NCBI RefSeq assembly: GCF_028728065.1
Contig: NZ_CP117811.1
Coordinates: 1,302,001 to 1,366,000 of the forward strand
DNA: 64,000 nucleotides
Direction: 5' to 3'
DNA from: Lentisphaera profundi
GTDB lineage: Bacteria > Verrucomicrobiota > Lentisphaeria > Lentisphaerales > Lentisphaeraceae
A program made the position numbers and the translations under genes. Below the pieces are notes generated by a model that was not told where the DNA came from, searched no databases, and saw only the letters and a program-made list of their open reading frames with translations. Shown in pieces: positions 1 through 64,000 of the stretch (position 1 is the stretch's first letter; the number at the start of each line of letters is the position of its first letter).

Positions 1-3000
1 AAGGCACCATGGGTGGCTTGGTTATGGATTTAAGCATCAATGGCAAAAAATACTCTTCTGATAAAAGCTGGCAGGCTAGAGCACCCAAAGGTGATTGGAC
101 TGCGGCTGTCGAAATAAAGAAGTATGGTGCAAGTCCTTGGGGCAAAATTTTTGAAAAGAATAAAGCGGCTAAAGCGCTTAAAGCGGCTCCATCACCCACG
201 ACGCAAGCGGTGACAACGCTGCCAGGATTCAAAGCAGAAAAGATTTATACTGTTGATAAAAAGACTCAGGGTTCTTGGGTTGGACTTACTTCAGACGACA
301 AAGGCCGCCTCATTGCCTGTGATCAATACGGTGGAATCTACCGTCTTACACTAGGAGCTAAAGAACCCAAAGTTGAGAAGCTCAATGTAAAAGTCAGTCA
401 CGCACATGGAGTACTCCATGCTTTTGGTAGTCTTTATGTGATCAATAACGAAAAAGATCCTAAAGGCCTCTACCGCCTAACAGATACCAATGGTGATGAC
501 CAATACGACAAAGAAGAATTTTTGATCCAATTCAAAACACGTGGTGAGCACGGTATTCATAGTGCGGTACTTTCGCCCGATAAAAAATCTATCTACCTCA
601 TTGGTGGTAACAATACTGATCAACCTGATTATATCAATAAATACCGTATGGCGAAAAACTGGAGTGAAGATCACATTCTACCGCGTATGGCCGATGGCCG
701 TGGTCACAATCGTGGACGCCTAGCTCCCGGTGGTCTCATCCTTAAAGTTTCTCCTGACGCTAAAGATCGCGAACTCATTGCCCATGGTTTTCGCAATCAA
801 TTCGATGCCGGTTTTACACTCGAAGGCGAACTCTTCACTTACGATGCTGATATGGAATACGATATTGGTTCACCTTGGTACCGTCCATGCCGTGTTAATC
901 ACGTTGTTTCAGGAGCAGATTACGGCTGGCGCAACGGCTCAGGTAAATGGCCTGAGTACTACACCGACACGGTCTCAACAACAATTGATATTGGCCCTGG
1001 TAGTCCTACTGGAACAGTTATGGGCACAGGCGCAAAATTCCCTGAAAAATACCAACGCTCTTATTTTATTAATGACTGGACTTACGGAACCATGTACGCT
1101 ATTCACCTCAAACAAGAAGGTGCTACTTATACAGCTACAAAAGAACAATTTATTTCGGGCAAGCCCCTTCCACTTACAGATGTTATCATTCATACAGATG
1201 GAAATATGTACTTTGCTGTTGGTGGTCGTCGTACGGATTCTGCACTTTATAAAGTTACTTATGTTGGTAAAGAATCCACCAAGCCTGCAAAAGCTCATCA
1301 ACTTAATAAAGATATGTTAGTTCGTAGAGAACTCGAGGTACTTCATACCCTTCCTGCTTCAAAAGCCATAGCGGATAAAGCTTGGCCTTACCTCAGTAAC
1401 TCAGATCGCTTCATTCGCCATGCGGCTCGTGTAGCAGTAGAGAGACAAAATACTGCTGATTGGAAAAATAAATTCAGCTCAGAAAGTAATACTTGGGCCA
1501 TCATTGAAGGTGCCTGCGCCTTAGCTCGCATGGGTCAGCAAGCTGATCAAAGTCTTATTCTTAAAAAGCTCAACTCATTAGATTATAAAAGTTTGGTCGA
1601 AAATCAAAAACTCGCCGCGATTCGCTCTTATCAACTCGCATTTACCCGCCTCGGTAAGCCCAGTGAGTCTGATGCTCAGCTTGTTATTAAAAAGCTTAAC
1701 GGAGAATATCCCTCAAAGAGTAACTTTGAGAATCGTGAACTCGTTCAAGTCTTACTTTACCTCGATGCTCCCAATATCATTACTCGCGCCGTTCGCGAAA
1801 TGGTGAGTGCTACTGAAGAACAAAAGAAAATTCTTTCTGATGAAATTTTGCAACGTAATGATCGTTATGCGGCTGCGGCGAAACGTACTGAGCAGTTCCG
1901 CCCCAATACCCAACAAGTATCCTTAGCCTTCTCGCTGCGTTCGATCAAGAATGGTTGGACTGATGCTGATTACGCCACGTATTTCTCTTGGTTCCCAAAA
2001 GCCAAGACTTGGCAGGGCGGTAATAGCTATGCCATTTTTATCGAAAACTCTCGCAAAGAAGCTCTCGCCAATATTTCTGATCCTGCGAAAAAAGCTAAGT
2101 ATGATAAAATCTCAAGCAAATCTCTTATCAAGCCTCGTGCGACTACTTCACCTAAGGGACCAGGACAGATCTGGACAGTAGAGACTGCAGTTGCTGCAGT
2201 GAAAGACAATCTTAAGGGCCGTAACTTCAAGAGTGGCGAAAACCTTTTTCATGCGACTGCCTGTGCGAGCTGTCACCGATTTGCTGGAGCGGGAAGTGGT
2301 ATTGGCCCCGACCTCACGGGTTCTTCGAGCCGTTATACACTCAAAGACATGATGGAAAACATTATCGAACCTTCGAAAGTGATCTCAGATCAGTACGGTA
2401 GCAAAATCTTTAAAATGAAGAATGGCAGCGAAGTTGTTGGTCGCAAAGGAACTGAGGAAGATGGTACTCTTCACCTCATGACGAATCCTTACTCAGCTGA
2501 CTACACGGCTGAGATTAAAGTAGCTGATATCAAAAGTGAAAAAGAATGGCATGTATCGCCGATGCCACCAGCACTTATCTATTCACTCAATCCTGATGAG
2601 CTTAGTGATCTAGTGGCCTACATTTTCTCTGCGGGCAATCCCGATCACGAGTATTTCCAAGCTTCCGCAACATTAGAAGGCGCAACAAGTCTCTTCAACG
2701 GTAAAGATCTATCTGGCTGGAAGGGTGATCCAAAGCTTTGGAAAGTCGAAGATGGGGTCATCTATGGTTCAACTCATGGCAATAAGCTTAAATCGAATAC
2801 CTTCCTCGTTTGGGAGGGTGAAGTCGAAGATTTTCACCTCACGTTTGAAGGTCGCTTTGAGGGCAATAACTCAGGCATGATGTATCGCGCTTTTTGGAAG
2901 GACGAAAGCATTTTTCGCCTCTCGGGTTACCAATGCGATATGCACCCCAATCCCCCATACCTTGCGATGCTCTATGGCGAGGGTCTTGGCAAGCGTGGCA

Positions 3001-3284
3001 TCATTGCCAAGCGCGGTCAGAAGGTTGAAATTGATTCAAAAGAGAAAGTGAAAGTCACCGGCAAAACTACCGCACCAGAAAAAATTGATGTGACCAAATG
3101 GCAGACTTACGAAATTATCTGCAAAGGTAATCACATGATTCACAAAATTGATGGTAAAGTGACAGTCGATATCACTGATAATCACCCCAAAAGATTGAGC
3201 AAAGGTAAGATTGGCATGCAGCTTCACGCGGGTGTCCCAATGAAAGTTTGGTTCAAAAATATTCAATTTAAAAAACTTAAGTAA
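1..3284 (+). CDS. Secreted propeller / HEAT-like / cytochrome c / DUF1080 fusion protein (5' end outside window)
   Basis: The reading frame is open to the first base, so the ATG at position 9 is probably internal and the gene starts upstream. Residues below count from that ATG. A six-bladed propeller like PQQ-type sugar dehydrogenases covers about residues 75-420, and a helical repeat-rich middle about 430-640. A planctomycete-type haem c domain follows, with the attachment motif CASCH at 752-756. A C-terminal DUF1080 (3-keto-disaccharide hydrolase-like) domain starts near 890 with SLFNGKDLSGW. The family is exported and is thought to oxidise sugars and pass electrons to the bound haem. The sulfatases downstream suggest work on desulfated polysaccharide fragments. 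The domain calls are firm; the substrate is unknown. Confidence 0.85.
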   Translation, partial: GTMGGLVMDLSINGKKYSSDKSWQARAPKGDWTAAVEIKKYGASPWGKIFEKNKAAKALKAAPSPTTQAVTTLPGFKAEKIYTVDKKTQGSWVGLTSDDKGRLIACDQYGGIYRLTLGAKEPKVEKLNVKVSHAHGVLHAFGSLYVINNEKDPKGLYRLTDTNGDDQYDKEEFLIQFKTRGEHGIHSAVLSPDKKSIYLIGGNNTDQPDYINKYRMAKNWSEDHILPRMADGRGHNRGRLAPGGLILKVSPDAKDRELIAHGFRNQFDAGFTLEGELFTYDADMEYDIGSPWYRPCRVNHVVSGADYGWRNGSGKWPEYYTDTVSTTIDIGPGSPTGTVMGTGAKFPEKYQRSYFINDWTYGTMYAIHLKQEGATYTATKEQFISGKPLPLTDVIIHTDGNMYFAVGGRRTDSALYKVTYVGKESTKPAKAHQLNKDMLVRRELEVLHTLPASKAIADKAWPYLSNSDRFIRHAARVAVERQNTADWKNKFSSESNTWAIIEGACALARMGQQADQSLILKKLNSLDYKSLVENQKLAAIRSYQLAFTRLGKPSESDAQLVIKKLNGEYPSKSNFENRELVQVLLYLDAPNIITRAVREMVSATEEQKKILSDEILQRNDRYAAAAKRTEQFRPNTQQVSLAFSLRSIKNGWTDADYATYFSWFPKAKTWQGGNSYAIFIENSRKEALANISDPAKKAKYDKISSKSLIKPRATTSPKGPGQIWTVETAVAAVKDNLKGRNFKSGENLFHATACASCHRFAGAGSGIGPDLTGSSSRYTLKDMMENIIEPSKVISDQYGSKIFKMKNGSEVVGRKGTEEDGTLHLMTNPYSADYTAEIKVADIKSEKEWHVSPMPPALIYSLNPDELSDLVAYIFSAGNPDHEYFQASATLEGATSLFNGKDLSGWKGDPKLWKVEDGVIYGSTHGNKLKSNTFLVWEGEVEDFHLTFEGRFEGNNSGMMYRAFWKDESIFRLSGYQCDMHPNPPYLAMLYGEGLGKRGIIAKRGQKVEIDSKEKVKVTGKTTAPEKIDVTKWQTYEIICKGNHMIHKIDGKVTVDITDNHPKRLSKGKIGMQLHAGVPMKVWFKNIQFKKLK

Positions 3285-3649
3285 GAATAAAAATTTTATG
3301 TGAGTACGCAGTACTCAATCCGCCAGTTGAGGGAGGCTTCCCTCACGGGGTACGGGGCTGTCCCCGAATGGTAGGGAATTTAAGCAAATGCCGAAGGTAT
3401 GCAGTATGGTACCCACCGGATTTATCCAGTGGGTATTGTTTTAAAAAAAAGCTATAAATGCCTCCGGCGGGCGGAGAGCCTCCGCGGGCGGACTAGCTTC
3501 GCAAAAACCTTAAGTTCCCTTCCATTAGGGCTGGCCCCGAATAACTTTTAAATTATTTTTCAGTAATAAGAAACAGTTTGCTGTAAGATGATGCTTTTGC
3601 ACTACAATTATTATGTAGCTCACATTTTTTTTAATAATAAAGGTATTAT
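3285..3649. other. Intergenic region holding a MITE-like repeat and the sulfatase promoter region
   Basis: There is no gene here. Most of the stretch is the repeat element at 3354-3541. The 100 bases before the sulfatase start are AT-rich and presumably contain its promoter, but I cannot single out -35/-10 boxes with confidence. The sequence AATAAAGG about 6 bases before the ATG at 3650 serves as the ribosome-binding site. Confidence 0.6.
3354..3541. repeat. MITE-like element with imperfect terminal inverted repeats (copy A)
   Basis: The left end, GGGGCTGTCCCCGAATGG then TAGGGAATTTAAG, returns inverted at 3509-3541 with about six differences. The centre (about 3385-3440) holds ATGCCGAAGGTAT and a hairpin formed by CCACCGGA/TCCAGTGG. 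The same end-plus-centre arrangement occurs in opposite orientation at 31391-31645. There is no coding capacity. It looks like a small non-autonomous element, but no target-site duplication is evident. Confidence 0.6.
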
Positions 3650-4984
3650 ATGAAACTCAAATTCTTAATTTTATTATCTTGTCTTTTTTCTGTACAGGCA
3701 GCCGACAAACCCAATATCTTACTCATTCTCTCGGATGATCAAGCCTGGAATGATTATAGCTTCATGGGCCATGAACAGATCAAGACACCTCATCTCGATA
3801 AGCTGGCTTCTGAGTCCGTTGTCTTTAAACGCGCCTACGTGCCGACGGCGCTTTGTCGTCCTTCTTTGATGACCTTTGCTACAGGCCAGTATGTTCATAT
3901 TCACGGAATTACGGGTAATGACCCCTTTGGAGATAGCGCTAATCCAAATAATCCCGACCTCAAAGAATCACTCATTTCAAAAATTGATAAGCTCGATACC
4001 CTAGCTGAACTTCTAGGTGAGCAGGGATACCTAAGTCACCAAAGCGGAAAATGGTGGGAAGGTAACTACAAGCGTGGCGGCTTTACTCATGGTATGACTC
4101 GCGGTTATCCTCAAAAAGGTGGTCGTCATGGCGATGATGGTTTGAAAATTGGTCGTGAAGGCAATAAAGCCGTAACGGACTTTGTTGATATGGCGATTGA
4201 GAAAGACAAGCCTTTTTTCCTCTGGTATGCACCCTTCATGCCCCACACACCTCATACACCACCAGAGCGTATTCTCAAAAAATATCAAAAGTATAACTTG
4301 TCTGAGTCAGTTGCTAAATATTACGCCATGTGTGAATGGTTTGACGAAGCCTGTGGCGACTTGATTCAACACCTCGAAGACAAAAAAGTTCGTGATAATA
4401 CCCTGATTGTTTACGTTTGTGATAATGGTTGGATTCAAAACCCAAAGAGAGGTGGTTATGCTCCCCGTTCAAAGCAAACTCCCTATGAAGGCGGAACTCG
4501 CACGCCCATTATGTTTTCATGGCCCAATAAATTAAAACCACAAGATAGACCTGAGCTTTCTACGAGCCTCGATATCTTCCCTACAATAGTTTCTGCAGCG
4601 GGGGCACGCATGCCCAAAAATCTTCCTGGTCTAGATCTCAATTCTTACATGATCAATAAAAAACCAATTCCACGCGATCATATCTTCGGCGAGTCCTTTG
4701 CGCACGATATTGTCGACATCAGTGATTCAGAAAAAACGCTTCTCTTTCGTTGGGTAATCAAGGGCAATTATAAGCTTCTTCTCACTTACGATGGCAAAGT
4801 AGGTCGTTATAAATCCACTCATCCACGTACAGAGAAACGTCCTCAGCTTTTTGATCTCTCAAATGATCCTGCTGAAAAAGTTAATCTCGCCAAAGATCAT
4901 CCCGAAAAAGTTGCGCAACTCGCAAAAATGCTTAATGATTGGTACCCAGTTAAAACAAGAAAAGTGATCACCGAATTTAAGTAG
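3650..4984 (+). CDS. Secreted type I sulfatase (first of a duplicated pair)
   Basis: This is a 444-aa formylglycine-dependent sulfatase that removes sulfate esters, probably from a marine polysaccharide. A signal peptide covers residues 1-17, followed by PNILLILSDDQAW, whose Asp29/Asp30 are calcium ligands. The cysteine to be converted to formylglycine is Cys69, in LCRPSLMTFATG. The motif has Leu where the classical C-x-P-S-R has Arg. Metal-site residues recur in YVCDNGW near 258-264. The protein is collinear with the gene at 5203 along its whole length, so the two are recent paralogues. Substrate specificity cannot be read from the sequence, and no maturase gene lies in the window. Confidence 0.92.
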   Translation: MKLKFLILLSCLFSVQAADKPNILLILSDDQAWNDYSFMGHEQIKTPHLDKLASESVVFKRAYVPTALCRPSLMTFATGQYVHIHGITGNDPFGDSANPNNPDLKESLISKIDKLDTLAELLGEQGYLSHQSGKWWEGNYKRGGFTHGMTRGYPQKGGRHGDDGLKIGREGNKAVTDFVDMAIEKDKPFFLWYAPFMPHTPHTPPERILKKYQKYNLSESVAKYYAMCEWFDEACGDLIQHLEDKKVRDNTLIVYVCDNGWIQNPKRGGYAPRSKQTPYEGGTRTPIMFSWPNKLKPQDRPELSTSLDIFPTIVSAAGARMPKNLPGLDLNSYMINKKPIPRDHIFGESFAHDIVDISDSEKTLLFRWVIKGNYKLLLTYDGKVGRYKSTHPRTEKRPQLFDLSNDPAEKVNLAKDHPEKVAQLAKMLNDWYPVKTRKVITEFK

Positions 4985-5017
4985 GCACAAGTAACAATTT
5001 AAATGTCGTATCATTGT

Positions 5018-5045
5018 CTCATGGATTCAAAGATGAATCCATGAG
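5018..5045. terminator. Hairpin between the duplicated sulfatase genes
   Basis: CTCATGGATTC and GAATCCATGAG form a perfect 11-bp stem around a 6-base loop, 34 bases after the first sulfatase stop. No T-run follows, so it may be an mRNA-stability or processing hairpin rather than an intrinsic terminator. Confidence 0.45.
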
Positions 5046-5202
5046 TAGTGATTTCCTACAAGAAAACGCCCTTATAAATATAACAAAATCGGCACTTAAT
5101 GTAACTCTTACCTCAAATCGACTTTTATGCTGTCACAACTTTAATTGACTGACCGTATAACATCATGACAAGAGAAATTAAATTTGACACATTGGAGTCT
5201 AT

Positions 5203-6543
5203 ATGAAGATTAAGTTATTAATATTTTTAAGTTTTTTTATCAATTTACAGGCAGCTGACAAACCCAATATCCTGCTCATCCTCTCAGATGATCAAGCCTG
5301 GACCGATTATGGCTTCATGGGCCATGAACACATTAAAACACCTCATCTTGATAAACTGGCTTCCGAGTCCGTCTTATTTAAACGTGCTTATGTCCCCACA
5401 GCCTTATGTCGCCCGTCTTTGATGACACTTGCAACAGGTCATTATTCAAATGTCAATGGTGTCACTGGAAACGACCCCAAAGGCGATAGCAAAAATCCAA
5501 ATAATCCGGATCTTAAAGGCTCTTTGATTTCCAAAATCGATCAATTTGATACCCTCGCCGAGCTTTTGACTGACGCGGGTTACCTCACTCATCAAAGTGG
5601 AAAGTGGTGGGAAGGAAGTTACCAGCGTGGTGGCTTTACTCACGGCATGACCAAAGGCTACCCCAATAAAGGTGGACGCCATGGTGATGTTGGCCTTAAG
5701 ATTGGTCGTACTGGAAATAAACCCGTTACCGATTTTATGGATATGGCGATTAAAGAAGAAAAACCTTTTTTCCTTTGGTATGCACCTTTCATGCCTCATA
5801 CACCTCATACGCCACCGAAAGACATTCTCAAAAAATACCAGGAATACAATTTACCTGAACCGATAGCAAAATATTATGCTATGTGTGAATGGTTTGATCA
5901 GGCCTGTGGAGATCTAATCCAATCCATAGAAGACAGAGGCATTAGAGATAACACCCTGATAGTCTATGTTTGTGATAACGGCTGGATTCAAAACCCGGAA
6001 AAAAATGCTTATGCTCCACGTTCAAAACGCTCCCCCTTTGAAGGCGGTACGCGTACACCTATCTTTTTCTCCTGGCCGGCGAAATATAAGGCACAAGATC
6101 GAAAAGAATTATGCACTAGCCTAGATATTTTTCCCACTATTGTTGCAGCTGCTGGCGCTAAAATGCCCAAAGGACTCCCTGGTCTAGACCTCAATCCATA
6201 CATGACTACACAGGAAGTGATTCCCCGTGATCATATCTTTGGTGAAACTTTTGCTCATGATATTGCCGATATCAGTGATCCCGAAGCCAGCCTTCTCTAC
6301 CGCTGGGTTATTAAAGATAATTGGAAGTTGCTCTTAAGCTACGATGGTAAGCCAGGTAAACAAAAGTCTGGTGGAAAATCTAAAGCTAGCGACTCCAAAC
6401 CGCAGCTTTTTGATCTGTCAAAAGATCCTGCTGAAAAAGTTAATCTCGCCAAAGACCATTCAGAAAAACTTGCGGAACTCGCAAAAATGATCAATGATTG
6501 GTACCCAGTCAAAAAACGCAAAGTTATTAGGGAGTTTAAGTGA
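5203..6543 (+). CDS. Secreted type I sulfatase (second of a duplicated pair)
   Basis: This 446-aa sulfatase is closely similar to the one at 3650 throughout. It has a signal peptide (1-17), PNILLILSDDQAW with Asp29/Asp30, and the formylglycine site Cys69 in LCRPSLMTLATG, again with Leu at the usual Arg position. Differences cluster near residues 75-95 and in a Lys/Ser-rich insertion near 385-395, where substrate-contacting loops could differ. The ATG follows TTGGAGT. The stop overlaps the next gene's GTG by four bases (GTGA), so the two are translationally coupled. Confidence 0.92.
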   Translation: MKIKLLIFLSFFINLQAADKPNILLILSDDQAWTDYGFMGHEHIKTPHLDKLASESVLFKRAYVPTALCRPSLMTLATGHYSNVNGVTGNDPKGDSKNPNNPDLKGSLISKIDQFDTLAELLTDAGYLTHQSGKWWEGSYQRGGFTHGMTKGYPNKGGRHGDVGLKIGRTGNKPVTDFMDMAIKEEKPFFLWYAPFMPHTPHTPPKDILKKYQEYNLPEPIAKYYAMCEWFDQACGDLIQSIEDRGIRDNTLIVYVCDNGWIQNPEKNAYAPRSKRSPFEGGTRTPIFFSWPAKYKAQDRKELCTSLDIFPTIVAAAGAKMPKGLPGLDLNPYMTTQEVIPRDHIFGETFAHDIADISDPEASLLYRWVIKDNWKLLLSYDGKPGKQKSGGKSKASDSKPQLFDLSKDPAEKVNLAKDHSEKLAELAKMINDWYPVKKRKVIREFK

Positions 6544-7544
6544 TAAAATTTTTAAGTTTAGCCTTTTTTTGTGCGATCCCACTGATCGCACAAGAAAGTC
6601 AGCACAATGAAGTCCTAAGTGCTCAGCATCAATTATCTGCCAAAGAGCATGGGCTCATTTTAAAAGATTACGTCTCTAAAAAAGATGGCATTCAATTAGG
6701 CTGGTGTACCCATATTGCCTTCGGCCCAGGTCAGCAGGAAATCATTTCCGACTTAAAAAATAATCGCTTGCTCTATCGCAATAGCCCCGAAGAGTCTTTC
6801 CAGGTATCGCCCCTGCCAGTGAAGGGCCTTCATTCATTGGCTTATAATCCAGCCGATAAGCTCTATTATGTGAATGATACGGGTAATAACCGCATGATCG
6901 CCTTTGCCGACCTCTCTAGTGCAACTATCAAGGCTCAGAGCAAGAAGATTGCGGGAGTTAGCTTAAAAAGACCCCACGACGTGGTGATTGATCCCGATAG
7001 CGCATGGATTTATGCCATCAACCCCAATTCAGGCCAGGTTTTTCGCTTTAGCGCCTTAGGTGAAAATGAAAGTGTATTAGCTGTCCCCACCATGGGTTAT
7101 GCACGAGCGCTGACTTTTGCCAATGGCAAACTTTACGTTATTGGTTCATCGAAGGGACGCATTGTAGAAGTTCTAGACTGGGACAAAAAGCAATTTAAAA
7201 TCTACGATAGTTATGACCCAACAGGTAAACAAGGCCCCGCAGGTTCATGGACTAAGACCGGCTTAGTACTCAATGACGCAGAGTTTTTTAATGGCTATTG
7301 GTATGCCAGTAGTTATTTCACCAAAGGCTACGCCAAAGGGACTGAATACGATATAAATAAATTTATTCGTTTCAAAACCTTAGATGACCTAGTCAAGGGA
7401 AATTGGACTGACCTAAGTGACTTACTTCCCAGTGGAATCACGCCCTATTACCTTACTGTTAATAAAAATAAGCTTTACTTAGCGATCTTTAATCATCATT
7501 CACCTGGTAAGGGTGATGCGATTTTGGAATTATCGGAGAAATAA
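6540..7544 (+). CDS. Secreted beta-propeller protein (NHL/SMP-30-like)
   Basis: This is a 334-aa exported protein with an N-terminal signal peptide (about residues 1-17, ending near LIAQ). Repeated strand patterns such as GLHSLAYNPADKLYYVND and RPHDVVIDPDSAWIYAIN mark propeller blades. The GTG start at 6540 overlaps the preceding sulfatase stop by four bases, and the next sulfatase follows three bases after this stop. It is therefore part of the sulfatase operon. It may bind or open a sugar lactone or oligosaccharide, but no catalytic residues can be assigned. Confidence 0.7.
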   Translation: MIKFLSLAFFCAIPLIAQESQHNEVLSAQHQLSAKEHGLILKDYVSKKDGIQLGWCTHIAFGPGQQEIISDLKNNRLLYRNSPEESFQVSPLPVKGLHSLAYNPADKLYYVNDTGNNRMIAFADLSSATIKAQSKKIAGVSLKRPHDVVIDPDSAWIYAINPNSGQVFRFSALGENESVLAVPTMGYARALTFANGKLYVIGSSKGRIVEVLDWDKKQFKIYDSYDPTGKQGPAGSWTKTGLVLNDAEFFNGYWYASSYFTKGYAKGTEYDINKFIRFKTLDDLVKGNWTDLSDLLPSGITPYYLTVNKNKLYLAIFNHHSPGKGDAILELSEK

Positions 7545-7547
7545 ATC

Positions 7548-8957
7548 ATGTATAAAATCTACTCTTTAGCTATTGTCATTCTTATGACCTGCTCGCTATT
7601 TTCGAGTGAGCAAGAGGCTAAAAAAGACATTGTCTTCATCGTAGTCGATGACCTCAACGATTGGATTGGAGTGATGGGTGGTCATCCCCAAAGTAAAACA
7701 CCGAACCTTGACGCTCTTGCTTCTCGTGGTGTTCTCTTTAACAATGCACATTGCAATGCTCCCCAGTGTGGGCCTTCACGAATGAGTTTTCTTACTGGAT
7801 TGTATCCCAAAAGTACGGGGAAATATTTTAACGTAGCAAAGAAGATGCCCTTTTTTAAAGATCAGCCCCTCAAAGGGGTCACTTCAAAAAACCCGCCTAA
7901 GAAGCCTTTTGATTTTCACACGCACTTCATGAATCAAAATTACCGAGTGGTGAGTGGGGGCAAAGTTGCCCATGGTTCTTTGAAATCAAAAATAGATAAT
8001 AAATTTGATCGCCCCAAAGAAGTAAAAAACTTTACTAATAAGAAAGTTAATCTTTGGCGAGAAGGTGGACCTCAGAATCTACAGGATTCGCAAACGGGCG
8101 ATTATAAGACAGCTCAGTGGGCCATCGAGCAATGGAACAAAAAAAGTGACAAACCACTTTTGATGTCAGTAGGATTTTTTAGACCACACCGTCCCTTCAA
8201 TGTACCGAAAGAGTATTTTGATAAGTTCCCCTTAGAATCAATTGAGCTGCCCGTGCGACCAGAATTTGATGACTTGGAAGATCTCCCAGAATACGGTAAG
8301 GCCTTAGCTCGGTCAAATGCCCACAAAGACCTCTTTAAACCAAGAACAGTGCATGAACATATACTCCATTTAGGTGGAGAAGATGAATGGAAGTATATGG
8401 TGCAATCATATCTGGCCTGTATAAATTACGTTGATACACAAATCGGTCTCTTTTTAGAAGCGCTTAAGAATAACCCTCGTGGGAACAATACCGTGATTAT
8501 TCTCACCAGTGACCATGGCTGGGACCTAGGAGAAAAAGAACACTGGTGCAAAGCAGCATTATGGCGGCAGACCACTCGAGTACCCTATATAGTTGTCGCT
8601 CCTGGGCTAAGTAATTCGGGAACAGTGAATAATCAGCCCATATCACATGTTGATATCTATCCAACTTTATGTGATTTCGCCGGGGTCGCAAAACCAAAAC
8701 ATTTAGAAGGTCAATCAATTTTACCTCTATTGAAAGACTCCAAAGCTAAACGCGATGCCGCTTTTATTAGTTATGGACCTCAAAATACAGCTGTGCAGTC
8801 CGAGCGCTATCGATATATTTCTTACGAAGATGGTAGCGGTGAACTTTATGATCATCAAAAAGATCCTCATGAATGGTCTAATTTAAGTTCTAATCCTGAG
8901 TACGCAGAAATAAAGCGTAAGATGATAAAGCAAGCCAAGGCTTTTGAAAAACAATAA
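7548..8957 (+). CDS. Secreted iduronate-2-sulfatase-like sulfatase
   Basis: This 469-aa protein has a signal peptide (1-20) and the sulfatase metal site IVFIVVDDLNDW. The formylglycine motif is canonical, CGPSRMSFLTG with Cys74. FFRPHRPFNVPKEYFD and the late block SDHGWDLGEKEHWCK are typical of iduronate-2-sulfatases (the S1_7-like group). It is clearly a different subfamily from the two upstream sulfatases, so the operon targets more than one sulfate position. It is only three bases downstream of the propeller gene. Confidence 0.9.
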   Translation: MYKIYSLAIVILMTCSLFSSEQEAKKDIVFIVVDDLNDWIGVMGGHPQSKTPNLDALASRGVLFNNAHCNAPQCGPSRMSFLTGLYPKSTGKYFNVAKKMPFFKDQPLKGVTSKNPPKKPFDFHTHFMNQNYRVVSGGKVAHGSLKSKIDNKFDRPKEVKNFTNKKVNLWREGGPQNLQDSQTGDYKTAQWAIEQWNKKSDKPLLMSVGFFRPHRPFNVPKEYFDKFPLESIELPVRPEFDDLEDLPEYGKALARSNAHKDLFKPRTVHEHILHLGGEDEWKYMVQSYLACINYVDTQIGLFLEALKNNPRGNNTVIILTSDHGWDLGEKEHWCKAALWRQTTRVPYIVVAPGLSNSGTVNNQPISHVDIYPTLCDFAGVAKPKHLEGQSILPLLKDSKAKRDAAFISYGPQNTAVQSERYRYISYEDGSGELYDHQKDPHEWSNLSSNPEYAEIKRKMIKQAKAFEKQ

Positions 8958-9013
8958 ATCATTAGAAAGCGTTAAGATTAATTTATAGTACCTTATTAAG
9001 CATAGAGAGACTC

Positions 9014-10204
9014 ATGAAAAAATTATTATTACTCAGTTTATTACTGAATACAGCTTTGTTTGCGGACTTTGAAAAAGTTAGTATAAGTTCCAAGTTTTAT
9101 TCGGAGGGATCCGCCTATGGCGACCTCAATGGCGATGGAATAAATGACATCGTTGCGGGTAGTTTTTGGTGGGCAGGACCCGACTACAAAGTCAAGCATC
9201 AAATTCGTCCACTCAATGGTAAGCTTAAGCACACCCCTGTAGAAAATAATGCCTACAACCCTATTAAGTATTCAAACTCATTTATTAATTGGGTAAGAGA
9301 CATCGACCAAGATGGCAAGAACGATATCCTAATCGCGGGTCTGCCAGGCACGCCGCTTTATGCTTACCTCAACCCGGGAAAGCCAGGGGGGACTTGGCGC
9401 GAAGTTGCCTTGTGGGACGTAGTCGATAATGAATCACCGCAACTTTTGGATGTCGATGGTGATGGAACAGAGGAACTCATTTGTAATTATGATGGTTATT
9501 TTGGCTACGCAAAAATGAACCCAGCTAAGCCTTTGGACAAATGGATCTTTCACAAAATTTCAGCTAAGGGAAAATGGCATAAGTACACTCATGGGATTGG
9601 AATGGGAGATGTCAATAATGATGGCCGTTTGGATATGCTCGCGGGTCATGGTTGGTTGGAACAGCCTGCGGACCTGAAGTCAGGTCAAGAATGGATTTAT
9701 CACCAGCAGCAGTTTTCTAATGGCGAACGACATTGCGGAGCTCAGATGTTTGCCTATGATGTGGATGGCGATGGCAAAAATGATGTCATCACTTCAGGCA
9801 ATGCCCACGGTTATGGTCTCTACTGGTTTAAAAATATAGACAACAAAACTTTTTCAAAGCAGGTCATTATGGGAACTACAGCAAAGTCTAATAGAGTGAA
9901 GTTTACTCAGTTACATGCCCTAGAACTCATTGATATGGATAAAGATGGCTTGAAGGATATCGTCACAGGAAAACGCTACTGGGCTCACGGTCCTAAAGGT
10001 GATGCTGAGCCAATGGCGCCTGCGGTGCTTTACGTGTTCAAACTGATTCGCGAAGATGGCAAAGCCTACTACAAGCCCATTAAAGTTGATGATAACTCAG
10101 GCGTGGGAACTCAGTTCAGTACTGGTGACATTAATAAAGATGGCCTTAATGATATCATTGTCAGCAACAAGAAAGGAACACATCTGTTCTTGCAAAAGAA
10201 GTAG
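9014..10204 (+). CDS. Secreted FG-GAP/VCBS repeat protein
   Basis: This 396-aa protein has a signal peptide of about 17 residues (MKKLLLLSLLLNTALFA). Integrin-type calcium-binding repeats are visible: DLNGDGINDIVAGSFW, DIDQDGKNDILIAG, DVDGDGTEELI, DVNNDGRLDMLAG, DVDGDGKNDVIT, DMDKDGLKDIVTG and DINKDGLNDIIV. These blades form a calcium-stabilised seven-bladed propeller. No catalytic domain is present. Its place between two sulfatases suggests carbohydrate binding or scaffolding at the cell surface, which is inference. Confidence 0.85.
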   Translation: MKKLLLLSLLLNTALFADFEKVSISSKFYSEGSAYGDLNGDGINDIVAGSFWWAGPDYKVKHQIRPLNGKLKHTPVENNAYNPIKYSNSFINWVRDIDQDGKNDILIAGLPGTPLYAYLNPGKPGGTWREVALWDVVDNESPQLLDVDGDGTEELICNYDGYFGYAKMNPAKPLDKWIFHKISAKGKWHKYTHGIGMGDVNNDGRLDMLAGHGWLEQPADLKSGQEWIYHQQQFSNGERHCGAQMFAYDVDGDGKNDVITSGNAHGYGLYWFKNIDNKTFSKQVIMGTTAKSNRVKFTQLHALELIDMDKDGLKDIVTGKRYWAHGPKGDAEPMAPAVLYVFKLIREDGKAYYKPIKVDDNSGVGTQFSTGDINKDGLNDIIVSNKKGTHLFLQKK

Positions 10205-10285
10205 ATCACATTCATAAAAAGTATACCATTCTGTGCCTTGAAAAAGTCTCATATATTAATTTAATTAAGCCCTAAAGAGAAAAAA

Positions 10286-11650
10286 ATGAAATATTATTTC
10301 CTACTTATCACTTTGCTTAGCGCTATTGCTGCAGCTGAAACAAAAAAAAATATTGTCTTCTTCCTCGTCGATGATCAACGCCATGATGTACTGGGCTGTA
10401 CCGGTCACCCGATAATTCAGACTCCCAATATTGATAAGCTTGCCGATCAAGGTGCGCTCTTTGAAAATGCTTTTGTCACCACCGCAACCTGTTGGATTAG
10501 TCGTGCCTCAATTTTGACGGGTATGTATTTGCGTAAGCATCGCTTCCAGGGCGGAACAATTAATCCTAAATATACCGCGACCTCATATCCCTTAATGCTT
10601 AAGCAAGCGGGTTACCGAACGGCTTATTTCGGCAAGACTCATTTTAAACTCAAAAAAGATCATCAAAAAATGATGTTTGATGAGTTTAAACCAGTTGGTA
10701 GAAATCCCTTTTTTAAAAAAATGCCCGATGGAACTAAGCGTCACGAAACTGATCTGATAACGGATTACGCCGTAGACTTCATCAAGCAACAAAGTAGCGA
10801 AACGCCTTTTTTTGTCGCACTCAACTTCAATGCCACTCATGCCGAAGATAATGATAAAAAAGATCATTTCCCTTACCCACCTTCGGCCGCAAAGCTCTAC
10901 ACAGACATGACTATGCCGCTACCCAAACTCAATGACCCAAAAATCTTTGCGTCTCAACCTGATTTCATGCGCAATTCAATGCATCAGGATCGCTATAAAT
11001 GGCGTTGGGATACAGCAGAGAAATATCAACATAATATGCGCAATTACCTGCGTATGGCCTCGGGAATTGATTTTGCCGTGGGACGAGTTATGGAAGTACT
11101 CAAAGCCAAGGGCTTTGATGATAATACCCTCATCGTCTACTCAGCTGATAATGGCTATTACGCAGGCAATCGTGGCTTCGCGGGTAAATGGACTCATTAT
11201 GAAGAATCTTTGCGAGTGCCGCTCATTATTTTCGATCCACAACAGCAAGATAAGCGTGGCCAAAAAATTGGCGCCATGGCGCTCAATATTGACCTCGGTG
11301 CCACCATGCTCGATTATGCGGGACTTGAAACTCCAAAAGAATATAATGGTCGCAGCCTCAAGCCTTTGATTGAAGGGAATAAACCAAGTGATTGGCGCAC
11401 TGACTTCCTTGGAGAATTCTTTAGTAAACATAAAACGATCCCCAATTGGGAAGGCATCCGTGCTGAACGTTATGTCTATGCTCATTATGAGGAAAATGGC
11501 TATGAGTTTCTACACGACCTACAAAAAGATCCTAATCAGCTAGTTAACTTCGCCAAGAATCCTGAGTATAAAGAAATACTCAAAAAAATGCGTGCGCGAC
11601 TAAAAGAAACTACTGAGCCACTCGGTAAGACATTCGTAAAAATTAAATAA
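10286..11650 (+). CDS. Secreted sulfatase with a non-canonical CWISR active-site motif
   Basis: This is a 454-aa sulfatase with a signal peptide (1-17). The metal-binding stretch is NIVFFLVDDQRHD, and the lysine/histidine region is GYRTAYFGKTHFK. The predicted formylglycine cysteine is Cys69 in TTATCWISRASILTG. The Ser and Arg of C-x-P-S-R are kept, but Pro/Ala at +2 is Ile. A later YSADNGYYAGNRGFAGKWTHYEES supplies further metal and catalytic residues. It is a fourth distinct enzyme in the cluster. The ATG follows AAAGAGA. It converges on nadE with only two bases between the stop codons. Confidence 0.9.
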   Translation: MKYYFLLITLLSAIAAAETKKNIVFFLVDDQRHDVLGCTGHPIIQTPNIDKLADQGALFENAFVTTATCWISRASILTGMYLRKHRFQGGTINPKYTATSYPLMLKQAGYRTAYFGKTHFKLKKDHQKMMFDEFKPVGRNPFFKKMPDGTKRHETDLITDYAVDFIKQQSSETPFFVALNFNATHAEDNDKKDHFPYPPSAAKLYTDMTMPLPKLNDPKIFASQPDFMRNSMHQDRYKWRWDTAEKYQHNMRNYLRMASGIDFAVGRVMEVLKAKGFDDNTLIVYSADNGYYAGNRGFAGKWTHYEESLRVPLIIFDPQQQDKRGQKIGAMALNIDLGATMLDYAGLETPKEYNGRSLKPLIEGNKPSDWRTDFLGEFFSKHKTIPNWEGIRAERYVYAHYEENGYEFLHDLQKDPNQLVNFAKNPEYKEILKKMRARLKETTEPLGKTFVKIK

Positions 11651-11652
11651 AA

Positions 11653-13578
11653 CTAGACTTCTTTGAGTTCTTGCTCAATTTCACTGAGCTCGAGCTTAAA
11701 GCTTCCTGATAAGATAGGAAAGCGGCACCAAGTCTTGGGATCCAGGCTTTCGTCATCCAAGTGAAAAGCGGGCGCATAACGCTCGCGCTTCCATTGATTG
11801 CGGCTCCAAAGGGTGAAAAATCGTTTGAGGTAGCCAAAGCTTTGCATTTCAGGGGTATCTTTGCAGAGTTCATTAAAAATCTCTTTGGGACTCATGCGAT
11901 CGCGAATGGCGAGTTTCTGAATTTGATCCAAAACTTCATAGGGCATTAAATCTTCTTCATCTTTTTGTTCTTCACCAGGGGGGCGCAATTCAGCCGTTGG
12001 TTCTTGAGCATTAACGTAAGCAAGGGCAGGGATGCTGCTAAGTCCGCAAAGTTGATGATGTTCTATTTCCTTTAGGAATTGGCGCAAAAACACTTTGCCA
12101 ATGCCTGCTAAAGGGGAAAGGCCCCCACAAGTGTCGCCATCCATGGTTGCGTAGCCTACAGCAGCTTCAGAACGATTAGAAGTGGTAAGCAGTAGGGCGC
12201 CTTTGAGGTTGGCCATCATCCAAACTCCTGGCGCACGACCTCGCGCTTGGATATTCTGCATGGCTAAGTCATCACTTTCCCAAGCGAGTTCTCTGCCCAT
12301 GGCAGTTTCATTGAGCTGACGATACATTTGCAATAGGGGTTCGATATCGAAGAAATGGTATTGAGCACCAATCGCTTTGGCCAGTTCTTGAGCGGCTTTT
12401 TCAGTAACAGGGCCACTATTGGCAGAAGCTTGATAAACACAACTTAATAAAAGTTTAGAGAGGCTCTTGGCACAAGTGACTTCTTGGATTTCAGGAATAT
12501 AAGAGAGTCGTGAATGAACTTCGCTTAGACCTAAGTCCTTGATGAGGCGCTCACACATGTGATAAACGAGTGTGGCACAAGTAGCAGAATCAACGCCACC
12601 CGAGAGTGAGAGAATAAAGCCTTTACTCCAGCTCTTGCGCATATAATCGAATAAGCCGAGGGTTTCTGCTAATAAGAACTCTTGATACTGATCCAAGGGC
12701 TCTGTAGCGGGATAGTTTGCAATAGCCCCACGAGTCTTATTTTTGTTAAATTCATGTGTAAAGTGAACTAAGCAGGGCGATTGAGTATATTTTTCTTTAG
12801 CCACAATTTCTGATTCAAATTGGTGAACTCGAAACTCTTCCAGGTGAAGTCTTTGTGATTCATATAAAAGTTCGTCAGGGGAGGAGAAAAATACAGCGCC
12901 ATCATAAATGATTCTTCCCGATTCATTGCCATTGAGATTGGCATAGAGGTAATGACAATCAAAGTTTTTGGCACCATCAATAATGAGCTGTTTACGTATT
13001 TTTTGTTTGCCAAGAGCAAAATGTGAGGCACTGGGATTTAAAACTAAATCGAGCTGTAACTCACTTAAATGAGAGTCAAAACGCGACTCTTCCCAAGCAT
13101 CTTGGCATATTTCAAAACCAAAGCGGAAGTTATTGACTTGGAAAATACAGTCGCCAACTGGAATCAGTTGGCCATCAATATTGATGGTTTCGACGAGTCT
13201 ATCAGGCCAAGGTTCAAACCAGCGTTTCTCGTAGTGCAGACCATCGTTAGCTAAGTGTTTTTTACAGTAAAATCCAATGATTTTTTCATCGGCAAGCACG
13301 GCAATGGCGTTATAGAGCTTTTTCTTTATTTCTAGTGGTAAGCCTACAGCAATAATTTTATTCTTTGAGCAGGGAACTAAATCTTTCAATAAAGCCAAAG
13401 TTCTTACTCTGAGATGCTGACTTAGAAAGACATCTTCGCAGCCATAGGCAGTTAAGGACATCTCTGGAAATAAAATAAAATCACTCGTAGAACATTGGGA
13501 GATGGCGGATTTAATTCTATCTAAATTATTATCCCAATCGAGTGCTGTTTGGTTTATACTGATGGCCGAGATCTGCAT
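11653..13578 (-). CDS. nadE: Glutamine-dependent NAD+ synthetase
   Basis: This 641-aa protein is the two-domain form that converts deamido-NAD to NAD+ using glutamine and ATP. The N-terminal nitrilase-type glutaminase domain (about 1-270) has Glu39 (ILFPEMSLTAYG), a lysine in FYCKKHLA near 106 and Cys158 (GFEICQDAW). The C-terminal synthetase domain carries the ATP-binding P-loop LSGGVDS at 326-331 and TSNRSEAAVGYATMDGD. Length and domain order match the bacterial glutamine-dependent class. Its 3' end abuts the convergent sulfatase. Confidence 0.93.
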   Translation of the reverse strand: MQISAISINQTALDWDNNLDRIKSAISQCSTSDFILFPEMSLTAYGCEDVFLSQHLRVRTLALLKDLVPCSKNKIIAVGLPLEIKKKLYNAIAVLADEKIIGFYCKKHLANDGLHYEKRWFEPWPDRLVETINIDGQLIPVGDCIFQVNNFRFGFEICQDAWEESRFDSHLSELQLDLVLNPSASHFALGKQKIRKQLIIDGAKNFDCHYLYANLNGNESGRIIYDGAVFFSSPDELLYESQRLHLEEFRVHQFESEIVAKEKYTQSPCLVHFTHEFNKNKTRGAIANYPATEPLDQYQEFLLAETLGLFDYMRKSWSKGFILSLSGGVDSATCATLVYHMCERLIKDLGLSEVHSRLSYIPEIQEVTCAKSLSKLLLSCVYQASANSGPVTEKAAQELAKAIGAQYHFFDIEPLLQMYRQLNETAMGRELAWESDDLAMQNIQARGRAPGVWMMANLKGALLLTTSNRSEAAVGYATMDGDTCGGLSPLAGIGKVFLRQFLKEIEHHQLCGLSSIPALAYVNAQEPTAELRPPGEEQKDEEDLMPYEVLDQIQKLAIRDRMSPKEIFNELCKDTPEMQSFGYLKRFFTLWSRNQWKRERYAPAFHLDDESLDPKTWCRFPILSGSFKLELSEIEQELKEV

Positions 13579-13677
13579 TTTGACGTTTTCCTTAATGAAT
13601 TTTGGCGAATATACACCTTTTTGAGCGGAAAGAACTGGTCTTGGTGTTAGCTTTTAAAAAAAATATGGAACTTTATT

Positions 13678-13977
13678 ATGTCAACGGAATTAAATTATTT
13701 AGAAGGGCGCAAACTCTGCGTGGTATTTTGTAAGCTTGAAGAAGAAGATAAGTTTGGTAAATGCACGAATATGGAAGAGCCTAAATTTCAAGTCAAAACT
13801 ATGCATGGGCGAGCGAATGTCATCAAGAATGAATACTTAGAGTGTATCAGTCCCGATGGCGGAAATTTCAAAATTCCACCAAGTGCTTATGATAAAATTT
13901 TCCCCAGTGATGGCACCGATATTTTGAAAGATGCCGAATATTTCGTGATGGTTAAAGTATCAGGCATGGATCTTTAA
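13678..13977 (+). CDS. Hypothetical 99-aa protein
   Basis: I do not recognise this protein. It is soluble, has no signal peptide or membrane segment, and contains three cysteines in its first third. Blocks such as KFQVKTMHGRANVIKNEYLECISPDGG suggest a small beta-rich fold. It starts 99 bases from the divergent nadE start. Its stop overlaps the convergent esterase gene by four bases, which argues for a real, compactly placed gene. Confidence 0.6.
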   Translation: MSTELNYLEGRKLCVVFCKLEEEDKFGKCTNMEEPKFQVKTMHGRANVIKNEYLECISPDGGNFKIPPSAYDKIFPSDGTDILKDAEYFVMVKVSGMDL

Positions 13978-14825
13978 TTAATTTTAAAATCCTGACTAGA
14001 TTCACCCTGACCATGTAAATGGTAATAAAAAAAGTTTTTCACTGCTTCATCCAAATCGGGATGGCTAAATTTGTGTTTATAACCATTGAGAGTAATTAAG
14101 TTAAAGTCGATTCCCAAAGAATCGGCTTTTTCTTTGATCGCTAAAGACTGACCATAAGGAACCGCTTCATCTTCGGTACCATGAGCCAGTAACGTAGGAC
14201 AAGAATCTTGGCTGATATACTCAAAGGGACTAGCGGCTAGAAGTTTTTGTGGATTTTCTAGCGGATTACATCCGATAAGTTGTATCACTGGCGAATCTGC
14301 TGCTCCATGACTCTTTAAGTGGTGTTCTTCGGCTTTCATAACTTCTAATAAAGGGCGAAAATGTGAAGGAGCACAATAAGCTACATTAGCGTGAACTCTG
14401 GGGTCATTGACTAAGTGAAGACTGAGGTGAGCCCCAGAGGAAGAACCCCAGATAGCGACTTTTTCTGTATCAATACCGTACTTATCTGAATTTTTCAATA
14501 AATAGCTAAGGGCCGTTTTACAATCATCAATTTGAGCCGGCCATGGGGCCTGTTGACTAAAGCGGTAATTAAGTGCAACCGCAATGAAGTCGCCACTAGC
14601 AACATAAGGGATTAAGTGGGGGATTTGTAAATCCTTATCCCCATGGAGCCAAGCACCACCATGAATATAAATAATAAGGGGAAGTTTCTTAGTGATGTTT
14701 TTGGGCTTGAGTAAATGAAGGTTCTGTCGCGAATGCAGGTCACTATCGGTATAGGATAGGTCATTAATAAATTCGACATTATCAGGTATTTCTAAAAGTA
14801 TTTCTGGACGTTGATAAAACTGCAT
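13974..14825 (-). CDS. Alpha/beta hydrolase (esterase/lipase, BD-FAE/HSL-like)
   Basis: The protein is about 283 aa. The oxyanion-hole motif is YIHGGAWLHGDK, the nucleophile elbow GSSSGAH, and the likely acid/base residues are HGTEDEAVPYG and GYKHKFSHPD. This fits a carboxylesterase of the BD-FAE/hormone-sensitive-lipase group. No signal peptide is visible, so it is probably cytoplasmic. I chose the ATG at 14825 over an upstream TTG because AAGGAAA lies just before it. The physiological ester is unknown. Confidence 0.85.
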   Translation of the reverse strand: MQFYQRPEILLEIPDNVEFINDLSYTDSDLHSRQNLHLLKPKNITKKLPLIIYIHGGAWLHGDKDLQIPHLIPYVASGDFIAVALNYRFSQQAPWPAQIDDCKTALSYLLKNSDKYGIDTEKVAIWGSSSGAHLSLHLVNDPRVHANVAYCAPSHFRPLLEVMKAEEHHLKSHGAADSPVIQLIGCNPLENPQKLLAASPFEYISQDSCPTLLAHGTEDEAVPYGQSLAIKEKADSLGIDFNLITLNGYKHKFSHPDLDEAVKNFFYYHLHGQGESSQDFKIN

Positions 14826-14896
14826 GCTTTTCCTTAATGATTTCAATAAGATAGATGAAAACTGAGTTTTTCCTATGAGCTTTAAGTAAGTTTTTA

Positions 14897-15568
14897 TTAA
14901 GGGATGACTTGTTTGATACGCTCTTGAAGATAGGGGATGACTTGCTTTTCAAAGTAGGTGTGTTTCTTGAGCCAGATATTATTTCGTGGGCTCGGATGCG
15001 GTAGGGGAAGAATTGCGGGTATGTAGTTCTCCCACACTTTTACAGTCTCAGTCAGATTGCGTTCTTTACTATCCTTGAGGTGCCAATCCATTGCATAATT
15101 GCCAATGACGATAGTGAGTTCAATATTGGGTAAGAGATCCAAAAGCTGCTGACGCCATTGTTCAGCGCATTCTTTACGTGGAGGCAGGTCGCCAGATTTA
15201 CCCGTTCCGGGATAACAAAATCCCATGGGGACAATAGCAATTTTATGAGAATCATAGAAATCTTCTGGACTGATGCCCATCCATTGACGCAAACGATCAC
15301 CACTAGGATCATCGAAGGCTTTGCCACTCTTGTGAACACGAATGCCAGGAGCTTGCCCGACGATGAGCACCTTCGCATCTTCATGAACTTGAATGACCGG
15401 TCGAGGACCTAGGGGCAGGAATTCTTGGCAGATAGTACAGGCCTCTATTTCTTGAACTAAGTGTTTCAATTTAATCTGTGGAGCCTCCTTTTTGCTATTG
15501 GCTTGATTAGACCTTAAGCAATTATATACCCTTTTAATGAGTTTATGGGCTCTCGCCAAATTATTCAT
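14897..15568 (-). CDS. Uracil-DNA glycosylase family protein
   Basis: This 223-aa protein is of the UDG superfamily, which excises damaged or deaminated bases. The phosphate/active-site motif is VLIVGQAPGIRVHKSGKAF, and the C-terminal DNA-intercalation motif is LPLPHPSPRNN. A CTIC pair (EACTICQEF) sits where Fe-S family-4 enzymes have cluster cysteines, but the rest of the cluster set is not obvious. I leave the subfamily open. It is followed by the esterase gene 71 bases downstream on the same strand. Confidence 0.82.
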   Translation of the reverse strand: MNNLARAHKLIKRVYNCLRSNQANSKKEAPQIKLKHLVQEIEACTICQEFLPLGPRPVIQVHEDAKVLIVGQAPGIRVHKSGKAFDDPSGDRLRQWMGISPEDFYDSHKIAIVPMGFCYPGTGKSGDLPPRKECAEQWRQQLLDLLPNIELTIVIGNYAMDWHLKDSKERNLTETVKVWENYIPAILPLPHPSPRNNIWLKKHTYFEKQVIPYLQERIKQVIP

Positions 15569-15642
15569 GGTTTTAACGTGTTATTAAGCGGCAGCGCACT
15601 TTTGATCCCGTAAGCGTGATCAAGAGTAAATGGCCAAAGTTG

Positions 15643-15831
15643 CTAGGCTTGGTTAAATTTTTTGATCTCGGGTGAACTCCAGAGGACTTCTAAACGGCCG
15701 GTTAAAGTGAGCAAATGACCTTTTTTAAAATCAATGAAGAATAAACCTGCTTTGGGATTGGTGAGGAAATTACCAAAAGTATTAAAGTGGAAATTTCTGA
15801 AATGGTGAGAGTGCGAGCATCGTCGACACGG
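15643..15831 (-). pseudogene. Frameshifted remnant of a PNPOx-like flavin-binding protein
   Basis: On the - strand, FGNFLTNPKAGLFFIDF followed by LLTLTGRLEVLW is the core signature of pyridoxamine-phosphate-oxidase-like FMN-binding proteins. The preceding motif RVDDARTLTIS is present but in a different frame, so a frameshift lies near 15785-15800. The N-terminal half and the C-terminus of the family are missing. No start codon or ribosome-binding site fits. It is a decayed gene fragment. Confidence 0.65.
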
Positions 15832-15912
15832 ATACAAGCTTTTTAGCCACCTAGAGGTGAGACATCAGCCCCTTTATGGGCCTTAGCACTTGTTCTAGTT
15901 AAGCGTGGAATT

Positions 15913-16401
15913 TTATACTTCTACCAAAGACAAAACATGTTGGATTTGTGCTGAATCGAAACCCGCTTTTTTAAGTTGCTCACCAATCTGTTTGGCATAA
16001 TCACGACTTCTGCGCTCGATGTATTCTTCTTCTGTTTCGGTGGATTCATCGACTGAGGCTTCTTTGGGGTCTTGGGTGACTGCAGGCTTGCTTAAAGCTT
16101 GCTTCTGCTCGTGTTTATCAAGAGCATATTTTATAGCTTGTTCTTCGTCCTCGAAATCGACTCTGATTGCATTGACATAAACAAGTCCGGCCTGCGTTGC
16201 CGCCTCAAGAATAATATGCCCATAAACCAGCACATAGCCAATATTTTTTATGTAGCGATAAACGATCGATTCTTGGCCATTTAAGCCATCTAATTCAACT
16301 TTGTTGATCAGTTTATTTAAAGCATCTTTATCGATGGGGAAAAGGTCTTTGTAAGGTGACAATACTTTAATGGTTTCAATATCAAGTTTCATTTTATACA
16401 T
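15913..16401 (-). CDS. ParB-like nuclease-domain protein
   Basis: This 162-aa protein has a ParB N-terminal-like fold over about residues 10-105: LSPYKDLFPIDKDALNKL, then YVLVYGHIILEAATQAGL (the GHRR-like position reads YGHII), and EEQAIKYALDKHEQKQAL. No HTH domain of a true plasmid-partition ParB follows. The C-terminus is a charged, probably helical region (EEEYIERRSRDYAKQ). It may be a stand-alone regulator or CTP-binding-type switch, and its function is unknown. ATGs at 16401 and 16392 are both possible starts. Confidence 0.6.
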   Translation of the reverse strand: MYKMKLDIETIKVLSPYKDLFPIDKDALNKLINKVELDGLNGQESIVYRYIKNIGYVLVYGHIILEAATQAGLVYVNAIRVDFEDEEQAIKYALDKHEQKQALSKPAVTQDPKEASVDESTETEEEYIERRSRDYAKQIGEQLKKAGFDSAQIQHVLSLVEV

Positions 16402-16993
16402 CCTTACATTTAGACGAACTCAAAATCAGGGTGCTTTACTTCATTAATTCACCCAAACAGAAAACTTAAAAAAACGTCTCTTTGCTTTTCTTCCATCCAT
16501 ACTGAGAGTTTTTTCGCATGAATCTTTAAGCTTTCTAATGGTCGTACTTTTGTGGTGAACATCTAAAATAATTTTATCTAATTGATTCTTAATGGCTTAC
16601 GATAAAACAGGCTTATCTACTCTGCTTTATCAATAAAAATGAAAGCTCATGATTGACTCTATTAATTTCCATTAAAATAATAAGCTGTCTAGTCTCTTCA
16701 TAGAAAGTAAATAAAGAAGAAAGTCCATTTCATTTTAGAGAATTAAGAACTTAACTAGCAACTAAAGGTCTTTAGCTCGTTTAATGGGTCATTGTGAAAA
16801 AAATCAATGTGGCGGTTTTTAGTGACAGTGTGTGATTTCTTATTTATAGATGTATCAAATCTGTGAAAAATCATTAATCGCGCGAGTTATGTAAGTTACT
16901 AACAGTTTGAATACCAAATACTTATGTATTTTTATTATTCTTTGGCCTGATCTTTTCTGTTTTGTTAATTCAATAATAAACAGGAGATACAAA
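16402..16993. other. AT-rich intergenic region ending in duplicated leader (copy 1)
   Basis: This is 592 bases without a convincing gene. It separates the - strand ParB-like gene from the + strand exosortase locus and must hold divergent promoters. From about 16905 it matches the stretch at 18678-18760, sharing AAATACTTATGTAT, a GCCT block and TCAATAATAAA before a GGAGATA ribosome-binding site. Nothing else is recognisable. Confidence 0.6.
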
Positions 16994-17025
16994 ATGAAAC
17001 TCAGTGAAACAGCAATTTTAAATTC
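16905..17025 (+). repeat. Duplicated leader plus start of small ORF, copy 1
   Basis: The segment shares with 18678-18795 an ordered set of blocks: AACNGTTT, AAATACTTATGTAT, a T-rich stretch with GCCT, TCAATAATAAA, GGAGATA, and an ATG whose first codons read M-x-x-S-E. The conserved upstream half looks like a promoter or operator region, and the conserved downstream half includes ribosome-binding site and start codon. It is a degenerate direct duplication spanning about 1.77 kb. Confidence 0.6.
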
Positions 17026-17128
17026 GACTTTTGATATAGATAGCAAAAAATTTAAGCGGAAACCTCTACTCAATAAAATATCTTATTTGGCATTCAAAAT
17101 GGGCTGGCTTAGCAGTAGAACTTTTTAA
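16994..17128 (+). CDS. Small ORF (44 aa) at the head of the exosortase locus
   Basis: The ATG has a good ribosome-binding site (CAGGAGATA, 5-8 bases upstream). The product begins MKLSETAILNSTF and is lysine-rich in the middle (SKKFKRKPLLNK), with a hydrophobic-aromatic end (YLAFKMGWL). I recognise no family. A second, shorter ORF at 18761 has the same leader and a related N-terminus (M-N-I-S-E), which suggests that this frame is or was translated. It could be a leader or regulatory peptide. Confidence 0.45.
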   Translation: MKLSETAILNSTFDIDSKKFKRKPLLNKISYLAFKMGWLSSRTF

Positions 17129-17144
17129 TTTAAGGAGCTTTAAA

Positions 17145-17357
17145 ATGAAATCTTATGATACCAGTGTTGTGTTCATGGATAATAGAGTTGAGAAAGCTAA
17201 TGATAAGCTAAGTAGAAAGCGCATTTTAGCTAAAGATTGTTGCTTGTGTAATGATCACTGGATTCACTCAACATCCCATCCCTTTTTTCGAATACTCAAT
17301 AGGCTTTTTCATCCTTCTACTTATTATTGTCAGTGTGAGAATAATAAGCAATCTTAA
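17145..17357 (+). CDS. Small Cys/His-containing ORF (70 aa)
   Basis: It starts 16 bases after the 44-aa ORF, with a strong ribosome-binding site (AAGGAG, 8 bases before the ATG). The C-terminal half has CCLCNDHW and YYCQCE, a possible metal-binding arrangement. The same DNA in another frame (17251-17379) encodes a clean membrane-spanning peptide, so one frame may be a frameshifted continuation of the other. No family is recognised. Confidence 0.4.
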   Translation: MKSYDTSVVFMDNRVEKANDKLSRKRILAKDCCLCNDHWIHSTSHPFFRILNRLFHPSTYYCQCENNKQS

Positions 17358-17379
17358 TGCCTGTAAAAAAGTTTTATAA
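17251..17379 (+). CDS. Possible overlapping 42-aa membrane peptide
   Basis: An alternative frame inside the 70-aa ORF runs from ATG 17251 to TAA 17377-17379. It has a short head (MITGFTQHPIPFFEY), one long hydrophobic helix (SIGFFILLLIIVSV) and a basic tail ending NACKKVL. It stops 3 bases before the ATG of the 205-aa membrane protein. The Pro-hydrophobic-basic order loosely recalls a sorting tail. It may instead be the true end of a frameshifted gene beginning at 17145. Confidence 0.25.
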   Translation: MITGFTQHPIPFFEYSIGFFILLLIIVSVRIISNLNACKKVL

Positions 17380-17382
17380 AAT

Positions 17383-18000
17383 ATGTCTATGAATGGATTA
17401 CTTTCAGCTGAAATACTCTTTAAATGGAAATTACATGTGGGTGATCCCGACTTATGGAGTTGGCTCATTACTTTTGCCTATTTTATCTGTATTGGGATAA
17501 GTTTTTATACTTTGAACAAGGCAAAAAAATCTAAGCTTAGTAAACCGCTCATTATTCAAAGGTCGTGTATTTACATACTCCTTTTTTTAGGATTTAATAA
17601 ACAACTAGACCTCCAAGTTTTACTCAATGATTACGCGGCATATCTCATCGATTTTTTTAATATCAGAGCTTATAAATACACTATTATAATTATAGCATTT
17701 ATTTTAGTTCATCTCATTTTGAGCTATATCCTCAGTCGTATCATCACGAAGCATAAGACTCTACCTTTCTTCAATACTATTTTAATCCTTGCTTATTCCT
17801 TATTATTCATTTATATTTCTCTGAAAATCGGGGTGATTTATAAGGGAGATTATATTTCTAGATTAAGGATTATCGGCCATAAAGACTTTTTGAAAATCCT
17901 CGAGAGTCTCAGTCTAATCATGATATTTTATGGCCAATGGAAACTTTTAAAATCGTGTTCTCTAGCACCTCATGAGTATCAGTCCACTGGAGTAGGGTGA
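17383..18000 (+). CDS. Multi-spanning membrane protein (205 aa)
   Basis: Five or so hydrophobic helices are visible, at roughly residues 24-43, 58-76, 100-120, 128-150 and 172-188. The stretch FLGFNKQLDLQVLL after helix 2 is a distinctive motif that I associate with uncharacterised inner-membrane proteins often found beside exopolysaccharide or exosortase genes. That association is from memory and not shown here. DPDLWSW near the N-terminus is another likely family marker. The coding region is very AT-rich. It sits three bases after the overlapping peptide frame and ahead of the exosortase substrate, so it is probably an accessory component of that locus. Confidence 0.6.
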   Translation: MSMNGLLSAEILFKWKLHVGDPDLWSWLITFAYFICIGISFYTLNKAKKSKLSKPLIIQRSCIYILLFLGFNKQLDLQVLLNDYAAYLIDFFNIRAYKYTIIIIAFILVHLILSYILSRIITKHKTLPFFNTILILAYSLLFIYISLKIGVIYKGDYISRLRIIGHKDFLKILESLSLIMIFYGQWKLLKSCSLAPHEYQSTGVG

Positions 18001-18677
18001 CTTCTTCTCCAAGCCAAACTTTTTTAATAGGCTCATCTCAAGCTGTAAATAGTCTAATTTTCCCCGATTACCGCCGGACTTGAAGGGAAGTGGACGGAGT
18101 CACAATACTACAAATAAAAGATAGTTTTTCACCTTCTCGGTAATCCATATTTTAAATAACTTTGTTCTTAACCACAGATCTAGCAGATAGAACAGATAAA
18201 AATAAATAAGGCCTCTGTCCTCAACTCTTTTAGCTAAATCCCCCCCCGCAAGCTAGCAAATCTGAATAATCTGTGGTTTAAGTTTTTTCTTTGTTCCTAG
18301 CATCAGCCGATTTGGAGGAAGCAGGGCGAACGATCTCAGTTCCGCATGAGCGTCAAGTTAGGAATAATGTTCCGTCAACTCAAACACCTCGGTTCTTTTC
18401 TTTAAGGTGGAATCGTACTTTCTATAAAGCGTTCTTTTAAGTCTCTAATTCATTAAAAGTAAAGAATTATGCCCGCCGAAAGATAATGGATCTTATAAAA
18501 AATTATAGAGCGCTATGGCATGCTTAAAGAATTCATATACTTGGCTCTTAGATAGGTACAAATCTCCAAAAAATTTGATAGGTCCCTACCAAATCATACC
18601 AAGTTCCACATTTTTAATTGTATGAAATTGGTGAATTTATTGATATCTATAAATAAAATGATTTCATAAACTGTTTC

Positions 18678-18795
18678 ATTCAAAATACTTATGTATATTT
18701 CTATTGTTTTAGCCTAGCTTTTTCTTACATCTTTTTATCAATAATAAAGGAGATAGAAAAATGAATATTAGTGAAAAGCCATTTATACGCTCAGC
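18678..18795 (+). repeat. Duplicated leader plus start of small ORF, copy 2
   Basis: It matches 16905-17025 in ordered blocks, including AAATACTTATGTAT, GCCTAGC, TCAATAATAAA and GGAGATA. In this copy the ORF that follows closes after 22 codons. The leader is therefore better conserved than the peptide it precedes. Confidence 0.6.
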
Positions 18796-18829
18796 TATTT
18801 ACATTAGAATACGATATAAATTATTTTAG
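18761..18829 (+). CDS. Truncated small ORF (22 aa) behind leader copy 2
   Basis: It begins MNISEKPFIRSAIY, ends at TAG 18827-18829, and has a strong GGAGATA ribosome-binding site. The N-terminus resembles the 44-aa ORF at 16994 (M-x-x-S-E pattern). It is either a decayed duplicate or a short leader peptide controlling the substrate gene 100 bases downstream. Confidence 0.3.
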   Translation: MNISEKPFIRSAIYIRIRYKLF

Positions 18830-18928
18830 TTGAAATGTATTCTAAATGATATGAGTAATACACACAACAGCTAATAATAAAAGTACCATATATAGATTTA
18901 TAATAAATGTAAAAATAGAGAAAATATA

Positions 18929-19753
18929 ATGAAAATTCCACATGAACTTATAAAGGTATTGCTATTTATTACCTTCTTGTTTGTTCAACAAGTGAGTGCA
19001 CAATCAACCTTAGTAACAATTACTGAAGACTCATCAGCTACCTCTAGCTCTTTGAGTAACACGAGTGAATTCAACTTCAATAATTTGACAAATGGCTTGA
19101 ATAATAATGTTTCATGGGATGGAGTAGGTTCATTCGATAAGTTATTTGTTTCAAATGCAAATGTTTGGGGTGGAGCAGTAGACGATCAAACAGGCCAAGC
19201 CTCGAAATTCTCTTGGCAAGGCAATAATTGGACACCCGTCAGTACCTTAAGTCTTAATCAAAAAAGCTCATATTTTGGTTTCTGGTGGTCGGCAGGTGAT
19301 AAAAACAATCAGTTATCATTTTATAATGAAGATGAGCTCGTTGCCAGATACACAACTGAATCTATGTTTGGAAACTTAAATTTAAATCAAGATTACTATG
19401 GGAACCCACTCACAGGTGGTAATGGTGGTGAACCCTACGCTTTTATTAATTTTTTCGGTGATGCTGAAACTTCATGGGACAAGATTGAACTCACACAAAA
19501 TGGTGGTGGGGGATTTGAATCCGATAACTACACCACGCGTGTAGAAAGCTTTAATCCGGAAACTGATAGTCAAGAGTCATTGGGGAATATAATAGCAGAA
19601 GTATCAGGTACAGAAACAACAAACGTTGATACTCCGTCAGAAGATTGGGCTTGGGCCTTTGAAGAAAATGCTCCAGGCGCCCCAGTACCACCTTTTTTAG
19701 CTCTCGTTATTTTTGCTGCCGCCGCTGTTCTTAAAACTAAAATTGCCAGTTAA
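18929..19753 (+). CDS. Secreted protein with PEP-CTERM-like sorting tail (PGAPVPPF variant)
   Basis: This 274-aa protein has a signal peptide (about 1-24, VSAQ cut) and a Ser/Thr-rich head. A globular part contains YFGFWWSAGDKNNQLSFYN and GEPYAFINFFGD, blocks reminiscent of known exosortase-dependent surface proteins. The tail has the tripartite form of a sorting signal: PGAPVPPF at 249-256, a hydrophobic helix LALVIFAAAAVL, then K-x-K near the end. It lacks the usual PEP or VPDSG motif. The exosortase gene follows 14 bases downstream, so the pair is almost certainly enzyme and substrate. Confidence 0.8.
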   Translation: MKIPHELIKVLLFITFLFVQQVSAQSTLVTITEDSSATSSSLSNTSEFNFNNLTNGLNNNVSWDGVGSFDKLFVSNANVWGGAVDDQTGQASKFSWQGNNWTPVSTLSLNQKSSYFGFWWSAGDKNNQLSFYNEDELVARYTTESMFGNLNLNQDYYGNPLTGGNGGEPYAFINFFGDAETSWDKIELTQNGGGGFESDNYTTRVESFNPETDSQESLGNIIAEVSGTETTNVDTPSEDWAWAFEENAPGAPVPPFLALVIFAAAAVLKTKIAS

Positions 19754-19767
19754 CATAGGCTACTAAG

Positions 19768-21195
19768 ATGCCGCAGCTGGATAGTAATACCAAGAATACT
19801 CCTTCACTATTAAAGGGGCTCGTGCCATTATTAATATTTTCGTTTTTGGCTTCACAAGATTATGTTGTAGACATTTACGGTGCAATTTGTAAGCCTGTAG
19901 CATTATTTTGCTTAAATTTAGCTAGTTTATCCACCGCAGATCATGGCGTCTACTTCACTGTAAATCAACTCACAATTCCATGGACTAGGGATTGTGCAGG
20001 TATGAATTTGTTACTTGTTTTATTAGCCGTGTATACATGGATGAATCGAGATGTAGAGCAAAATTCAAAATACTTCTGGCGCTTGGCCTGTATTATACCC
20101 GCTGCAATAGCCTCCAATGTTTTGCGTGTACTCACTCTAGTGGGCTATCGTTATTTCGTTTACCCTGAAGTCGAATCACCGCAACTCCATTACTTTTTTG
20201 GTTTGTTCTGGCTTATTCCATTTGCTCTACTTGCCATTCCTAGAAATACTGAGCGATCAAAAAAATCTCTATTTTTTGAATTGCTACATATCTCCACAGT
20301 CATTGCTTTACTTGCGCCGCTGTTAAACATAAGCTATCACTGGCTTACTGCCTTGGCTGCACTTCTTTATCTTCTAAATAGTAATTTCACGAATAATTTT
20401 CATAAATATCACATCCGCTTGCTCATATTATGGTTTTTTGTAGCACTAATCATTATCTGGATAGGTATAGAATCGCTTTGGCTACCTTGGCTTTTAACTT
20501 GTCCTCTCACAGTTAACCTGAACTGGCTTCGTAGTCCGTCCGGAATTATATGCCTATGCGTCTCATGTCCACTATTTGTTCTTATACCTGGTGCAAACAT
20601 ATGGGGATTAGGCATTTTAGCGTTTTCCGTATTAACTTGGTATAAGCAAAAGATATTAAAATCAAAAACCCCTTTGGTGTGTTTAAATAGAACTTGGGAA
20701 CGTTCCTTAACAGCATGTACCGCACCATTACTATTTCTACCTTTTCTCGCTAGTATTATTTTTAACGTAAACATAAATCACTTACAACCCCCTGCTGATG
20801 TAAAGCAAAGAGTCCTTCAAGGAATGGGATATGAATTGAGACTTGAAGGTCAATCACCTGAACTTGGCTTACTGTGGTATGATCCACAAGGAAGTGATCG
20901 ACATCATGCAATAGAAGTATGTTTACAATATCGTGGAATTCATCTAAAAGAATCAAATATCCCTAATGTAAAAACTGATGGCCAACGATGGTTTAGGGAG
21001 TTTTTTATTGTGCGTGAAAATCTACTCGATAATCATCGTGATTATCTTTGGCATACCTTTGGCTTCCGCCAAGATCCGGGAATTCACATTATAATTGTTA
21101 GTGAAGAGGAAAACTTTTCAGCAGAAAATTTTGCAGAAAAATCTCAAAAAACAGCAGATAAACTATTTCAAAAATTATTTGGACCTGCAGTATAA
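19768..21195 (+). CDS. Exosortase/archaeosortase family transpeptidase with C-terminal periplasmic domain
   Basis: This 475-aa integral membrane protein has all three catalytic signatures of the family: Cys76 in WTRDCAGMN, Arg120 in SNVLRVLTLVGYRYF, and His141 in SPQLHYFFGLFW. Several more helices follow (to about residue 330). A soluble C-terminal domain (about 335-475) contains HHAIEVCLQYRGIHLKES and recalls the EpsI-like extensions of some exosortases. Exosortases cut tripartite C-terminal tails and attach the protein to a surface carrier. The only candidate substrate in the window is directly upstream. Confidence 0.88.
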   Translation: MPQLDSNTKNTPSLLKGLVPLLIFSFLASQDYVVDIYGAICKPVALFCLNLASLSTADHGVYFTVNQLTIPWTRDCAGMNLLLVLLAVYTWMNRDVEQNSKYFWRLACIIPAAIASNVLRVLTLVGYRYFVYPEVESPQLHYFFGLFWLIPFALLAIPRNTERSKKSLFFELLHISTVIALLAPLLNISYHWLTALAALLYLLNSNFTNNFHKYHIRLLILWFFVALIIIWIGIESLWLPWLLTCPLTVNLNWLRSPSGIICLCVSCPLFVLIPGANIWGLGILAFSVLTWYKQKILKSKTPLVCLNRTWERSLTACTAPLLFLPFLASIIFNVNINHLQPPADVKQRVLQGMGYELRLEGQSPELGLLWYDPQGSDRHHAIEVCLQYRGIHLKESNIPNVKTDGQRWFREFFIVRENLLDNHRDYLWHTFGFRQDPGIHIIIVSEEENFSAENFAEKSQKTADKLFQKLFGPAV

Positions 21196-21465
21196 TTTAT
21201 ATGGCTTGACTTTGAGAGCGGTAAATATCCAAGTGAGTTGCGCCTACGATGCCTACATGGAGAAATCAATGGCCCACTTATTTCCTACCCATAGATTAAA
21301 TAGCTTTGCTCTTCACTGATTTATAATTAAAAATGGGAGCCCGCTACCTAAATCTGTACGATCGGAGGTTTAAGTTTGCTCTTTAAAGCAAGTGCCGGGC
21401 CCTCTGAAACTTCATTCCGATACTCAATGTGTCATGTTTTAGGGATTTTTATCGAGTATGAGTAT
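21196..21465. other. Region between convergent exosortase and kinase genes, possible structured RNA
   Basis: No gene is evident. Around 21337-21404, GAGCCCG can pair with CGGG-CC-CTC to enclose about 45 bases. Inside them TTGCT and AGCAA form a small hairpin. This may act as a bidirectional terminator. I cannot match it to a known RNA family. Confidence 0.3.
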
Positions 21466-23385
21466 TTAAGCGTTTTTTTGTTCAAAAGGTAGAGTAATTA
21501 AAAAAGTACAGCCTAAGCCACTATTAGAAGAAAAATCAATCTCACCATTATGTTTATTGACAATAAAGTCATGGGACAAGGCTAAACCTTGCCCCGTACC
21601 GACACCCACATCTTTAGTTGTGAAAAAGGGGTCAAAAATTTTTGTTCTTATCTTATCATTAATCCCCGTTCCAGTATCAATAAATTTAATGATAATTTCC
21701 TGGTCTTTTAATTTTGAGATAATCTTTATCTTGCCATCAGTAGCAATTTGCTGTTGTTTAACTTGAGCTTCAATTGCATGAGCGGCATTGATAATAATAT
21801 TGATAAAAGTTTGTGATAGGAAACCAGGAAAACAATTGATTTTAGGAATGTTATCATCCAAAATCATTTCCATTTTTGCATTTTTCCCCCATTCATTCTT
21901 AGATAGTAGAACAGCCTCTTTAATTAAAGAGTTTACATCATAGTCGATTTTCTTTGCTTTAGATGGGTGAGCCATGATTTTCATGGATTTTACAATGTCA
22001 CTTACCTTTTTTAAGCCTTCTAGGCTACCATTAAGAGCAACGGGGATTTCGGTGTTAACAAAATCTAGATCCATCTCATCGTAAAGCGCTTCTTTTTGCT
22101 TGCTATCTAGCTCATGACTCGCTTTTAAGTACTCAAGTATATCATCGTATGACTCTTGTAAAAAAAGACAGTAATTTGTTATGTACTGGATAGGAGTATT
22201 AATTTCATGGGCAATTCCAGATGCCAAAATCCCAATAGAATCCATTTTTTGTGATTGTAAGAGCTGTGCTTGCATCTGTTCTCGCTCTCTTATGTCGCGG
22301 ATAATAAGGGTGAAAAAAATGTTTTCATCTATTTTGAATGTACTCACAGATAGTTCTATTTTGATTTTTTCACCATTAACACTCTCTAAAGATTTTTGTT
22401 CTGTAAGCACCTTTTTGTTGTCAGTATTGAAGTGATAGTTTTCCAAATTAATTTCATCTATGAAATCATCACAAGAATACATTTTATCGGAGTCATTTTT
22501 TTCTAAAGACACTAAGTCGCGAAAGGATGCGTTCATTGTGAAAATTTCTCCTTTGGCATTTGAGCAAATGATTGCGTCTGCAGCTGTTTCCATTATGCTA
22601 CTGATTCGTATATTTATATTTTCTACTTGCTTAGTTTTACTCCAGGCAAGTTCTTTTGCCTTTTCCAAATCATGAACATATTGTTTTAAAGTGTCAGCTA
22701 GACTTTTTAACTCTACAGGATTTTTGTAGGGAAAATTCTCCGTCGAAATCTCTTCTTTACTTGCCAATGTCTTTAAAAGTTTTATGGGGTCAGCAATAGT
22801 TTTATTGGACCATTTTATGATGAGAAAAGTGAAAATGATAAATGCAGTTGGGCATATATATAGAGTTCGTTTTAAAGTAATTTGACGAGAATTTATTTTC
22901 ACTTTCTCCTTATTTATTCGAATGATTAAATCAGTTGAGTATAAGTTTAGAGCTTGATATAAATCTTCCGTTAGTGCATCACTTTTACTAATGATCTGAA
23001 CCCATTCATTTTCATTAAGTTTTCTTTTTCCTGGCTGATGGGCTACAGAACATAAATTTAAGACCGCATTAATTTTTTTGTTCAAGACTTTTAAACGTTT
23101 TTTTTCTTTAAATTGATTATTGAGAAATGTTATGGCCTCACCTTGATCGACTAAGCTATCATAAATATAAGCTTCTCTATTATTTAAATATAAATCTAGG
23201 GACATTAACCATTGTTTTAGAAGCATATTAGCTTCTTTTATTCTCAATTCTTCACGGAGAGATTCTTGTAATTGTTGCTGTTTTAAGTTTAGTTTATGAG
23301 AGTTATATAAAACGACTCCAACAGCTAAAAAACCCACACACATACACGATATAACAAGTACTATAGTATAAAAACTGATTTTCAT
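21466..23385 (-). CDS. Membrane PAS-domain sensor histidine kinase
   Basis: In this 639-aa kinase TM1 is residues 5-27, followed by a helical periplasmic sensor (28-173) and TM2 (about 175-191). A linker and PAS domain (about 261-370) come next, then a dimerisation/phosphoacceptor helix with His393 in ASGIAHEINTPIQYI. The ATPase domain has FINIIINAAHAIE (N box), DTGTGI and GTGQGLALS. The GIAHEINTPxQ H-box belongs to the HPK4-type group. No response regulator is adjacent. It is the last gene of a four-gene operon and overlaps the 56-aa ORF by one base (TAATG), so it is probably co-translated. Confidence 0.9.
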   Translation of the reverse strand: MKISFYTIVLVISCMCVGFLAVGVVLYNSHKLNLKQQQLQESLREELRIKEANMLLKQWLMSLDLYLNNREAYIYDSLVDQGEAITFLNNQFKEKKRLKVLNKKINAVLNLCSVAHQPGKRKLNENEWVQIISKSDALTEDLYQALNLYSTDLIIRINKEKVKINSRQITLKRTLYICPTAFIIFTFLIIKWSNKTIADPIKLLKTLASKEEISTENFPYKNPVELKSLADTLKQYVHDLEKAKELAWSKTKQVENINIRISSIMETAADAIICSNAKGEIFTMNASFRDLVSLEKNDSDKMYSCDDFIDEINLENYHFNTDNKKVLTEQKSLESVNGEKIKIELSVSTFKIDENIFFTLIIRDIREREQMQAQLLQSQKMDSIGILASGIAHEINTPIQYITNYCLFLQESYDDILEYLKASHELDSKQKEALYDEMDLDFVNTEIPVALNGSLEGLKKVSDIVKSMKIMAHPSKAKKIDYDVNSLIKEAVLLSKNEWGKNAKMEMILDDNIPKINCFPGFLSQTFINIIINAAHAIEAQVKQQQIATDGKIKIISKLKDQEIIIKFIDTGTGINDKIRTKIFDPFFTTKDVGVGTGQGLALSHDFIVNKHNGEIDFSSNSGLGCTFLITLPFEQKNA

Positions 23386-23555
23386 TATTCGTCAGTTGCC
23401 GGTTGTATATTATCAAGGGCAAGTCCTAGAGCTTTAATGCTTGTAAAGCTCATAGAATCTTTAGGCTTAGGTAAAAGTACAGGTTGATATAAAACATTGA
23501 ATTTACCTTGCTTGTGTTCACCCATGTAATAATTCTGTGTCGTTTTATTTATCAT
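23385..23555 (-). CDS. Small protein (56 aa) coupled between periplasmic protein and kinase
   Basis: The ATG at 23555 overlaps the upstream stop (ATGA), and its stop overlaps the kinase ATG (TAATG), so the frame is locked between two real genes. The product begins MINKTTQNYYMGEHKQG, contains VLYQPVLLPKPKDS and ends LDNIQPATDE. It is soluble, and no family is recognised. The double overlap is good evidence of translation despite the small size. Confidence 0.6.
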   Translation of the reverse strand: MINKTTQNYYMGEHKQGKFNVLYQPVLLPKPKDSMSFTSIKALGLALDNIQPATDE

Positions 23556-24253
23556 ATAAAAAAATGTTTATCATCCGTATCTTTAAAGAATTTTATCTCA
23601 TTAGCATCAGAGTCATTATCGCTACTGATCAATTTATATTCGATTTTATCTTTTTTACTTAAATGTTTCAAGCGCAGTTTTTTAATCTCATCCGCCCAGG
23701 AAGATTCGGTTAAAGCAATTGTTTTTATAGCGGATTTTAATAAGATTTCAGTGAGTATTTTTTGATCGTTATTCAAGTTTTGGTAGAGCTCATTATTCAC
23801 TAAGTTTTTTAAAATAGCTTTGATTTCAGTGAAGTTTTTGCCTCTGATTATTTTTTTAAAACTATCATCAAGCAGCCTGTTTTTTGCACTTGTACGACAA
23901 CGCTGAAAAGTAAAATCATCAATGTTTAAATTTAAATCCAAAGACCAAATTATTTCGACTAAACCCCACTTACTTTTTTCTGATCTAGCGTGAACAATCC
24001 CAAGTAAATCAGTCTCTTTTTTAACAGCATATAAATTATGTCGACCAATTTCATAGAAATAAAGTGGAAAACCTAGGTGTTGTTCAACATCAAGACGAGT
24101 TTGATCATCAATCGTAGATATAATAGTCTCAAAATTTTGACATTCTGGATAAAGTATATTGATTTTGGATTGGGGATGTCTCAAGGCACAGTAGCCTTGG
24201 CTATAGCCAAGGCTAGTAAAAATAAATAAGGTAGAGAGTAAATATTTTATCAT
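23552..24253 (-). CDS. Secreted periplasmic protein (FMN-binding-like N-terminal part)
   Basis: This 233-aa protein has a signal peptide (MIKYLLSTLFIFTSLGYSQ). The segment LGFPLYFYEIGRHNLYAVK and then GIVHARSEKSKWGLVEIIW has the look of the FMN-binding-type domains found beside electron-transfer and sensor genes. No flavinylation Ser/Thr motif is clear, so I keep the call loose. The C-terminal half is helical and charged. It lies 10 bases after the porin-like gene and overlaps the 56-aa gene by four bases, so a periplasmic sensor partner for the kinase is plausible. Confidence 0.5.
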   Translation of the reverse strand: MIKYLLSTLFIFTSLGYSQGYCALRHPQSKINILYPECQNFETIISTIDDQTRLDVEQHLGFPLYFYEIGRHNLYAVKKETDLLGIVHARSEKSKWGLVEIIWSLDLNLNIDDFTFQRCRTSAKNRLLDDSFKKIIRGKNFTEIKAILKNLVNNELYQNLNNDQKILTEILLKSAIKTIALTESSWADEIKKLRLKHLSKKDKIEYKLISSDNDSDANEIKFFKDTDDKHFFI

Positions 24254-24262
24254 GATTATCTC

Positions 24263-25243
24263 CTAAAACCTGTAACGTATTTGAAATTCAATTAGTTCCT
24301 CTTGCTCTTCTGGAGGAGATTCAAATTCCTTCATAAATTGACTGCTTAAATTCAATTGATTGTTTATCTGGTAACTTATACCAATACCTGCTCGTGACAA
24401 ATAAGTATTATTTTCTAGATTTTGATAAAAATGTTGTATGTAGACTTCAGCACGCTCATCATCACTTTTTATATTGAATTCTAATAGGCTTCCCAACAAA
24501 TCTTCATCTTCGATTTGCCCACCATGTATTTCTATTAAGACACTTTTATTCTCAAAGTAATATTCAAAATCCAAAGCCATTATATCTCGTTTAGTGGTTG
24601 ATTTTTCTTTTAAAACCTCGCCATGAAAAAACGACAAACCATAATCAAAATTACTGTCGTTTAAACTACCAACTCTACCAGAAATGGCGTAGGGATCCTC
24701 TCTATCCCTGTATTTCATGCCAGAACCTCGTGTCAAGGCTATTTCATAAAGCCAGCCATCTAGTTCTTGCCCCATGGCAAAGCCCCAATCCATTTTCATA
24801 CCAATTTTAGCTCCTTGGCCATATTGATGAAGATCCCCAAAGCTATCTTTATTGTATTCACCACCAAAAGGGATTTCAAAATGACCTATTTTAAAATAGG
24901 GCTTGTCACTGCCCCATGCATTAATATTTAAGGCAAAAGTTCTGAATAAAAATTCCCAGTCATGATTATCATCATAGACACCAGGAGTTCTGTAGCCATT
25001 ATCAATTCGATTGACAAAAGGTTGGATGGTTAAACTCCCGAAATCAGCCCCATTTACAGTAATTATTTTATAAAAATCAATTCCTATAAAATGTTGTAAA
25101 CTGAGCTCGTCAGCTTCGTTCCAGTAAGAACTACGAGAACTTAAATCAAAAGCTAAACGACTATTTTCCAGTCCTGGAAACTCTCGATCAGCATATAAAG
25201 AATTGCTCAATAGCGTAAAAATAATAAGTAAAAACTTTTTAAT
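24263..25243 (-). CDS. Outer-membrane porin-like beta-barrel protein with apparent ATT start
   Basis: The mature part has alternating aromatic strands and ends in IEFQIRYRF, with the C-terminal Phe typical of barrels inserted by the BAM machinery. The first ordinary start in frame (TTG, 25210) would cut off the signal peptide. The frame stays open upstream to a TAG at 25247-25249 and encodes a perfect signal sequence, KKFLLIIFTLLSNSLYA. The only possible initiators are two ATT codons. The second (25241-25243) lies six bases after AGGAAGG. I therefore place the start there, giving about 326 aa. It is the first gene of the kinase operon. Confidence 0.7.
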   Translation of the reverse strand: MKKFLLIIFTLLSNSLYADREFPGLENSRLAFDLSSRSSYWNEADELSLQHFIGIDFYKIITVNGADFGSLTIQPFVNRIDNGYRTPGVYDDNHDWEFLFRTFALNINAWGSDKPYFKIGHFEIPFGGEYNKDSFGDLHQYGQGAKIGMKMDWGFAMGQELDGWLYEIALTRGSGMKYRDREDPYAISGRVGSLNDSNFDYGLSFFHGEVLKEKSTTKRDIMALDFEYYFENKSVLIEIHGGQIEDEDLLGSLLEFNIKSDDERAEVYIQHFYQNLENNTYLSRAGIGISYQINNQLNLSSQFMKEFESPPEEQEELIEFQIRYRF

Positions 25244-25630
25244 AATCTACCTTCCTATAAATCAGACTTAATTTTAATATATTATTGTTTGAATTGAACA
25301 TAAACAAGTGAAAACAATAGGTATTATTAAATAATGATTTAAAATTTGGTCATAGTTCTGCAAATTGTCACCCCATCTGTACCATCTGCGGTATAAGCTT
25401 CTTTCTTCTTTCTTCTTTCTTCTTTCTTCTTTCTTCTTTCAGGCTTTGCACAATCTACCAGTGAGCAGGGCGAACGCTCTCTGCTCGGTACGAGCGTTCC
25501 CTCAGCGCAAAGCGCGTAAACTCAGGAACTCCGTTCCGTTAACTCAGGCGGAGCCGTTCTTTCTTCTTTCAGGCGAAGCCGATCTGCCAGCGAATGAAAT
25601 GAGCGATCTCAGCGCGAAGCGCGTCAACTC
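25244..25630. other. Intergenic region with a 7-bp tandem repeat and a dispersed GC-rich repeat
   Basis: The first 120 bases are AT-rich and should contain the porin-operon promoter (- strand). A TTCTTTC tandem repeat follows, then a copy of the AGGGCGAACG repeat family running up to the photolyase 3' end. A 92-codon frame across it is made of repeat DNA and is not a gene. Confidence 0.6.
25399..25440. repeat. Heptanucleotide tandem repeat (TTCTTTC)n
   Basis: Six consecutive perfect copies of a 7-base unit, TTCTTTC, with a single further TTCTTTC-like copy near 25561. The tract is non-coding and a candidate for slippage-driven length variation. Confidence 0.85.
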
Positions 25631-25640
25631 TCATCGAGTG
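25441..25640. repeat. AGGGCGAACG-family dispersed repeat, copy 1
   Basis: It contains GAGCAGGGCGAACGCTCT, CGGTACGAGCGTTCCCTCAG, the phrase GGAACTCCGTTCCGTTAA and GGCGAAGCCGAT. It is closely related to 28370-28500 and 29838-30090, and inversely to 31138-31330. Internal palindromes (GGAACTCCGTTCC, GCGCGAAGCGCG) suggest REP-like hairpins. It overlaps the 3' end of the photolyase gene by about 10 bases. Confidence 0.7.
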
Positions 25641-27079
25641 TGAGTATCTAAAATTCTTTTCCTTTCATCTTTAACGAGTGGGTTACTCCGCAAGCCCCAG
25701 ATGCGATCCTTCGCAACGCCATAAGTTACTTTAAGATCAACGATTGGCTTTGGGTAGGATTGGAGAAGAACATACCCTTTCATGCTGGCTTCCATGGGTT
25801 CAATATTCCATGGCTCATGAATTTCATTCTTATTGAGTTCCTTGAGTTCAGGCACCCATTTACGAATAAAATCTCCTTCAGGATCATGATCCATAGATTG
25901 CTTAATAGGATTATAAATTCTCACAGCATTAATCCCCGTTGTACCTGCTTGCATTTGGAACTGAGTGAAATGAATACCGGGCTCATAATCTAAAAAGAGT
26001 TTAGCTAAATGATAAACCCCATCACGCCAGTCTTGAGCTAAGTGATGACAAAAAAAGCTCGTTAGCATCGCTCGCATGCGGAAGTTAATCCATCCAGTTT
26101 TATGGAGGCAACGCATGCAGGCGTCAAGCAAGGGATAGCCCGTGTGGCCCGTTTCCCAAGCTTTGATAAAGTCCGCATTATAATCAATGATCATTAACTC
26201 ATAAGCTTGATTCAGGCATAAGTACTCATAAGAACATTCAACTTCAAATTTTTGTATGAAGTGACTGCGCCATTTGACTCGCGTTAAAAAGCCTGAATAA
26301 GCTCTTTTGTGATTTTCATATGCCTTGGATTGTTTCACCTTTTGGTAAACTTGTTTAGAACTGATATTGCCCCAAGCCAAATACGGAGACATGCGACCAC
26401 AGGATTTTCGACTCAGTGCGGGTTTTGAAATGTGCTTTTGGTAATTTTTCCCGCGATCGGATAAAAAACTATTTAAGTAGAGGTGAGCGGCATCCTCACC
26501 AGGGGGCTGCATCTCTTTTAGATTGGGTTTTATACGATCAAAGAGAGAATTTACGGGAGCAAATAAATCTTCCTTAAAGCAAAAGTTGCTTTGGCTATAG
26601 CTATTATTAATCATCTTTTCATGGTGTAAGGAAAACCATTGCTTATCCCAATCATCACGATTTTGAATACCGCGTTTGATTGCGCTATGTTCCGCTTCGA
26701 GCAAGTCAATATTTTGTTTTTTGCAAAAATCTAAAACCTTTTTGTCGCGTTGCCATGTCCTTTGGGTTCCATGCTCTTGATAGGCCAATATATTTCTTAT
26801 TTTATACTCAGTTTCAATCTGTGTGAAGGCCTCTAGAGCTTCACAATTTACTATATAGAGAGGACGATGAAAATCCTTTAATTTTCGCTGCATTTCCAGT
26901 AAAGAAACTCGAATAAAATCGAGATGTCGCTCAGAGACATCCGGTGCTCTTAATAAATTCGGTTCAAAGCAATAGAGTAATAAATAGGGTATAGGCATCA
27001 TTTCTGCTGCCGCCAAAGAAGCATGATCATTTAAACGGAGGTCCCGCTTTAACCAAACGACGTTAATTTCTTTCTTCAA
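25631..27079 (-). CDS. Cryptochrome/photolyase family protein
   Basis: This 482-aa flavoprotein has an N-terminal antenna domain beginning [16 protein letters not shown] (residues 1-130). The FAD-binding domain contains [46 protein letters not shown] and the late block [16 protein letters not shown]. Members repair UV-induced pyrimidine dimers with light or act as blue-light sensors. I cannot separate CPD, (6-4) and cryptochrome activity. The start is TTG, inside the last codons of the upstream FAD-domain gene (17-base overlap). The two are therefore translationally coupled. The 3' end runs into a dispersed repeat. Confidence 0.88.
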
Positions 27080-28160
27080 GGAGCTGCCTCTTACATTTTT
27101 TCCAGAATTTATAGAAGGATGAATAATTGCCTTTTACCGAGCTTAAACTCTCACGTTGATCCTCGACACCCAGATAATCATTTAAGGGATGCTGACGATA
27201 GTAGATCTCTCCACGACACAAGTTTTTGAGTTCAGAAAAATCTCCCACAAAAATAATCAGATCATTAATGTTTTTACTGAGATCTAAAAAAAAGGTCATG
27301 ACTTTTTCCGAGATCGGATAACGCTCAAATACTTTTGGCTCAATGAGTAAAATACGATTGGCCACTTGTTCAGACCTCCACTTTGGATCCAAATTATAGT
27401 AATTGAATATAAGCGTATCATCATGTACTAATGACTCCGGATTTTGGCAGTGGATTTGCTTCCAAATTAACTTTTCATCAGCAAGTATCAGCATTTCATC
27501 TACTTCATTATATTGAGCTAAATCATCATAGCTTTTGTCTAAATAAGTTCCACGCTCATTCACACGACAATACTTGTTGATGTTCTCCTGATTCGCAATG
27601 TATTTTTTGTCATTTAAGCAACCAGCTACCCATTGCCAACTCAGAGCATTCGAAGCCCAATCACCATCCAACAAGTGATAGTACATCCACTTGGCTGCCT
27701 CATGCCAGTGATAAGCACCTATGTTACAAATGCTCATCGCCACATACATCCGCATGTGATTGTGCATGTAGCCATCCTTGTAGAGTTTCTCTATCGAAAC
27801 ATTAAATACGTCTATACTACTCCGTACATTTATTAAACTGTTCGGGAGACCGTGCCTCTGCATAGATTTTTGACTGAAATTTAAGTCGGAATCAATTTTA
27901 TCTCCATGAAAATCCCATTGGCTTTGCCAGTAATCACGCCAAGCCAATTCTTGAACAAATTTCTCAATGTTTTCTAAGGCATAACCACGCTTAATCAAAG
28001 AATTGTAAACTGTCCGTGTACTGATGATTCCACGTGAAATATAGGGAGATAAATATGAAACACCCCCATCTAAAAAATTCCTCGTTTTTGCGTAATGGCT
28101 CACTTTATATGAATCAACTAAATCTATAATATCATCATAATGACTACTAAAATTATTCAT
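27063..28160 (-). CDS. Photolyase-type FAD-binding-domain protein with a C-terminal alpha/beta domain
   Basis: In this 365-aa protein the photolyase FAD-binding domain is at the very N-terminus: [19 protein letters not shown] at about 26-44, then [25 protein letters not shown] and [15 protein letters not shown]. There is no antenna domain before it. The C-terminal 130 residues ([42 protein letters not shown]) look like an alpha/beta fold resembling a displaced antenna domain. It overlaps the second photolyase gene, so the two proteins probably act together. Confidence 0.75.
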
Positions 28161-28369
28161 TTCTTTCTCACTGGATTATTATTGAAACTATGGTTGATTT
28201 ATTCCCAAAAACAAGAAAAACATTCAAATCGTTCACTTTCTCGACTTAAATCACCGCTTTACCCGCAAACTACAGACCTTTTAACAGCTCTCAAACTGGG
28301 ACAGCAGCAGGGAAGGGGACGGAGTCCACATACTTCATTCATCCGCTAGGCTTCAGCCGTTAATACTTC

Positions 28370-28490
28370 TTTCAGGCGAAGCCGATATTTCCTCTTTTAG
28401 CGCATCGTTCTGCAGGGCTTTGCCCGATCTGCCAGTGAGCAGGGCGAACGCTCTCAGCTCGGTACGAGCGTTCCCTCAGCGCAAAGCGCG
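28370..28490. repeat. AGGGCGAACG-family dispersed repeat, copy 2
   Basis: From 28391 to 28486 it is identical to 29860-29955 except for one base (GCATCG versus GCAGCG). It contains CTGCAGGGCTTTGCCCGAT and CGGTACGAGCGTTCCCTCAG. Such identity between non-coding sites 1.47 kb apart implies recent copying or gene conversion. Confidence 0.8.
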
Positions 28491-28560
28491 TCCCCTCAGT
28501 TCGAAGCGCGTCCCCTCAGTTCGAAGCGCGTCCCCTCAGTTCGAAGCGCGTCCCCTCAGC
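28485..28560. repeat. 20-bp tandem repeat grown from a dispersed repeat
   Basis: The unit TCGAAGCGCGTCCCCTCAGT occurs at 28501-28520 and 28521-28540 and, with a last-base change, at 28541-28560. A partial unit precedes it (28485-28500, inside the end of repeat copy 2). The embedded GAAGCGCG blocks can form hairpins. It is not coding. Confidence 0.9.
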
Positions 28561-28676
28561 GAAGCAACTCAATTAAAAATTTAGAACTAATAATTGGAGC
28601 GCAGCGATCTCCCTAGCTTAAATATTACTCTTCGTGGACTCGAGACCCTATAGTAGCTTATCAATTAGGAGACCCC

Positions 28677-29495
28677 GTGATTCACTATACTGAAAAACCC
28701 TCAATTTTGAAAAGTTCCTTGAGTTTATTGCGGCATCGACCCAAGTTTCAGCCTCATGCTCAGCTACCTGAAATTGACTTAAGATGGTCCTTGCCTTGCA
28801 TCGATTTACTTGAGCTTAATCATTATCAAAAACTCTGCGGATACACAATTGGTGCTCAAGTCCCGCTTTGCTTTCCTTACGTGCTTTGCGGACCTCTGCA
28901 TTTGCAGTTGCTCACGCGTTTGCCCATCCCAGCCATGGGATTGCTACATCTACGCAGTCAAATACACTTAAAGGCTGCAATTGATTCCTCTAGTCCTTGC
29001 CAACTTATCTGTCGCAGTGGCAATAGCCAATTAACACCCCAGGGATTGGAATTTGAGGCCATTTCTATTTTAGAGCAGGGGGGACAAGTCCGCTGGAGCT
29101 GCACCGCCACATTTTTGCGTCGAGCTAGCTTTCCTGAGGCAGAGGATTCCCCCGCGCCGGTCTTAAGTAAATTGGACTATAGAGATCCCATTGCTAGCTT
29201 TGCTATTCCTCGAAATATCGGTCGACGTTATGCGCGGCTTTGCGGGGATTTTAACCCCATTCATATCTCAAGCCCCAGCGCCTGGCTCTTTGGACTCAAG
29301 GGATCGATAGCTCACGGCATGTGGGTTACTGCTCGTGCCCTTGCATTGATACTTCAGCAAGTTGATTCACTCGAGCTATCTTTTAAAGGCCCCGTGTTTA
29401 CTGGTGGTCAGGTTGACCTCATGCAAAATGACTCAGACTTCAACCTCTTTTACCGAGGGAATCCACGCCCCGTTATTCTCGCAAAAATGAATTAA
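28677..29495 (+). CDS. MaoC-like (hot-dog fold) acyl dehydratase-type protein
   Basis: This 272-aa protein starts at GTG, with AGGAGAC seven bases upstream. The C-terminal half carries the hydratase signature RRYARLCGDFNPIHIS, with the catalytic Asp/His pair of MaoC domains, followed by GLKGSIAHGMWVTARAL. The N-terminal half resembles a second, degenerate hot-dog unit. Relatives hydrate enoyl-CoA or enoyl-ACP thioesters, so a role in fatty-acid or related acyl metabolism is likely. It stands alone, surrounded by repeats. Confidence 0.82.
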   Translation: MIHYTEKPSILKSSLSLLRHRPKFQPHAQLPEIDLRWSLPCIDLLELNHYQKLCGYTIGAQVPLCFPYVLCGPLHLQLLTRLPIPAMGLLHLRSQIHLKAAIDSSSPCQLICRSGNSQLTPQGLEFEAISILEQGGQVRWSCTATFLRRASFPEAEDSPAPVLSKLDYRDPIASFAIPRNIGRRYARLCGDFNPIHISSPSAWLFGLKGSIAHGMWVTARALALILQQVDSLELSFKGPVFTGGQVDLMQNDSDFNLFYRGNPRPVILAKMN

Positions 29496-29544
29496 ACGAC
29501 TCATTCAAAATTGTGGCGAGAACCAGCTTAGCCTTTCCTTCTTC

Positions 29545-29571
29545 ACCACAGATCTAGCAGATAGAACAGAT
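29545..29571. repeat. 27-bp exact repeat shared with 18171-18197
   Basis: The sequence begins ACCACAGATCTAGC and ends AGAACAGAT. It is identical at the two sites, 11.4 kb apart. Both lie close to a GCCGGACTT-family copy but in different relative order, so the modules shuffle independently. Confidence 0.85.
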
Positions 29572-29611
29572 GAAATAACTTGGACCGCAAGTTGTCAACC
29601 TTTTTATAGCC

Positions 29612-29796
29612 TCCGGTGGCCGCCGGACTTTTAGGGAAGGGGACGGAGTCCCAAGGATTTAAATAAAACAAAGGGAAGCGAATTATATCGCTTAACAGCG
29701 GGTTGCAATTGCCATCGCGGGCGGATGAAAAGGTGGGTAATAATTTTATTGCCCCGGTGGCCGCCAGACTTACAGGGAGGGGGACGGAATCCCAAG
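29612..29796. repeat. GCCGGACTT-family repeats (two copies)
   Basis: Copies at 29612-29655 and 29752-29796 share CCGGTGGCCGCC, then (G/A)GACTT, then AGGGA(A/G)GGGGACGGA(G/A)TCCCAAG. Further copies lie at 18070-18100, 28308-28328 (tail only) and 30861-30900. The GTGGCCGC and GGGACGGANTCCC parts are palindromic. No ORF is present. Confidence 0.7.
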
Positions 29797-29837
29797 ACTT
29801 CATACGCCTACAATGGAAAACCTTCCGTTCTTTCCTC

Positions 29838-30090
29838 TTTCAGGCCTCAGCCGATCTTTCCTCTTTTAGCGCAGCGTTCTGCAGGGCTTTGCCCGATCTG
29901 CCAGTGAGCAGGGCGAACGCTCTCAGCTCGGTACGAGCGTTCCCTCAGCGCAAAGGGCGTAAACTCAGGAACTCCGTTCCGTTAACTCAGGCCTCAGCCG
30001 ATCTTTCCTCTTTTAGCGCAGCGTTCTGCAGAGCTTTGCCCGATCTGCAGTGAGCAGCGCGAAGGATCTGCAAGCGAATGAAATGAGCAT
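29838..30090. repeat. AGGGCGAACG-family dispersed repeat, copy 3 (doubled)
   Basis: The block CAGCCGATCTTTCCTCTTTT followed by AGCGCAGCGTTCTGCAG occurs twice (from about 29848 and 29997). Between them lies the GAGCAGGGCGAACGCTCT segment. The end of the second unit reads GCGAATGAAATGAGCA, as in copy 1. Confidence 0.75.
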
Positions 30091-30256
30091 GATCCCTTAG
30101 GAATAAATTTGATTATCGGATGATGTGGAATATTAACAATAATAATTACGCTATGTAATTAGCCAAAATGAATATATGCGGTGCTGTTTTTAGAGCATAG
30201 TAGAATCATTATCTAGGCTAGATATATAGACTTTAAATATTAAATAGGAATGACTT

Positions 30257-30634
30257 ATGGGTAAAACAACTTTGATTTTTTCTTTGATTTATATAATAAT
30301 GGGAATCGGCGGATATTTTGCTTCTGGTAAAGCCAGTGTGACTGCACTGATTCCTTCTTTTTTTGGAATTGTTTTCTTTATATTTGCAGTTATAGCCATT
30401 AAAAAACCTAGTCTTAATAAGCATATGCTCCATGGAATCATGTTTTTAGTCCTCGTGAGTTTAGGTGGCACTTTCAAAGGATTCGGTAAAATGATTAATT
30501 GGCTCAGCGGACAAGAAATAGAAAGATTACTTGCCGTTCAAATCCAAGGAACTTTCTTCATCCTAAATACAGTTCTTTTGATTTTTGGGATTAATTCATT
30601 TATCCAAGCAAGAAAAATTCGCAAGCAAGAATAA
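30257..30634 (+). CDS. Small four-helix membrane protein (125 aa)
   Basis: Four hydrophobic helices lie at about residues 5-22, 28-48, 58-74 and 96-116. Glycine-rich pieces (IMGIGGYFASGKAS, VLVSLGGTFKGFGK) recall small TMEM14-like proteins, but I do not claim membership. The ribosome-binding site is AGGAATG. The C-terminus is strongly basic (ARKIRKQE), consistent with a cytoplasmic end. It is unlinked functionally to its neighbours. Confidence 0.65.
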   Translation: MGKTTLIFSLIYIIMGIGGYFASGKASVTALIPSFFGIVFFIFAVIAIKKPSLNKHMLHGIMFLVLVSLGGTFKGFGKMINWLSGQEIERLLAVQIQGTFFILNTVLLIFGINSFIQARKIRKQE

Positions 30635-30902
30635 TCTTTAATTACGCTCAAATTTAAGTCCGTACTTTATGCGGTGATTAGCAAGTCGAATCACCGCATT
30701 TTTGTATTTTGCCTAGTTTGAATCGTCTAATGGCCTCTCAAGGCCTAAGCCTTTCACCCGCAAGTGTAAACTCCCGTTTTTTACTCGCCTGCGGAGGCTC
30801 TCCGCTCGCCGAAGGCATTTATAAACTTCATTGCTCCCGCAAGCTATAAACCTTATTATTGCCCCCGATGGAAGCCGGACTTGGAGGGCAGCGGAGCGAC
30901 TT

Positions 30903-31127
30903 ATAGGAACCCGACAAAATGGTATCTTATTGGTCTTAGGTCAGACGGCAATGTTTTTCTATCTGGTGCACCGTTTAGTCTTAGTTGGTGTCGCAAATTT
31001 ATTTGATCTTTATCAAGTTTCTGGCTTATACACCACTTACATCATAAGTGCCGTCTTTTTAGCCATTCTCTATTTATTTGGTATCGTTCTTACAAGGCTA
31101 AAAATGTCAAAAAATCTATTTATTTAA
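30903..31127 (+). pseudogene. C-terminal fragment of a multi-pass membrane acyltransferase-type protein
   Basis: The frame reads RQNGILLVLGQTAMFFYLVH and continues with two more hydrophobic helices to KNLFI. This matches the last helices of DUF1624/heparan-glucosaminide-acetyltransferase-like membrane proteins (GQTAMFFYLxH is typical). The N-terminal bulk is absent. The frame's upstream extension is GCC-rich repeat DNA with no start or ribosome-binding site. The gene was cut by repeat insertion or deletion. Confidence 0.55.
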
Positions 31128-31137
31128 AGTATCTCTA

Positions 31138-31330
31138 AAAAGATCGCTGCGCTGAAAGAACGCTGCGCTGAAAGATCGGGCAAAGCCCTGCAGAAAAGTC
31201 TGGGACTGCAGGCGTCTCGCCTGCTTATAGAGCGTGGCTCCGCCACTCAAAGATCGGCAACAATTTACCTACAAGATCGAGCAAAGCCTTGCAGATCGTT
31301 CACTGCAGAAAAGCCTGGGACTGCAGGCGT
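31138..31330. repeat. Inverted AGGGCGAACG-family relatives with CTGCAGGCGTCTCGCCTGC hairpins
   Basis: GATCGGGCAAAGCCCTGCAG here is the inverse of CTGCAGGGCTTTGCCCGATC in copies 2 and 3. A unit GGGACTGCAGGCGTCTCGCC followed by TGC and TATAGA occurs twice (31201-31228 and 31318-31345). Each copy contains the perfect stem GCAGGCG/CGCCTGC. Confidence 0.75.
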
Positions 31331-31390
31331 CTCGCCTGCATATAGACTGTTTCCTTAATCCACCTGACTGGCAGGTCAATTAAAAATTGC

Positions 31391-31645
31391 GGGGAGCCCC
31401 CGTAATGATAGGGAACTTAAGAGATATTTGAGCTCGAAGAGCTTAGGGATTTAGCCATGGACGTAAGTTAGTGGTGTTTGAATAACAGAATCGTGCGTGC
31501 CGAAGGTACGCTGTAGAACTTCAGCTTCATACCTTCGGCATTACTATCATTTTTTTAACAATACCCACCGGATAAATCCGGTGGCTACCATACTATATAC
31601 CTTCGGCATATTCTTAAGTTCCCTACCATTCGGTGCATTCCCTGG
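31391..31645. repeat. MITE-like element (copy B, inverted relative to copy A)
   Basis: The left end reads AATGATAGGGAACTTAAG. The right end (31612-31636) is its inverse, CTTAAGTTCCCTACCATT. The inner block, from AACAATACCCACCGG to TACCTTCGGCAT, is the reverse complement of 3390-3445 in copy A with only a few changes. The right end joins directly onto the truncated IS3 orfA near 31632. Confidence 0.6.
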
Positions 31646-31762
31646 ACATGGTCAACTACTTGGTAAGGATGCTGAGATAGAAGAGCTGAAACGACGCTTG
31701 AAGGATGGAGAACAAGAGCGTGACATATTTAAAAAAGCCGTGGGCATTTTTTCGAAGATCTA
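31633..31762 (+). pseudogene. Truncated IS3-family transposase OrfA (C-terminal piece)
   Basis: FPGHGQLLGKDAEIEELKRR and then QERDIFKKAVGIFSK is the characteristic C-terminal coiled-coil part of IS3 OrfA. The N-terminal helix-turn-helix is missing. Upstream sequence belongs to the MITE-like repeat, so insertion or recombination removed the left end of the IS. Confidence 0.8.
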
Positions 31763-31765
31763 GCA

Positions 31766-32647
31766 TTGAAAGGTCTATCACCAATTTTTTACTATAAAGT
31801 TGTTAATGAACTCAGTAGTGAATTTGGCGTAGAGAAAATTTGTAAGGCCCTCGTATATTCAAAGACGAGTTTCTATCGTAAAAGAAAACAGCCTGAAACT
31901 CAAAGAGAATTATCCAATAAAAAACTATTGATTGATATCAAAAGGGTTCACAATGAAAGCAAGCAGATATTTGGCTCTCCAAGTGTGATATCTAAGCTCA
32001 AAGAAGAAGGTTTTCATTGTAATCATAAAAGAGTTACTAGACTTATGAAAGAGAATAATATTCGCTCCAAAACAGTAAAGAAATTCAAAATAACAACTGA
32101 TTCAAATCATGAACGACCAATTTGTCCGAACTTGATTAAAAGAGATTTTAAGCCTAAAAAAATCAATACTTTGTGGTGTTCAGATATCACATACATCAAA
32201 GTTGGCCAAGGCTGGCTATATCATGCGGTAGTCATTGATTTATATTCACGTAAAGTAGTAGGATGGAGCATGGCTGAGACAATGACTAGGCAGCTAGTAA
32301 TTGATTCATTTATGATGGCTTGGCAAGGACGAGGAAAGCCTAAGGATTGGATATATCACTCTGATCGAGGGAGCCAGTATGCAAGTCATGATTTTTAGAG
32401 TTTATTGAAAGGTCTTAATGTACAGCAAAGTATGAGTCGACGAGCTAACTGTTGGGACAATGCTTGTGCAGAATCTTTTTTTGCTTCTCTGAAGAAACAA
32501 GAGGTCTACCTCACGACATATACTACGGTGCTACAAGCTAGGAGTTGTATCTTTGAGTACATTGAGATATTCTATAACTCCTATCGACCACATTCTTTTG
32601 TTGGTGGATTAAGTCCAAACCAATATGAAAGTGACATAGCAAGCTAA
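31766..32647 (+). pseudogene. IS3-family transposase OrfB (DDE) with in-frame stop
   Basis: The DDE integrase-like transposase has its HTH-21 region at about residues 40-110. The catalytic triad is visible as Asp in WCSDITYI, Asp in YHSDRGSQYAS and Glu in NACAESFFASL. A TAG at 32396-32398, directly after GSQYASHDF, splits it. The same frame continues with SLLKGLNVQQSMSRRANCWD to the normal end. One point mutation therefore explains the loss. A related 115-bp scrap lies inverted at 59381-59497. Confidence 0.88.
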
Positions 32648-32899
32648 AAAGTCACTTAAACTAAACCGTTCGCAAAACGGGGTGAGTTCCATTTTTCACA
32701 CCTGAGCAATGTGGAATTATGTAATTAAACTATGTCTGGTATTTCTGAGTAAGTTCAGCTATTTTTTTTGTTTGGATCTACGTCACTTTGCCTATGGGTT
32801 AACTTAGTAGGCAATAGGCTGATTTAGGGGCTTGAACAGGGGACAGATGGCGATAGTTTTGTGAACGAAATTTTATATATAATTAAATAGAGGTTCAAT

Positions 32900-33190
32900 A
32901 TGAGCGATTTTGACGTAGAGCATTTTGCAAAGCTCTCAAGGCTCAATGTAAGTCCCGAAGAAGTCCCTGTACTTCAAAAGCAAATGAACGACATTCTCGT
33001 CATGGTAAATGAGCTCATGGAGCTCGATCTAGAAGGCATTGAAGGTACAAATTTTGCAGTTCAAATGGAAAATGTGATTCGCGAAGATAAAAGCGCTGCT
33101 TCACTCCCCGTTGAAGTCGCGGCGGCAACTTTCCCCGATAGAGAAGAAAACCTAAACCGTACACCGGTTATTCTTGAGGATAACGACTAA
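32900..33190 (+). CDS. gatC: Asp-tRNA(Asn)/Glu-tRNA(Gln) amidotransferase subunit C
   Basis: This 96-aa subunit has the family N-terminus VEHFAKLSRLNVSPEEVPVL and C-terminal RTPVILED. GatC braces GatA and GatB in the complex that converts Glu-tRNA(Gln) and Asp-tRNA(Asn) to their amides. The stop overlaps the gatA ATG by one base. It is the first gene of gatCAB, with a ribosome-binding site AGAGGT. Confidence 0.92.
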   Translation: MSDFDVEHFAKLSRLNVSPEEVPVLQKQMNDILVMVNELMELDLEGIEGTNFAVQMENVIREDKSAASLPVEVAAATFPDREENLNRTPVILEDND

Positions 33191-34656
33191 TGAGTTTAAT
33201 TAATCTTTCACTCCACGAAGCTGCCGACAAGCTCGCCGCTGGCAAAGTTACTTCACGCGCACTCTGCGAAGCGCTTCTCGCACGTGTTGATCAAGTAGAA
33301 GACAAAGTTGGTGCACTTGTATCAATCAACGCTGAACGCATTCTTGCAGCGGCAGATGCAGCAGATGCACGCCGTGCAGCAGGTACAGCTATTGGACGCT
33401 ACGATGGTCTACCGATCACAATTAAAGATAACATTATTGAAGAAGGCGAAGAAGCTAAATGTGCGTCTTCAATTCTCGATGGTTTGACGAATGTTTACGA
33501 TTCAACGGTTGTTCGCAAACTCAAAGAAGCTGGTTGCGTGATTTTTGGTCGTGCTAACATGGACGAATTTGCCATGGGTTCTACCACTGAGACGAGCCAA
33601 GTCAAAAAGACTCGTAACCCACATGACCTTGATTGTGTACCGGGTGGTTCATCGGGTGGTTCAGCTGCTGGTGTTGCTTCAAAAGAATTTTTAGGTGCAC
33701 TCGGTTCTGATACGGGTGGTTCAATTCGTCAACCAGCATCTTTTTGTGGTATCGTTGGTCTCAAGCCAACTTATGGTTTGGTATCACGTTTTGGTCTCGT
33801 TGCTTTTGCTTCATCTCTCGATCAGATTGGTCCGATGTCAAAAGACGTGCAGGATTCAGCCTTAATGCTCGATATTATCAATGGTGAATGCGAAAAAGAT
33901 TCAACGGCAATTCCCGGTAAAATCACTAATTTTGAAGCTTCGCTCGAAGGCGCTGACGTGAAGGGTATGAAGTTGGGTGTCCCAGCTGAGTACTTTGACG
34001 TAGAAGGCATGGAAGAAGATGTGAAAGCTAGCGTACAAGCAGCTATTGCGAAACTCGAAGCCATGGGTGCGGAAATCGTTCCTATCTCACTTCCTCATAC
34101 AAAATATGCTATCGCAACTTACTACGTCATCGCCACAGCTGAAGCTTGTACCAACTTAGCTCGCTTCGACGGCATACGTTATGGTAAGCGCTACACAGAG
34201 ACTGACGACATCATCGAAACATACTTTGAGTCGCGTTCACGTGGCTTTGGTCCAGAGGTTCAGCGTCGTATCATGCTCGGTACTTATGTGCTTTCTTCTT
34301 ACGAAGATCACAAGTATTATCACCGTGCACAGAAAGTTCGTACTCTGATTCGCAATGACTTTGAAAAAGCCTACGAGCAATGCGATCTCATCGTTGCTCC
34401 GGTTTCACCTGAGACTGCTTTTAAATCTGGTGAGAGTTCAGATGATCCTATGAAAATGTACCTCGCGGATATCCTCACAACTTCAGCGAATCTCGCGGGT
34501 ATTTGTGGTATCTCGGTTCCTTGTGGTAAGGATAGTAAAAATATGCCTATCGGTCTTCAGATTATGGGACCTGCCATGGGCGAGAAGAAATTACTTCAAG
34601 CGGCTTATGCTTACGAGCAGGGCGCTGCTGTAGAACTCAAAGAAGTGGAGCTCTAA
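33190..34656 (+). CDS. gatA: Asp-tRNA(Asn)/Glu-tRNA(Gln) amidotransferase subunit A
   Basis: This 488-aa amidase hydrolyses glutamine to supply ammonia. The Ser-cisSer-Lys triad is present as Lys79 (LPITIKDN), Ser154 (PGGSSGGSAAG) and Ser178 (DTGGSIRQP). The length is normal. It is translationally coupled to gatC and followed two bases later by gatB. Codon use is more GC- and C-ending than in the flanking accessory genes, as expected for a highly expressed core gene. Confidence 0.96.
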   Translation: MSLINLSLHEAADKLAAGKVTSRALCEALLARVDQVEDKVGALVSINAERILAAADAADARRAAGTAIGRYDGLPITIKDNIIEEGEEAKCASSILDGLTNVYDSTVVRKLKEAGCVIFGRANMDEFAMGSTTETSQVKKTRNPHDLDCVPGGSSGGSAAGVASKEFLGALGSDTGGSIRQPASFCGIVGLKPTYGLVSRFGLVAFASSLDQIGPMSKDVQDSALMLDIINGECEKDSTAIPGKITNFEASLEGADVKGMKLGVPAEYFDVEGMEEDVKASVQAAIAKLEAMGAEIVPISLPHTKYAIATYYVIATAEACTNLARFDGIRYGKRYTETDDIIETYFESRSRGFGPEVQRRIMLGTYVLSSYEDHKYYHRAQKVRTLIRNDFEKAYEQCDLIVAPVSPETAFKSGESSDDPMKMYLADILTTSANLAGICGISVPCGKDSKNMPIGLQIMGPAMGEKKLLQAAYAYEQGAAVELKEVEL

Positions 34657-34658
34657 TC

Positions 34659-36128
34659 ATGTCAAAATACGAAGTTATTATCGGCCTCGAAATTCACGTT
34701 CAAGCCCGTACCGAGTCCAAAGTCTTTTGTTCATGTAAGAATGAATTTGGCGCACCATCAAACTCAAATGTTTGCCCTATCTGCCTAGCTCATCCTGGAG
34801 TACTTCCAGTAGTGAACCGCGAAGCGATCAATCAGATTATCAAAGCGGGTCTTTTAACTGATTCCGATATCGCCCTTTACTCAAAGTTTGATCGTAAATC
34901 TTACTTCTACCCGGATCAGCCCAAGAACTACCAGATCACTCAGTTTGATTTGCCTTTCGCTGCTAATGGTAAAATTCCTATCGGTGGCAAAGGCCTCTCA
35001 GGTGAGATGATTGAGGCACGCGATATCAATATGGAAAGAATTCACCTCGAAGAAGATGTCGGTAAATCAGTTCACCATGGCACTCACTCAACAGTGGATT
35101 ACAACCGTGCGGGTGTTCCATTGCTCGAAACAGTATCGATGCCTGAAATGCACTCTGCTGACGAAGCCTACGCTTATGTTCAGTCACTTCAGCAGATCAT
35201 GCGTTACGGCGGAATCTCCGATTGTGATCAGGAAAAAGGTCAGTTCCGTTGCGATGTGAATATTTCACTTCACAAGCCGGGTACACCTTTTGGTACCAAG
35301 ATTGAGATTAAAAACCTCAACTCGACTCGTCATATCTGGCTCTCAGTTAATCACGAAATTGATCGTCAGACCGATATTCTCGACGAGCTTGAGGGCACTG
35401 GCCCTAATGGCGAAGATGGTGTACTTCCTGTTCAGGAAACACGTCGTTGGAATGATGCCCGCCAGGAAACTGTGCTCATGCGTACCAAGGAATCGGCGGA
35501 TGATTACCGTTATTTCCCTGAGCCAGATCTTCCTCCAGTCGTAACGACTGCTGAAGAAGTGGAAGCATTCCGTGCAGACCTGCTCATGAAGCCACAGGCT
35601 TACCGTGATAAGTTTGTAAAAGAATTCAAGATCACTGAGTATGATGCACACGTTTTGACACTCGAGAAGCCAACCGCAGACTTCTTCTTAGAAGCGGCTT
35701 CTGGTACAAAAAACCCGAAGGGTGTTGCAAATATCATGATGAATAACCTTAACAAGCTTCTCTCTGAGCTTGGTAAGAGTATTGCTGATACCGCACTTGA
35801 GCCTAAGCATTTGAGTCAACTAGTTGAGCTTGCTGAAGCAGGAAAGATTGCTAAGTCATCTTTCGGTAAACTTCTTCCTGAACTTTGCGAAAAGGGTGGA
35901 AACGCTGAAGATGTAGCTAAGTCCGCTGGCGTTATCATTGAACAGGACTCGGGTGCACTCGAGGGTTGGGTTGACGAAGTTATCGCGAAAAATGATAAAG
36001 CCGTTGCCGAATTCAAAGAGGGGCAAAAGAATGCGCTTAACTTCCTCATGGGTCAAGTGATGAAAGCTTCACGTGGTAAAGCGAATCCGCCGATGGTTGT
36101 CAAAATGATTAACCAAAAGCTTCGATAA
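34659..36128 (+). CDS. gatB: Asp-tRNA(Asn)/Glu-tRNA(Gln) amidotransferase subunit B
   Basis: This 489-aa subunit is the kinase and transamidase that activates the misacylated tRNA with ATP. The family start is IIGLEIHVQARTESKVFCSC, with a CxC...CPIC zinc site near residues 25-45. HLEEDVGKSVH, DYNRAGVPLLE and the C-terminal YqeY-like tail, GKANPPMVVKMINQKL, are all present. It is the last gene of gatCAB, with a clear terminator six bases on. Confidence 0.96.
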   Translation: MSKYEVIIGLEIHVQARTESKVFCSCKNEFGAPSNSNVCPICLAHPGVLPVVNREAINQIIKAGLLTDSDIALYSKFDRKSYFYPDQPKNYQITQFDLPFAANGKIPIGGKGLSGEMIEARDINMERIHLEEDVGKSVHHGTHSTVDYNRAGVPLLETVSMPEMHSADEAYAYVQSLQQIMRYGGISDCDQEKGQFRCDVNISLHKPGTPFGTKIEIKNLNSTRHIWLSVNHEIDRQTDILDELEGTGPNGEDGVLPVQETRRWNDARQETVLMRTKESADDYRYFPEPDLPPVVTTAEEVEAFRADLLMKPQAYRDKFVKEFKITEYDAHVLTLEKPTADFFLEAASGTKNPKGVANIMMNNLNKLLSELGKSIADTALEPKHLSQLVELAEAGKIAKSSFGKLLPELCEKGGNAEDVAKSAGVIIEQDSGALEGWVDEVIAKNDKAVAEFKEGQKNALNFLMGQVMKASRGKANPPMVVKMINQKLR

Positions 36129-36133
36129 TTTAT

Positions 36134-36158
36134 ACGGGCGACTTTGTCGCCCGTTTTT
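36134..36158 (+). terminator. Intrinsic terminator of gatCAB
   Basis: ACGGGCGAC, a TTT loop and GTCGCCCGT form a perfect 9-bp stem, followed by TTTT. It is directly after the gatB stop. Confidence 0.92.
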
Positions 36159-36171
36159 ATAGGAAAAGACA

Positions 36172-36549
36172 ATGAAAAAAATTATTCTTATTTTAGCCAT
36201 GCTTCTTTTTGCGAGTTGCGCAAATCACTCGAAACCAGATCCAAGAATTGTTCACGTTGTTTTCGCTTGGCTCAATGAGCCCGGAAATGAGAAGCATCGC
36301 GAAATGATCATTAAAGCAAGTGAAGAATTTCTTAAAATCCCAGGGGTACTTGATGTAGGTGTTGGAGCACCACTCATGAGTGATCGCAGTGTTGTGGATG
36401 ATAGTTTTGATGTGGGTATATTTTTGACTTTCAAAACAAAAGAAGATCTGCAAGCCTATATCGATCATCCCGATCATCAGGCAACAGTAAAACTTTTACT
36501 CAAGCCACTCTCAAAGAAAATCACTGTTTACGATATCGTAGACTTATAG
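36172..36549 (+). CDS. Lipoprotein with stress-responsive A/B barrel (Dabb) domain
   Basis: This 125-aa protein has a lipoprotein signal ending in the lipobox LFASC (Cys16). The remainder is a dimeric alpha/beta barrel domain: RIVHVVFAWLNEPG near the start, IPGVLDVGVGAP in the middle, and YIDHPDHQATVKLLLKPL at the end. Dabb proteins are often small stress-induced or ligand-binding dimers. No catalytic role can be assigned. It lies after the gat terminator and 7 bases before the exchanger gene, so these two may form a unit. Confidence 0.82.
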   Translation: MKKIILILAMLLFASCANHSKPDPRIVHVVFAWLNEPGNEKHREMIIKASEEFLKIPGVLDVGVGAPLMSDRSVVDDSFDVGIFLTFKTKEDLQAYIDHPDHQATVKLLLKPLSKKITVYDIVDL

Positions 36550-36556
36550 GGAACTT

Positions 36557-37519
36557 ATGATAGTAGCAGTTTTACTTATTCTTGCTGGTGGCCTTTTACT
36601 TTATTATGGTGGTGACTGGCTCGTAGATGGCGCTGTAGGGCTATCTTTGCGCTGGGGCATGTCGCCTTTAGTAGTCGGCTTAACAGTGGTCGCCTTTGGT
36701 ACTTCAGCTCCAGAATTAGCTGTCTGTATAAAATCGACTCTCAATGGTTTAGATGATATCGCCTTGGGCAATGTCATTGGTTCTAATATTTGTAATATTG
36801 GCCTTGTTTTGGGTTTGGCAGCAATCGTGAAACCGATTGCAGTCCAGAGCCAACTGATCAAAATTGATGTTCCCGTAGCTATTATTGCCGCACTTTCTTT
36901 CGTTTTACTGATACAAGATGGACAAGTATCTGCCGTTGATGGAGGCATTCTTTTTGCCATGGTGGTGGCTTATGTCTTTTTTAGTATCAAAATGTCGAAG
37001 AAAGAAAGCAAGCAAGTTGAAGAAGAATTTGATGAAGAAGTTAAGCCCTCTCAGAAATCTAGCTTAGCTTTGTTTGGATTAATTCTTGCAGGTTTAGCTG
37101 GCGTTACTTATGGTGGCAATATTTTTGTAGATGGTGCTAGTACGGTTGCGGCGGGACTCGGCGTAAGCGATGCAGTTATTGGCCTTACAGTTGTAGCCTT
37201 AGGTACAAGTTTACCTGAATTGGCAGCCTCACTTATGGCGTCGTCAAAAGGTCATGGCGATATGGCACTCGGAAATGTCGTAGGCTCCTGTATTTTCAAT
37301 CTATTGGCAATTACTGGGATAACTGCTTTGGTAGAGCCGCTTGATGCTATGGGTATTAATAAAGTAGATTTAGGCGTAATGCTCTTTTTAATGGTAGCCT
37401 TATTACCGATTTTGTGGACGCAGAAAAAACTATCTCGTATCGAAGGTTCATTTTTGCTCTTGGCCTACTGTGTTTATACTGGCTACTTATTCATGAGTCA
37501 GAGCACTGTTACAGCTTAA
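36557..37519 (+). CDS. Calcium/sodium antiporter (YrbG-type CaCA family)
   Basis: This 320-aa membrane protein has two inverted alpha repeats, each with the ion-binding signature: GTSAPELAVCIKS plus GNVIGSNICNIGLVLG, and GTSLPELAASLMAS plus GNVVGSCIFNLLAITG. Ten or so helices are predicted, with a charged cytoplasmic loop near 145-165 (KKESKQVEEEFDEE). It exchanges Na+ for Ca2+ across the inner membrane. Length and motif spacing are normal for bacterial members. Confidence 0.92.
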   Translation: MIVAVLLILAGGLLLYYGGDWLVDGAVGLSLRWGMSPLVVGLTVVAFGTSAPELAVCIKSTLNGLDDIALGNVIGSNICNIGLVLGLAAIVKPIAVQSQLIKIDVPVAIIAALSFVLLIQDGQVSAVDGGILFAMVVAYVFFSIKMSKKESKQVEEEFDEEVKPSQKSSLALFGLILAGLAGVTYGGNIFVDGASTVAAGLGVSDAVIGLTVVALGTSLPELAASLMASSKGHGDMALGNVVGSCIFNLLAITGITALVEPLDAMGINKVDLGVMLFLMVALLPILWTQKKLSRIEGSFLLLAYCVYTGYLFMSQSTVTA

Positions 37520-37638
37520 GTGATACTCCAAGGCTTCAGTAATATCCTTTTATAGTATAGGTTTTCGAAACTCATAGAAAATAAATAATATCACTTTCTT
37601 GTAAAGAAATATAATCAATTTAGTAAAAAATTTGGTAA

Positions 37639-38622
37639 ATGAAAATGATTAAAAAGCCGATGATTCTGACGAGCGGAGATCCCGCAGGCGTAGGTCCAGA
37701 AGTCGCCGTAAAAGTTTTTGCGAAGTTCGCAAAAGAAGAATTCCCTTTTGTTATTGCGGGGACCGCAAGCGTACTCCAAGAAGCAATAGAACTCTACGCA
37801 CAGAGCTATACACTGGAAAAGTATCAGGGCCAAAGCTGGGAAGCAGGAGTCCTTTATTACGATGACTTTAATTTAAATTTTGATGCAGACTGGGAAAAAT
37901 GTAAAGCCTCAGCTAAATGTGGTCAGCTCTCCTATGATTTGATTGTCAGTGCTACTAAAGCCGTAATAGCTGGTCAGTATTCTGCAATTGTGACTGCACC
38001 AGTGAATAAAGAGTCAGTCAATTTAGCAGGTATAGCGTTTACTGGCCATACAGAACTGATTGCAGAACTTTGTGAATGCCCAAAATTTAATATGATGCAG
38101 AGTGCGGATAATATGCGCTTTGTCTTTGCCACTTGTCATATAGCACTAAAAGATGTTCCCAAGCAACTCACGGTAGATAAAATTCTCCAAGCAGGGCGAC
38201 TCATGTATCAATCTTGTATTACTGAGGGATTAGAAAAACCAAAACTTTCGGCCGCAGGACTCAACCCTCATGCAGGTGAGAATGGCTATATGGGACGCGA
38301 GGAAATTGAAACAGTTATTCCTGCACTCGAAATCCTTCGCTCGGAAGGCATTGATATAGAGGGGCCATTTCCGCCGGACACGCTCTTTGTACCGGCCATT
38401 AGAGCGCGTTTTGACGGTTTCCTGTGTATGTACCACGATCAAGGTCATATACCCTTTAAAATGCTTGCTTTCGACCGTGGTGTCAATAGTACATTAGGTT
38501 TACCCATTATCCGAACCAGCGTAGATCACGGCACTGCCTTCGATATTGCATGGCAAGATAAAGTAGATCTCGGTAGCCTCGAAAATGCCCTCAAATTAGC
38601 GTGGAAACGAACGGGGCATTAA
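37639..38622 (+). CDS. pdxA: 4-hydroxythreonine-4-phosphate dehydrogenase
   Basis: This 327-aa NAD-dependent enzyme of the pyridoxal-phosphate (DXP-dependent) pathway begins MILTSGDPAGVGPEV. Substrate- and metal-binding histidines appear in FTGHTELIAELC, ATCHIALKDVP, MYHDQGHIPFKML and RTSVDHGTAFDIAW. HAGENGYMGREE is another family block. It stands alone, converging with the gene at 38680. The ATG at 37645 is an alternative start. Confidence 0.94.
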   Translation: MKMIKKPMILTSGDPAGVGPEVAVKVFAKFAKEEFPFVIAGTASVLQEAIELYAQSYTLEKYQGQSWEAGVLYYDDFNLNFDADWEKCKASAKCGQLSYDLIVSATKAVIAGQYSAIVTAPVNKESVNLAGIAFTGHTELIAELCECPKFNMMQSADNMRFVFATCHIALKDVPKQLTVDKILQAGRLMYQSCITEGLEKPKLSAAGLNPHAGENGYMGREEIETVIPALEILRSEGIDIEGPFPPDTLFVPAIRARFDGFLCMYHDQGHIPFKMLAFDRGVNSTLGLPIIRTSVDHGTAFDIAWQDKVDLGSLENALKLAWKRTGH

Positions 38623-38654
38623 GCACTAAAACTCTGTAGCTGTTATCTTCTGAT

Positions 38655-38679
38655 ATTAGAGAGCTTTTGAGCCTCTCTA
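38655..38679. terminator. Possible bidirectional hairpin between convergent genes
   Basis: TTAGAGAG and CTCTCTAT pair around TTTTGAGC, immediately between pdxA and the convergent 619-aa gene. There is no strong T-run on either strand, so function as a terminator is uncertain. Confidence 0.35.
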
Positions 38680-40539
38680 TTACAGACTAGACCAAGCAGT
38701 TTTCCATACACTTTTAGGTTTGGCATTTTGTGGCTTATCAAAGAATTTATAATACTGTTCATAGTTTGTGTAGAGGTGAGGCATTTTTGTAGGATCTACG
38801 GGGATAGCAATGAGGCCCCAGTCATTCTTTTTTACGCCAATGAACTCAAGATCTTCGTCATTGTATGAATAATCTTTTGATGAATTCCATTTTTGTGTAT
38901 CAATAAACTTAGAATCACTAAGCTCAATTTTATCACAGACGGTTATGTAGTAACCCATGTAGGGTTTAACTAGGTATTCATGCGCTATTTGGCCTTTAGG
39001 ATCTGAATGAGCTATCTCTTGTGTATAAATGCTAGAAATATTTACTTGCTCTTTATTTAAATAGTGGAGGGCAGATAAGCTTTCGTTATAAATGATATCA
39101 TTTTCTTGAGGCATCTTAGAACTTAAAGAGTTGATCTCTGCCATAAGAGCCGCAACTCTATTAACTTGCTCATAGTTATTTAATAATGCTTGTGTTTGCT
39201 CTGCATTTAATCCGTCAATAGAGATGATTTGCTCGATAGATTTGGCTTTCGGATTGATGGGGATTGAGAGTGTTAGTTTATGTGGATAACCCCAATAGCA
39301 GTTATTTTCATCACGCAGGAGAGCCATGCCATCAGCATTGTAAACAGCTTCAAAAGTAATGGCAAAGGGGGTGATCTCAGAAAGGGTAACATCCTTATCA
39401 TTTTTCATAAATTGATAAGTTAAGCTATTATCTTTAAAAATAACTTTTAGTGAGCTCTCTTTATCAATGGGATATAATTGAGTGTCTCTATTGGATTTTC
39501 TTATGACTTCAATCAACAATTGTTCACTGGGAGCTAAAATTTTATTTTTAAGGATCGCAACTTGAGTTTTTGGTTTTTTATCGAGGTCAATTCTTTTTAT
39601 AAAATCCTCTTCCAGGTAGCTCGATGAAAGCTTTTTAATGTAAGCATCACCCAGGAGGGTAATTGACTCATCATTTATAATGTTCATATGATTTTTTAAT
39701 GAAAAGGGAGTCTCAGCTTGGCAGAGGGTTATTTTGTCATCAATTAATCTGTAGTTTAGGGACTCTAGTATTTCATCTTTTATTATCTGTGGAGATGTTT
39801 TGTGCTCTCTTTTAGAAATGTCTTCTCTTAAATGAAATTTATCTGAGGGGTAATCAGATATTGTTTTTGCGTACGCTTCATTACAGTTGATAGTAAAAGC
39901 TAGGGGAGGAGTGAAAGTTTGAGATTTTAGCAGGACTTTAATGCTATATAAAGCAGCGTATTTACTGCCTTTTGGATAAGAAAAACTGCTTTTGTCAGTT
40001 TCAAAAATCGTGTTTCCTTTTTTGTCTAAAGCAATGAAAGCAAAAGTGAAGTTTTGTGGAGTATCAACATAAAAGTGTTTTTTGTTTATTGAAATTAATT
40101 TACATACTGGACCATTCGTAAATTGCTTTTGTACTTTTTTTTCTTTTAAGGAAAATTCTAAGCTTGGCATTGTTTGGAAATAGCGATGAGTGCACTCAAC
40201 AGAGATTTGTGTGGGGATGTCGATTGGTTTTGAGGCAAAAGTTATGGGGATGTCAATTTGATTATTGGAATCTAAAATGACTACTTTATCGTAAGTTATT
40301 GTGCTCTCATCGTGAAAATGAAATTTCTTTAAATTGAGTTGGTATGAGTAAGGGTGTTTTTTATGTAATGGGTCAATGACAATCGACATTTTTTGAGCTT
40401 TTTTCTTTTCTACAAACATCTGTTTGTGGATTGAGTCTGAAAGACTTTTTACTTCTGTTTCAGTGGCAAATACGCTTGCGCTGAACAACTGAATGATTAT
40501 AAAGGTTTTTAATAAAAATTGGCTCACTATAAACTCCAT
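38680..40539 (-). CDS. Unrecognised secreted 619-aa protein
   Basis: It has a signal peptide (about residues 1-25, FSASVFATE). After that it is rich in beta-strand patterns with scattered Cys residues (VECTHRYF, GPVCKLIS, FTINCNEAY). A short helical segment (NAEQTQALLNNYEQVNRVAALMAEI) lies near 465-490, and the end is aromatic (LYTNYEQYYKFFDKPQN). There is no recognised catalytic motif or transmembrane anchor. It is monocistronic, with about 200 AT-rich bases on its upstream side. It could be a periplasmic or surface protein of taxon-restricted type. Confidence 0.55.
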   Translation of the reverse strand: MEFIVSQFLLKTFIIIQLFSASVFATETEVKSLSDSIHKQMFVEKKKAQKMSIVIDPLHKKHPYSYQLNLKKFHFHDESTITYDKVVILDSNNQIDIPITFASKPIDIPTQISVECTHRYFQTMPSLEFSLKEKKVQKQFTNGPVCKLISINKKHFYVDTPQNFTFAFIALDKKGNTIFETDKSSFSYPKGSKYAALYSIKVLLKSQTFTPPLAFTINCNEAYAKTISDYPSDKFHLREDISKREHKTSPQIIKDEILESLNYRLIDDKITLCQAETPFSLKNHMNIINDESITLLGDAYIKKLSSSYLEEDFIKRIDLDKKPKTQVAILKNKILAPSEQLLIEVIRKSNRDTQLYPIDKESSLKVIFKDNSLTYQFMKNDKDVTLSEITPFAITFEAVYNADGMALLRDENNCYWGYPHKLTLSIPINPKAKSIEQIISIDGLNAEQTQALLNNYEQVNRVAALMAEINSLSSKMPQENDIIYNESLSALHYLNKEQVNISSIYTQEIAHSDPKGQIAHEYLVKPYMGYYITVCDKIELSDSKFIDTQKWNSSKDYSYNDEDLEFIGVKKNDWGLIAIPVDPTKMPHLYTNYEQYYKFFDKPQNAKPKSVWKTAWSSL

Positions 40540-40695
40540 ATCTAAGTGTGAGCTTACCTATACCACAAGATGAATTTTTGTAAAAAATACTTGTATGAAA
40601 AATAAGTATTTTTTATGTAAAATATAATAAATATTTTTTAAATGATTAATTTATTATAAAAAAGCGTTGGAGAATTGTTAAGTTAAATAAATAAT

Positions 40696-40729
40696 AAAAA
40701 AGGCCGATCATGATGATCGGCCTTTTTTA
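40696..40729. terminator. Bidirectional intrinsic terminator after acnB
   Basis: AAAAAGGCCGATCA and TGATCGGCCTTTTT form a long perfect stem with U-runs on both strands. It lies 17 bases after the acnB stop and behind the promoter side of the 619-aa gene. Confidence 0.9.
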
Positions 40730-40745
40730 GTGAAGTGAGTCTAAA

Positions 40746-43306
40746 TTAAACTTCGAGTTTTTCCTCGAGGAGGTGGAAGTTTAAGTACTGATAGATTTCT
40801 TCTTCTTTACCTTCTAACTTGGGAGTTACCAATGTTTGGTACTCAGCAGGAGTTGGAAGTTTGCCATAGACTGCCACGGCTGCAGCTAACTCGGCAGAAC
40901 CGAGATAAACTTGTGCGCCATCACCAAGACGATTATTGAAGTTACGTGTAGAAGTAGAGAACACAGTAGCGTTATCTTTTACACGAGCTTGATTACCCAT
41001 ACAAAGTGAACAGCCTGGCATTTCTATACGAGCACCAGCAGCAGAGAACTTAGAGTAGTAACCTTCTTTAGTTAGTTGTTCCTGATCCATTTTTGTAGGA
41101 GGACAAACCCATAGGCGTGGCAATACTTGACCTTCACCTTCAAGAACTTGAGCAGCAGCACGGAAGTGACCAATATTAGTCATGCAAGAACCGATGAAAA
41201 CTTCATCAATTGTATTGCCTGCAACAGCAGAAAGTTTTTTGACGTCATCAGGATCGTTAGGACAAGCGAGAAGTGGCTCATTCATTTCGTTGAGATCAAT
41301 CTCGATAATCTGATGATATTGAGCATTTGAATCAGCTTCCATGAGCTCGCCATTAGCGATCCAATCTTTAACGTTGTCAATTCGACGTTGAATTGTCTCA
41401 GGATCTTTGTAGCCACCAGCAATCATGGCTTCCATAAGAGCGATATTTGAGTTGAGATATTCTTCGATAGGCTCACGATTGAGTTTAATTGTTGCCGCAG
41501 CGGCAGAACGCTCAGCAGCAGCATCAGTTAATTCAAAAGCCTGCTCAACCTTGAGGTCAGGAAGTCCTTCAATTTCGAGGATACGACCAGAGAAAATATT
41601 GACTTTACCTTTTTTCTCTACTGTAAGGAAACCCTTTTCAATAGCTGCATAAGGAATCATGTTAACAACGTCACGGAGAGTTACACCTGGCTGAAGTTCA
41701 CCTTTGAAGCGTACTAGAACAGATTCAGGCATATCAAGAGGCATAACACCAAGTGCTGCAGCGAAAGCTACAAGGCCAGAACCAGCAGGGAAAGAAATAC
41801 CGAGTGGGAAACGCGTATGTGAGTCACCACCAGTACCAACAGTGTCTGGAATAAGAAGACGGTTGAGCCATGAGTGAATAACGCCGTCACCAGGTGCAAG
41901 TGATACACCACCGCGATTAGAGATATAATCAGGGAGAGTGGCGTGAGTACGAACATCTGTAGGTTTAGGGTAAGCTGCCGTATGGCAGAAAGACTGCATA
42001 ACGAGGTCAGAATTGAATTTAAGACAAGCAAGCTCAGTCATTTCAGAGGCTGTCATTGGACCGGTAGTATCTTGTGAACCAACAGTCGTCATTTTTGGGA
42101 GGCAAGCTGTGCCAGGAAGAATACCTTCGACATCACAGGCTGCGCCGACCATTTTTTGAGCGAGAGTATAACCTTGATCAGCAGTTGGTACTGGATTGTC
42201 AGGATTAACGAAAATTCCAGACTCTTGAATAGAGCTAAGTCCTAGTTCAAGACGAGCTTGTTCAGTAAGCTGCTTACCAATGATAAGTGGTACACGTCCA
42301 CCGGCACGATATTCATCGAGGATAGTGTTTGGCTTAATATCGAAAGAGGTGATCTCTGAGCCATTTTCAGCAAGGATTTTACCTTCTTTAGGAAGAACAG
42401 TGATGATATCGCCTGTGTTGATTTTGGAAACATCACACTGAATAGGGAGTGAACCTGAATCTTCTGCAGTATTGAAGAAAATTGGAGCAATGATATCGCC
42501 GAGGATGATTCCTCCGCGTTTTTTATTAGGTATAAAAGGAATCTCTTGACCGACATGCCAAAGTAGTGAATTACAGGCAGATTTACGTGAAGAACCAGTA
42601 CCAACAACATCACCAACGAAAGAAACAGGAAGGTCTTGCTCTTTCAGTTTTGAAATGGCCTCTGGACCTTCAGGGAAGAGGCTACCACCCATACAAGTTG
42701 AGTGGAGAGGGATATCAGCACGAGTGAAAGCAAACTTTGCAGGAGAGAAGTCATCTGTATTGATCTCACCACCAACTTTGTAAATAACAGTCTTGACTGA
42801 GTCTGGAACATCTTCCGAGTTAGTGAACCATTCGCCATTTGCCCATGAAGTAATAATTTCTTTAGCAGTAGTATTGCCTTTATCAGCAAGAGCTTTGATG
42901 TCATCAAAACAGTTGACTGATAGAACCATGTTTTTAAGTCCAGTAGCGGCAAGAGGCGCTAATTCAGCATCTTCACTAGCAACAGTATCAATAAGGCCTT
43001 GGAGGTTATAGCCACCAACCATTGTACCGAGAAGTTTTACGGCATCAGCTTTTGAAATGACGTCACAAGAGCTAGCGCCTTTAAGAATAGCAACAAGGAA
43101 ATTAGCTTTAACGTGAGCTGCGGGGTCAACACCAGGGTTGATACGGTTAGTGAGAAGATCTAAAAGTTCTTCACCTTTGCCTGAGGGGATATCTTGAAGG
43201 AGGGCAACTAATTGTTCTGCTTGTTTTTCACTTAGTGCGAGGGGGGGATGCCTTGCGTTTTACGCTCAGCAACATGCTTGTAGTAGTCTTCGAAAAAAGT
43301 CGACAT
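40746..43306 (-). CDS. acnB: Aconitate hydratase B with an apparent -1 frameshift
   Basis: This is an aconitase B of the TCA cycle (citrate to isocitrate). The 4Fe-4S ligands are visible in FIGSCMTNIGHFR and MPGCSLCMGNQAR. The main open frame (758 codons from 43022) lacks the N-terminus. The missing part is upstream in another frame, starting MSTFFEDYYKHVAERKTQGI at ATG 43306. The join falls in a run of seven C at 43241-43247, and eight would restore a normal 853-aa protein. The continuation LALSEKQAEQLVALL and DIPSGKGEELLDLL matches family N-termini. Confidence 0.85.
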
Positions 43307-43539
43307 AGGTTCTCATAAATAAGGGTTAACAATGAAAGAATTTATGACGTAAAATAACGTCAAAATAACGCCATAATTATAAATTCATTTTAGAGAAAAA
43401 CAATCGACAAAGACAAAAGCTTAGGGAAAAATCGAAAATAGTTGCATAAGTTTAGTTTTTTACGTTTTCGGAATTTTAAGTCTTAGCACAAAAAGGCTGA
43501 ATCCTGAGCTCGTCTGTCAAGGCTTATAGTTTTAGTTTT

Positions 43540-45432
43540 TTATTCAAAAACGAAATCATTGAGCGTCAAGAGAGTGTTTTGATGATTGAGTTCCAAGCTG
43601 TCGTGAAGCGCTAAAGCTAAGTCAAAGTGGCCTTCTCTGGTGAGGGTCTCCATTTTTTTAGAAATTTCTCGTACAGTATTAAAACCAAGACTAGCAGCTC
43701 CGCCAGCGTACTTATGAGCGTAGCGAATAAATTGTTCTTGATCTTTGGCGAGAGCTGCCGTTTTAATTTCTTTCAGCATTCCTTGAACTTCTTTTAAGTA
43801 GATCTCGATCAGCTTATGAAAACCTTCTGCACCTAAAGATTCGTGGATATCGAGTAACATTCTTGAGTCGATGAGTTCAAATGCTGCATGAGTAGGCTCT
43901 TTAAGCAGAGATACTTCATCTGATTTTTGGATTAATTTACTTACGGTTTTTAATAAAAGTTGCTTCGAATAAGGCTTGGGGAGATAAGAATTGATACCCA
44001 GTTTCAGGTAGCGTTCGCGATCTCCTTCCATCGCATTTGCAGTGACCGCAATAATGGGAACGTGTTGGTAGGCGGCTTTTGTTTCTCGAATAACTTTGGT
44101 AGTTTCTAAGCCATCCATTCCAGGCATTTGAATATCCATGAGGATTAAATCAAAATGATCCGATTTCAGGAATTCAATAACTTCAAAACCATTCTCCGCA
44201 GTCTTTATATAGTGTTGTTTATCGCTGTTTAGATAAGAGTGCATGACCCTTTGGTTGACTAAATTATCTTCGGCAATCAGTATTCTAAGTGCAGGTAGAT
44301 GTAAGTCGGATGTTTCTTTTTTGAGAAGAGCTTTATTTGTAACTGGTAGGCTAATAGTAAAACTAAAAGTCGAGCCTTCTCCAGGGTTGGAATTCAATTC
44401 GAGATTGGAATTCATGCATTGCAAAATCATTTCTGATATAGGTATACCTAAGCCCGTGCCTTCGTTTTTGCGAGAATGCGAATTATCCACTTGGGCAAAT
44501 TTAGAGAAAATCAGTTCGTTTTCCTCAGGGCTAATACCTATTCCCGTATCACTAACGGATATGGTGATTTTTGCATGTTCACACTTGAGCTCATCGAGCT
44601 TGAGTTGGAGTTTGATGTGACCTTGATCAGTAAACTTCACGGCATTTGAGACCAAGTTGGAAATGATTTGTCGCAAACGATTTTTGTCCCCCATGAGGAT
44701 CAGTTCTTTAAGTTCTTGGCAGGTATCGATAGAGAGAGTAAGCTTTTCTTTATTACAGCTAGTTTTGGCAAGGTCTATAACTTGTAAGCAGAGCGAGAAT
44801 AGGGAGAAAGCTTCGGGGCGTAAGGTGAGCTGATGGTCCTCAAGTTTGGCAAAATCTAGGATATTATTTACAAGGTTAAGAAGTGCCTCTGAGGAATGGC
44901 AAATAATGTTAACTAATTCAGTCTGGCGTGTGTTGATGTTGGTTTCTTGTAAAATATTGAGAATCCCAATAATGCCATTGAGCGGAGTCCGTATTTCGTG
45001 ACTCATGGTCGCTGCAAACTCAGATTTTATTTGTAAGGCATTTTCTAGGTTGCGATTAATTTCTTCTTGAGCCAGTAATTTTTTGACTCGAGAAGAAAAT
45101 TCTTCACTACAAATGGGTGGGTAGATGAGGTCACTGCAATTGAGATTATAATAAGCTTGGATTTCTTCCGGATTAAACTTAGGTAAAATAATGAAGGTAT
45201 TTTGAGTTTTTAAATTTTGCGAGATATCTTCTAAACAAAAACTTTGGTGATCAATATTTTTGTGGTGATCGATGATAATTAGAGAGAGCAGATGCTCAGA
45301 CTCGAGTTTTTTTAATTCTTCAATATCCTCACAATGGTAAAGGTGAATTAAACTATGGTCTAAATATTGATTGATTTGATGAAAACTCTCTTTGGTAGTA
45401 TTGCAGACGGCTACATGAGCTAGCTTATTCAT
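43540..45432 (-). CDS. Hybrid histidine kinase (HisKA-ATPase-receiver-Hpt)
   Basis: In this 630-aa cytoplasmic kinase a degenerate receiver-like domain (1-120, LIIIDHHKN) precedes the phosphoacceptor His145 in MSHEIRTPLNG. The ATPase domain has SNLVSNAVKF, DTGIGI and GTGLGIPIS. A true receiver (about 382-500) has Asp433 in LILMDIQMPGMDG, and an Hpt domain has His573 in YAHKYAGGAASLG. This is a complete internal phosphorelay with no membrane segment. It lies 12 bases downstream of the cysteine desulfurase gene, possibly co-transcribed. The output regulator is not in the window. Confidence 0.92.
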   Translation of the reverse strand: MNKLAHVAVCNTTKESFHQINQYLDHSLIHLYHCEDIEELKKLESEHLLSLIIIDHHKNIDHQSFCLEDISQNLKTQNTFIILPKFNPEEIQAYYNLNCSDLIYPPICSEEFSSRVKKLLAQEEINRNLENALQIKSEFAATMSHEIRTPLNGIIGILNILQETNINTRQTELVNIICHSSEALLNLVNNILDFAKLEDHQLTLRPEAFSLFSLCLQVIDLAKTSCNKEKLTLSIDTCQELKELILMGDKNRLRQIISNLVSNAVKFTDQGHIKLQLKLDELKCEHAKITISVSDTGIGISPEENELIFSKFAQVDNSHSRKNEGTGLGIPISEMILQCMNSNLELNSNPGEGSTFSFTISLPVTNKALLKKETSDLHLPALRILIAEDNLVNQRVMHSYLNSDKQHYIKTAENGFEVIEFLKSDHFDLILMDIQMPGMDGLETTKVIRETKAAYQHVPIIAVTANAMEGDRERYLKLGINSYLPKPYSKQLLLKTVSKLIQKSDEVSLLKEPTHAAFELIDSRMLLDIHESLGAEGFHKLIEIYLKEVQGMLKEIKTAALAKDQEQFIRYAHKYAGGAASLGFNTVREISKKMETLTREGHFDLALALHDSLELNHQNTLLTLNDFVFE

Positions 45433-45444
45433 TTCATCTCCTCT

Positions 45445-46584
45445 TTAATAGTCAATAATAATTTTTTGTAGTTCTTCTATGAAATTTATGATGTCATTTT
45501 CTGTGTTTTGCCAAGCCATACTAATGCGCAGTACTCCAAAGCCATTTTGATCATTTAGACCAAGGCTTTTTAAGGCAGGACTAATTTGTTTACTATCGGC
45601 TGAGCAGGCACTACCCGTACCTAAGATGATACCTTTACTTGCCAATGCTCGCATTAAAATAGCGCCTTGCATATTTTTAAAATTGGCCAAAAGAACGTAA
45701 GGAGAGGCACTGGCACATGAAATGATATTCACAGCGCAGTCATTACTATTTTTTTGTTTTAAATTTGATAAAAGTTTACGGCACAAAAGATTGAGCTCAT
45801 TAATTTTTTGATAACGTCTTACTTTCTCTTTTTTATTGAATTCAGCGGCAAAACCTAATGCCGCAGCAGCTGCTGCGTCAAGAGTACCAGATCGTAAACC
45901 TTCTTGTTGACCACCGCCGTAGAGTAGGGGATTCGGGAGATGTTTATTACTCACAATAAGTGCGCCACTACTATTTGGACCATGAAATTTGTGTCCGGCA
46001 AATGAGAGTGAGCTAATGCCCCAGTCATCCATATCAATATCTCTTTTTCCAAATCCTTGTACCGCATCGATATGAACATGGATTGAGCTGCCATAGGTGA
46101 GCTCACTCAAGCGATCTATATCGAGGAGACCGCCGGTTTCATTATGCAGCAGAGTGAGTGAAATGAGACGTGTATTTTTATTGATGATTTGACTTAGATT
46201 AGATAAATCGGGAGCACCAGTTTTGTCCAGAGCTAAATAATGAATGATAACAGACTTTTTTTTCAGTTCTTTGATCACATTGAGAATGGAAGGATGCTCA
46301 GCTTCACAAGTGATGATTTCATCACCTTCCTTGAGTTCGACTCCGAGCAGGGCCAAGTTATTGGCTTCAGTTCCACCACTAGTGAAAATAACACGGTAAT
46401 CTATAGGAGATGCTTGTGCAGCTTTTAAAATCTTTAAGCAAGCGGTTTCTGCAACTCTTAGGCATTCTCGAGAGAGTGTGTGACCCGCATGAGGGTTGGC
46501 ATAGTATTTCTCGATGGCTTCGAAGTAAAAGTTTTTGATTTCGGGCAAGAGGGGAGTTGATGCCGCGTTATCAAGATAAATCAT
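45445..46584 (-). CDS. Cysteine desulfurase (NifS/IscS family)
   Basis: This protein of about 379 aa starts at ATG 46584 (MIYLDNAASTPLLPE). PLP is bound by the lysine in SLSFAGHKFHGPNSSG. FTSGGTEANNLALLG, HIDAVQGFGK and the catalytic Cys in GTGSACSADSKQ are present. It mobilises sulfur from cysteine for Fe-S clusters or tRNA thiolation. The longer frame upstream of 46584 overlaps the preceding gene and lacks family similarity, so I reject it. No iscU-like partner is adjacent. Confidence 0.92.
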   Translation of the reverse strand: MIYLDNAASTPLLPEIKNFYFEAIEKYYANPHAGHTLSRECLRVAETACLKILKAAQASPIDYRVIFTSGGTEANNLALLGVELKEGDEIITCEAEHPSILNVIKELKKKSVIIHYLALDKTGAPDLSNLSQIINKNTRLISLTLLHNETGGLLDIDRLSELTYGSSIHVHIDAVQGFGKRDIDMDDWGISSLSFAGHKFHGPNSSGALIVSNKHLPNPLLYGGGQQEGLRSGTLDAAAAAALGFAAEFNKKEKVRRYQKINELNLLCRKLLSNLKQKNSNDCAVNIISCASASPYVLLANFKNMQGAILMRALASKGIILGTGSACSADSKQISPALKSLGLNDQNGFGVLRISMAWQNTENDIINFIEELQKIIIDY

Positions 46585-47101
46585 TTTGTAATTTCCAAGA
46601 GCTGAATAAATTAAGTAAGGCTTGGCGGGTATAGGTTTTCCTAATGAGTTGGCCTTGAGTAATGAGACCAATAGCCCCACCAAGTGAGCCAATATCAGGA
46701 TTGGACGTAAAACCAGTTTTGACTAAGGCCTGAGAGAGTTCCAAATGTTCATTTTCAATAACTTTTTGAACTTCATGGGGTAACTGAAAAGAAGATGAAC
46801 TCGCAAAGAATGTTTCACTACCATCCCATAGGCAAACACAAGAAATATTGAGCAGCTTACCCTCTATATGATAGCATCCATCTTCAATACCTACAGAGAA
46901 AGTAGCATCATCATTACAAGCTGATTTAGCTCTATTAATGGCGCCCGCATAGCTTTCTTTCAAGCATCTGGGTTGAGCTTTAACTCCTGAGTCCACATCA
47001 ATGGATATAAGCTTTGCTGGGATATTTTGAGCTTCGAGTTCTTCTGTGAGTGCTTGGACTTTAGCAAGATTGCGAGTGCCGATATGGACTCGCATAGTCA
47101 T
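46571..47101 (-). CDS. Inosine/xanthosine triphosphatase (YjjX/DUF84 family)
   Basis: In this 176-aa house-cleaning NTPase, the start MRVHIGTRNLAKVQALTEEL gives the nucleotide-binding segment. KESYAGAINRAKSA and FSVGIEDGCYHIEG are family blocks, and the C-terminal GSLGGAIGLITQGQLIRKTY is diagnostic. It hydrolyses non-canonical purine triphosphates such as ITP and XTP. Its ATG overlaps the upstream stop (TAATG), and its 3' end overlaps the cysteine desulfurase start by 14 bases. Confidence 0.88.
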   Translation of the reverse strand: MTMRVHIGTRNLAKVQALTEELEAQNIPAKLISIDVDSGVKAQPRCLKESYAGAINRAKSACNDDATFSVGIEDGCYHIEGKLLNISCVCLWDGSETFFASSSSFQLPHEVQKVIENEHLELSQALVKTGFTSNPDIGSLGGAIGLITQGQLIRKTYTRQALLNLFSSWKLQNDLS

Positions 47102-47937
47102 TAACGTTTTTTCTTAATGCTGATTTTTTTACGTGCTCCACCAGTTCGAAGTTTTTTCGGAGCAGGGCTTGCTGCAGCTTCATCTACAGGAGCAGGTGTT
47201 GAAGCATTACCAGCTTTAGTCGAATTTCCTGTTTTAGGGGCAGGTGATTTCATTTTTGACTTTCCTGCTTTTAGTGAACGAGCACGTGAAGGCTTTTTCA
47301 TTCTTGCAGAAGTAGCTGTCGTGATTTTACTTTGGGTCTTGCCTGTAACTGCAGGTTCTGCTAAAGCTTTTGGAGCAGGAACATCAGCAGGCATGGGAGC
47401 AGCTGCTAAAACATTGCCATTGCGTACAAGGTAGACCATGTTAGAAACCTTTTCGTAACCTTTAGAATCAGAGGCATGGTAGACGTCGTTGAGGTAAAGT
47501 AAAAGAGCTTCAGGAAGTGCGGTAGCAATAATTGTATTGCGATTTGGCACGGCAAAACCGACAGATTTTGTGCCAAAATGCTCTTGGATTTCAATAAGAA
47601 GCTTTTTGCGTAAGATACTGCTTGCTGTTAGGTCATCACCTTCACGCTTAAGTAGTGTATGAGTCTCGCCTTGGTACTTAACTTCAACGGGTTCCCATTC
47701 GGGTTCATCACGTTTGTCTAAGGCTTGTAAGGCAAGGCCTTCAACAAATTCAAGTGTCCAGTTATTCTCTAGAGCTTCTCTTCTACCGATAAAGTGAGTT
47801 TGGCCATTTTGTTTGAAACCAAAAGTTACAAGAGCTCTGCTATCGTTGCTATTAGCAATCAGGTCACGGTGAAGGATTTGGTCGATGTTACTGATCTTGA
47901 GGTTACTAAGAATAGGTACAGGTACAACTTCTGTCAT
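47101..47937 (-). CDS. Unrecognised 278-aa protein with basic low-complexity tail
   Basis: Residues 1-185 form a globular part containing FVEGLALQALDKRDEPEWEP and SVGFAVPNRNTIIATALPEA. The latter is reminiscent of DUF1444-type proteins, but I do not assert it. The last 90 residues are Ala/Pro/Lys-rich and end ARKKISIKKKR, a histone-like or RNA-binding tail. It is the first gene of an operon with the ITPase, desulfurase and perhaps the hybrid kinase. The tail is unusual among the neighbours. Confidence 0.6.
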   Translation of the reverse strand: MTEVVPVPILSNLKISNIDQILHRDLIANSNDSRALVTFGFKQNGQTHFIGRREALENNWTLEFVEGLALQALDKRDEPEWEPVEVKYQGETHTLLKREGDDLTASSILRKKLLIEIQEHFGTKSVGFAVPNRNTIIATALPEALLLYLNDVYHASDSKGYEKVSNMVYLVRNGNVLAAAPMPADVPAPKALAEPAVTGKTQSKITTATSARMKKPSRARSLKAGKSKMKSPAPKTGNSTKAGNASTPAPVDEAAASPAPKKLRTGGARKKISIKKKR

Positions 47938-48174
47938 TTTGAACTCCTAAAATTATTATATTGAATAAGTTAGATCTAGCTAGCTGATAATCAATTTTAG
48001 CATTTGTCTATTAAATGAAAAAAGTAAAGAAAAGGGGGTAAAGTGTCCACTAGAAAAGTATAAACGAAAAAATGACTCGAAGCTAAATTCATATTATTAT
48101 TTTATCATATAGCGATCATAAAGATTTTTTTTGAAGATTTGCCATCATATATTGAATTTAAATAATGGGTGATT

Positions 48175-49677
48175 ATGTCAAAAAAAGAATACGATGTGTT
48201 AGTGATAGGTGGTGGAATTAATGGTGCTGTAAGTGCGGCTAACATTTCCTATCAAGGTTTGAAAGTAGCATTGGTAGATCAGGGTGATTATGCTTCGATG
48301 ACGAGTCAAGCATCTTCCAATATGATTTGGGGTGGGATAAAGTATCTACAGTCAGGTGAATTAAGCTTGGTAAAAGCTCTCTGCGAATCACGCAATCGTT
48401 TACTACAAGCTTATCCCGATAGAGTGAGAGAAATCTCTTATTTTACTAGTTTTTATAAAGGCAACCCTTATTCAGCTAAATTGATTTACGCAGGTGCGTG
48501 GTTTTATTGGCTCATGGGTTCATGTAAAACTTTTAAACCTCGATATGTAAAAGCTAATAAAGTTCGTCACGAAGCACCCTTGCTAAAACAAGAAGGTTTG
48601 AGTGCAGCTGTGTCTTATGCTGACGCCTATTTACCCGATAATGATGCTCGTTTTGTTTATCAATTTGTGCGAGATGCGCAAAAACGAGGAGCCCAATGCT
48701 TTAATTATACCCGAGTAGAAAGTGTAAAATTTCAAGAAGGCGCATGGCACATTCATTTATGTGATATGCGTACGGGAGAGCAGCAAGAAATACGAGCGAA
48801 ATCATTGGTGAATGCTTGCGGCCCACAGATCAATGCTTTTAAGCAAGATATTGCAGTAGATAATCAGTTAGCATTTTCAAAAGGAGTGCATTTAATTGTC
48901 CCTAAAATTGGCCCGTCGGATCGCGTATTAACCTTTTTTTCAAAAGATGGACGCTTATTTTTTGTTTTGCCGATGGGAAATCGCAGTTGTATTGGCACCA
49001 CTGATACTCGTGTAAAGAGTCATCAATGCGAAGTGACCCAAGGAGATAGGCAGTTTATTCTCGATAATATTAATTCTTATTTAAATGATTATAAGGACCT
49101 CAGTTTAAAAGATATTATTTCAGAGCGCTGTGGTGTGCGCACGCTTATTGTTGAAGGTGATGATACGGGGGAAGACTGGATCAAACTCACCCGAAAGCAT
49201 AAGATCGAGATCAATAAGCATGAGCAGGTCCTGAGTATTTTAGGAGGAAAAATTACTGATTGTCTAAATGTGGGAGAGGAAGTAGGGGTAGCTATTTGTT
49301 CGATCTTGAATACACCTTACCGAGAAGGTCTTTGGTATGGAGAGGACGAGGGCAAAGAAGCCTTTATTAAAACTGCAAAAAAAATGCATTTACCGGATAG
49401 TTTTGATGGCTTAAGTACGCCGCCAGATCACTTATGGAGGCGCTATGGTAGTGCGGCATCCCAAATCTTGGAATTGATAAAAGAAGATCGAGATTTAGCG
49501 ACAGAAATTCATCCCGGTAGTGGCTACTTGAAGGCTGAGTTCGTCTATATGGGTAGAGAGGAGCAAGTCAATACTTTAGAAGATGTACTAAGGCGTCGCA
49601 CTAGTTTGGCGATGGAATACAGAATGGAGGACATGAACCTCGACTTAATGCGAGACTTACTTGGGCTTAAAAACTAA
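48175..49677 (+). CDS. glpD: FAD-dependent glycerol-3-phosphate dehydrogenase
   Basis: This protein of about 500 aa has an N-terminal dinucleotide-binding motif DVLVIGGGINGAVSAA, followed by ASSNMIWGGIKYLQSGE, a hallmark of GlpD. GTTDTRVKSHQCEVTQGD and the C-terminal ILGGKITDCLNVGEEV complete the family. It oxidises sn-glycerol-3-phosphate to dihydroxyacetone phosphate at the membrane. I prefer ATG 48175 over GTG 48169, as only two codons separate them. The convergent glycerophosphodiesterase on the other strand could supply its substrate. Confidence 0.92.
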   Translation: MSKKEYDVLVIGGGINGAVSAANISYQGLKVALVDQGDYASMTSQASSNMIWGGIKYLQSGELSLVKALCESRNRLLQAYPDRVREISYFTSFYKGNPYSAKLIYAGAWFYWLMGSCKTFKPRYVKANKVRHEAPLLKQEGLSAAVSYADAYLPDNDARFVYQFVRDAQKRGAQCFNYTRVESVKFQEGAWHIHLCDMRTGEQQEIRAKSLVNACGPQINAFKQDIAVDNQLAFSKGVHLIVPKIGPSDRVLTFFSKDGRLFFVLPMGNRSCIGTTDTRVKSHQCEVTQGDRQFILDNINSYLNDYKDLSLKDIISERCGVRTLIVEGDDTGEDWIKLTRKHKIEINKHEQVLSILGGKITDCLNVGEEVGVAICSILNTPYREGLWYGEDEGKEAFIKTAKKMHLPDSFDGLSTPPDHLWRRYGSAASQILELIKEDRDLATEIHPGSGYLKAEFVYMGREEQVNTLEDVLRRRTSLAMEYRMEDMNLDLMRDLLGLKN

Positions 49678-49697
49678 GTTCCTTTACAAAATCTATC

Positions 49698-49904
49698 TTA
49701 GTAGTGCGGGGGCCTTTGGTTCATATCAATGGGATCTTGTTCAACGTTATCTTTCATGAGTTTGAGTTCATGTTGGATCTCTTGAATCTCCATTTGTTGA
49801 TTAGTAATCACTTCATTGAGCGTTTCAATGAGGTCGTCCTGCATACTACTTAGAGTTTCTAACCTGATAAGGCGTTGGTTTAATTCAGGGTCAATCGTAT
49901 TCAT
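49698..49904 (-). CDS. slyX: SlyX family protein
   Basis: This is a 68-aa coiled-coil protein starting at ATG 49904 (MNTIDPELNQRLIRLE). The heptad-rich middle has NEVITNQQMEIQEIQHEL, and the C-terminus is NQRPPHY, the conserved end of SlyX. Its role is unknown. The ATG overlaps the end of the upstream glycerophosphodiesterase by four bases, so they are co-translated. Confidence 0.85.
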   Translation of the reverse strand: MNTIDPELNQRLIRLETLSSMQDDLIETLNEVITNQQMEIQEIQHELKLMKDNVEQDPIDMNQRPPHY

Positions 49905-50617
49905 TTTAAATCCTTTAATTGCTCGCGGATAAGTCCAGGACAATTACTTGAAATGGAATGGCAAGCAAGTTCAGTAAGTTCTTGGAAGCGCTTCGGGGAA
50001 TCAACCGTCCAACAATTAATTTTTCCTTGTTTGAACGTTTGAATAAATTCTTGATCAATATGACTGGCGTTGGCACTAATTCCATCAAAATTATACTTCT
50101 CAATGATTTTTTTTATTTCAATGAGATTTGGCTTTCGTATTCCTTGACTCATACGGAACTTACGGATCCATAATATTTCAATTTTAGGACAAAGTTCTCG
50201 GAGGCGAATTAATGTGGGTAAACGAAAGGAAATGACTGTGACATTTTCAATTGGAATTTGCGAGGCACGCAAAATCTGCATGAGTTCTTGTTCGATTTGG
50301 CGACCACACTTCAATTCAATAATGAGCTTTTTTCCTTTAGGTAAGCAGGCTAAAACTTCCTTTAATTCAGGAATGTGATAAGAACTCAATTTGCGGATTT
50401 CGCTAAGGTTTAAGCATTTTGTGCGACTTTGTGTCCCCAGTAAGCGTTGAGTATTTAAATCGTGAAAAGCAATGATTTTGCGATCGGTAGTAAGTAAAAA
50501 ATCAGCTTCTATTCCATCGGCACCTTGTACGAAAGCTAATTTAAATGCCTCTAGGGTATTTTCTTTAGCGTCCGCACTCGCTCCACGGTGGGCAATCAGA
50601 AGTGATTTTGATTTCAT
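49901..50617 (-). CDS. Glycerophosphodiester phosphodiesterase
   Basis: This 238-aa cytoplasmic GDPD enzyme is of the UgpQ type. LLIAHRGASADAKENTLEAF and then GADGIEADFLLTTDRKIIAFHD carry the catalytic His pair and metal-binding Glu/Asp. LIIELKCG and NCWTVDSPKRF complete the TIM barrel. It releases glycerol-3-phosphate from deacylated phospholipids, which fits the neighbouring glpD. There is no signal peptide. It is two bases downstream of the leucine-rich-repeat gene. Confidence 0.92.
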   Translation of the reverse strand: MKSKSLLIAHRGASADAKENTLEAFKLAFVQGADGIEADFLLTTDRKIIAFHDLNTQRLLGTQSRTKCLNLSEIRKLSSYHIPELKEVLACLPKGKKLIIELKCGRQIEQELMQILRASQIPIENVTVISFRLPTLIRLRELCPKIEILWIRKFRMSQGIRKPNLIEIKKIIEKYNFDGISANASHIDQEFIQTFKQGKINCWTVDSPKRFQELTELACHSISSNCPGLIREQLKDLK

Positions 50618-50619
50618 TC

Positions 50620-51776
50620 TTAATTATCGATCTTAAAGCTACATTCAGGTAAAAGTTTCTTAAGAATTTCAATTTCTTCATTAGGGATATTGAGGCTATA
50701 AGTTACAGAACGCAATTTCTTCAGTTCATGTAGAGCTGTGAGATTTTTGATCTTTGTTTTTGATAAAATTAAAGAACTTAGGTTAGGGCAAGAGGCTAAA
50801 GGAGCCAGGTCCGTTATAGCGGTTTCGGAAATATTTAAATGCTGTAATTGTGTACAGCTACTTAAAGGCGTTAAATCAGTGACTTTTGTACCGTCTATGT
50901 TAAGTTTCTGGAGTTTGATTTTATTTTCTAAGAAAGACAGATGCGAAAGCAAGGCATCACTCACATCAAGCTCGATAAGCTGGGTGCAGTTTTCAAGAGC
51001 ATCGAGATTTTTCAATTTACGACACCATTTAAGTTTCACTTTCTTAAGTTTTTTGTGTTATTCAAGAAATCTACGTGGGTGATAGATTTATTATTTGATG
51101 AACTAAAGTTTTCTAAGGCCGTTAAGTTACTGAAGACTTGCATGTTTTTATCCGTTGCCTGAGGATTCATGTAAGTATCAAGTTTCTTGAGTTTAGATAG
51201 GGATGCCAGAGACGCATAGTCTTTAAAAGTGTGCTTATAACCGTAGAGACTAAGTTCTTCTAAATCCTTGGTATTTGCCAGGAAAGAAAGGTCGTCAATA
51301 GCACTCATATAAAAACTCAATTTCTTGAGCTTAGTCAGCTTGTTTAATGCCTGAGTATTAGTGACTCTGGTGGCATAGAAGTTAGCTTCTTCCATTTCAA
51401 TAAGTTCAGAAAGAGGACTTAGATCGATAGCCGTTTCTTCAGACTTCTCCCATTTCATGACCTTAAAAATACGCAACTCACTTAGTTTTGCGAGTGGCGC
51501 AAATGAATCAAGATTTTTGTTGCCATAGTCAGTACGGAGTTCTGTGGTCCAAGGACTATCTGAACATATTTTGGCAAAGGTATCCTGATCGATGTTTTGA
51601 CCAATATTGAGAATGAATTCATCCTTAGGTTCAAGTGCTTTTAATTTCTTGCGTGTATCAGAACTGTACTCTTTTATAGAAGCTCTATCGGCGGCAATGC
51701 TACTGTCTTTGGCGCTAAGAGTCGAAATAAGAAGAGCACTGCAAATGAAAAATTGTTTAAACATGGTTGTCCCCAA
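50620..51776 (-). CDS. Leucine-rich-repeat protein split by a -1 frameshift
   Basis: Two overlapping frames (51036-51776, 246 aa, and 50620-51039, 139 aa) make one secreted LRR protein of about 385 aa. It has a signal peptide (MFKQFFICSALLISTLSA) and internalin-like repeats such as LSELIEMEEANFYATRV and LASCPNLSSLILSKTKI. The first frame ends mid-repeat. A -1 shift at the heptamer A-AAA-AAC (about 51057-51063) gives an uninterrupted repeat reading NTKNLKKVKLKWCRKLKNL. It is either a sequencing/assembly slip in A6, a mutation, or programmed frameshifting. Confidence 0.75.
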
Positions 51777-52084
51777 AATTGTTTTTTGTACTATAGGACC
51801 GAGCTACATGATTTTATAAGATAAAGTTACTAAATTACAGTAAAAACTTTAATTAATCTTCTTAAGTTAGCTGTAAGGGTTCTGTTGTAGTGGAAAGCTT
51901 TGCATGAGCAAGAGACTATCACCTGGGGTAGTCAGCCGGTTTATTCTTTCGGCGTGAGTCTTTATAATCTATAGCCAGAGGCGATTATGGCCCATTCTTC
52001 GCCAGAGCTTGATAGGCATGCTAAAACTACAAATAAAAAAGGCGCCCCGTAAAGGACGCCTTTTGATCAATCAGTTAAAACTGA
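51777..52084. other. Intergenic region before the LRR gene, with groEL terminator
   Basis: Apart from the groEL terminator at 52035-52064, I see only AT-rich sequence, presumably containing the LRR-gene promoter on the - strand. No small gene is supported. Confidence 0.6.
52035..52064 (-). terminator. Intrinsic terminator of groEL
   Basis: On the - strand AAAAGGCGTCC pairs with GGGCGCCTTTT (one mismatch), followed by a T-run. It lies 20 bases after the groEL stop. Confidence 0.88.
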
Positions 52085-53746
<1,662 letters not shown>

Positions 53747-53752
53747 CTAAAA

Positions 53753-54040
53753 TTATTTTACGATTGCGAGGATGTCGTTCTGGTTGAGGATTTTATATTC
53801 CTGACCATCAGCTTTTACGGGTGTTCCGCCATACTGGGAAACAATAACTGTGTCGCCTTCGGCAACGTGAAAAGTGATTTCTTTGCCATTGCTATCAATA
53901 CCACCTGTGCCGATTGCAATAACTTTGGCTTCTTGTGGTTTTTCTTTAGCAGAGTCAGGGAGGATAATTCCGCCAACGCTTACTTCTTTCACTTCGATCT
54001 CTTGAACGAGAACGCGATCACCTAGAGGCTGAATGCTCAT
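53753..54040 (-). CDS. groES: Co-chaperonin GroES
   Basis: This 95-aa protein begins with IQPLGDRVLVQEIEVKEVSVGG, contains the mobile loop and IILPDSAKEKPQ, and ends YKILNQNDILAIVK. It caps GroEL. It follows dnaK by 79 bases that include a perfect hairpin. Confidence 0.96.
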   Translation of the reverse strand: MSIQPLGDRVLVQEIEVKEVSVGGIILPDSAKEKPQEAKVIAIGTGGIDSNGKEITFHVAEGDTVIVSQYGGTPVKADGQEYKILNQNDILAIVK

Positions 54041-54085
54041 AGTTGGTTTTCTCCGTATTAGGTTTTTGTTAGGTTGTAAAGGGAC

Positions 54086-54108
54086 GCTGACTCCACATTG
54101 GAGTCAGC
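54086..54108. promoter_or_regulatory. Hairpin between dnaK and groES
   Basis: GCTGACTCC and GGAGTCAGC form a perfect 9-bp stem with a 5-base loop. No T-run follows on the - strand, so it is more likely an mRNA processing/stability element or partial attenuator than a full terminator. It does not match the CIRCE consensus. Confidence 0.6.
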
Positions 54109-54119
54109 TAAATTATGAC

Positions 54120-56045
54120 TTAAACGAAGTCGGCGTCAATAATGTCGTCGTCTTCTTTTTTCTTTTCAGAACCTGCATCAGCACCAGCTGCGCCAGCGCC
54201 AGCGGCTCCGGCAGCAGCAGCACCAGCACCAGCGGCTCCTGCATCAGCACCTGGATCACCCATGTACTGACTTAGTTCTTGTAAGCGAGCTTCGAATTTT
54301 TCCGTGAGCTCTTTGATTTTGTCGTACTCGTTAGCTTCACAAGCTTCGCGAAGTTCTTTGATATCTGCATCGAAAGATTCTTTTACTTCAGCAGGGATTT
54401 TTTCACCGAGTTCAGTCATTTGCTTTTCAACTTGGAAAGTTAGACCTTCTGCTTTGTTTTTGCTTTCGATATTTTCGCGCAATTCTTTATCAGCAACTTC
54501 GTTATCTTTCGCATCGTTAACCATGCGTTCGATTTCGTCTTCAGTTAAACCTGAATCAGCTTTAATAGTGATGTGCTGCTCTTTACCCGTTTCTTTATCT
54601 TTCGCAGAAACTTTAAGAATACCATTGGCATCAATATCGAAAGTAACTTCGACCTGAGGAACTCCACGAGGAGCGGCTTTGATTTCGTCTAAACGGAAAT
54701 CACCAATTTTCTTATTTTGTGTCGCCATTGGACGCTCACCCTGGTAAACAACGATGTCTACAGCAGTTTGATTGTCAGCAGCGGTTGAGAAAGTCTCTGA
54801 CTTTTTAGTTGGGATCGTCGTGTTACGTTCGATCAGTGCAGTGAAAACACCACCCATTGTTTCGATACCGAATGAAAGAGGCGTTACATCAAGAAGAAGA
54901 ACGTCGTTCACATCACCAGTAAGTACACCACCTTGAATCGCCGCACCAAGTGCCACACATTCATCTGGATTCACACCACGGTGAAGATCTTTACCAAAAC
55001 GCTTTTTAACGGCTTCGATAACTTTAGGCATACGAGTTTGACCACCAACCATGATAATCTCATCGATGTCACCAATGCTTGCGCCAGCGTCTTTTAAACA
55101 GGCATCTACAGGAAGGATTGAACGAGTTACGAGGCTATCAGTAACATCTTCAAGTTTCGCACGTGAGAGTGTGAACTGTAAATGTTTTGGTCCAGTCGCA
55201 TCTGCAGTAATAAAAGGAAGGTTGATGTCAGTTGACTGAGCAGTTGAAAGCTCACATTTTGCTTTCTCGCCTTCTTCTTTGAGACGTTGAAGTGCAAAAG
55301 CATCTTGACGAAGGTCAATGCCGTTCTCTTTTTTGAATTCGTCTACGAGTAAGTTAATGATGGATTCATCAAAGTCATCGCCACCGAGGTGAGTATCACC
55401 ATTAGTTGCTTCTACTTCGAAAACACCGTCACCGAGTTCGAGGATCGTTACATCGAAAGTTCCGCCACCAAGGTCATAGACACAGATTCTTTGGTCGTTA
55501 TCTTTTTCAAGACCATAAGAAAGCGCAGCAGCAGTTGGCTCGTTGATAATACGTTTAACATCAACACCAGCAATACGGCCAGCATCTTTAGTTGCTTGAC
55601 GCTGTGCATCATTGAAATAAGCTGGAACTGTAATTACTGCTTCAGTGAGAGTTTCACCGAGGTAAGCTTCTGCATCGCGCTTAAGTTTAGCAATGATTTT
55701 TGCAGAGATTTCAGGTGGTGAGTAAACTTTATCACCCACTTTAATGTGTGCATCACCATTCTTTGCTTCTACAACACCGTAAGGAACGAGATCAGTTTCG
55801 TGCTTTACTTCAGCAAATTTACGGCCCATGAAACGCTTAGCCGAAAAGATTGTATTAGTTGGGTTAGTCACTGCCTGACGTTTTGCAGTTTGACCTACAA
55901 GTTCTTCGCCATTCTTAGTGAACGCAACTACTGAAGGAGTCGTTCTGTGACCTTCTGCGTTGGGGATTACTGTAGCTTCGCCATTTTCCATGACGGCCAT
56001 ACATGAGTTAGTTGTACCGAGGTCGATACCGAGGATCTTAGCCAT
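54120..56045 (-). CDS. dnaK: Molecular chaperone DnaK (Hsp70)
   Basis: This 641-aa protein has ATPase-domain motifs [30 protein letters not shown] and [13 protein letters not shown]. The substrate-binding domain runs from about 390 with [12 protein letters not shown]. The C-terminal lid has an Ala/Gly-rich linker and ends [10 protein letters not shown], the usual DnaK tail. It heads dnaK-groES-groEL. No grpE or dnaJ is adjacent and no CIRCE element is visible upstream. Confidence 0.97.
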
Positions 56046-56249
56046 TATATTTCTCCGTTAGTTTTATTTATTTAATTTATTGGATCTGTGCACACTTAAA
56101 GGAAAAGGCATGCCAAATATATATAATGGTATTTAAATACATGTAGATTAACAGTTTATAAATATCGCTCTATGGTATTTATGATGGAGCCAAAAGCAGG
56201 CGTGCCAGCTTGGCTCACTGTGCCACAGCTGTGACGGTACAATTTGCCA

Positions 56250-57086
56250 CTATGATTTTTCTACTTGAATCGGTCTAAGTCCAGGAAAGCTTGTGTAGAG
56301 CGAAGGGATCTGTTCTCTCGTATCAATAATCCTCTTATAATCAAGAGTGAAAATTTCACAAGAAGGCTCTTCACCTAAGTCTTGAATAAGCTCTCCCCAA
56401 GGATCAATAAGCAATGAATGCCCATAAGCTTCCATTGAAGTCAGCTGATTGACACCACATTGCGCTGAACCGATGACATAAGATTGATTCTCTATGGCTC
56501 GAGCTCGCATGAGAACTTCCCAGTGAGCTTTGCCCGTTCTTTTTGTAAATGCCGCCGTATTGATAATTAAATCACAACCTGCATAATTCCTCACAAACTC
56601 GGGGAAGCGTAAATCATAACAAATACTGATGCCGATACTCCAGCCCGAAATCTCCACAATAATAGGGCCCGTATCTCCGTGCTGATAGATCTTTGTTTCA
56701 TCCATTGATTTTTGCTGGGATGAAAAAATTTGGAAAAGGTGTGTTTTTCTATAGACATTAATGAGCTCACCTTCACAATCAAAAATAAAGGAGCTATTGA
56801 AAACATCTTCTCCAGCTCTTTCGCCGAGGCCACCCCAAATAATGGCAATCTTATATTTCGGCGAAATCGGAGAGAGTAAATCAATCCAGCCCTGACGATC
56901 TTTTGCTTCACGATGAGTAATCTCAGTCTTTGCCCAAAGAAGTACACACTCAGGGAAGATAATTAGATCACAGTCATTGGCCGCCGCATGTTTTATTCTT
57001 GCTTCGCATTCAAGTAAATTTTTATTTAAATCAGAGCAGGAATTCATTTGCACAAGACAAACTTTCAAAGGAGCTTTCGGGGACAT
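56250..57086 (-). CDS. Carbon-nitrogen hydrolase (nitrilase superfamily)
   Basis: The protein is about 278 aa from ATG 57086 (MSPKAPLKVCLVQMN). The catalytic triad is Glu in LIIFPECVLLWA, Lys in VYRKTHLF and Cys in SICYDLRFPEF. The FPE and DLRFPEF context resembles Nit1/Nit2-type amidases such as deaminated-glutathione amidase. The 40-codon upstream extension lacks family similarity. Neither start has a strong ribosome-binding site. Confidence 0.88.
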   Translation of the reverse strand: MSPKAPLKVCLVQMNSCSDLNKNLLECEARIKHAAANDCDLIIFPECVLLWAKTEITHREAKDRQGWIDLLSPISPKYKIAIIWGGLGERAGEDVFNSSFIFDCEGELINVYRKTHLFQIFSSQQKSMDETKIYQHGDTGPIIVEISGWSIGISICYDLRFPEFVRNYAGCDLIINTAAFTKRTGKAHWEVLMRARAIENQSYVIGSAQCGVNQLTSMEAYGHSLLIDPWGELIQDLGEEPSCEIFTLDYKRIIDTREQIPSLYTSFPGLRPIQVEKS

Positions 57087-57200
57087 AGTTTTACTCGGAG
57101 GGAAATAATTAAGATCAATGAAAATACGATAGCTTAGTACAAAGTAAAGATGAGTAATAGACTGATCTAAAAATGGAATCGACTTAATCAAAGCAAAAAA

Positions 57201-57226
57201 AAGCACTTACATTGCTGTAAGTGCTT
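57201..57226 (-). terminator. Terminator hairpin in direct-repeat copy 1
   Basis: AAGCACTTAC and GTAAGTGCTT form a perfect 10-bp stem, with a T-run following on the - strand. It is placed as the terminator of the tRNA whose 3' part lies just upstream. An identical hairpin lies at 58851-58876. Confidence 0.85.
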
Positions 57227-57237
57227 GATTACTAGAG

Positions 57238-57283
57238 TCGGAACGACAGGATTTGAACCTGCGACATCATGTCCCCCAGACAA
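57238..57283 (-). pseudogene. 3' fragment of tRNA-Pro(GGG), copy 1
   Basis: On the - strand, TGTCTGGGGGACATG is the right half of an anticodon arm with a GGG anticodon. GCAGGTTCAAATCCTGT is the T arm. CGTTCCG followed by A is the 3' acceptor strand, implying C1-G72 as in bacterial tRNA-Pro. The D arm and 5' acceptor strand are absent. This is the part that tRNA-targeting integrases duplicate. Confidence 0.75.
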
Positions 57284-57603
57284 TCACCTAAGCATAAAAA
57301 TGATCCCTTTAAGAGTGGTTTCGCAACCTTTTTGTTGAAATTATTGTCATGAAAACATAACCATAATTTTTGTAGTCTTCATCTACGTCTTGATTAATGA
57401 AAATGAGAGATAAAATGAATATTATTATAAGTACTAATAAACTTTTAATCCCACGACATTTATGTTATTTTTGTACTTTTTTATAGTATAACGACCGAGA
57501 TTAGTGAGATTTGAACCTAAGCGAGAATCTTCACTGTAGCTCATGGTTCTGTATTTGATTTTATTGATCGACCGCTAGATTAAACATATTTTAAGCTCTA
57601 GAA

Positions 57604-57930
57604 CTATCGAATAGCTTCGAGGCCTTCCTTGTCAATAACATGCAAAAGACGGCAAGCAACCTTTTCTGGATGTCTTGCATCTCGTTCCCATTTACTAATT
57701 GTATCGGATGTCACACCAACTATATCCGCAAATACTTTTTGTGAACAATGAAGTTTTTTTCTAATACGAATAATTTGTTTACCTGTGTAGTTAATTGGTG
57801 CAGGTATTGCAATATCCCTTGCAGTTAATTTCATCATTTCATCATAGTCATCTTGTGATACTAATCCTAGATTGAAGAGTTCTTCTGTTTCTTCTCTAGC
57901 TTCTTTTGCTATTCTACTCATTATCTTCAC
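57604..57930 (-). CDS. XRE-family antitoxin (HigA-like)
   Basis: The C-terminal half of this 108-aa protein is a helix-turn-helix: KQIIRIRKKLHCSQKVFADI, then VTSDTISKWERDARHPE. The N-terminal half (EAREETEELFNLGLVSQDDY) is helical and should bind the toxin. It overlaps the toxin gene by 17 bases, with the toxin first, as in higBA-type modules. It neutralises the toxin and probably autoregulates the pair. Confidence 0.85.
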   Translation of the reverse strand: MKIMSRIAKEAREETEELFNLGLVSQDDYDEMMKLTARDIAIPAPINYTGKQIIRIRKKLHCSQKVFADIVGVTSDTISKWERDARHPEKVACRLLHVIDKEGLEAIR

Positions 57931-58363
57931 CTCTTTGTTCTTCTAGTTCGACTTCAAATAAAATCTTCGCTGTGATAGCGATGTCTAATTCGTTGTTGTT
58001 CCATTTTAAATACTGTTTAGCCATTCCTTTAAAGATTTGTTTCTCTTTGGTAGTTATGTTATCGGATTCATTTTTATTGAATACGAATAAGACATAAAAG
58101 TTATTACCTTGTTTGTAACCAACGATAAGCCTTGAACCACCCGATTTACCTTGATTAGAATTATTCGAGATACGTTTCTTGTAAAGGTTTCCACCAAGGT
58201 TGGCTTCAAATACACCTTTAATTACTTCATTTGAAGCGATGATTAAATCTTCTTGCTGTATGTCCTTCTCTTTATCAAGCCATTTCTTTACAGGCTTAGT
58301 CAATATTAGTCTCAAATATAATCCCATTTCTTTTTTGGTCTTTAGAACTATAGTCTTTAACAT
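57914..58363 (-). CDS. RelE/ParE/HigB-like toxin
   Basis: This protein of up to 149 aa contains a RelE-type fold: KPVKKWLDKEKD, then GGNLYKKRISNN, SGGSRLIVGYKQGNNFYVLFVF and a C-terminal IFKGMAKQYL. Such toxins cleave mRNA at the ribosome. An ATG at 58327 would give a more typical N-terminus (MGLYLRLIL). It pairs with the downstream XRE gene and lies between the two tRNA-Pro direct repeats, consistent with stabilising an integrated element. Confidence 0.8.
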   Translation of the reverse strand: MLKTIVLKTKKEMGLYLRLILTKPVKKWLDKEKDIQQEDLIIASNEVIKGVFEANLGGNLYKKRISNNSNQGKSGGSRLIVGYKQGNNFYVLFVFNKNESDNITTKEKQIFKGMAKQYLKWNNNELDIAITAKILFEVELEEQRGEDNE

Positions 58364-58422
58364 TAGTTAACGCAAGGTTCTGTTGATGTTTTTTAGTGTA
58401 ACGTCTCGAGTAAATATGTTAG

Positions 58423-58641
58423 GGACCCTATAAGCAAGCTTTGCGCAAAGCTGGAATTGTGAAGGCCGGAACAATTCATACTCTGAGGCATAGTTTCGCG
58501 ACGCATATTCTAGAAGATGGTTATGATATACGTGTGCTGCAAGAGTTACTTGGCCATAGTGATGTCAGTACAACACAGATTTATACACATGTTATGGGCG
58601 TTCATAAACTCAATGTTACGAGTCCTATTGATAAGCTTTGA
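58423..58641 (+). pseudogene. C-terminal fragment of a tyrosine recombinase (integron-integrase-like)
   Basis: [20 protein letters not shown] and [35 protein letters not shown]: the catalytic Arg and His ([10 protein letters not shown]), second His (LGH) and Tyr (YTHV) of tyrosine recombinases are all in place. The Arg-I half and N-terminal core-binding domain are missing. The sequence style resembles integron integrases. It is on the + strand about 205 bases before direct-repeat copy 2. Confidence 0.85.
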
Positions 58642-58846
58642 TACGTTCATTTATAAGGTAGTAATTAAATAGCTAATAAGCTACCATATTTAAATAGTTA
58701 CCGCTTCGAAAATATTGATCGGAACTTTAGACCCTTTTCCGTATTTAGCCATAATAAGAATGGAAAGGTGTAATTAGAGAAGAAAAATTCATTTTAGAAG
58801 ACACTCATAATTTAGGATTGAGTTTTGCAAGCTTTTTTTTGAGTAG

Positions 58847-59148
58847 AAAAAAGCACTTACATTGCTGTAAGTGCTTCATTACTAGAGTCGGAACGGCAGG
58901 ATTTGAACCTGCGACATCATGTCCCCCAGACAATCATCTAAGCAGGAAGTTGATCCCTTTTTAGGTGGTTTTGCAACCTTTTTATTAAACTTATTGTCAT
59001 GAACACATAACCATAACTTTTATAGTCTTTATCTACGTCTTTATTAATGAAAATGAGAGATAAAATGAATATTATTATAAGTACTAATAAACTTTTAATC
59101 CCACGACATTTATGTTATTTTTGTACTTTTTTATAGTATAACAACCGA
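58847..59148. repeat. tRNA-Pro-end direct repeat, copy 2
   Basis: It matches 57197-57498 base for base with no gaps. It carries its own terminator hairpin (58851-58876) and the tRNA fragment 58888-58933. Differences are spread throughout, so the duplication is not recent. Confidence 0.9.
58888..58933 (-). pseudogene. 3' fragment of tRNA-Pro(GGG), copy 2
   Basis: The half-tRNA is the same as at 57238-57283, with one base change in the T-stem/acceptor region (GGCAGG for GACAGG on the + strand), so the T stem still closes. The D arm is absent. Confidence 0.75.
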
Positions 59149-59336
59149 AATCCCTTGCACATACTATTAAAGAATTTTAAAATTCCAGTAAGATAAGCTT
59201 GAGCCATATATTCCCTCCCAAGGATGAGCAAAAATGGAAAGGAGTGACCACCGAAAGCATCTCTTTTTCTAACTTGTAACAGAACAAAGCTAAGTGGGTT
59301 TAGTGTGAAAGTAACAGAAAAAAACCGTAGAAATTA

Positions 59337-59382
59337 ATGCCAATTATCGGTGTAGATGTATCTAGCCGAAAATTAGATATTC
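59337..59382 (+). pseudogene. IS110-family transposase N-terminal scrap
   Basis: The frame MPIIGVDVSSRKLDI matches the DEDD-transposase start (I-G-x-D-V-x-x-x-K-L-D). It is cut after about 15 codons, where IS3-derived sequence begins. Confidence 0.55.
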
Positions 59383-59497
59383 ATGATTTGAATCAGTTGT
59401 TATTTTAAATTTCTTCACTGTTTTGGAGCGAATATTATTATCTTTCATAAGTCTTGTAACTCTTTTATGATTACAATGGAAATCTTCTTCTTGGAAA
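59381..59497 (-). pseudogene. IS3-family orfB internal scrap
   Basis: Read on the - strand it parallels 31995-32113 of the IS3 orfB above, sharing TTTCCATTGTAATCATAAAA, AGAGTTAC.AGACTTATGAAA and TTCGCTCCAAAACAGT. It is a short internal fragment of a second copy. Confidence 0.8.
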
Positions 59498-59720
59498 CCT
59501 TTTGAGACTTTTGATCTTTTATTACTGATAGTCGTGTTTCCTTATTTCTAGTTTTCAGATTAAAGGTCACTTACACACTTATTGTCTACATTTTGGGGTA
59601 AACTCCCTATGCCTAGTTAAAGTCAAATAAGGTGCACAACATTTTTGTCTATTAGTGAAATAATATATTCATAGGTTTTTACTGTATACTTCATCCTAGT
59701 GTAGTGTAAAAACGAAAAAA

Positions 59721-59780
59721 AATCACGTTCCGCAAAGTGTGTGCGACTAAAGAAGATATTAGTAAATGCGGAACGTGATT
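59721..59780 (-). terminator. Long-loop terminator of the symporter gene
   Basis: AATCACGTTCCGCA and TGCGGAACGTGATT form a perfect 14-bp stem around a 32-base loop. On the - strand it is followed by a run of T. It lies about 20 bases past the symporter stop. Confidence 0.8.
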
Positions 59781-59800
59781 AGAATGATGAAATTTCGGAT

Positions 59801-61585
59801 TTAATCCATTTCAATCTTTGCGATCGGGATAGCAGCTTCTGAAACACTTTTTCGGCTATAAGCGATTAAAGCTAAGCCAACACTCATCATAAAGCCACCA
59901 CAGCCAAATAATGCCCAACGAGCGGACATGCTATTCGGTATAAAAAGAAGGATAAGAACAAAAGCACCATAGACGCAGGAAAGCCATCCTAGAACTTTTG
60001 CCTGATCTTTGTCATTGGCATGACCAATTTCTTTTTCGAAGTCAACTTCCTTGTTCATTTGCGTAAAGAAAGCCTCGACATTGGCATCGTATGCAGCGTC
60101 TTTTTTGTGGGGTATGTACTTAGTAGAAAGGAACCAAAGTGTACTCACAGGAATATTAACAAAAACATTAAAAGTCATTTTGTGTTCACGCATGTAAATT
60201 AAAAAATCTTCTGCATTGATGCTTTGAAAGAGGCTCATGGCGAGCTCACTATCCGATCCTTTATAGATAAGAGCCGAGATAATGAAACCCAGTAAAACAG
60301 TGCTCCAATCAGCCCACTTGGGTTGGCCTTTGAATAAAATACCCAAGAATAAAGGCACAAATACCGGAATGGATAACATTGCTGCAATCGTGAGCACGAC
60401 ATCAAAAAGACTGATTTTTCCCATGTTAATAAAGATCATGGCAACAATGATAACAGTTATGCCCATAAGAGCAGTGAAAATTTGACCGACGCGAAGTAAT
60501 TCTTTATCATTGGCTTCAGGCCTAATGATTTTTGCATAAAAGTTTTTTGTTAAAAAACCGGCATTGCGGTTGAGTCCAGTATCCATGGAGGACATGGTCG
60601 CAGCAAATAAGCCTGCAACTAAGAGGCCAATCATGCCTTGAGGTAAAACTTTAAGACAAGTCGCAATATAGGCGACTTCCGAGGGGTTGTTGACATTGCT
60701 GAATTGATCAATGAAACCAGGTGCAATGGTATTTGCACAGAGCGGGGGAATAAACCAAAATACAGGAAGCAGGATGTATAAGAATAAGGGGATCGCCGCC
60801 GCTTTTTTAGCATCCTTACCATCTTTTACAGCAATATACTTAGCCGCTTGAACGATATTATTGCGGTTGATAATCGCGACGCCAATCATAGCTAAAATCC
60901 AAATCCAATCATACTTGTGTCCGGTTGGGTGTATGACTTCCATGTTTTGCTTAGGTATTTGATCAATGAAAGCACTGATACTGCCAATCTCTGTTAAACA
61001 TAGGACACCAGCGGCGACACTAATACTGACTAAGAGCAGACCCTGGATGAAATCACTGGCATTTACGGCCCAGCTACCACCAAAGAGTGACATCACGAGA
61101 ACAACAATTCCTGTAGCGATAACCACTGGTGCTTGGGGAAGATTGAACACGGAGGAAAGAATAATAGATAAACCAACAAGCCAAACCCCTGCAGTAATAA
61201 CTTGAATCGGAACTTGAATCCAGGTGAAAATTTGTTCAGAAGCTTTACCAAAGCGAGCGCGAACCGCATCCATGGCAGTGACTAAGCGCATCTGGCGGTA
61301 TCTTTTAGCAAAAAAGCTGTATCCCAAAATATAACCGACAACATCACATATGTAGATGACAAAGACAATGAAGCCGTATTCATAGGCTAAGCCAGCGGCG
61401 CCGGTGAAGGTCCAGCAACTAAAATTTGCAACAAAAGCCGAGAGTCCGACTAACCACCAAGACATGCGTGAACCACCCGCAAAGTAATCGGCACTTGAGC
61501 CATTGAAGCGTTTAAAAACGTAACCTAAGGACATGATGAAGGCAAAATAAAAGCCAATCACTATGTAGTCATATATACTGAGCAT
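59801..61585 (-). CDS. Sodium:solute symporter (SSS family)
   Basis: This protein of about 594 aa has 13-14 membrane helices. It begins MLSIYDYIVIGFYFAFIMSLG, followed by the family blocks FAGGSRMSWWLVGLSAFVAN, WTFTGAAGLAYEYG and MIGLLVAGLFAATMSSMDTG. The last is the Na+-site helix typical of sugar or sialic-acid-type transporters. I place the start at ATG 61585 (AAGAGGT upstream), dropping a 27-codon extension. The substrate is probably a sugar or sugar acid, given the divergent BNR-type lipoprotein that shares its regulatory region. Confidence 0.9.
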   Translation of the reverse strand: MLSIYDYIVIGFYFAFIMSLGYVFKRFNGSSADYFAGGSRMSWWLVGLSAFVANFSCWTFTGAAGLAYEYGFIVFVIYICDVVGYILGYSFFAKRYRQMRLVTAMDAVRARFGKASEQIFTWIQVPIQVITAGVWLVGLSIILSSVFNLPQAPVVIATGIVVLVMSLFGGSWAVNASDFIQGLLLVSISVAAGVLCLTEIGSISAFIDQIPKQNMEVIHPTGHKYDWIWILAMIGVAIINRNNIVQAAKYIAVKDGKDAKKAAAIPLFLYILLPVFWFIPPLCANTIAPGFIDQFSNVNNPSEVAYIATCLKVLPQGMIGLLVAGLFAATMSSMDTGLNRNAGFLTKNFYAKIIRPEANDKELLRVGQIFTALMGITVIIVAMIFINMGKISLFDVVLTIAAMLSIPVFVPLFLGILFKGQPKWADWSTVLLGFIISALIYKGSDSELAMSLFQSINAEDFLIYMREHKMTFNVFVNIPVSTLWFLSTKYIPHKKDAAYDANVEAFFTQMNKEVDFEKEIGHANDKDQAKVLGWLSCVYGAFVLILLFIPNSMSARWALFGCGGFMMSVGLALIAYSRKSVSEAAIPIAKIEMD

Positions 61586-61620
61586 GTAGAACCTCTTAAT
61601 TGATTTAATAGGTATTACAT

Positions 61621-61642
61621 ATGATTTTTGAATAATGTGACA
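61621..61642. promoter_or_regulatory. 22-bp operator-like element, left copy
   Basis: It starts ATGATTTTTG and ends ATGTGACA. It recurs inverted at 61756-61777 with one mismatch. It overlaps the symporter 5' leader (37 bases upstream of its ATG). Confidence 0.7.
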
Positions 61643-61755
61643 ATTGCTTCTACAAATTTCACTCATTTTTGCGAAATGAGCGCGTGGTATAGAAAGTGTG
61701 AAAATTATGACTTGTTATTTATGTTGAATTTTTATGATAAGTCAGCGGACAAAAA

Positions 61756-61777
61756 TGTCACATTATTCAAAAGTCAT
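61756..61777. promoter_or_regulatory. 22-bp operator-like element, right copy (inverted)
   Basis: It starts TGTCACATTATTC and ends AAAAGTCAT, the reverse complement of the left copy except for one base. It lies just upstream of an AT-rich promoter-like stretch for the + strand gene. Confidence 0.7.
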
Positions 61778-61833
61778 CTGTATATATAAAATATAGGCAT
61801 TTTAAAATCCACAACAACTTAAGGAAGTTTAGA

Positions 61834-61893
61834 ATGTGCAAAAATTCTATTTTGACCTTATTAAATTCTGAGGTCTCGTCTGTCCTTAACTAA
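61834..61893 (+). CDS. Possible 19-aa leader peptide
   Basis: ATG 61834 follows AAGGAAG. The frame MCKNSILTLLNSEVSSVLN ends at TAA 61891-61893, 113 bases before the lipoprotein start. It is hydrophobic with no attenuator evident. It may be a leader peptide or chance. Confidence 0.25.
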   Translation: MCKNSILTLLNSEVSSVLN

Positions 61894-62006
61894 TACCTGA
61901 ATCCGTGAGCTACATTAAGTCAATGAACTTGAAAGCCCTACGGAATTCTACAAAAGCCAGATCACAGATTCAGCTAATACTTTCAAAAACCCCAAGAGAA
62001 CTCATA

Positions 62007-63596
62007 ATGAAACAAAAAATTATTATATCGACTTTAGCTTTCACCTTATTATTGCTGCTGAATTCTTGTACAAATAAATCTTATACTCCGATTTCTTATT
62101 CCTCAGGAATTATATCTCCCTGGGATACACAACAAGTTGAGCTAGAAAAGGAAGTGAAGATGCCAGTGGAGTATCCACAAGTCTTTAGTCGCGAAAGCTC
62201 TTTATTCGGCTACAATCCGCGATTTATGCCTGCGTCGGTGACTTTCACTAAAGCCAATCGGCCAGTAATGCGTTTTGGCTTAGAAGGCGAACTAGGTGAA
62301 TATCATACACCGCTTGGTCAACGTTCCTATAAAGAAAAAAACTTCATTCAATACCTAGGCAATGATGGTCGCTGGTATACCACTGAATCTCATGTGGAGG
62401 CAGTGAGAGAATACCTGAAGCTTAAAGCATCACAAAAACTCGAGATTCATACTGGGAATAGATCCTATCAGCGTGTGGAATTTGATCTTGATGGTCATGC
62501 TTATACCATGATAAAATGCCTTGCGAATAAAAAATCCTACATGTTCTTACTCTATTCAGCTGATGAAATGAAGAGCTGGCAAGTTATAGAACCTGCTGAG
62601 CATGGTGATTGGAGAATAGAATCCTATCAGACCCATAATCTTAGCGCCAAGCCTCCTGTATTAGTGGCGCCAGCGCGCTCCAAGAGTGAGATTCTCCTTC
62701 TTATTCCCCAAAAGAAAAATGGTAAGATTTCCCTTACTCATAGCGTGAAAATACCTGTAGGAAAGCAGATTGGCTTGCATGGAACCATGGCTGGTGCAGG
62801 CAATAGTTCGATTAGCCTTGAGGGTAAAACATATATCACTTATTACTCGACGATCGCTCATGCTACGATAGCAGGAACACCACAATATATTGTTAGTTAC
62901 GATCATAAAAGCGGCAAAATTGAAGGCCCCGTATTTCTAGGCGTTGGCGGACATCGAGTAGATGGTCATAATAGTCCAGTAATCCTAGCGGATTCCAAAG
63001 CTCATATTCATGTGCTGCTAGGCACTCATTGGCATTCAATGGTTCACTGTGTATCAAAAAATCCGGCTGATATCTCATCGTGGCAAGAAGCGGTATATGT
63101 TGCCGGAAATGGGGATAACTCTTGGAGTCGCAATGGGATTACTTATCCAGGTTTCACTATTGATAAAGATGATACCCTTCACTTAGTTGTACGTGGGCGA
63201 AATAGTCACTGGGTAAAAAGTGATGTTGGATCTGAACGAATCATGCAAGGCTATCCAGAGCATTTAGATTACGCCTTGGTTTACCTCAGGAAAAAGAAAA
63301 ATGGCCTGTGGGAAAAACGCAAAGATCTAGTACGTCCTTCACATATGGCTTACAGTAATTGGTATCATAAAATCTCTATTGATAGGCACGGCATGCCTTA
63401 TCTAACTTATATGTATTATGCTCATAATTTGACCAAAATGGAAAAGGAGCAATACATATCCAAGTGGGGCGGCACAGGTGAGAATGATGCCGTTTCAGCT
63501 CATGATCCCGTACTAATACGCACAAGTGATTGTGGTGACTCGTGGTCAATTGTAAGGACCCCAGAACTTTTCGAAAGTATGGATAAGAATCACTAA
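62007..63596 (+). CDS. BNR_4-type lipoprotein (polysaccharide lyase/hydrolase-like)
   Basis: This protein of about 529 aa starts at ATG 62007, with a lipoprotein signal (MKQKIIISTLAF, lipobox LLNSC). The rest is a seven-bladed propeller with BNR_4-family blocks: RVDGHNSPVILADSKAHIHV, GNGDNSWSRNGITYPGF, SNWYHKISIDRHGMPYLTYMYY and a late DCGDSWS Asp-box. The family includes PL24/PL25-type ulvan lyases and relatives. Surface-anchored cleavage or binding of an acidic polysaccharide is a reasonable inference, with uptake by the divergent symporter. Confidence 0.78.
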   Translation: MKQKIIISTLAFTLLLLLNSCTNKSYTPISYSSGIISPWDTQQVELEKEVKMPVEYPQVFSRESSLFGYNPRFMPASVTFTKANRPVMRFGLEGELGEYHTPLGQRSYKEKNFIQYLGNDGRWYTTESHVEAVREYLKLKASQKLEIHTGNRSYQRVEFDLDGHAYTMIKCLANKKSYMFLLYSADEMKSWQVIEPAEHGDWRIESYQTHNLSAKPPVLVAPARSKSEILLLIPQKKNGKISLTHSVKIPVGKQIGLHGTMAGAGNSSISLEGKTYITYYSTIAHATIAGTPQYIVSYDHKSGKIEGPVFLGVGGHRVDGHNSPVILADSKAHIHVLLGTHWHSMVHCVSKNPADISSWQEAVYVAGNGDNSWSRNGITYPGFTIDKDDTLHLVVRGRNSHWVKSDVGSERIMQGYPEHLDYALVYLRKKKNGLWEKRKDLVRPSHMAYSNWYHKISIDRHGMPYLTYMYYAHNLTKMEKEQYISKWGGTGENDAVSAHDPVLIRTSDCGDSWSIVRTPELFESMDKNH

Positions 63597-63637
63597 ATAA
63601 GAGATCAGGCCTGGCTTCTACTGCGGGCGGATAAAAA

Positions 63638-64000
63638 TCAAAAAAGTGCTTCGTTTGCATAGCCAAAACTAGGTGCATTAATTCCCGCCGCTTGCAGCAT
63701 GGCAAGATGTGCAGAACTCAATGGTTTACGTTCAGCAATATTCGACTTGAGGTGAAGGCCTGTTTTATGTTTGCCTCCACCTTTACCGGCAATGATACAG
63801 GGGAGATCATAGCCTTTGTGGTTTTGTCCATCACCGATACAGGCAGTGAGCATTATTTGACTATTATCGAGGATGGATTTATCACCCTCTTTGATATTAC
63901 TTAAACGCTCAAGGATTTGTGCGTAGAGACCGACTTGATACTGGATGATTTTTGTAAAGGAATCGGTATGTTTGGCTGATGTGCCATAATGAGATGCACC
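63638..64000 (-). CDS. DUF1552 family protein, C-terminal part (5' end outside window)
   Basis: The frame is open to the window edge (about 120 codons seen). TDSFTKIIQYQVGLYAQILE, NIKEGDKSILDNSQIMLTAC and IGDGQNHKGYDLPCIIAGKGGG, then PLSSAHLAMLQAAG, are the C-terminal signature of DUF1552 proteins, which are abundant in Planctomycetes, Verrucomicrobia and Lentisphaerae. They usually pair with DUF1592/1588/1587 cytochrome proteins. Secreted and of unknown activity, it converges on the BNR lipoprotein gene. Confidence 0.82.
   Translation of the reverse strand, partial: GASHYGTSAKHTDSFTKIIQYQVGLYAQILERLSNIKEGDKSILDNSQIMLTACIGDGQNHKGYDLPCIIAGKGGGKHKTGLHLKSNIAERKPLSSAHLAMLQAAGINAPSFGYANEALF

Follow-up and report, generated by a model that had tools for sequence, protein, structure and literature searches.

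Several described sorting systems bear comparison with the locus considered here. In the exosortase A/PEP-CTERM system a polytopic enzyme is paired with targets that end in a tripartite tail, and the EpsH proteins share six invariant residues arranged in the motifs C-x-G, N-x-x-R and H-x-x-x-G (Haft 2006, PMC1569441). In Nostoc punctiforme, the source of the cyanoexosortase B/Npun_F0296 pairing, Npun_F0296 is itself PEP-CTERM-tailed, in a genome with 35 PEP-CTERM proteins. Dedicated rhombosortase/GlyGly-CTERM pairs (Haft 2011) have a single target gene adjacent to the sorting enzyme, an unrelated rhomboid serine protease, and single rhombosortase targets tend to adjoin their enzyme (PMC3237569). 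The closest system is present in NCBIfam (release 20, June 2026), where exosortase Z (XrtZ, NF050190), the PGAP-CTERM tail (NF050189) and the Npun_F0296 passenger domain (NF050191) each have a model. The literature searched yielded no paper describing exosortase Z or PGAP-CTERM, nor any biochemical demonstration that XrtZ cleaves or transfers a target.

The window, the whole 64-kb stretch of DNA that was analysed, comes from the two-contig genome (G000) of a marine Lentisphaera. On its + strand a gene for a secreted protein (18929-19753) is followed, 14 bases after its stop codon, by an exosortase gene (19768-21195), and with the family cut-offs applied all three parts score above those of the corresponding NCBIfam models. 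The first-pass annotation had taken the tail to be an unassigned motif, a view that does not survive the finding that tail and enzyme are PGAP-CTERM and exosortase Z. Because both parts are already named in a public protein-family library, the pair is a known system, and since enzyme, tail and passenger already have models, no new class is opened; the pair in the window has the same enzyme, tail and passenger families as the catalogued system and does not differ from it. Its general plan, a tripartite tail and a probably polytopic enzyme with the three EpsH motifs, is that of exosortase A/PEP-CTERM, from which the XrtZ system is distinguished by PGAPxPP in place of PEP, by its few substrates and by the adjacency of target and enzyme genes. 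The target shares its passenger domain family with the Nostoc protein, and the arrangement of a single target gene beside its enzyme is that of the rhombosortase pairs.

The substrate and the enzyme

NCBIfam profile matches assign the substrate, a secreted surface protein of 274 residues, to the Npun_F0296 family. Its probable Sec signal peptide, recognised by eye, is MKIPHELIKVLLFITFLFVQQVSA, with Q as the first residue after the predicted cut (18929-19000, + strand), and the passenger domain (residues 37-202, 19037-19534) matches NF050191 at 154.8 bits against a cut-off of 29. The protein ends in NAPGAPVPPFLALVIFAAAAVLKTKIAS. The sorting tail (19667-19741) comprises the PGAPVPP motif (19673-19692), a hydrophobic helix and a K-T-K end, so that the PGAPVPPF-helix-KTK ending first described for this protein is indeed present; it matches PGAP-CTERM at 32.1 bits (cut-off 25; residues 247-271), and its assignment draws on profile, alignment and shuffles alike. 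The signal-peptide-like start and the KTK end expected of a PGAP-CTERM protein can both be read by eye. Across the 64-kb window the PGAPxPP codon pattern turns up a single time, and 100 shuffles did not produce it; the substrate gives no match to PEP-CTERM (TIGR02595, cut-off 16 bits). An alignment of 29 substrates shows no invariant columns other than P249, P252 and P254, A251 being almost constant; PGAP-CTERM is matched by 26 of the 29 and Npun_F0296 by 19 of the 29, and the passengers are of at least four unrelated types, conservation being confined to the P-x-A-P-x-P tail. A scan for promoter and terminator sites around the substrate/XrtZ pair gave counts no higher than those in shuffles.

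XrtZ, of 475 residues, scores 623.2 bits against NF050190 (cut-off 475, residues 15-469), 33.3 bits against PF09721 in Pfam (cut-off 25.7) and 34.2 bits against TIGR04178 in NCBIfam (cut-off 23). Its catalytic motifs read D75-C76-A-G78, N117-V-L-R120 and H141-Y-F-F-G145, and XrtZ carries the six-residue signature of the EpsH superfamily, since C76, G78, N117, R120, H141 and G145 are all invariant across 29 XrtZ-family sequences (29/29). The codons of the putative nucleophile Cys76, of Arg120 and of His141 lie at 19993-19995, 20125-20127 and 20188-20190 (+ strand), which bears out, in coordinates and residue numbers, the early observation that an exosortase with this Cys/Arg/His set lies directly 3' of the secreted protein. 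An AlphaFold2 model built from the 29 sequences (mean pLDDT 87.9) predicts numerous long helices, and the residues C76, R120 and H141 fall in or at consecutive ones; comparison of the model with the PDB gave no match at E <= 0.001, and a sequence search found no convincing relative of known structure. The C-terminal 135 residues (20788-21192) form a soluble-looking domain in which R378, H380, C385, R389, G390, G438 and H440 are invariant. This domain occupies the position of the EpsI domain in some exosortases. Homology to EpsI, suggested by the likeness by eye of RHHxxxVC to HTPEYC, was not borne out: profile comparison gave E = 0.47, and the NCBIfam search found no EpsI (TIGR02914) match in XrtZ.

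Pairing of XrtZ and PGAP-CTERM across genomes

It is well supported that XrtZ and the PGAP-CTERM tail form a dedicated pair, as the first-pass annotation had proposed, and the support comes from co-occurrence, gene neighbourhood, conservation of the tail and a natural exchange of tails. Profile searches, on which the genome-wide tail counts rest, find XrtZ and PGAP-CTERM in the same five of 388 genomes of the phylum (three Lentisphaera, G217 and G324), a positive outcome for the proposed search for the motif alongside this exosortase clade, and the two genes are adjacent in all five. The chance of drawing an identical five is about 1 in 7 x 10^10 if genomes are independent, and about 1 in 1.3 million when counted by genus (3 of 198 each), both figures being made too strong by relatedness. 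The tail stands beside XrtZ in each of the three Lentisphaera genomes, where the pair sits in three different gene contexts, one per species, yet has been kept together. A wider scan of genome contigs located 34 XrtZ loci, nearly all in Verrucomicrobiota. A gene with a P-G/A-A-P-type tail precedes XrtZ at 30 of the 31 loci with upstream DNA (directly in 23, with one gene between in 7), the sole exception being L121; L129, L131 and L134, which are without upstream DNA, were left out of this count. The tails are weak at L124 (HGAPAPP) and L125 (PGSPEPW), and among distant loci that fall below the XrtZ cut-off (L078 at 309 bits, L124 at 390, L125 at 401) the tail or the gene order varies.

Within the genome of the window there are three exosortases, one PGAP-CTERM protein and a single PEP-CTERM match (C2:252566), which adjoins a different exosortase at C2:251777; the many PEP-CTERM proteins that might have been served by the same enzyme are thus not seen. 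One enzyme with one adjacent target makes a small, tractable system for asking what exosortases cut and attach. In the sister Lentisphaera genome G002 a single XrtZ is accompanied by six PGAP-CTERM proteins, of which two are tandem neighbours of the enzyme and four are encoded elsewhere, so having only one substrate is no general rule; the suggestion of one enzyme for one substrate holds in the genome of the window and fails as a property of the system.

Proposed mechanism and alternative readings

Very probably the pair is an exosortase Z/PGAP-CTERM system, in which XrtZ would cut the PGAP-tailed substrate and hand the product to an envelope or exopolysaccharide acceptor. The substrate would be exported by Sec and its signal peptide removed, after which the C-terminal helix would hold it in the inner membrane, its KTK end lying on the cytoplasmic side. 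On the periplasmic face, XrtZ would then recognise the motif P-G-A-P-x-P-P, and Cys76, aided by Arg120 and His141, would cut at or near it, the cut substrate being released or transferred to the acceptor as a surface protein. We infer cleavage, thioester chemistry and transfer by XrtZ by analogy with the exosortase family. Attachment to the surface or to exopolysaccharide is put forward more tentatively, with support from glycosyltransferase and Wzy-type genes that lie near XrtZ in some Verrucomicrobiia and not in Lentisphaera, where no exopolysaccharide-like genes were seen flanking the pair. That XrtZ is instead a protease that cuts the tail for release only, with no transfer, is rather unlikely: exosortase targets have been proposed, among other outcomes, to be released from the cell (PMC12188702) and no acceptor is known, but, as an argument by analogy, the Cys/Arg/His set resembles that of the transpeptidase sortases (PMC1569441). 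There is a small chance of a more elaborate arrangement, either a branch of XrtZ with a third component, the probably TPR-like lipoprotein gene found between substrate and enzyme (as in Haloferula luteola), or a two-centre XrtZ in which the C-terminal Cys/His set (R378, H380, C385, R389) could act in transfer.

The specificity of the pair could be questioned on the ground that the PGAP tail might be just a form of PEP-CTERM peculiar to this lineage, which general exosortases would process, leaving XrtZ redundant. The two tails do share a motif-helix-basic plan, and every genome with XrtZ encodes other exosortases, but this account is very improbable in view of how the tails are distributed. 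PEP-CTERM matches number 45 in G217 and 38 in G324, and each of these genomes encodes two further strong exosortases, yet each has exactly one PGAP protein, and that one adjoins XrtZ; nor is there an above-cut-off PGAP-CTERM in any of the 383 genomes of the phylum without XrtZ. The passenger also changes its tail with the enzyme. A profile search finds the Npun_F0296 passenger in 10 of the 388 genomes, with a PGAP tail in all five that have XrtZ and with a PEP-CTERM tail (for example VPEPSSSALFAGLVGLMAFRRRR) in all five that do not (G188, G207, G263, G269 and G272), the latter encoding other exosortases. The tail therefore follows the enzyme rather than the passenger, and the pair offers a clean example of an exosortase recognising its own tail. 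A dedicated XrtZ/PGAP-CTERM pair might nonetheless have had further parts, and the first-pass annotation had nominated as possible accessories a 205-residue membrane protein (17383-18000, + strand) and the tiny open reading frames ahead of it, a 44-residue peptide (16994-17128) and a Cys-rich peptide of 70 residues (17145-17357), all of which are probably genes. All share a strand and fall within about 1 kb, and part of the leader of this group recurs at 18678-18761, immediately before the substrate, but such a four-part system is exceedingly improbable. The three frames (16994-18000) are a separate three-gene module, because in Lentisphaera marina (G001) the same module is found away from XrtZ, on a different contig, with a relative of the 205-residue protein (G001:C2:760914, 50% identity) preceded by 44- and 70-residue frames of identical lengths (L097:1528-2477). 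Other relatives of the 205-residue protein occur in G002 (C15) and, as a paralogue, elsewhere in the genome of the window (G000:C1:1693679), none of them beside XrtZ, and no relative was found in G217 or G324, both of which have XrtZ.

Origin of the pair in Lentisphaera

The maximum-likelihood tree places the three XrtZ sequences from Lentisphaera with that of Rubritalea marina (100/100), nested among sequences from Verrucomicrobiia. By profile search XrtZ is absent from the other searched genomes of the Lentisphaera family. Taken together, the placement in the tree and this absence suggest that Lentisphaera acquired the XrtZ/PGAP-CTERM pair by transfer.

Sequences ahead of the XrtZ pair

Upstream of the PGAP substrate and the exosortase XrtZ lies a module of three genes (window 16994-18000) encoding a 44-aa basic peptide, a 70-aa Cys-rich peptide with the pattern C-x-x-C ... 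C-x-C, and a 205-aa membrane protein. The window's 70-aa and 205-aa proteins gave zero matches in Pfam and NCBIfam scans. The module is kept in Lentisphaera marina (L097:1528-2477), where the genes stand in the same order and the ORFs differ little in length. Its leader (window 16911-16993) recurs with 73-75% identity at 18678-18761, roughly 170 bases upstream of the PGAP substrate, and this second copy carries a truncated version of the small ORF; together, the repeat and the truncated ORF may be a relic of the event that inserted the XrtZ pair.

Possible additional partners at XrtZ loci

At six loci (L122, L123, L125, L126, L128 and L133) one extra gene separates the substrate from XrtZ, and a further member of the same family is present at L124. 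The products, each about 345 aa, form one homologous family (alignment A7) for which the members scanned had no significant Pfam or NCBIfam match; several carry a lipobox, and the family is possibly an analogue of the TPR lipoprotein PrsT. The passenger of one PGAP protein of a sister Lentisphaera (L090:4044-4856), encoded far from XrtZ, is not Npun_F0296 and recurs adjoining XrtZ in two Verrucomicrobiales MAGs (L110:397-1311 and L112:107-898).

XrtZ-like variants and other exosortases

Another genome of the phylum that encodes XrtZ also has a second, XrtZ-like exosortase (L078:8370-10747), which scores 309 bits against the XrtZ cut-off of 475 and adjoins its own PAAPAPSVILGLLL-tailed protein; the two are a candidate separate subfamily. 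An XrtZ-like locus, L125, lies on a contig binned to a Pseudomonadales MAG, a placement that may reflect either transfer or mis-binning.

Besides XrtZ, the window's genome encodes two exosortases, each with its own neighbouring target and both below the cut-off of every named subfamily. At L079:5742-9134 (C2:251777 region) the target, adjoining CreD, is an XrtN-system-VIT-like protein of 870 aa (VPEPETWALIII); at L080:5140-10370 (C2:101270 region) it is a choice-of-anchor-L protein (APAGAPEPEFYLLIII), separated from the exosortase by a PrsT-like TPR gene. The two sister Lentisphaera species have a further system (L082:3175-9438 and L085:3014-9284); its exosortase, which is not one of the three detected in the window's genome, is adjoined by two LVPE-tailed proteins (tail mostly LVPEPEE).
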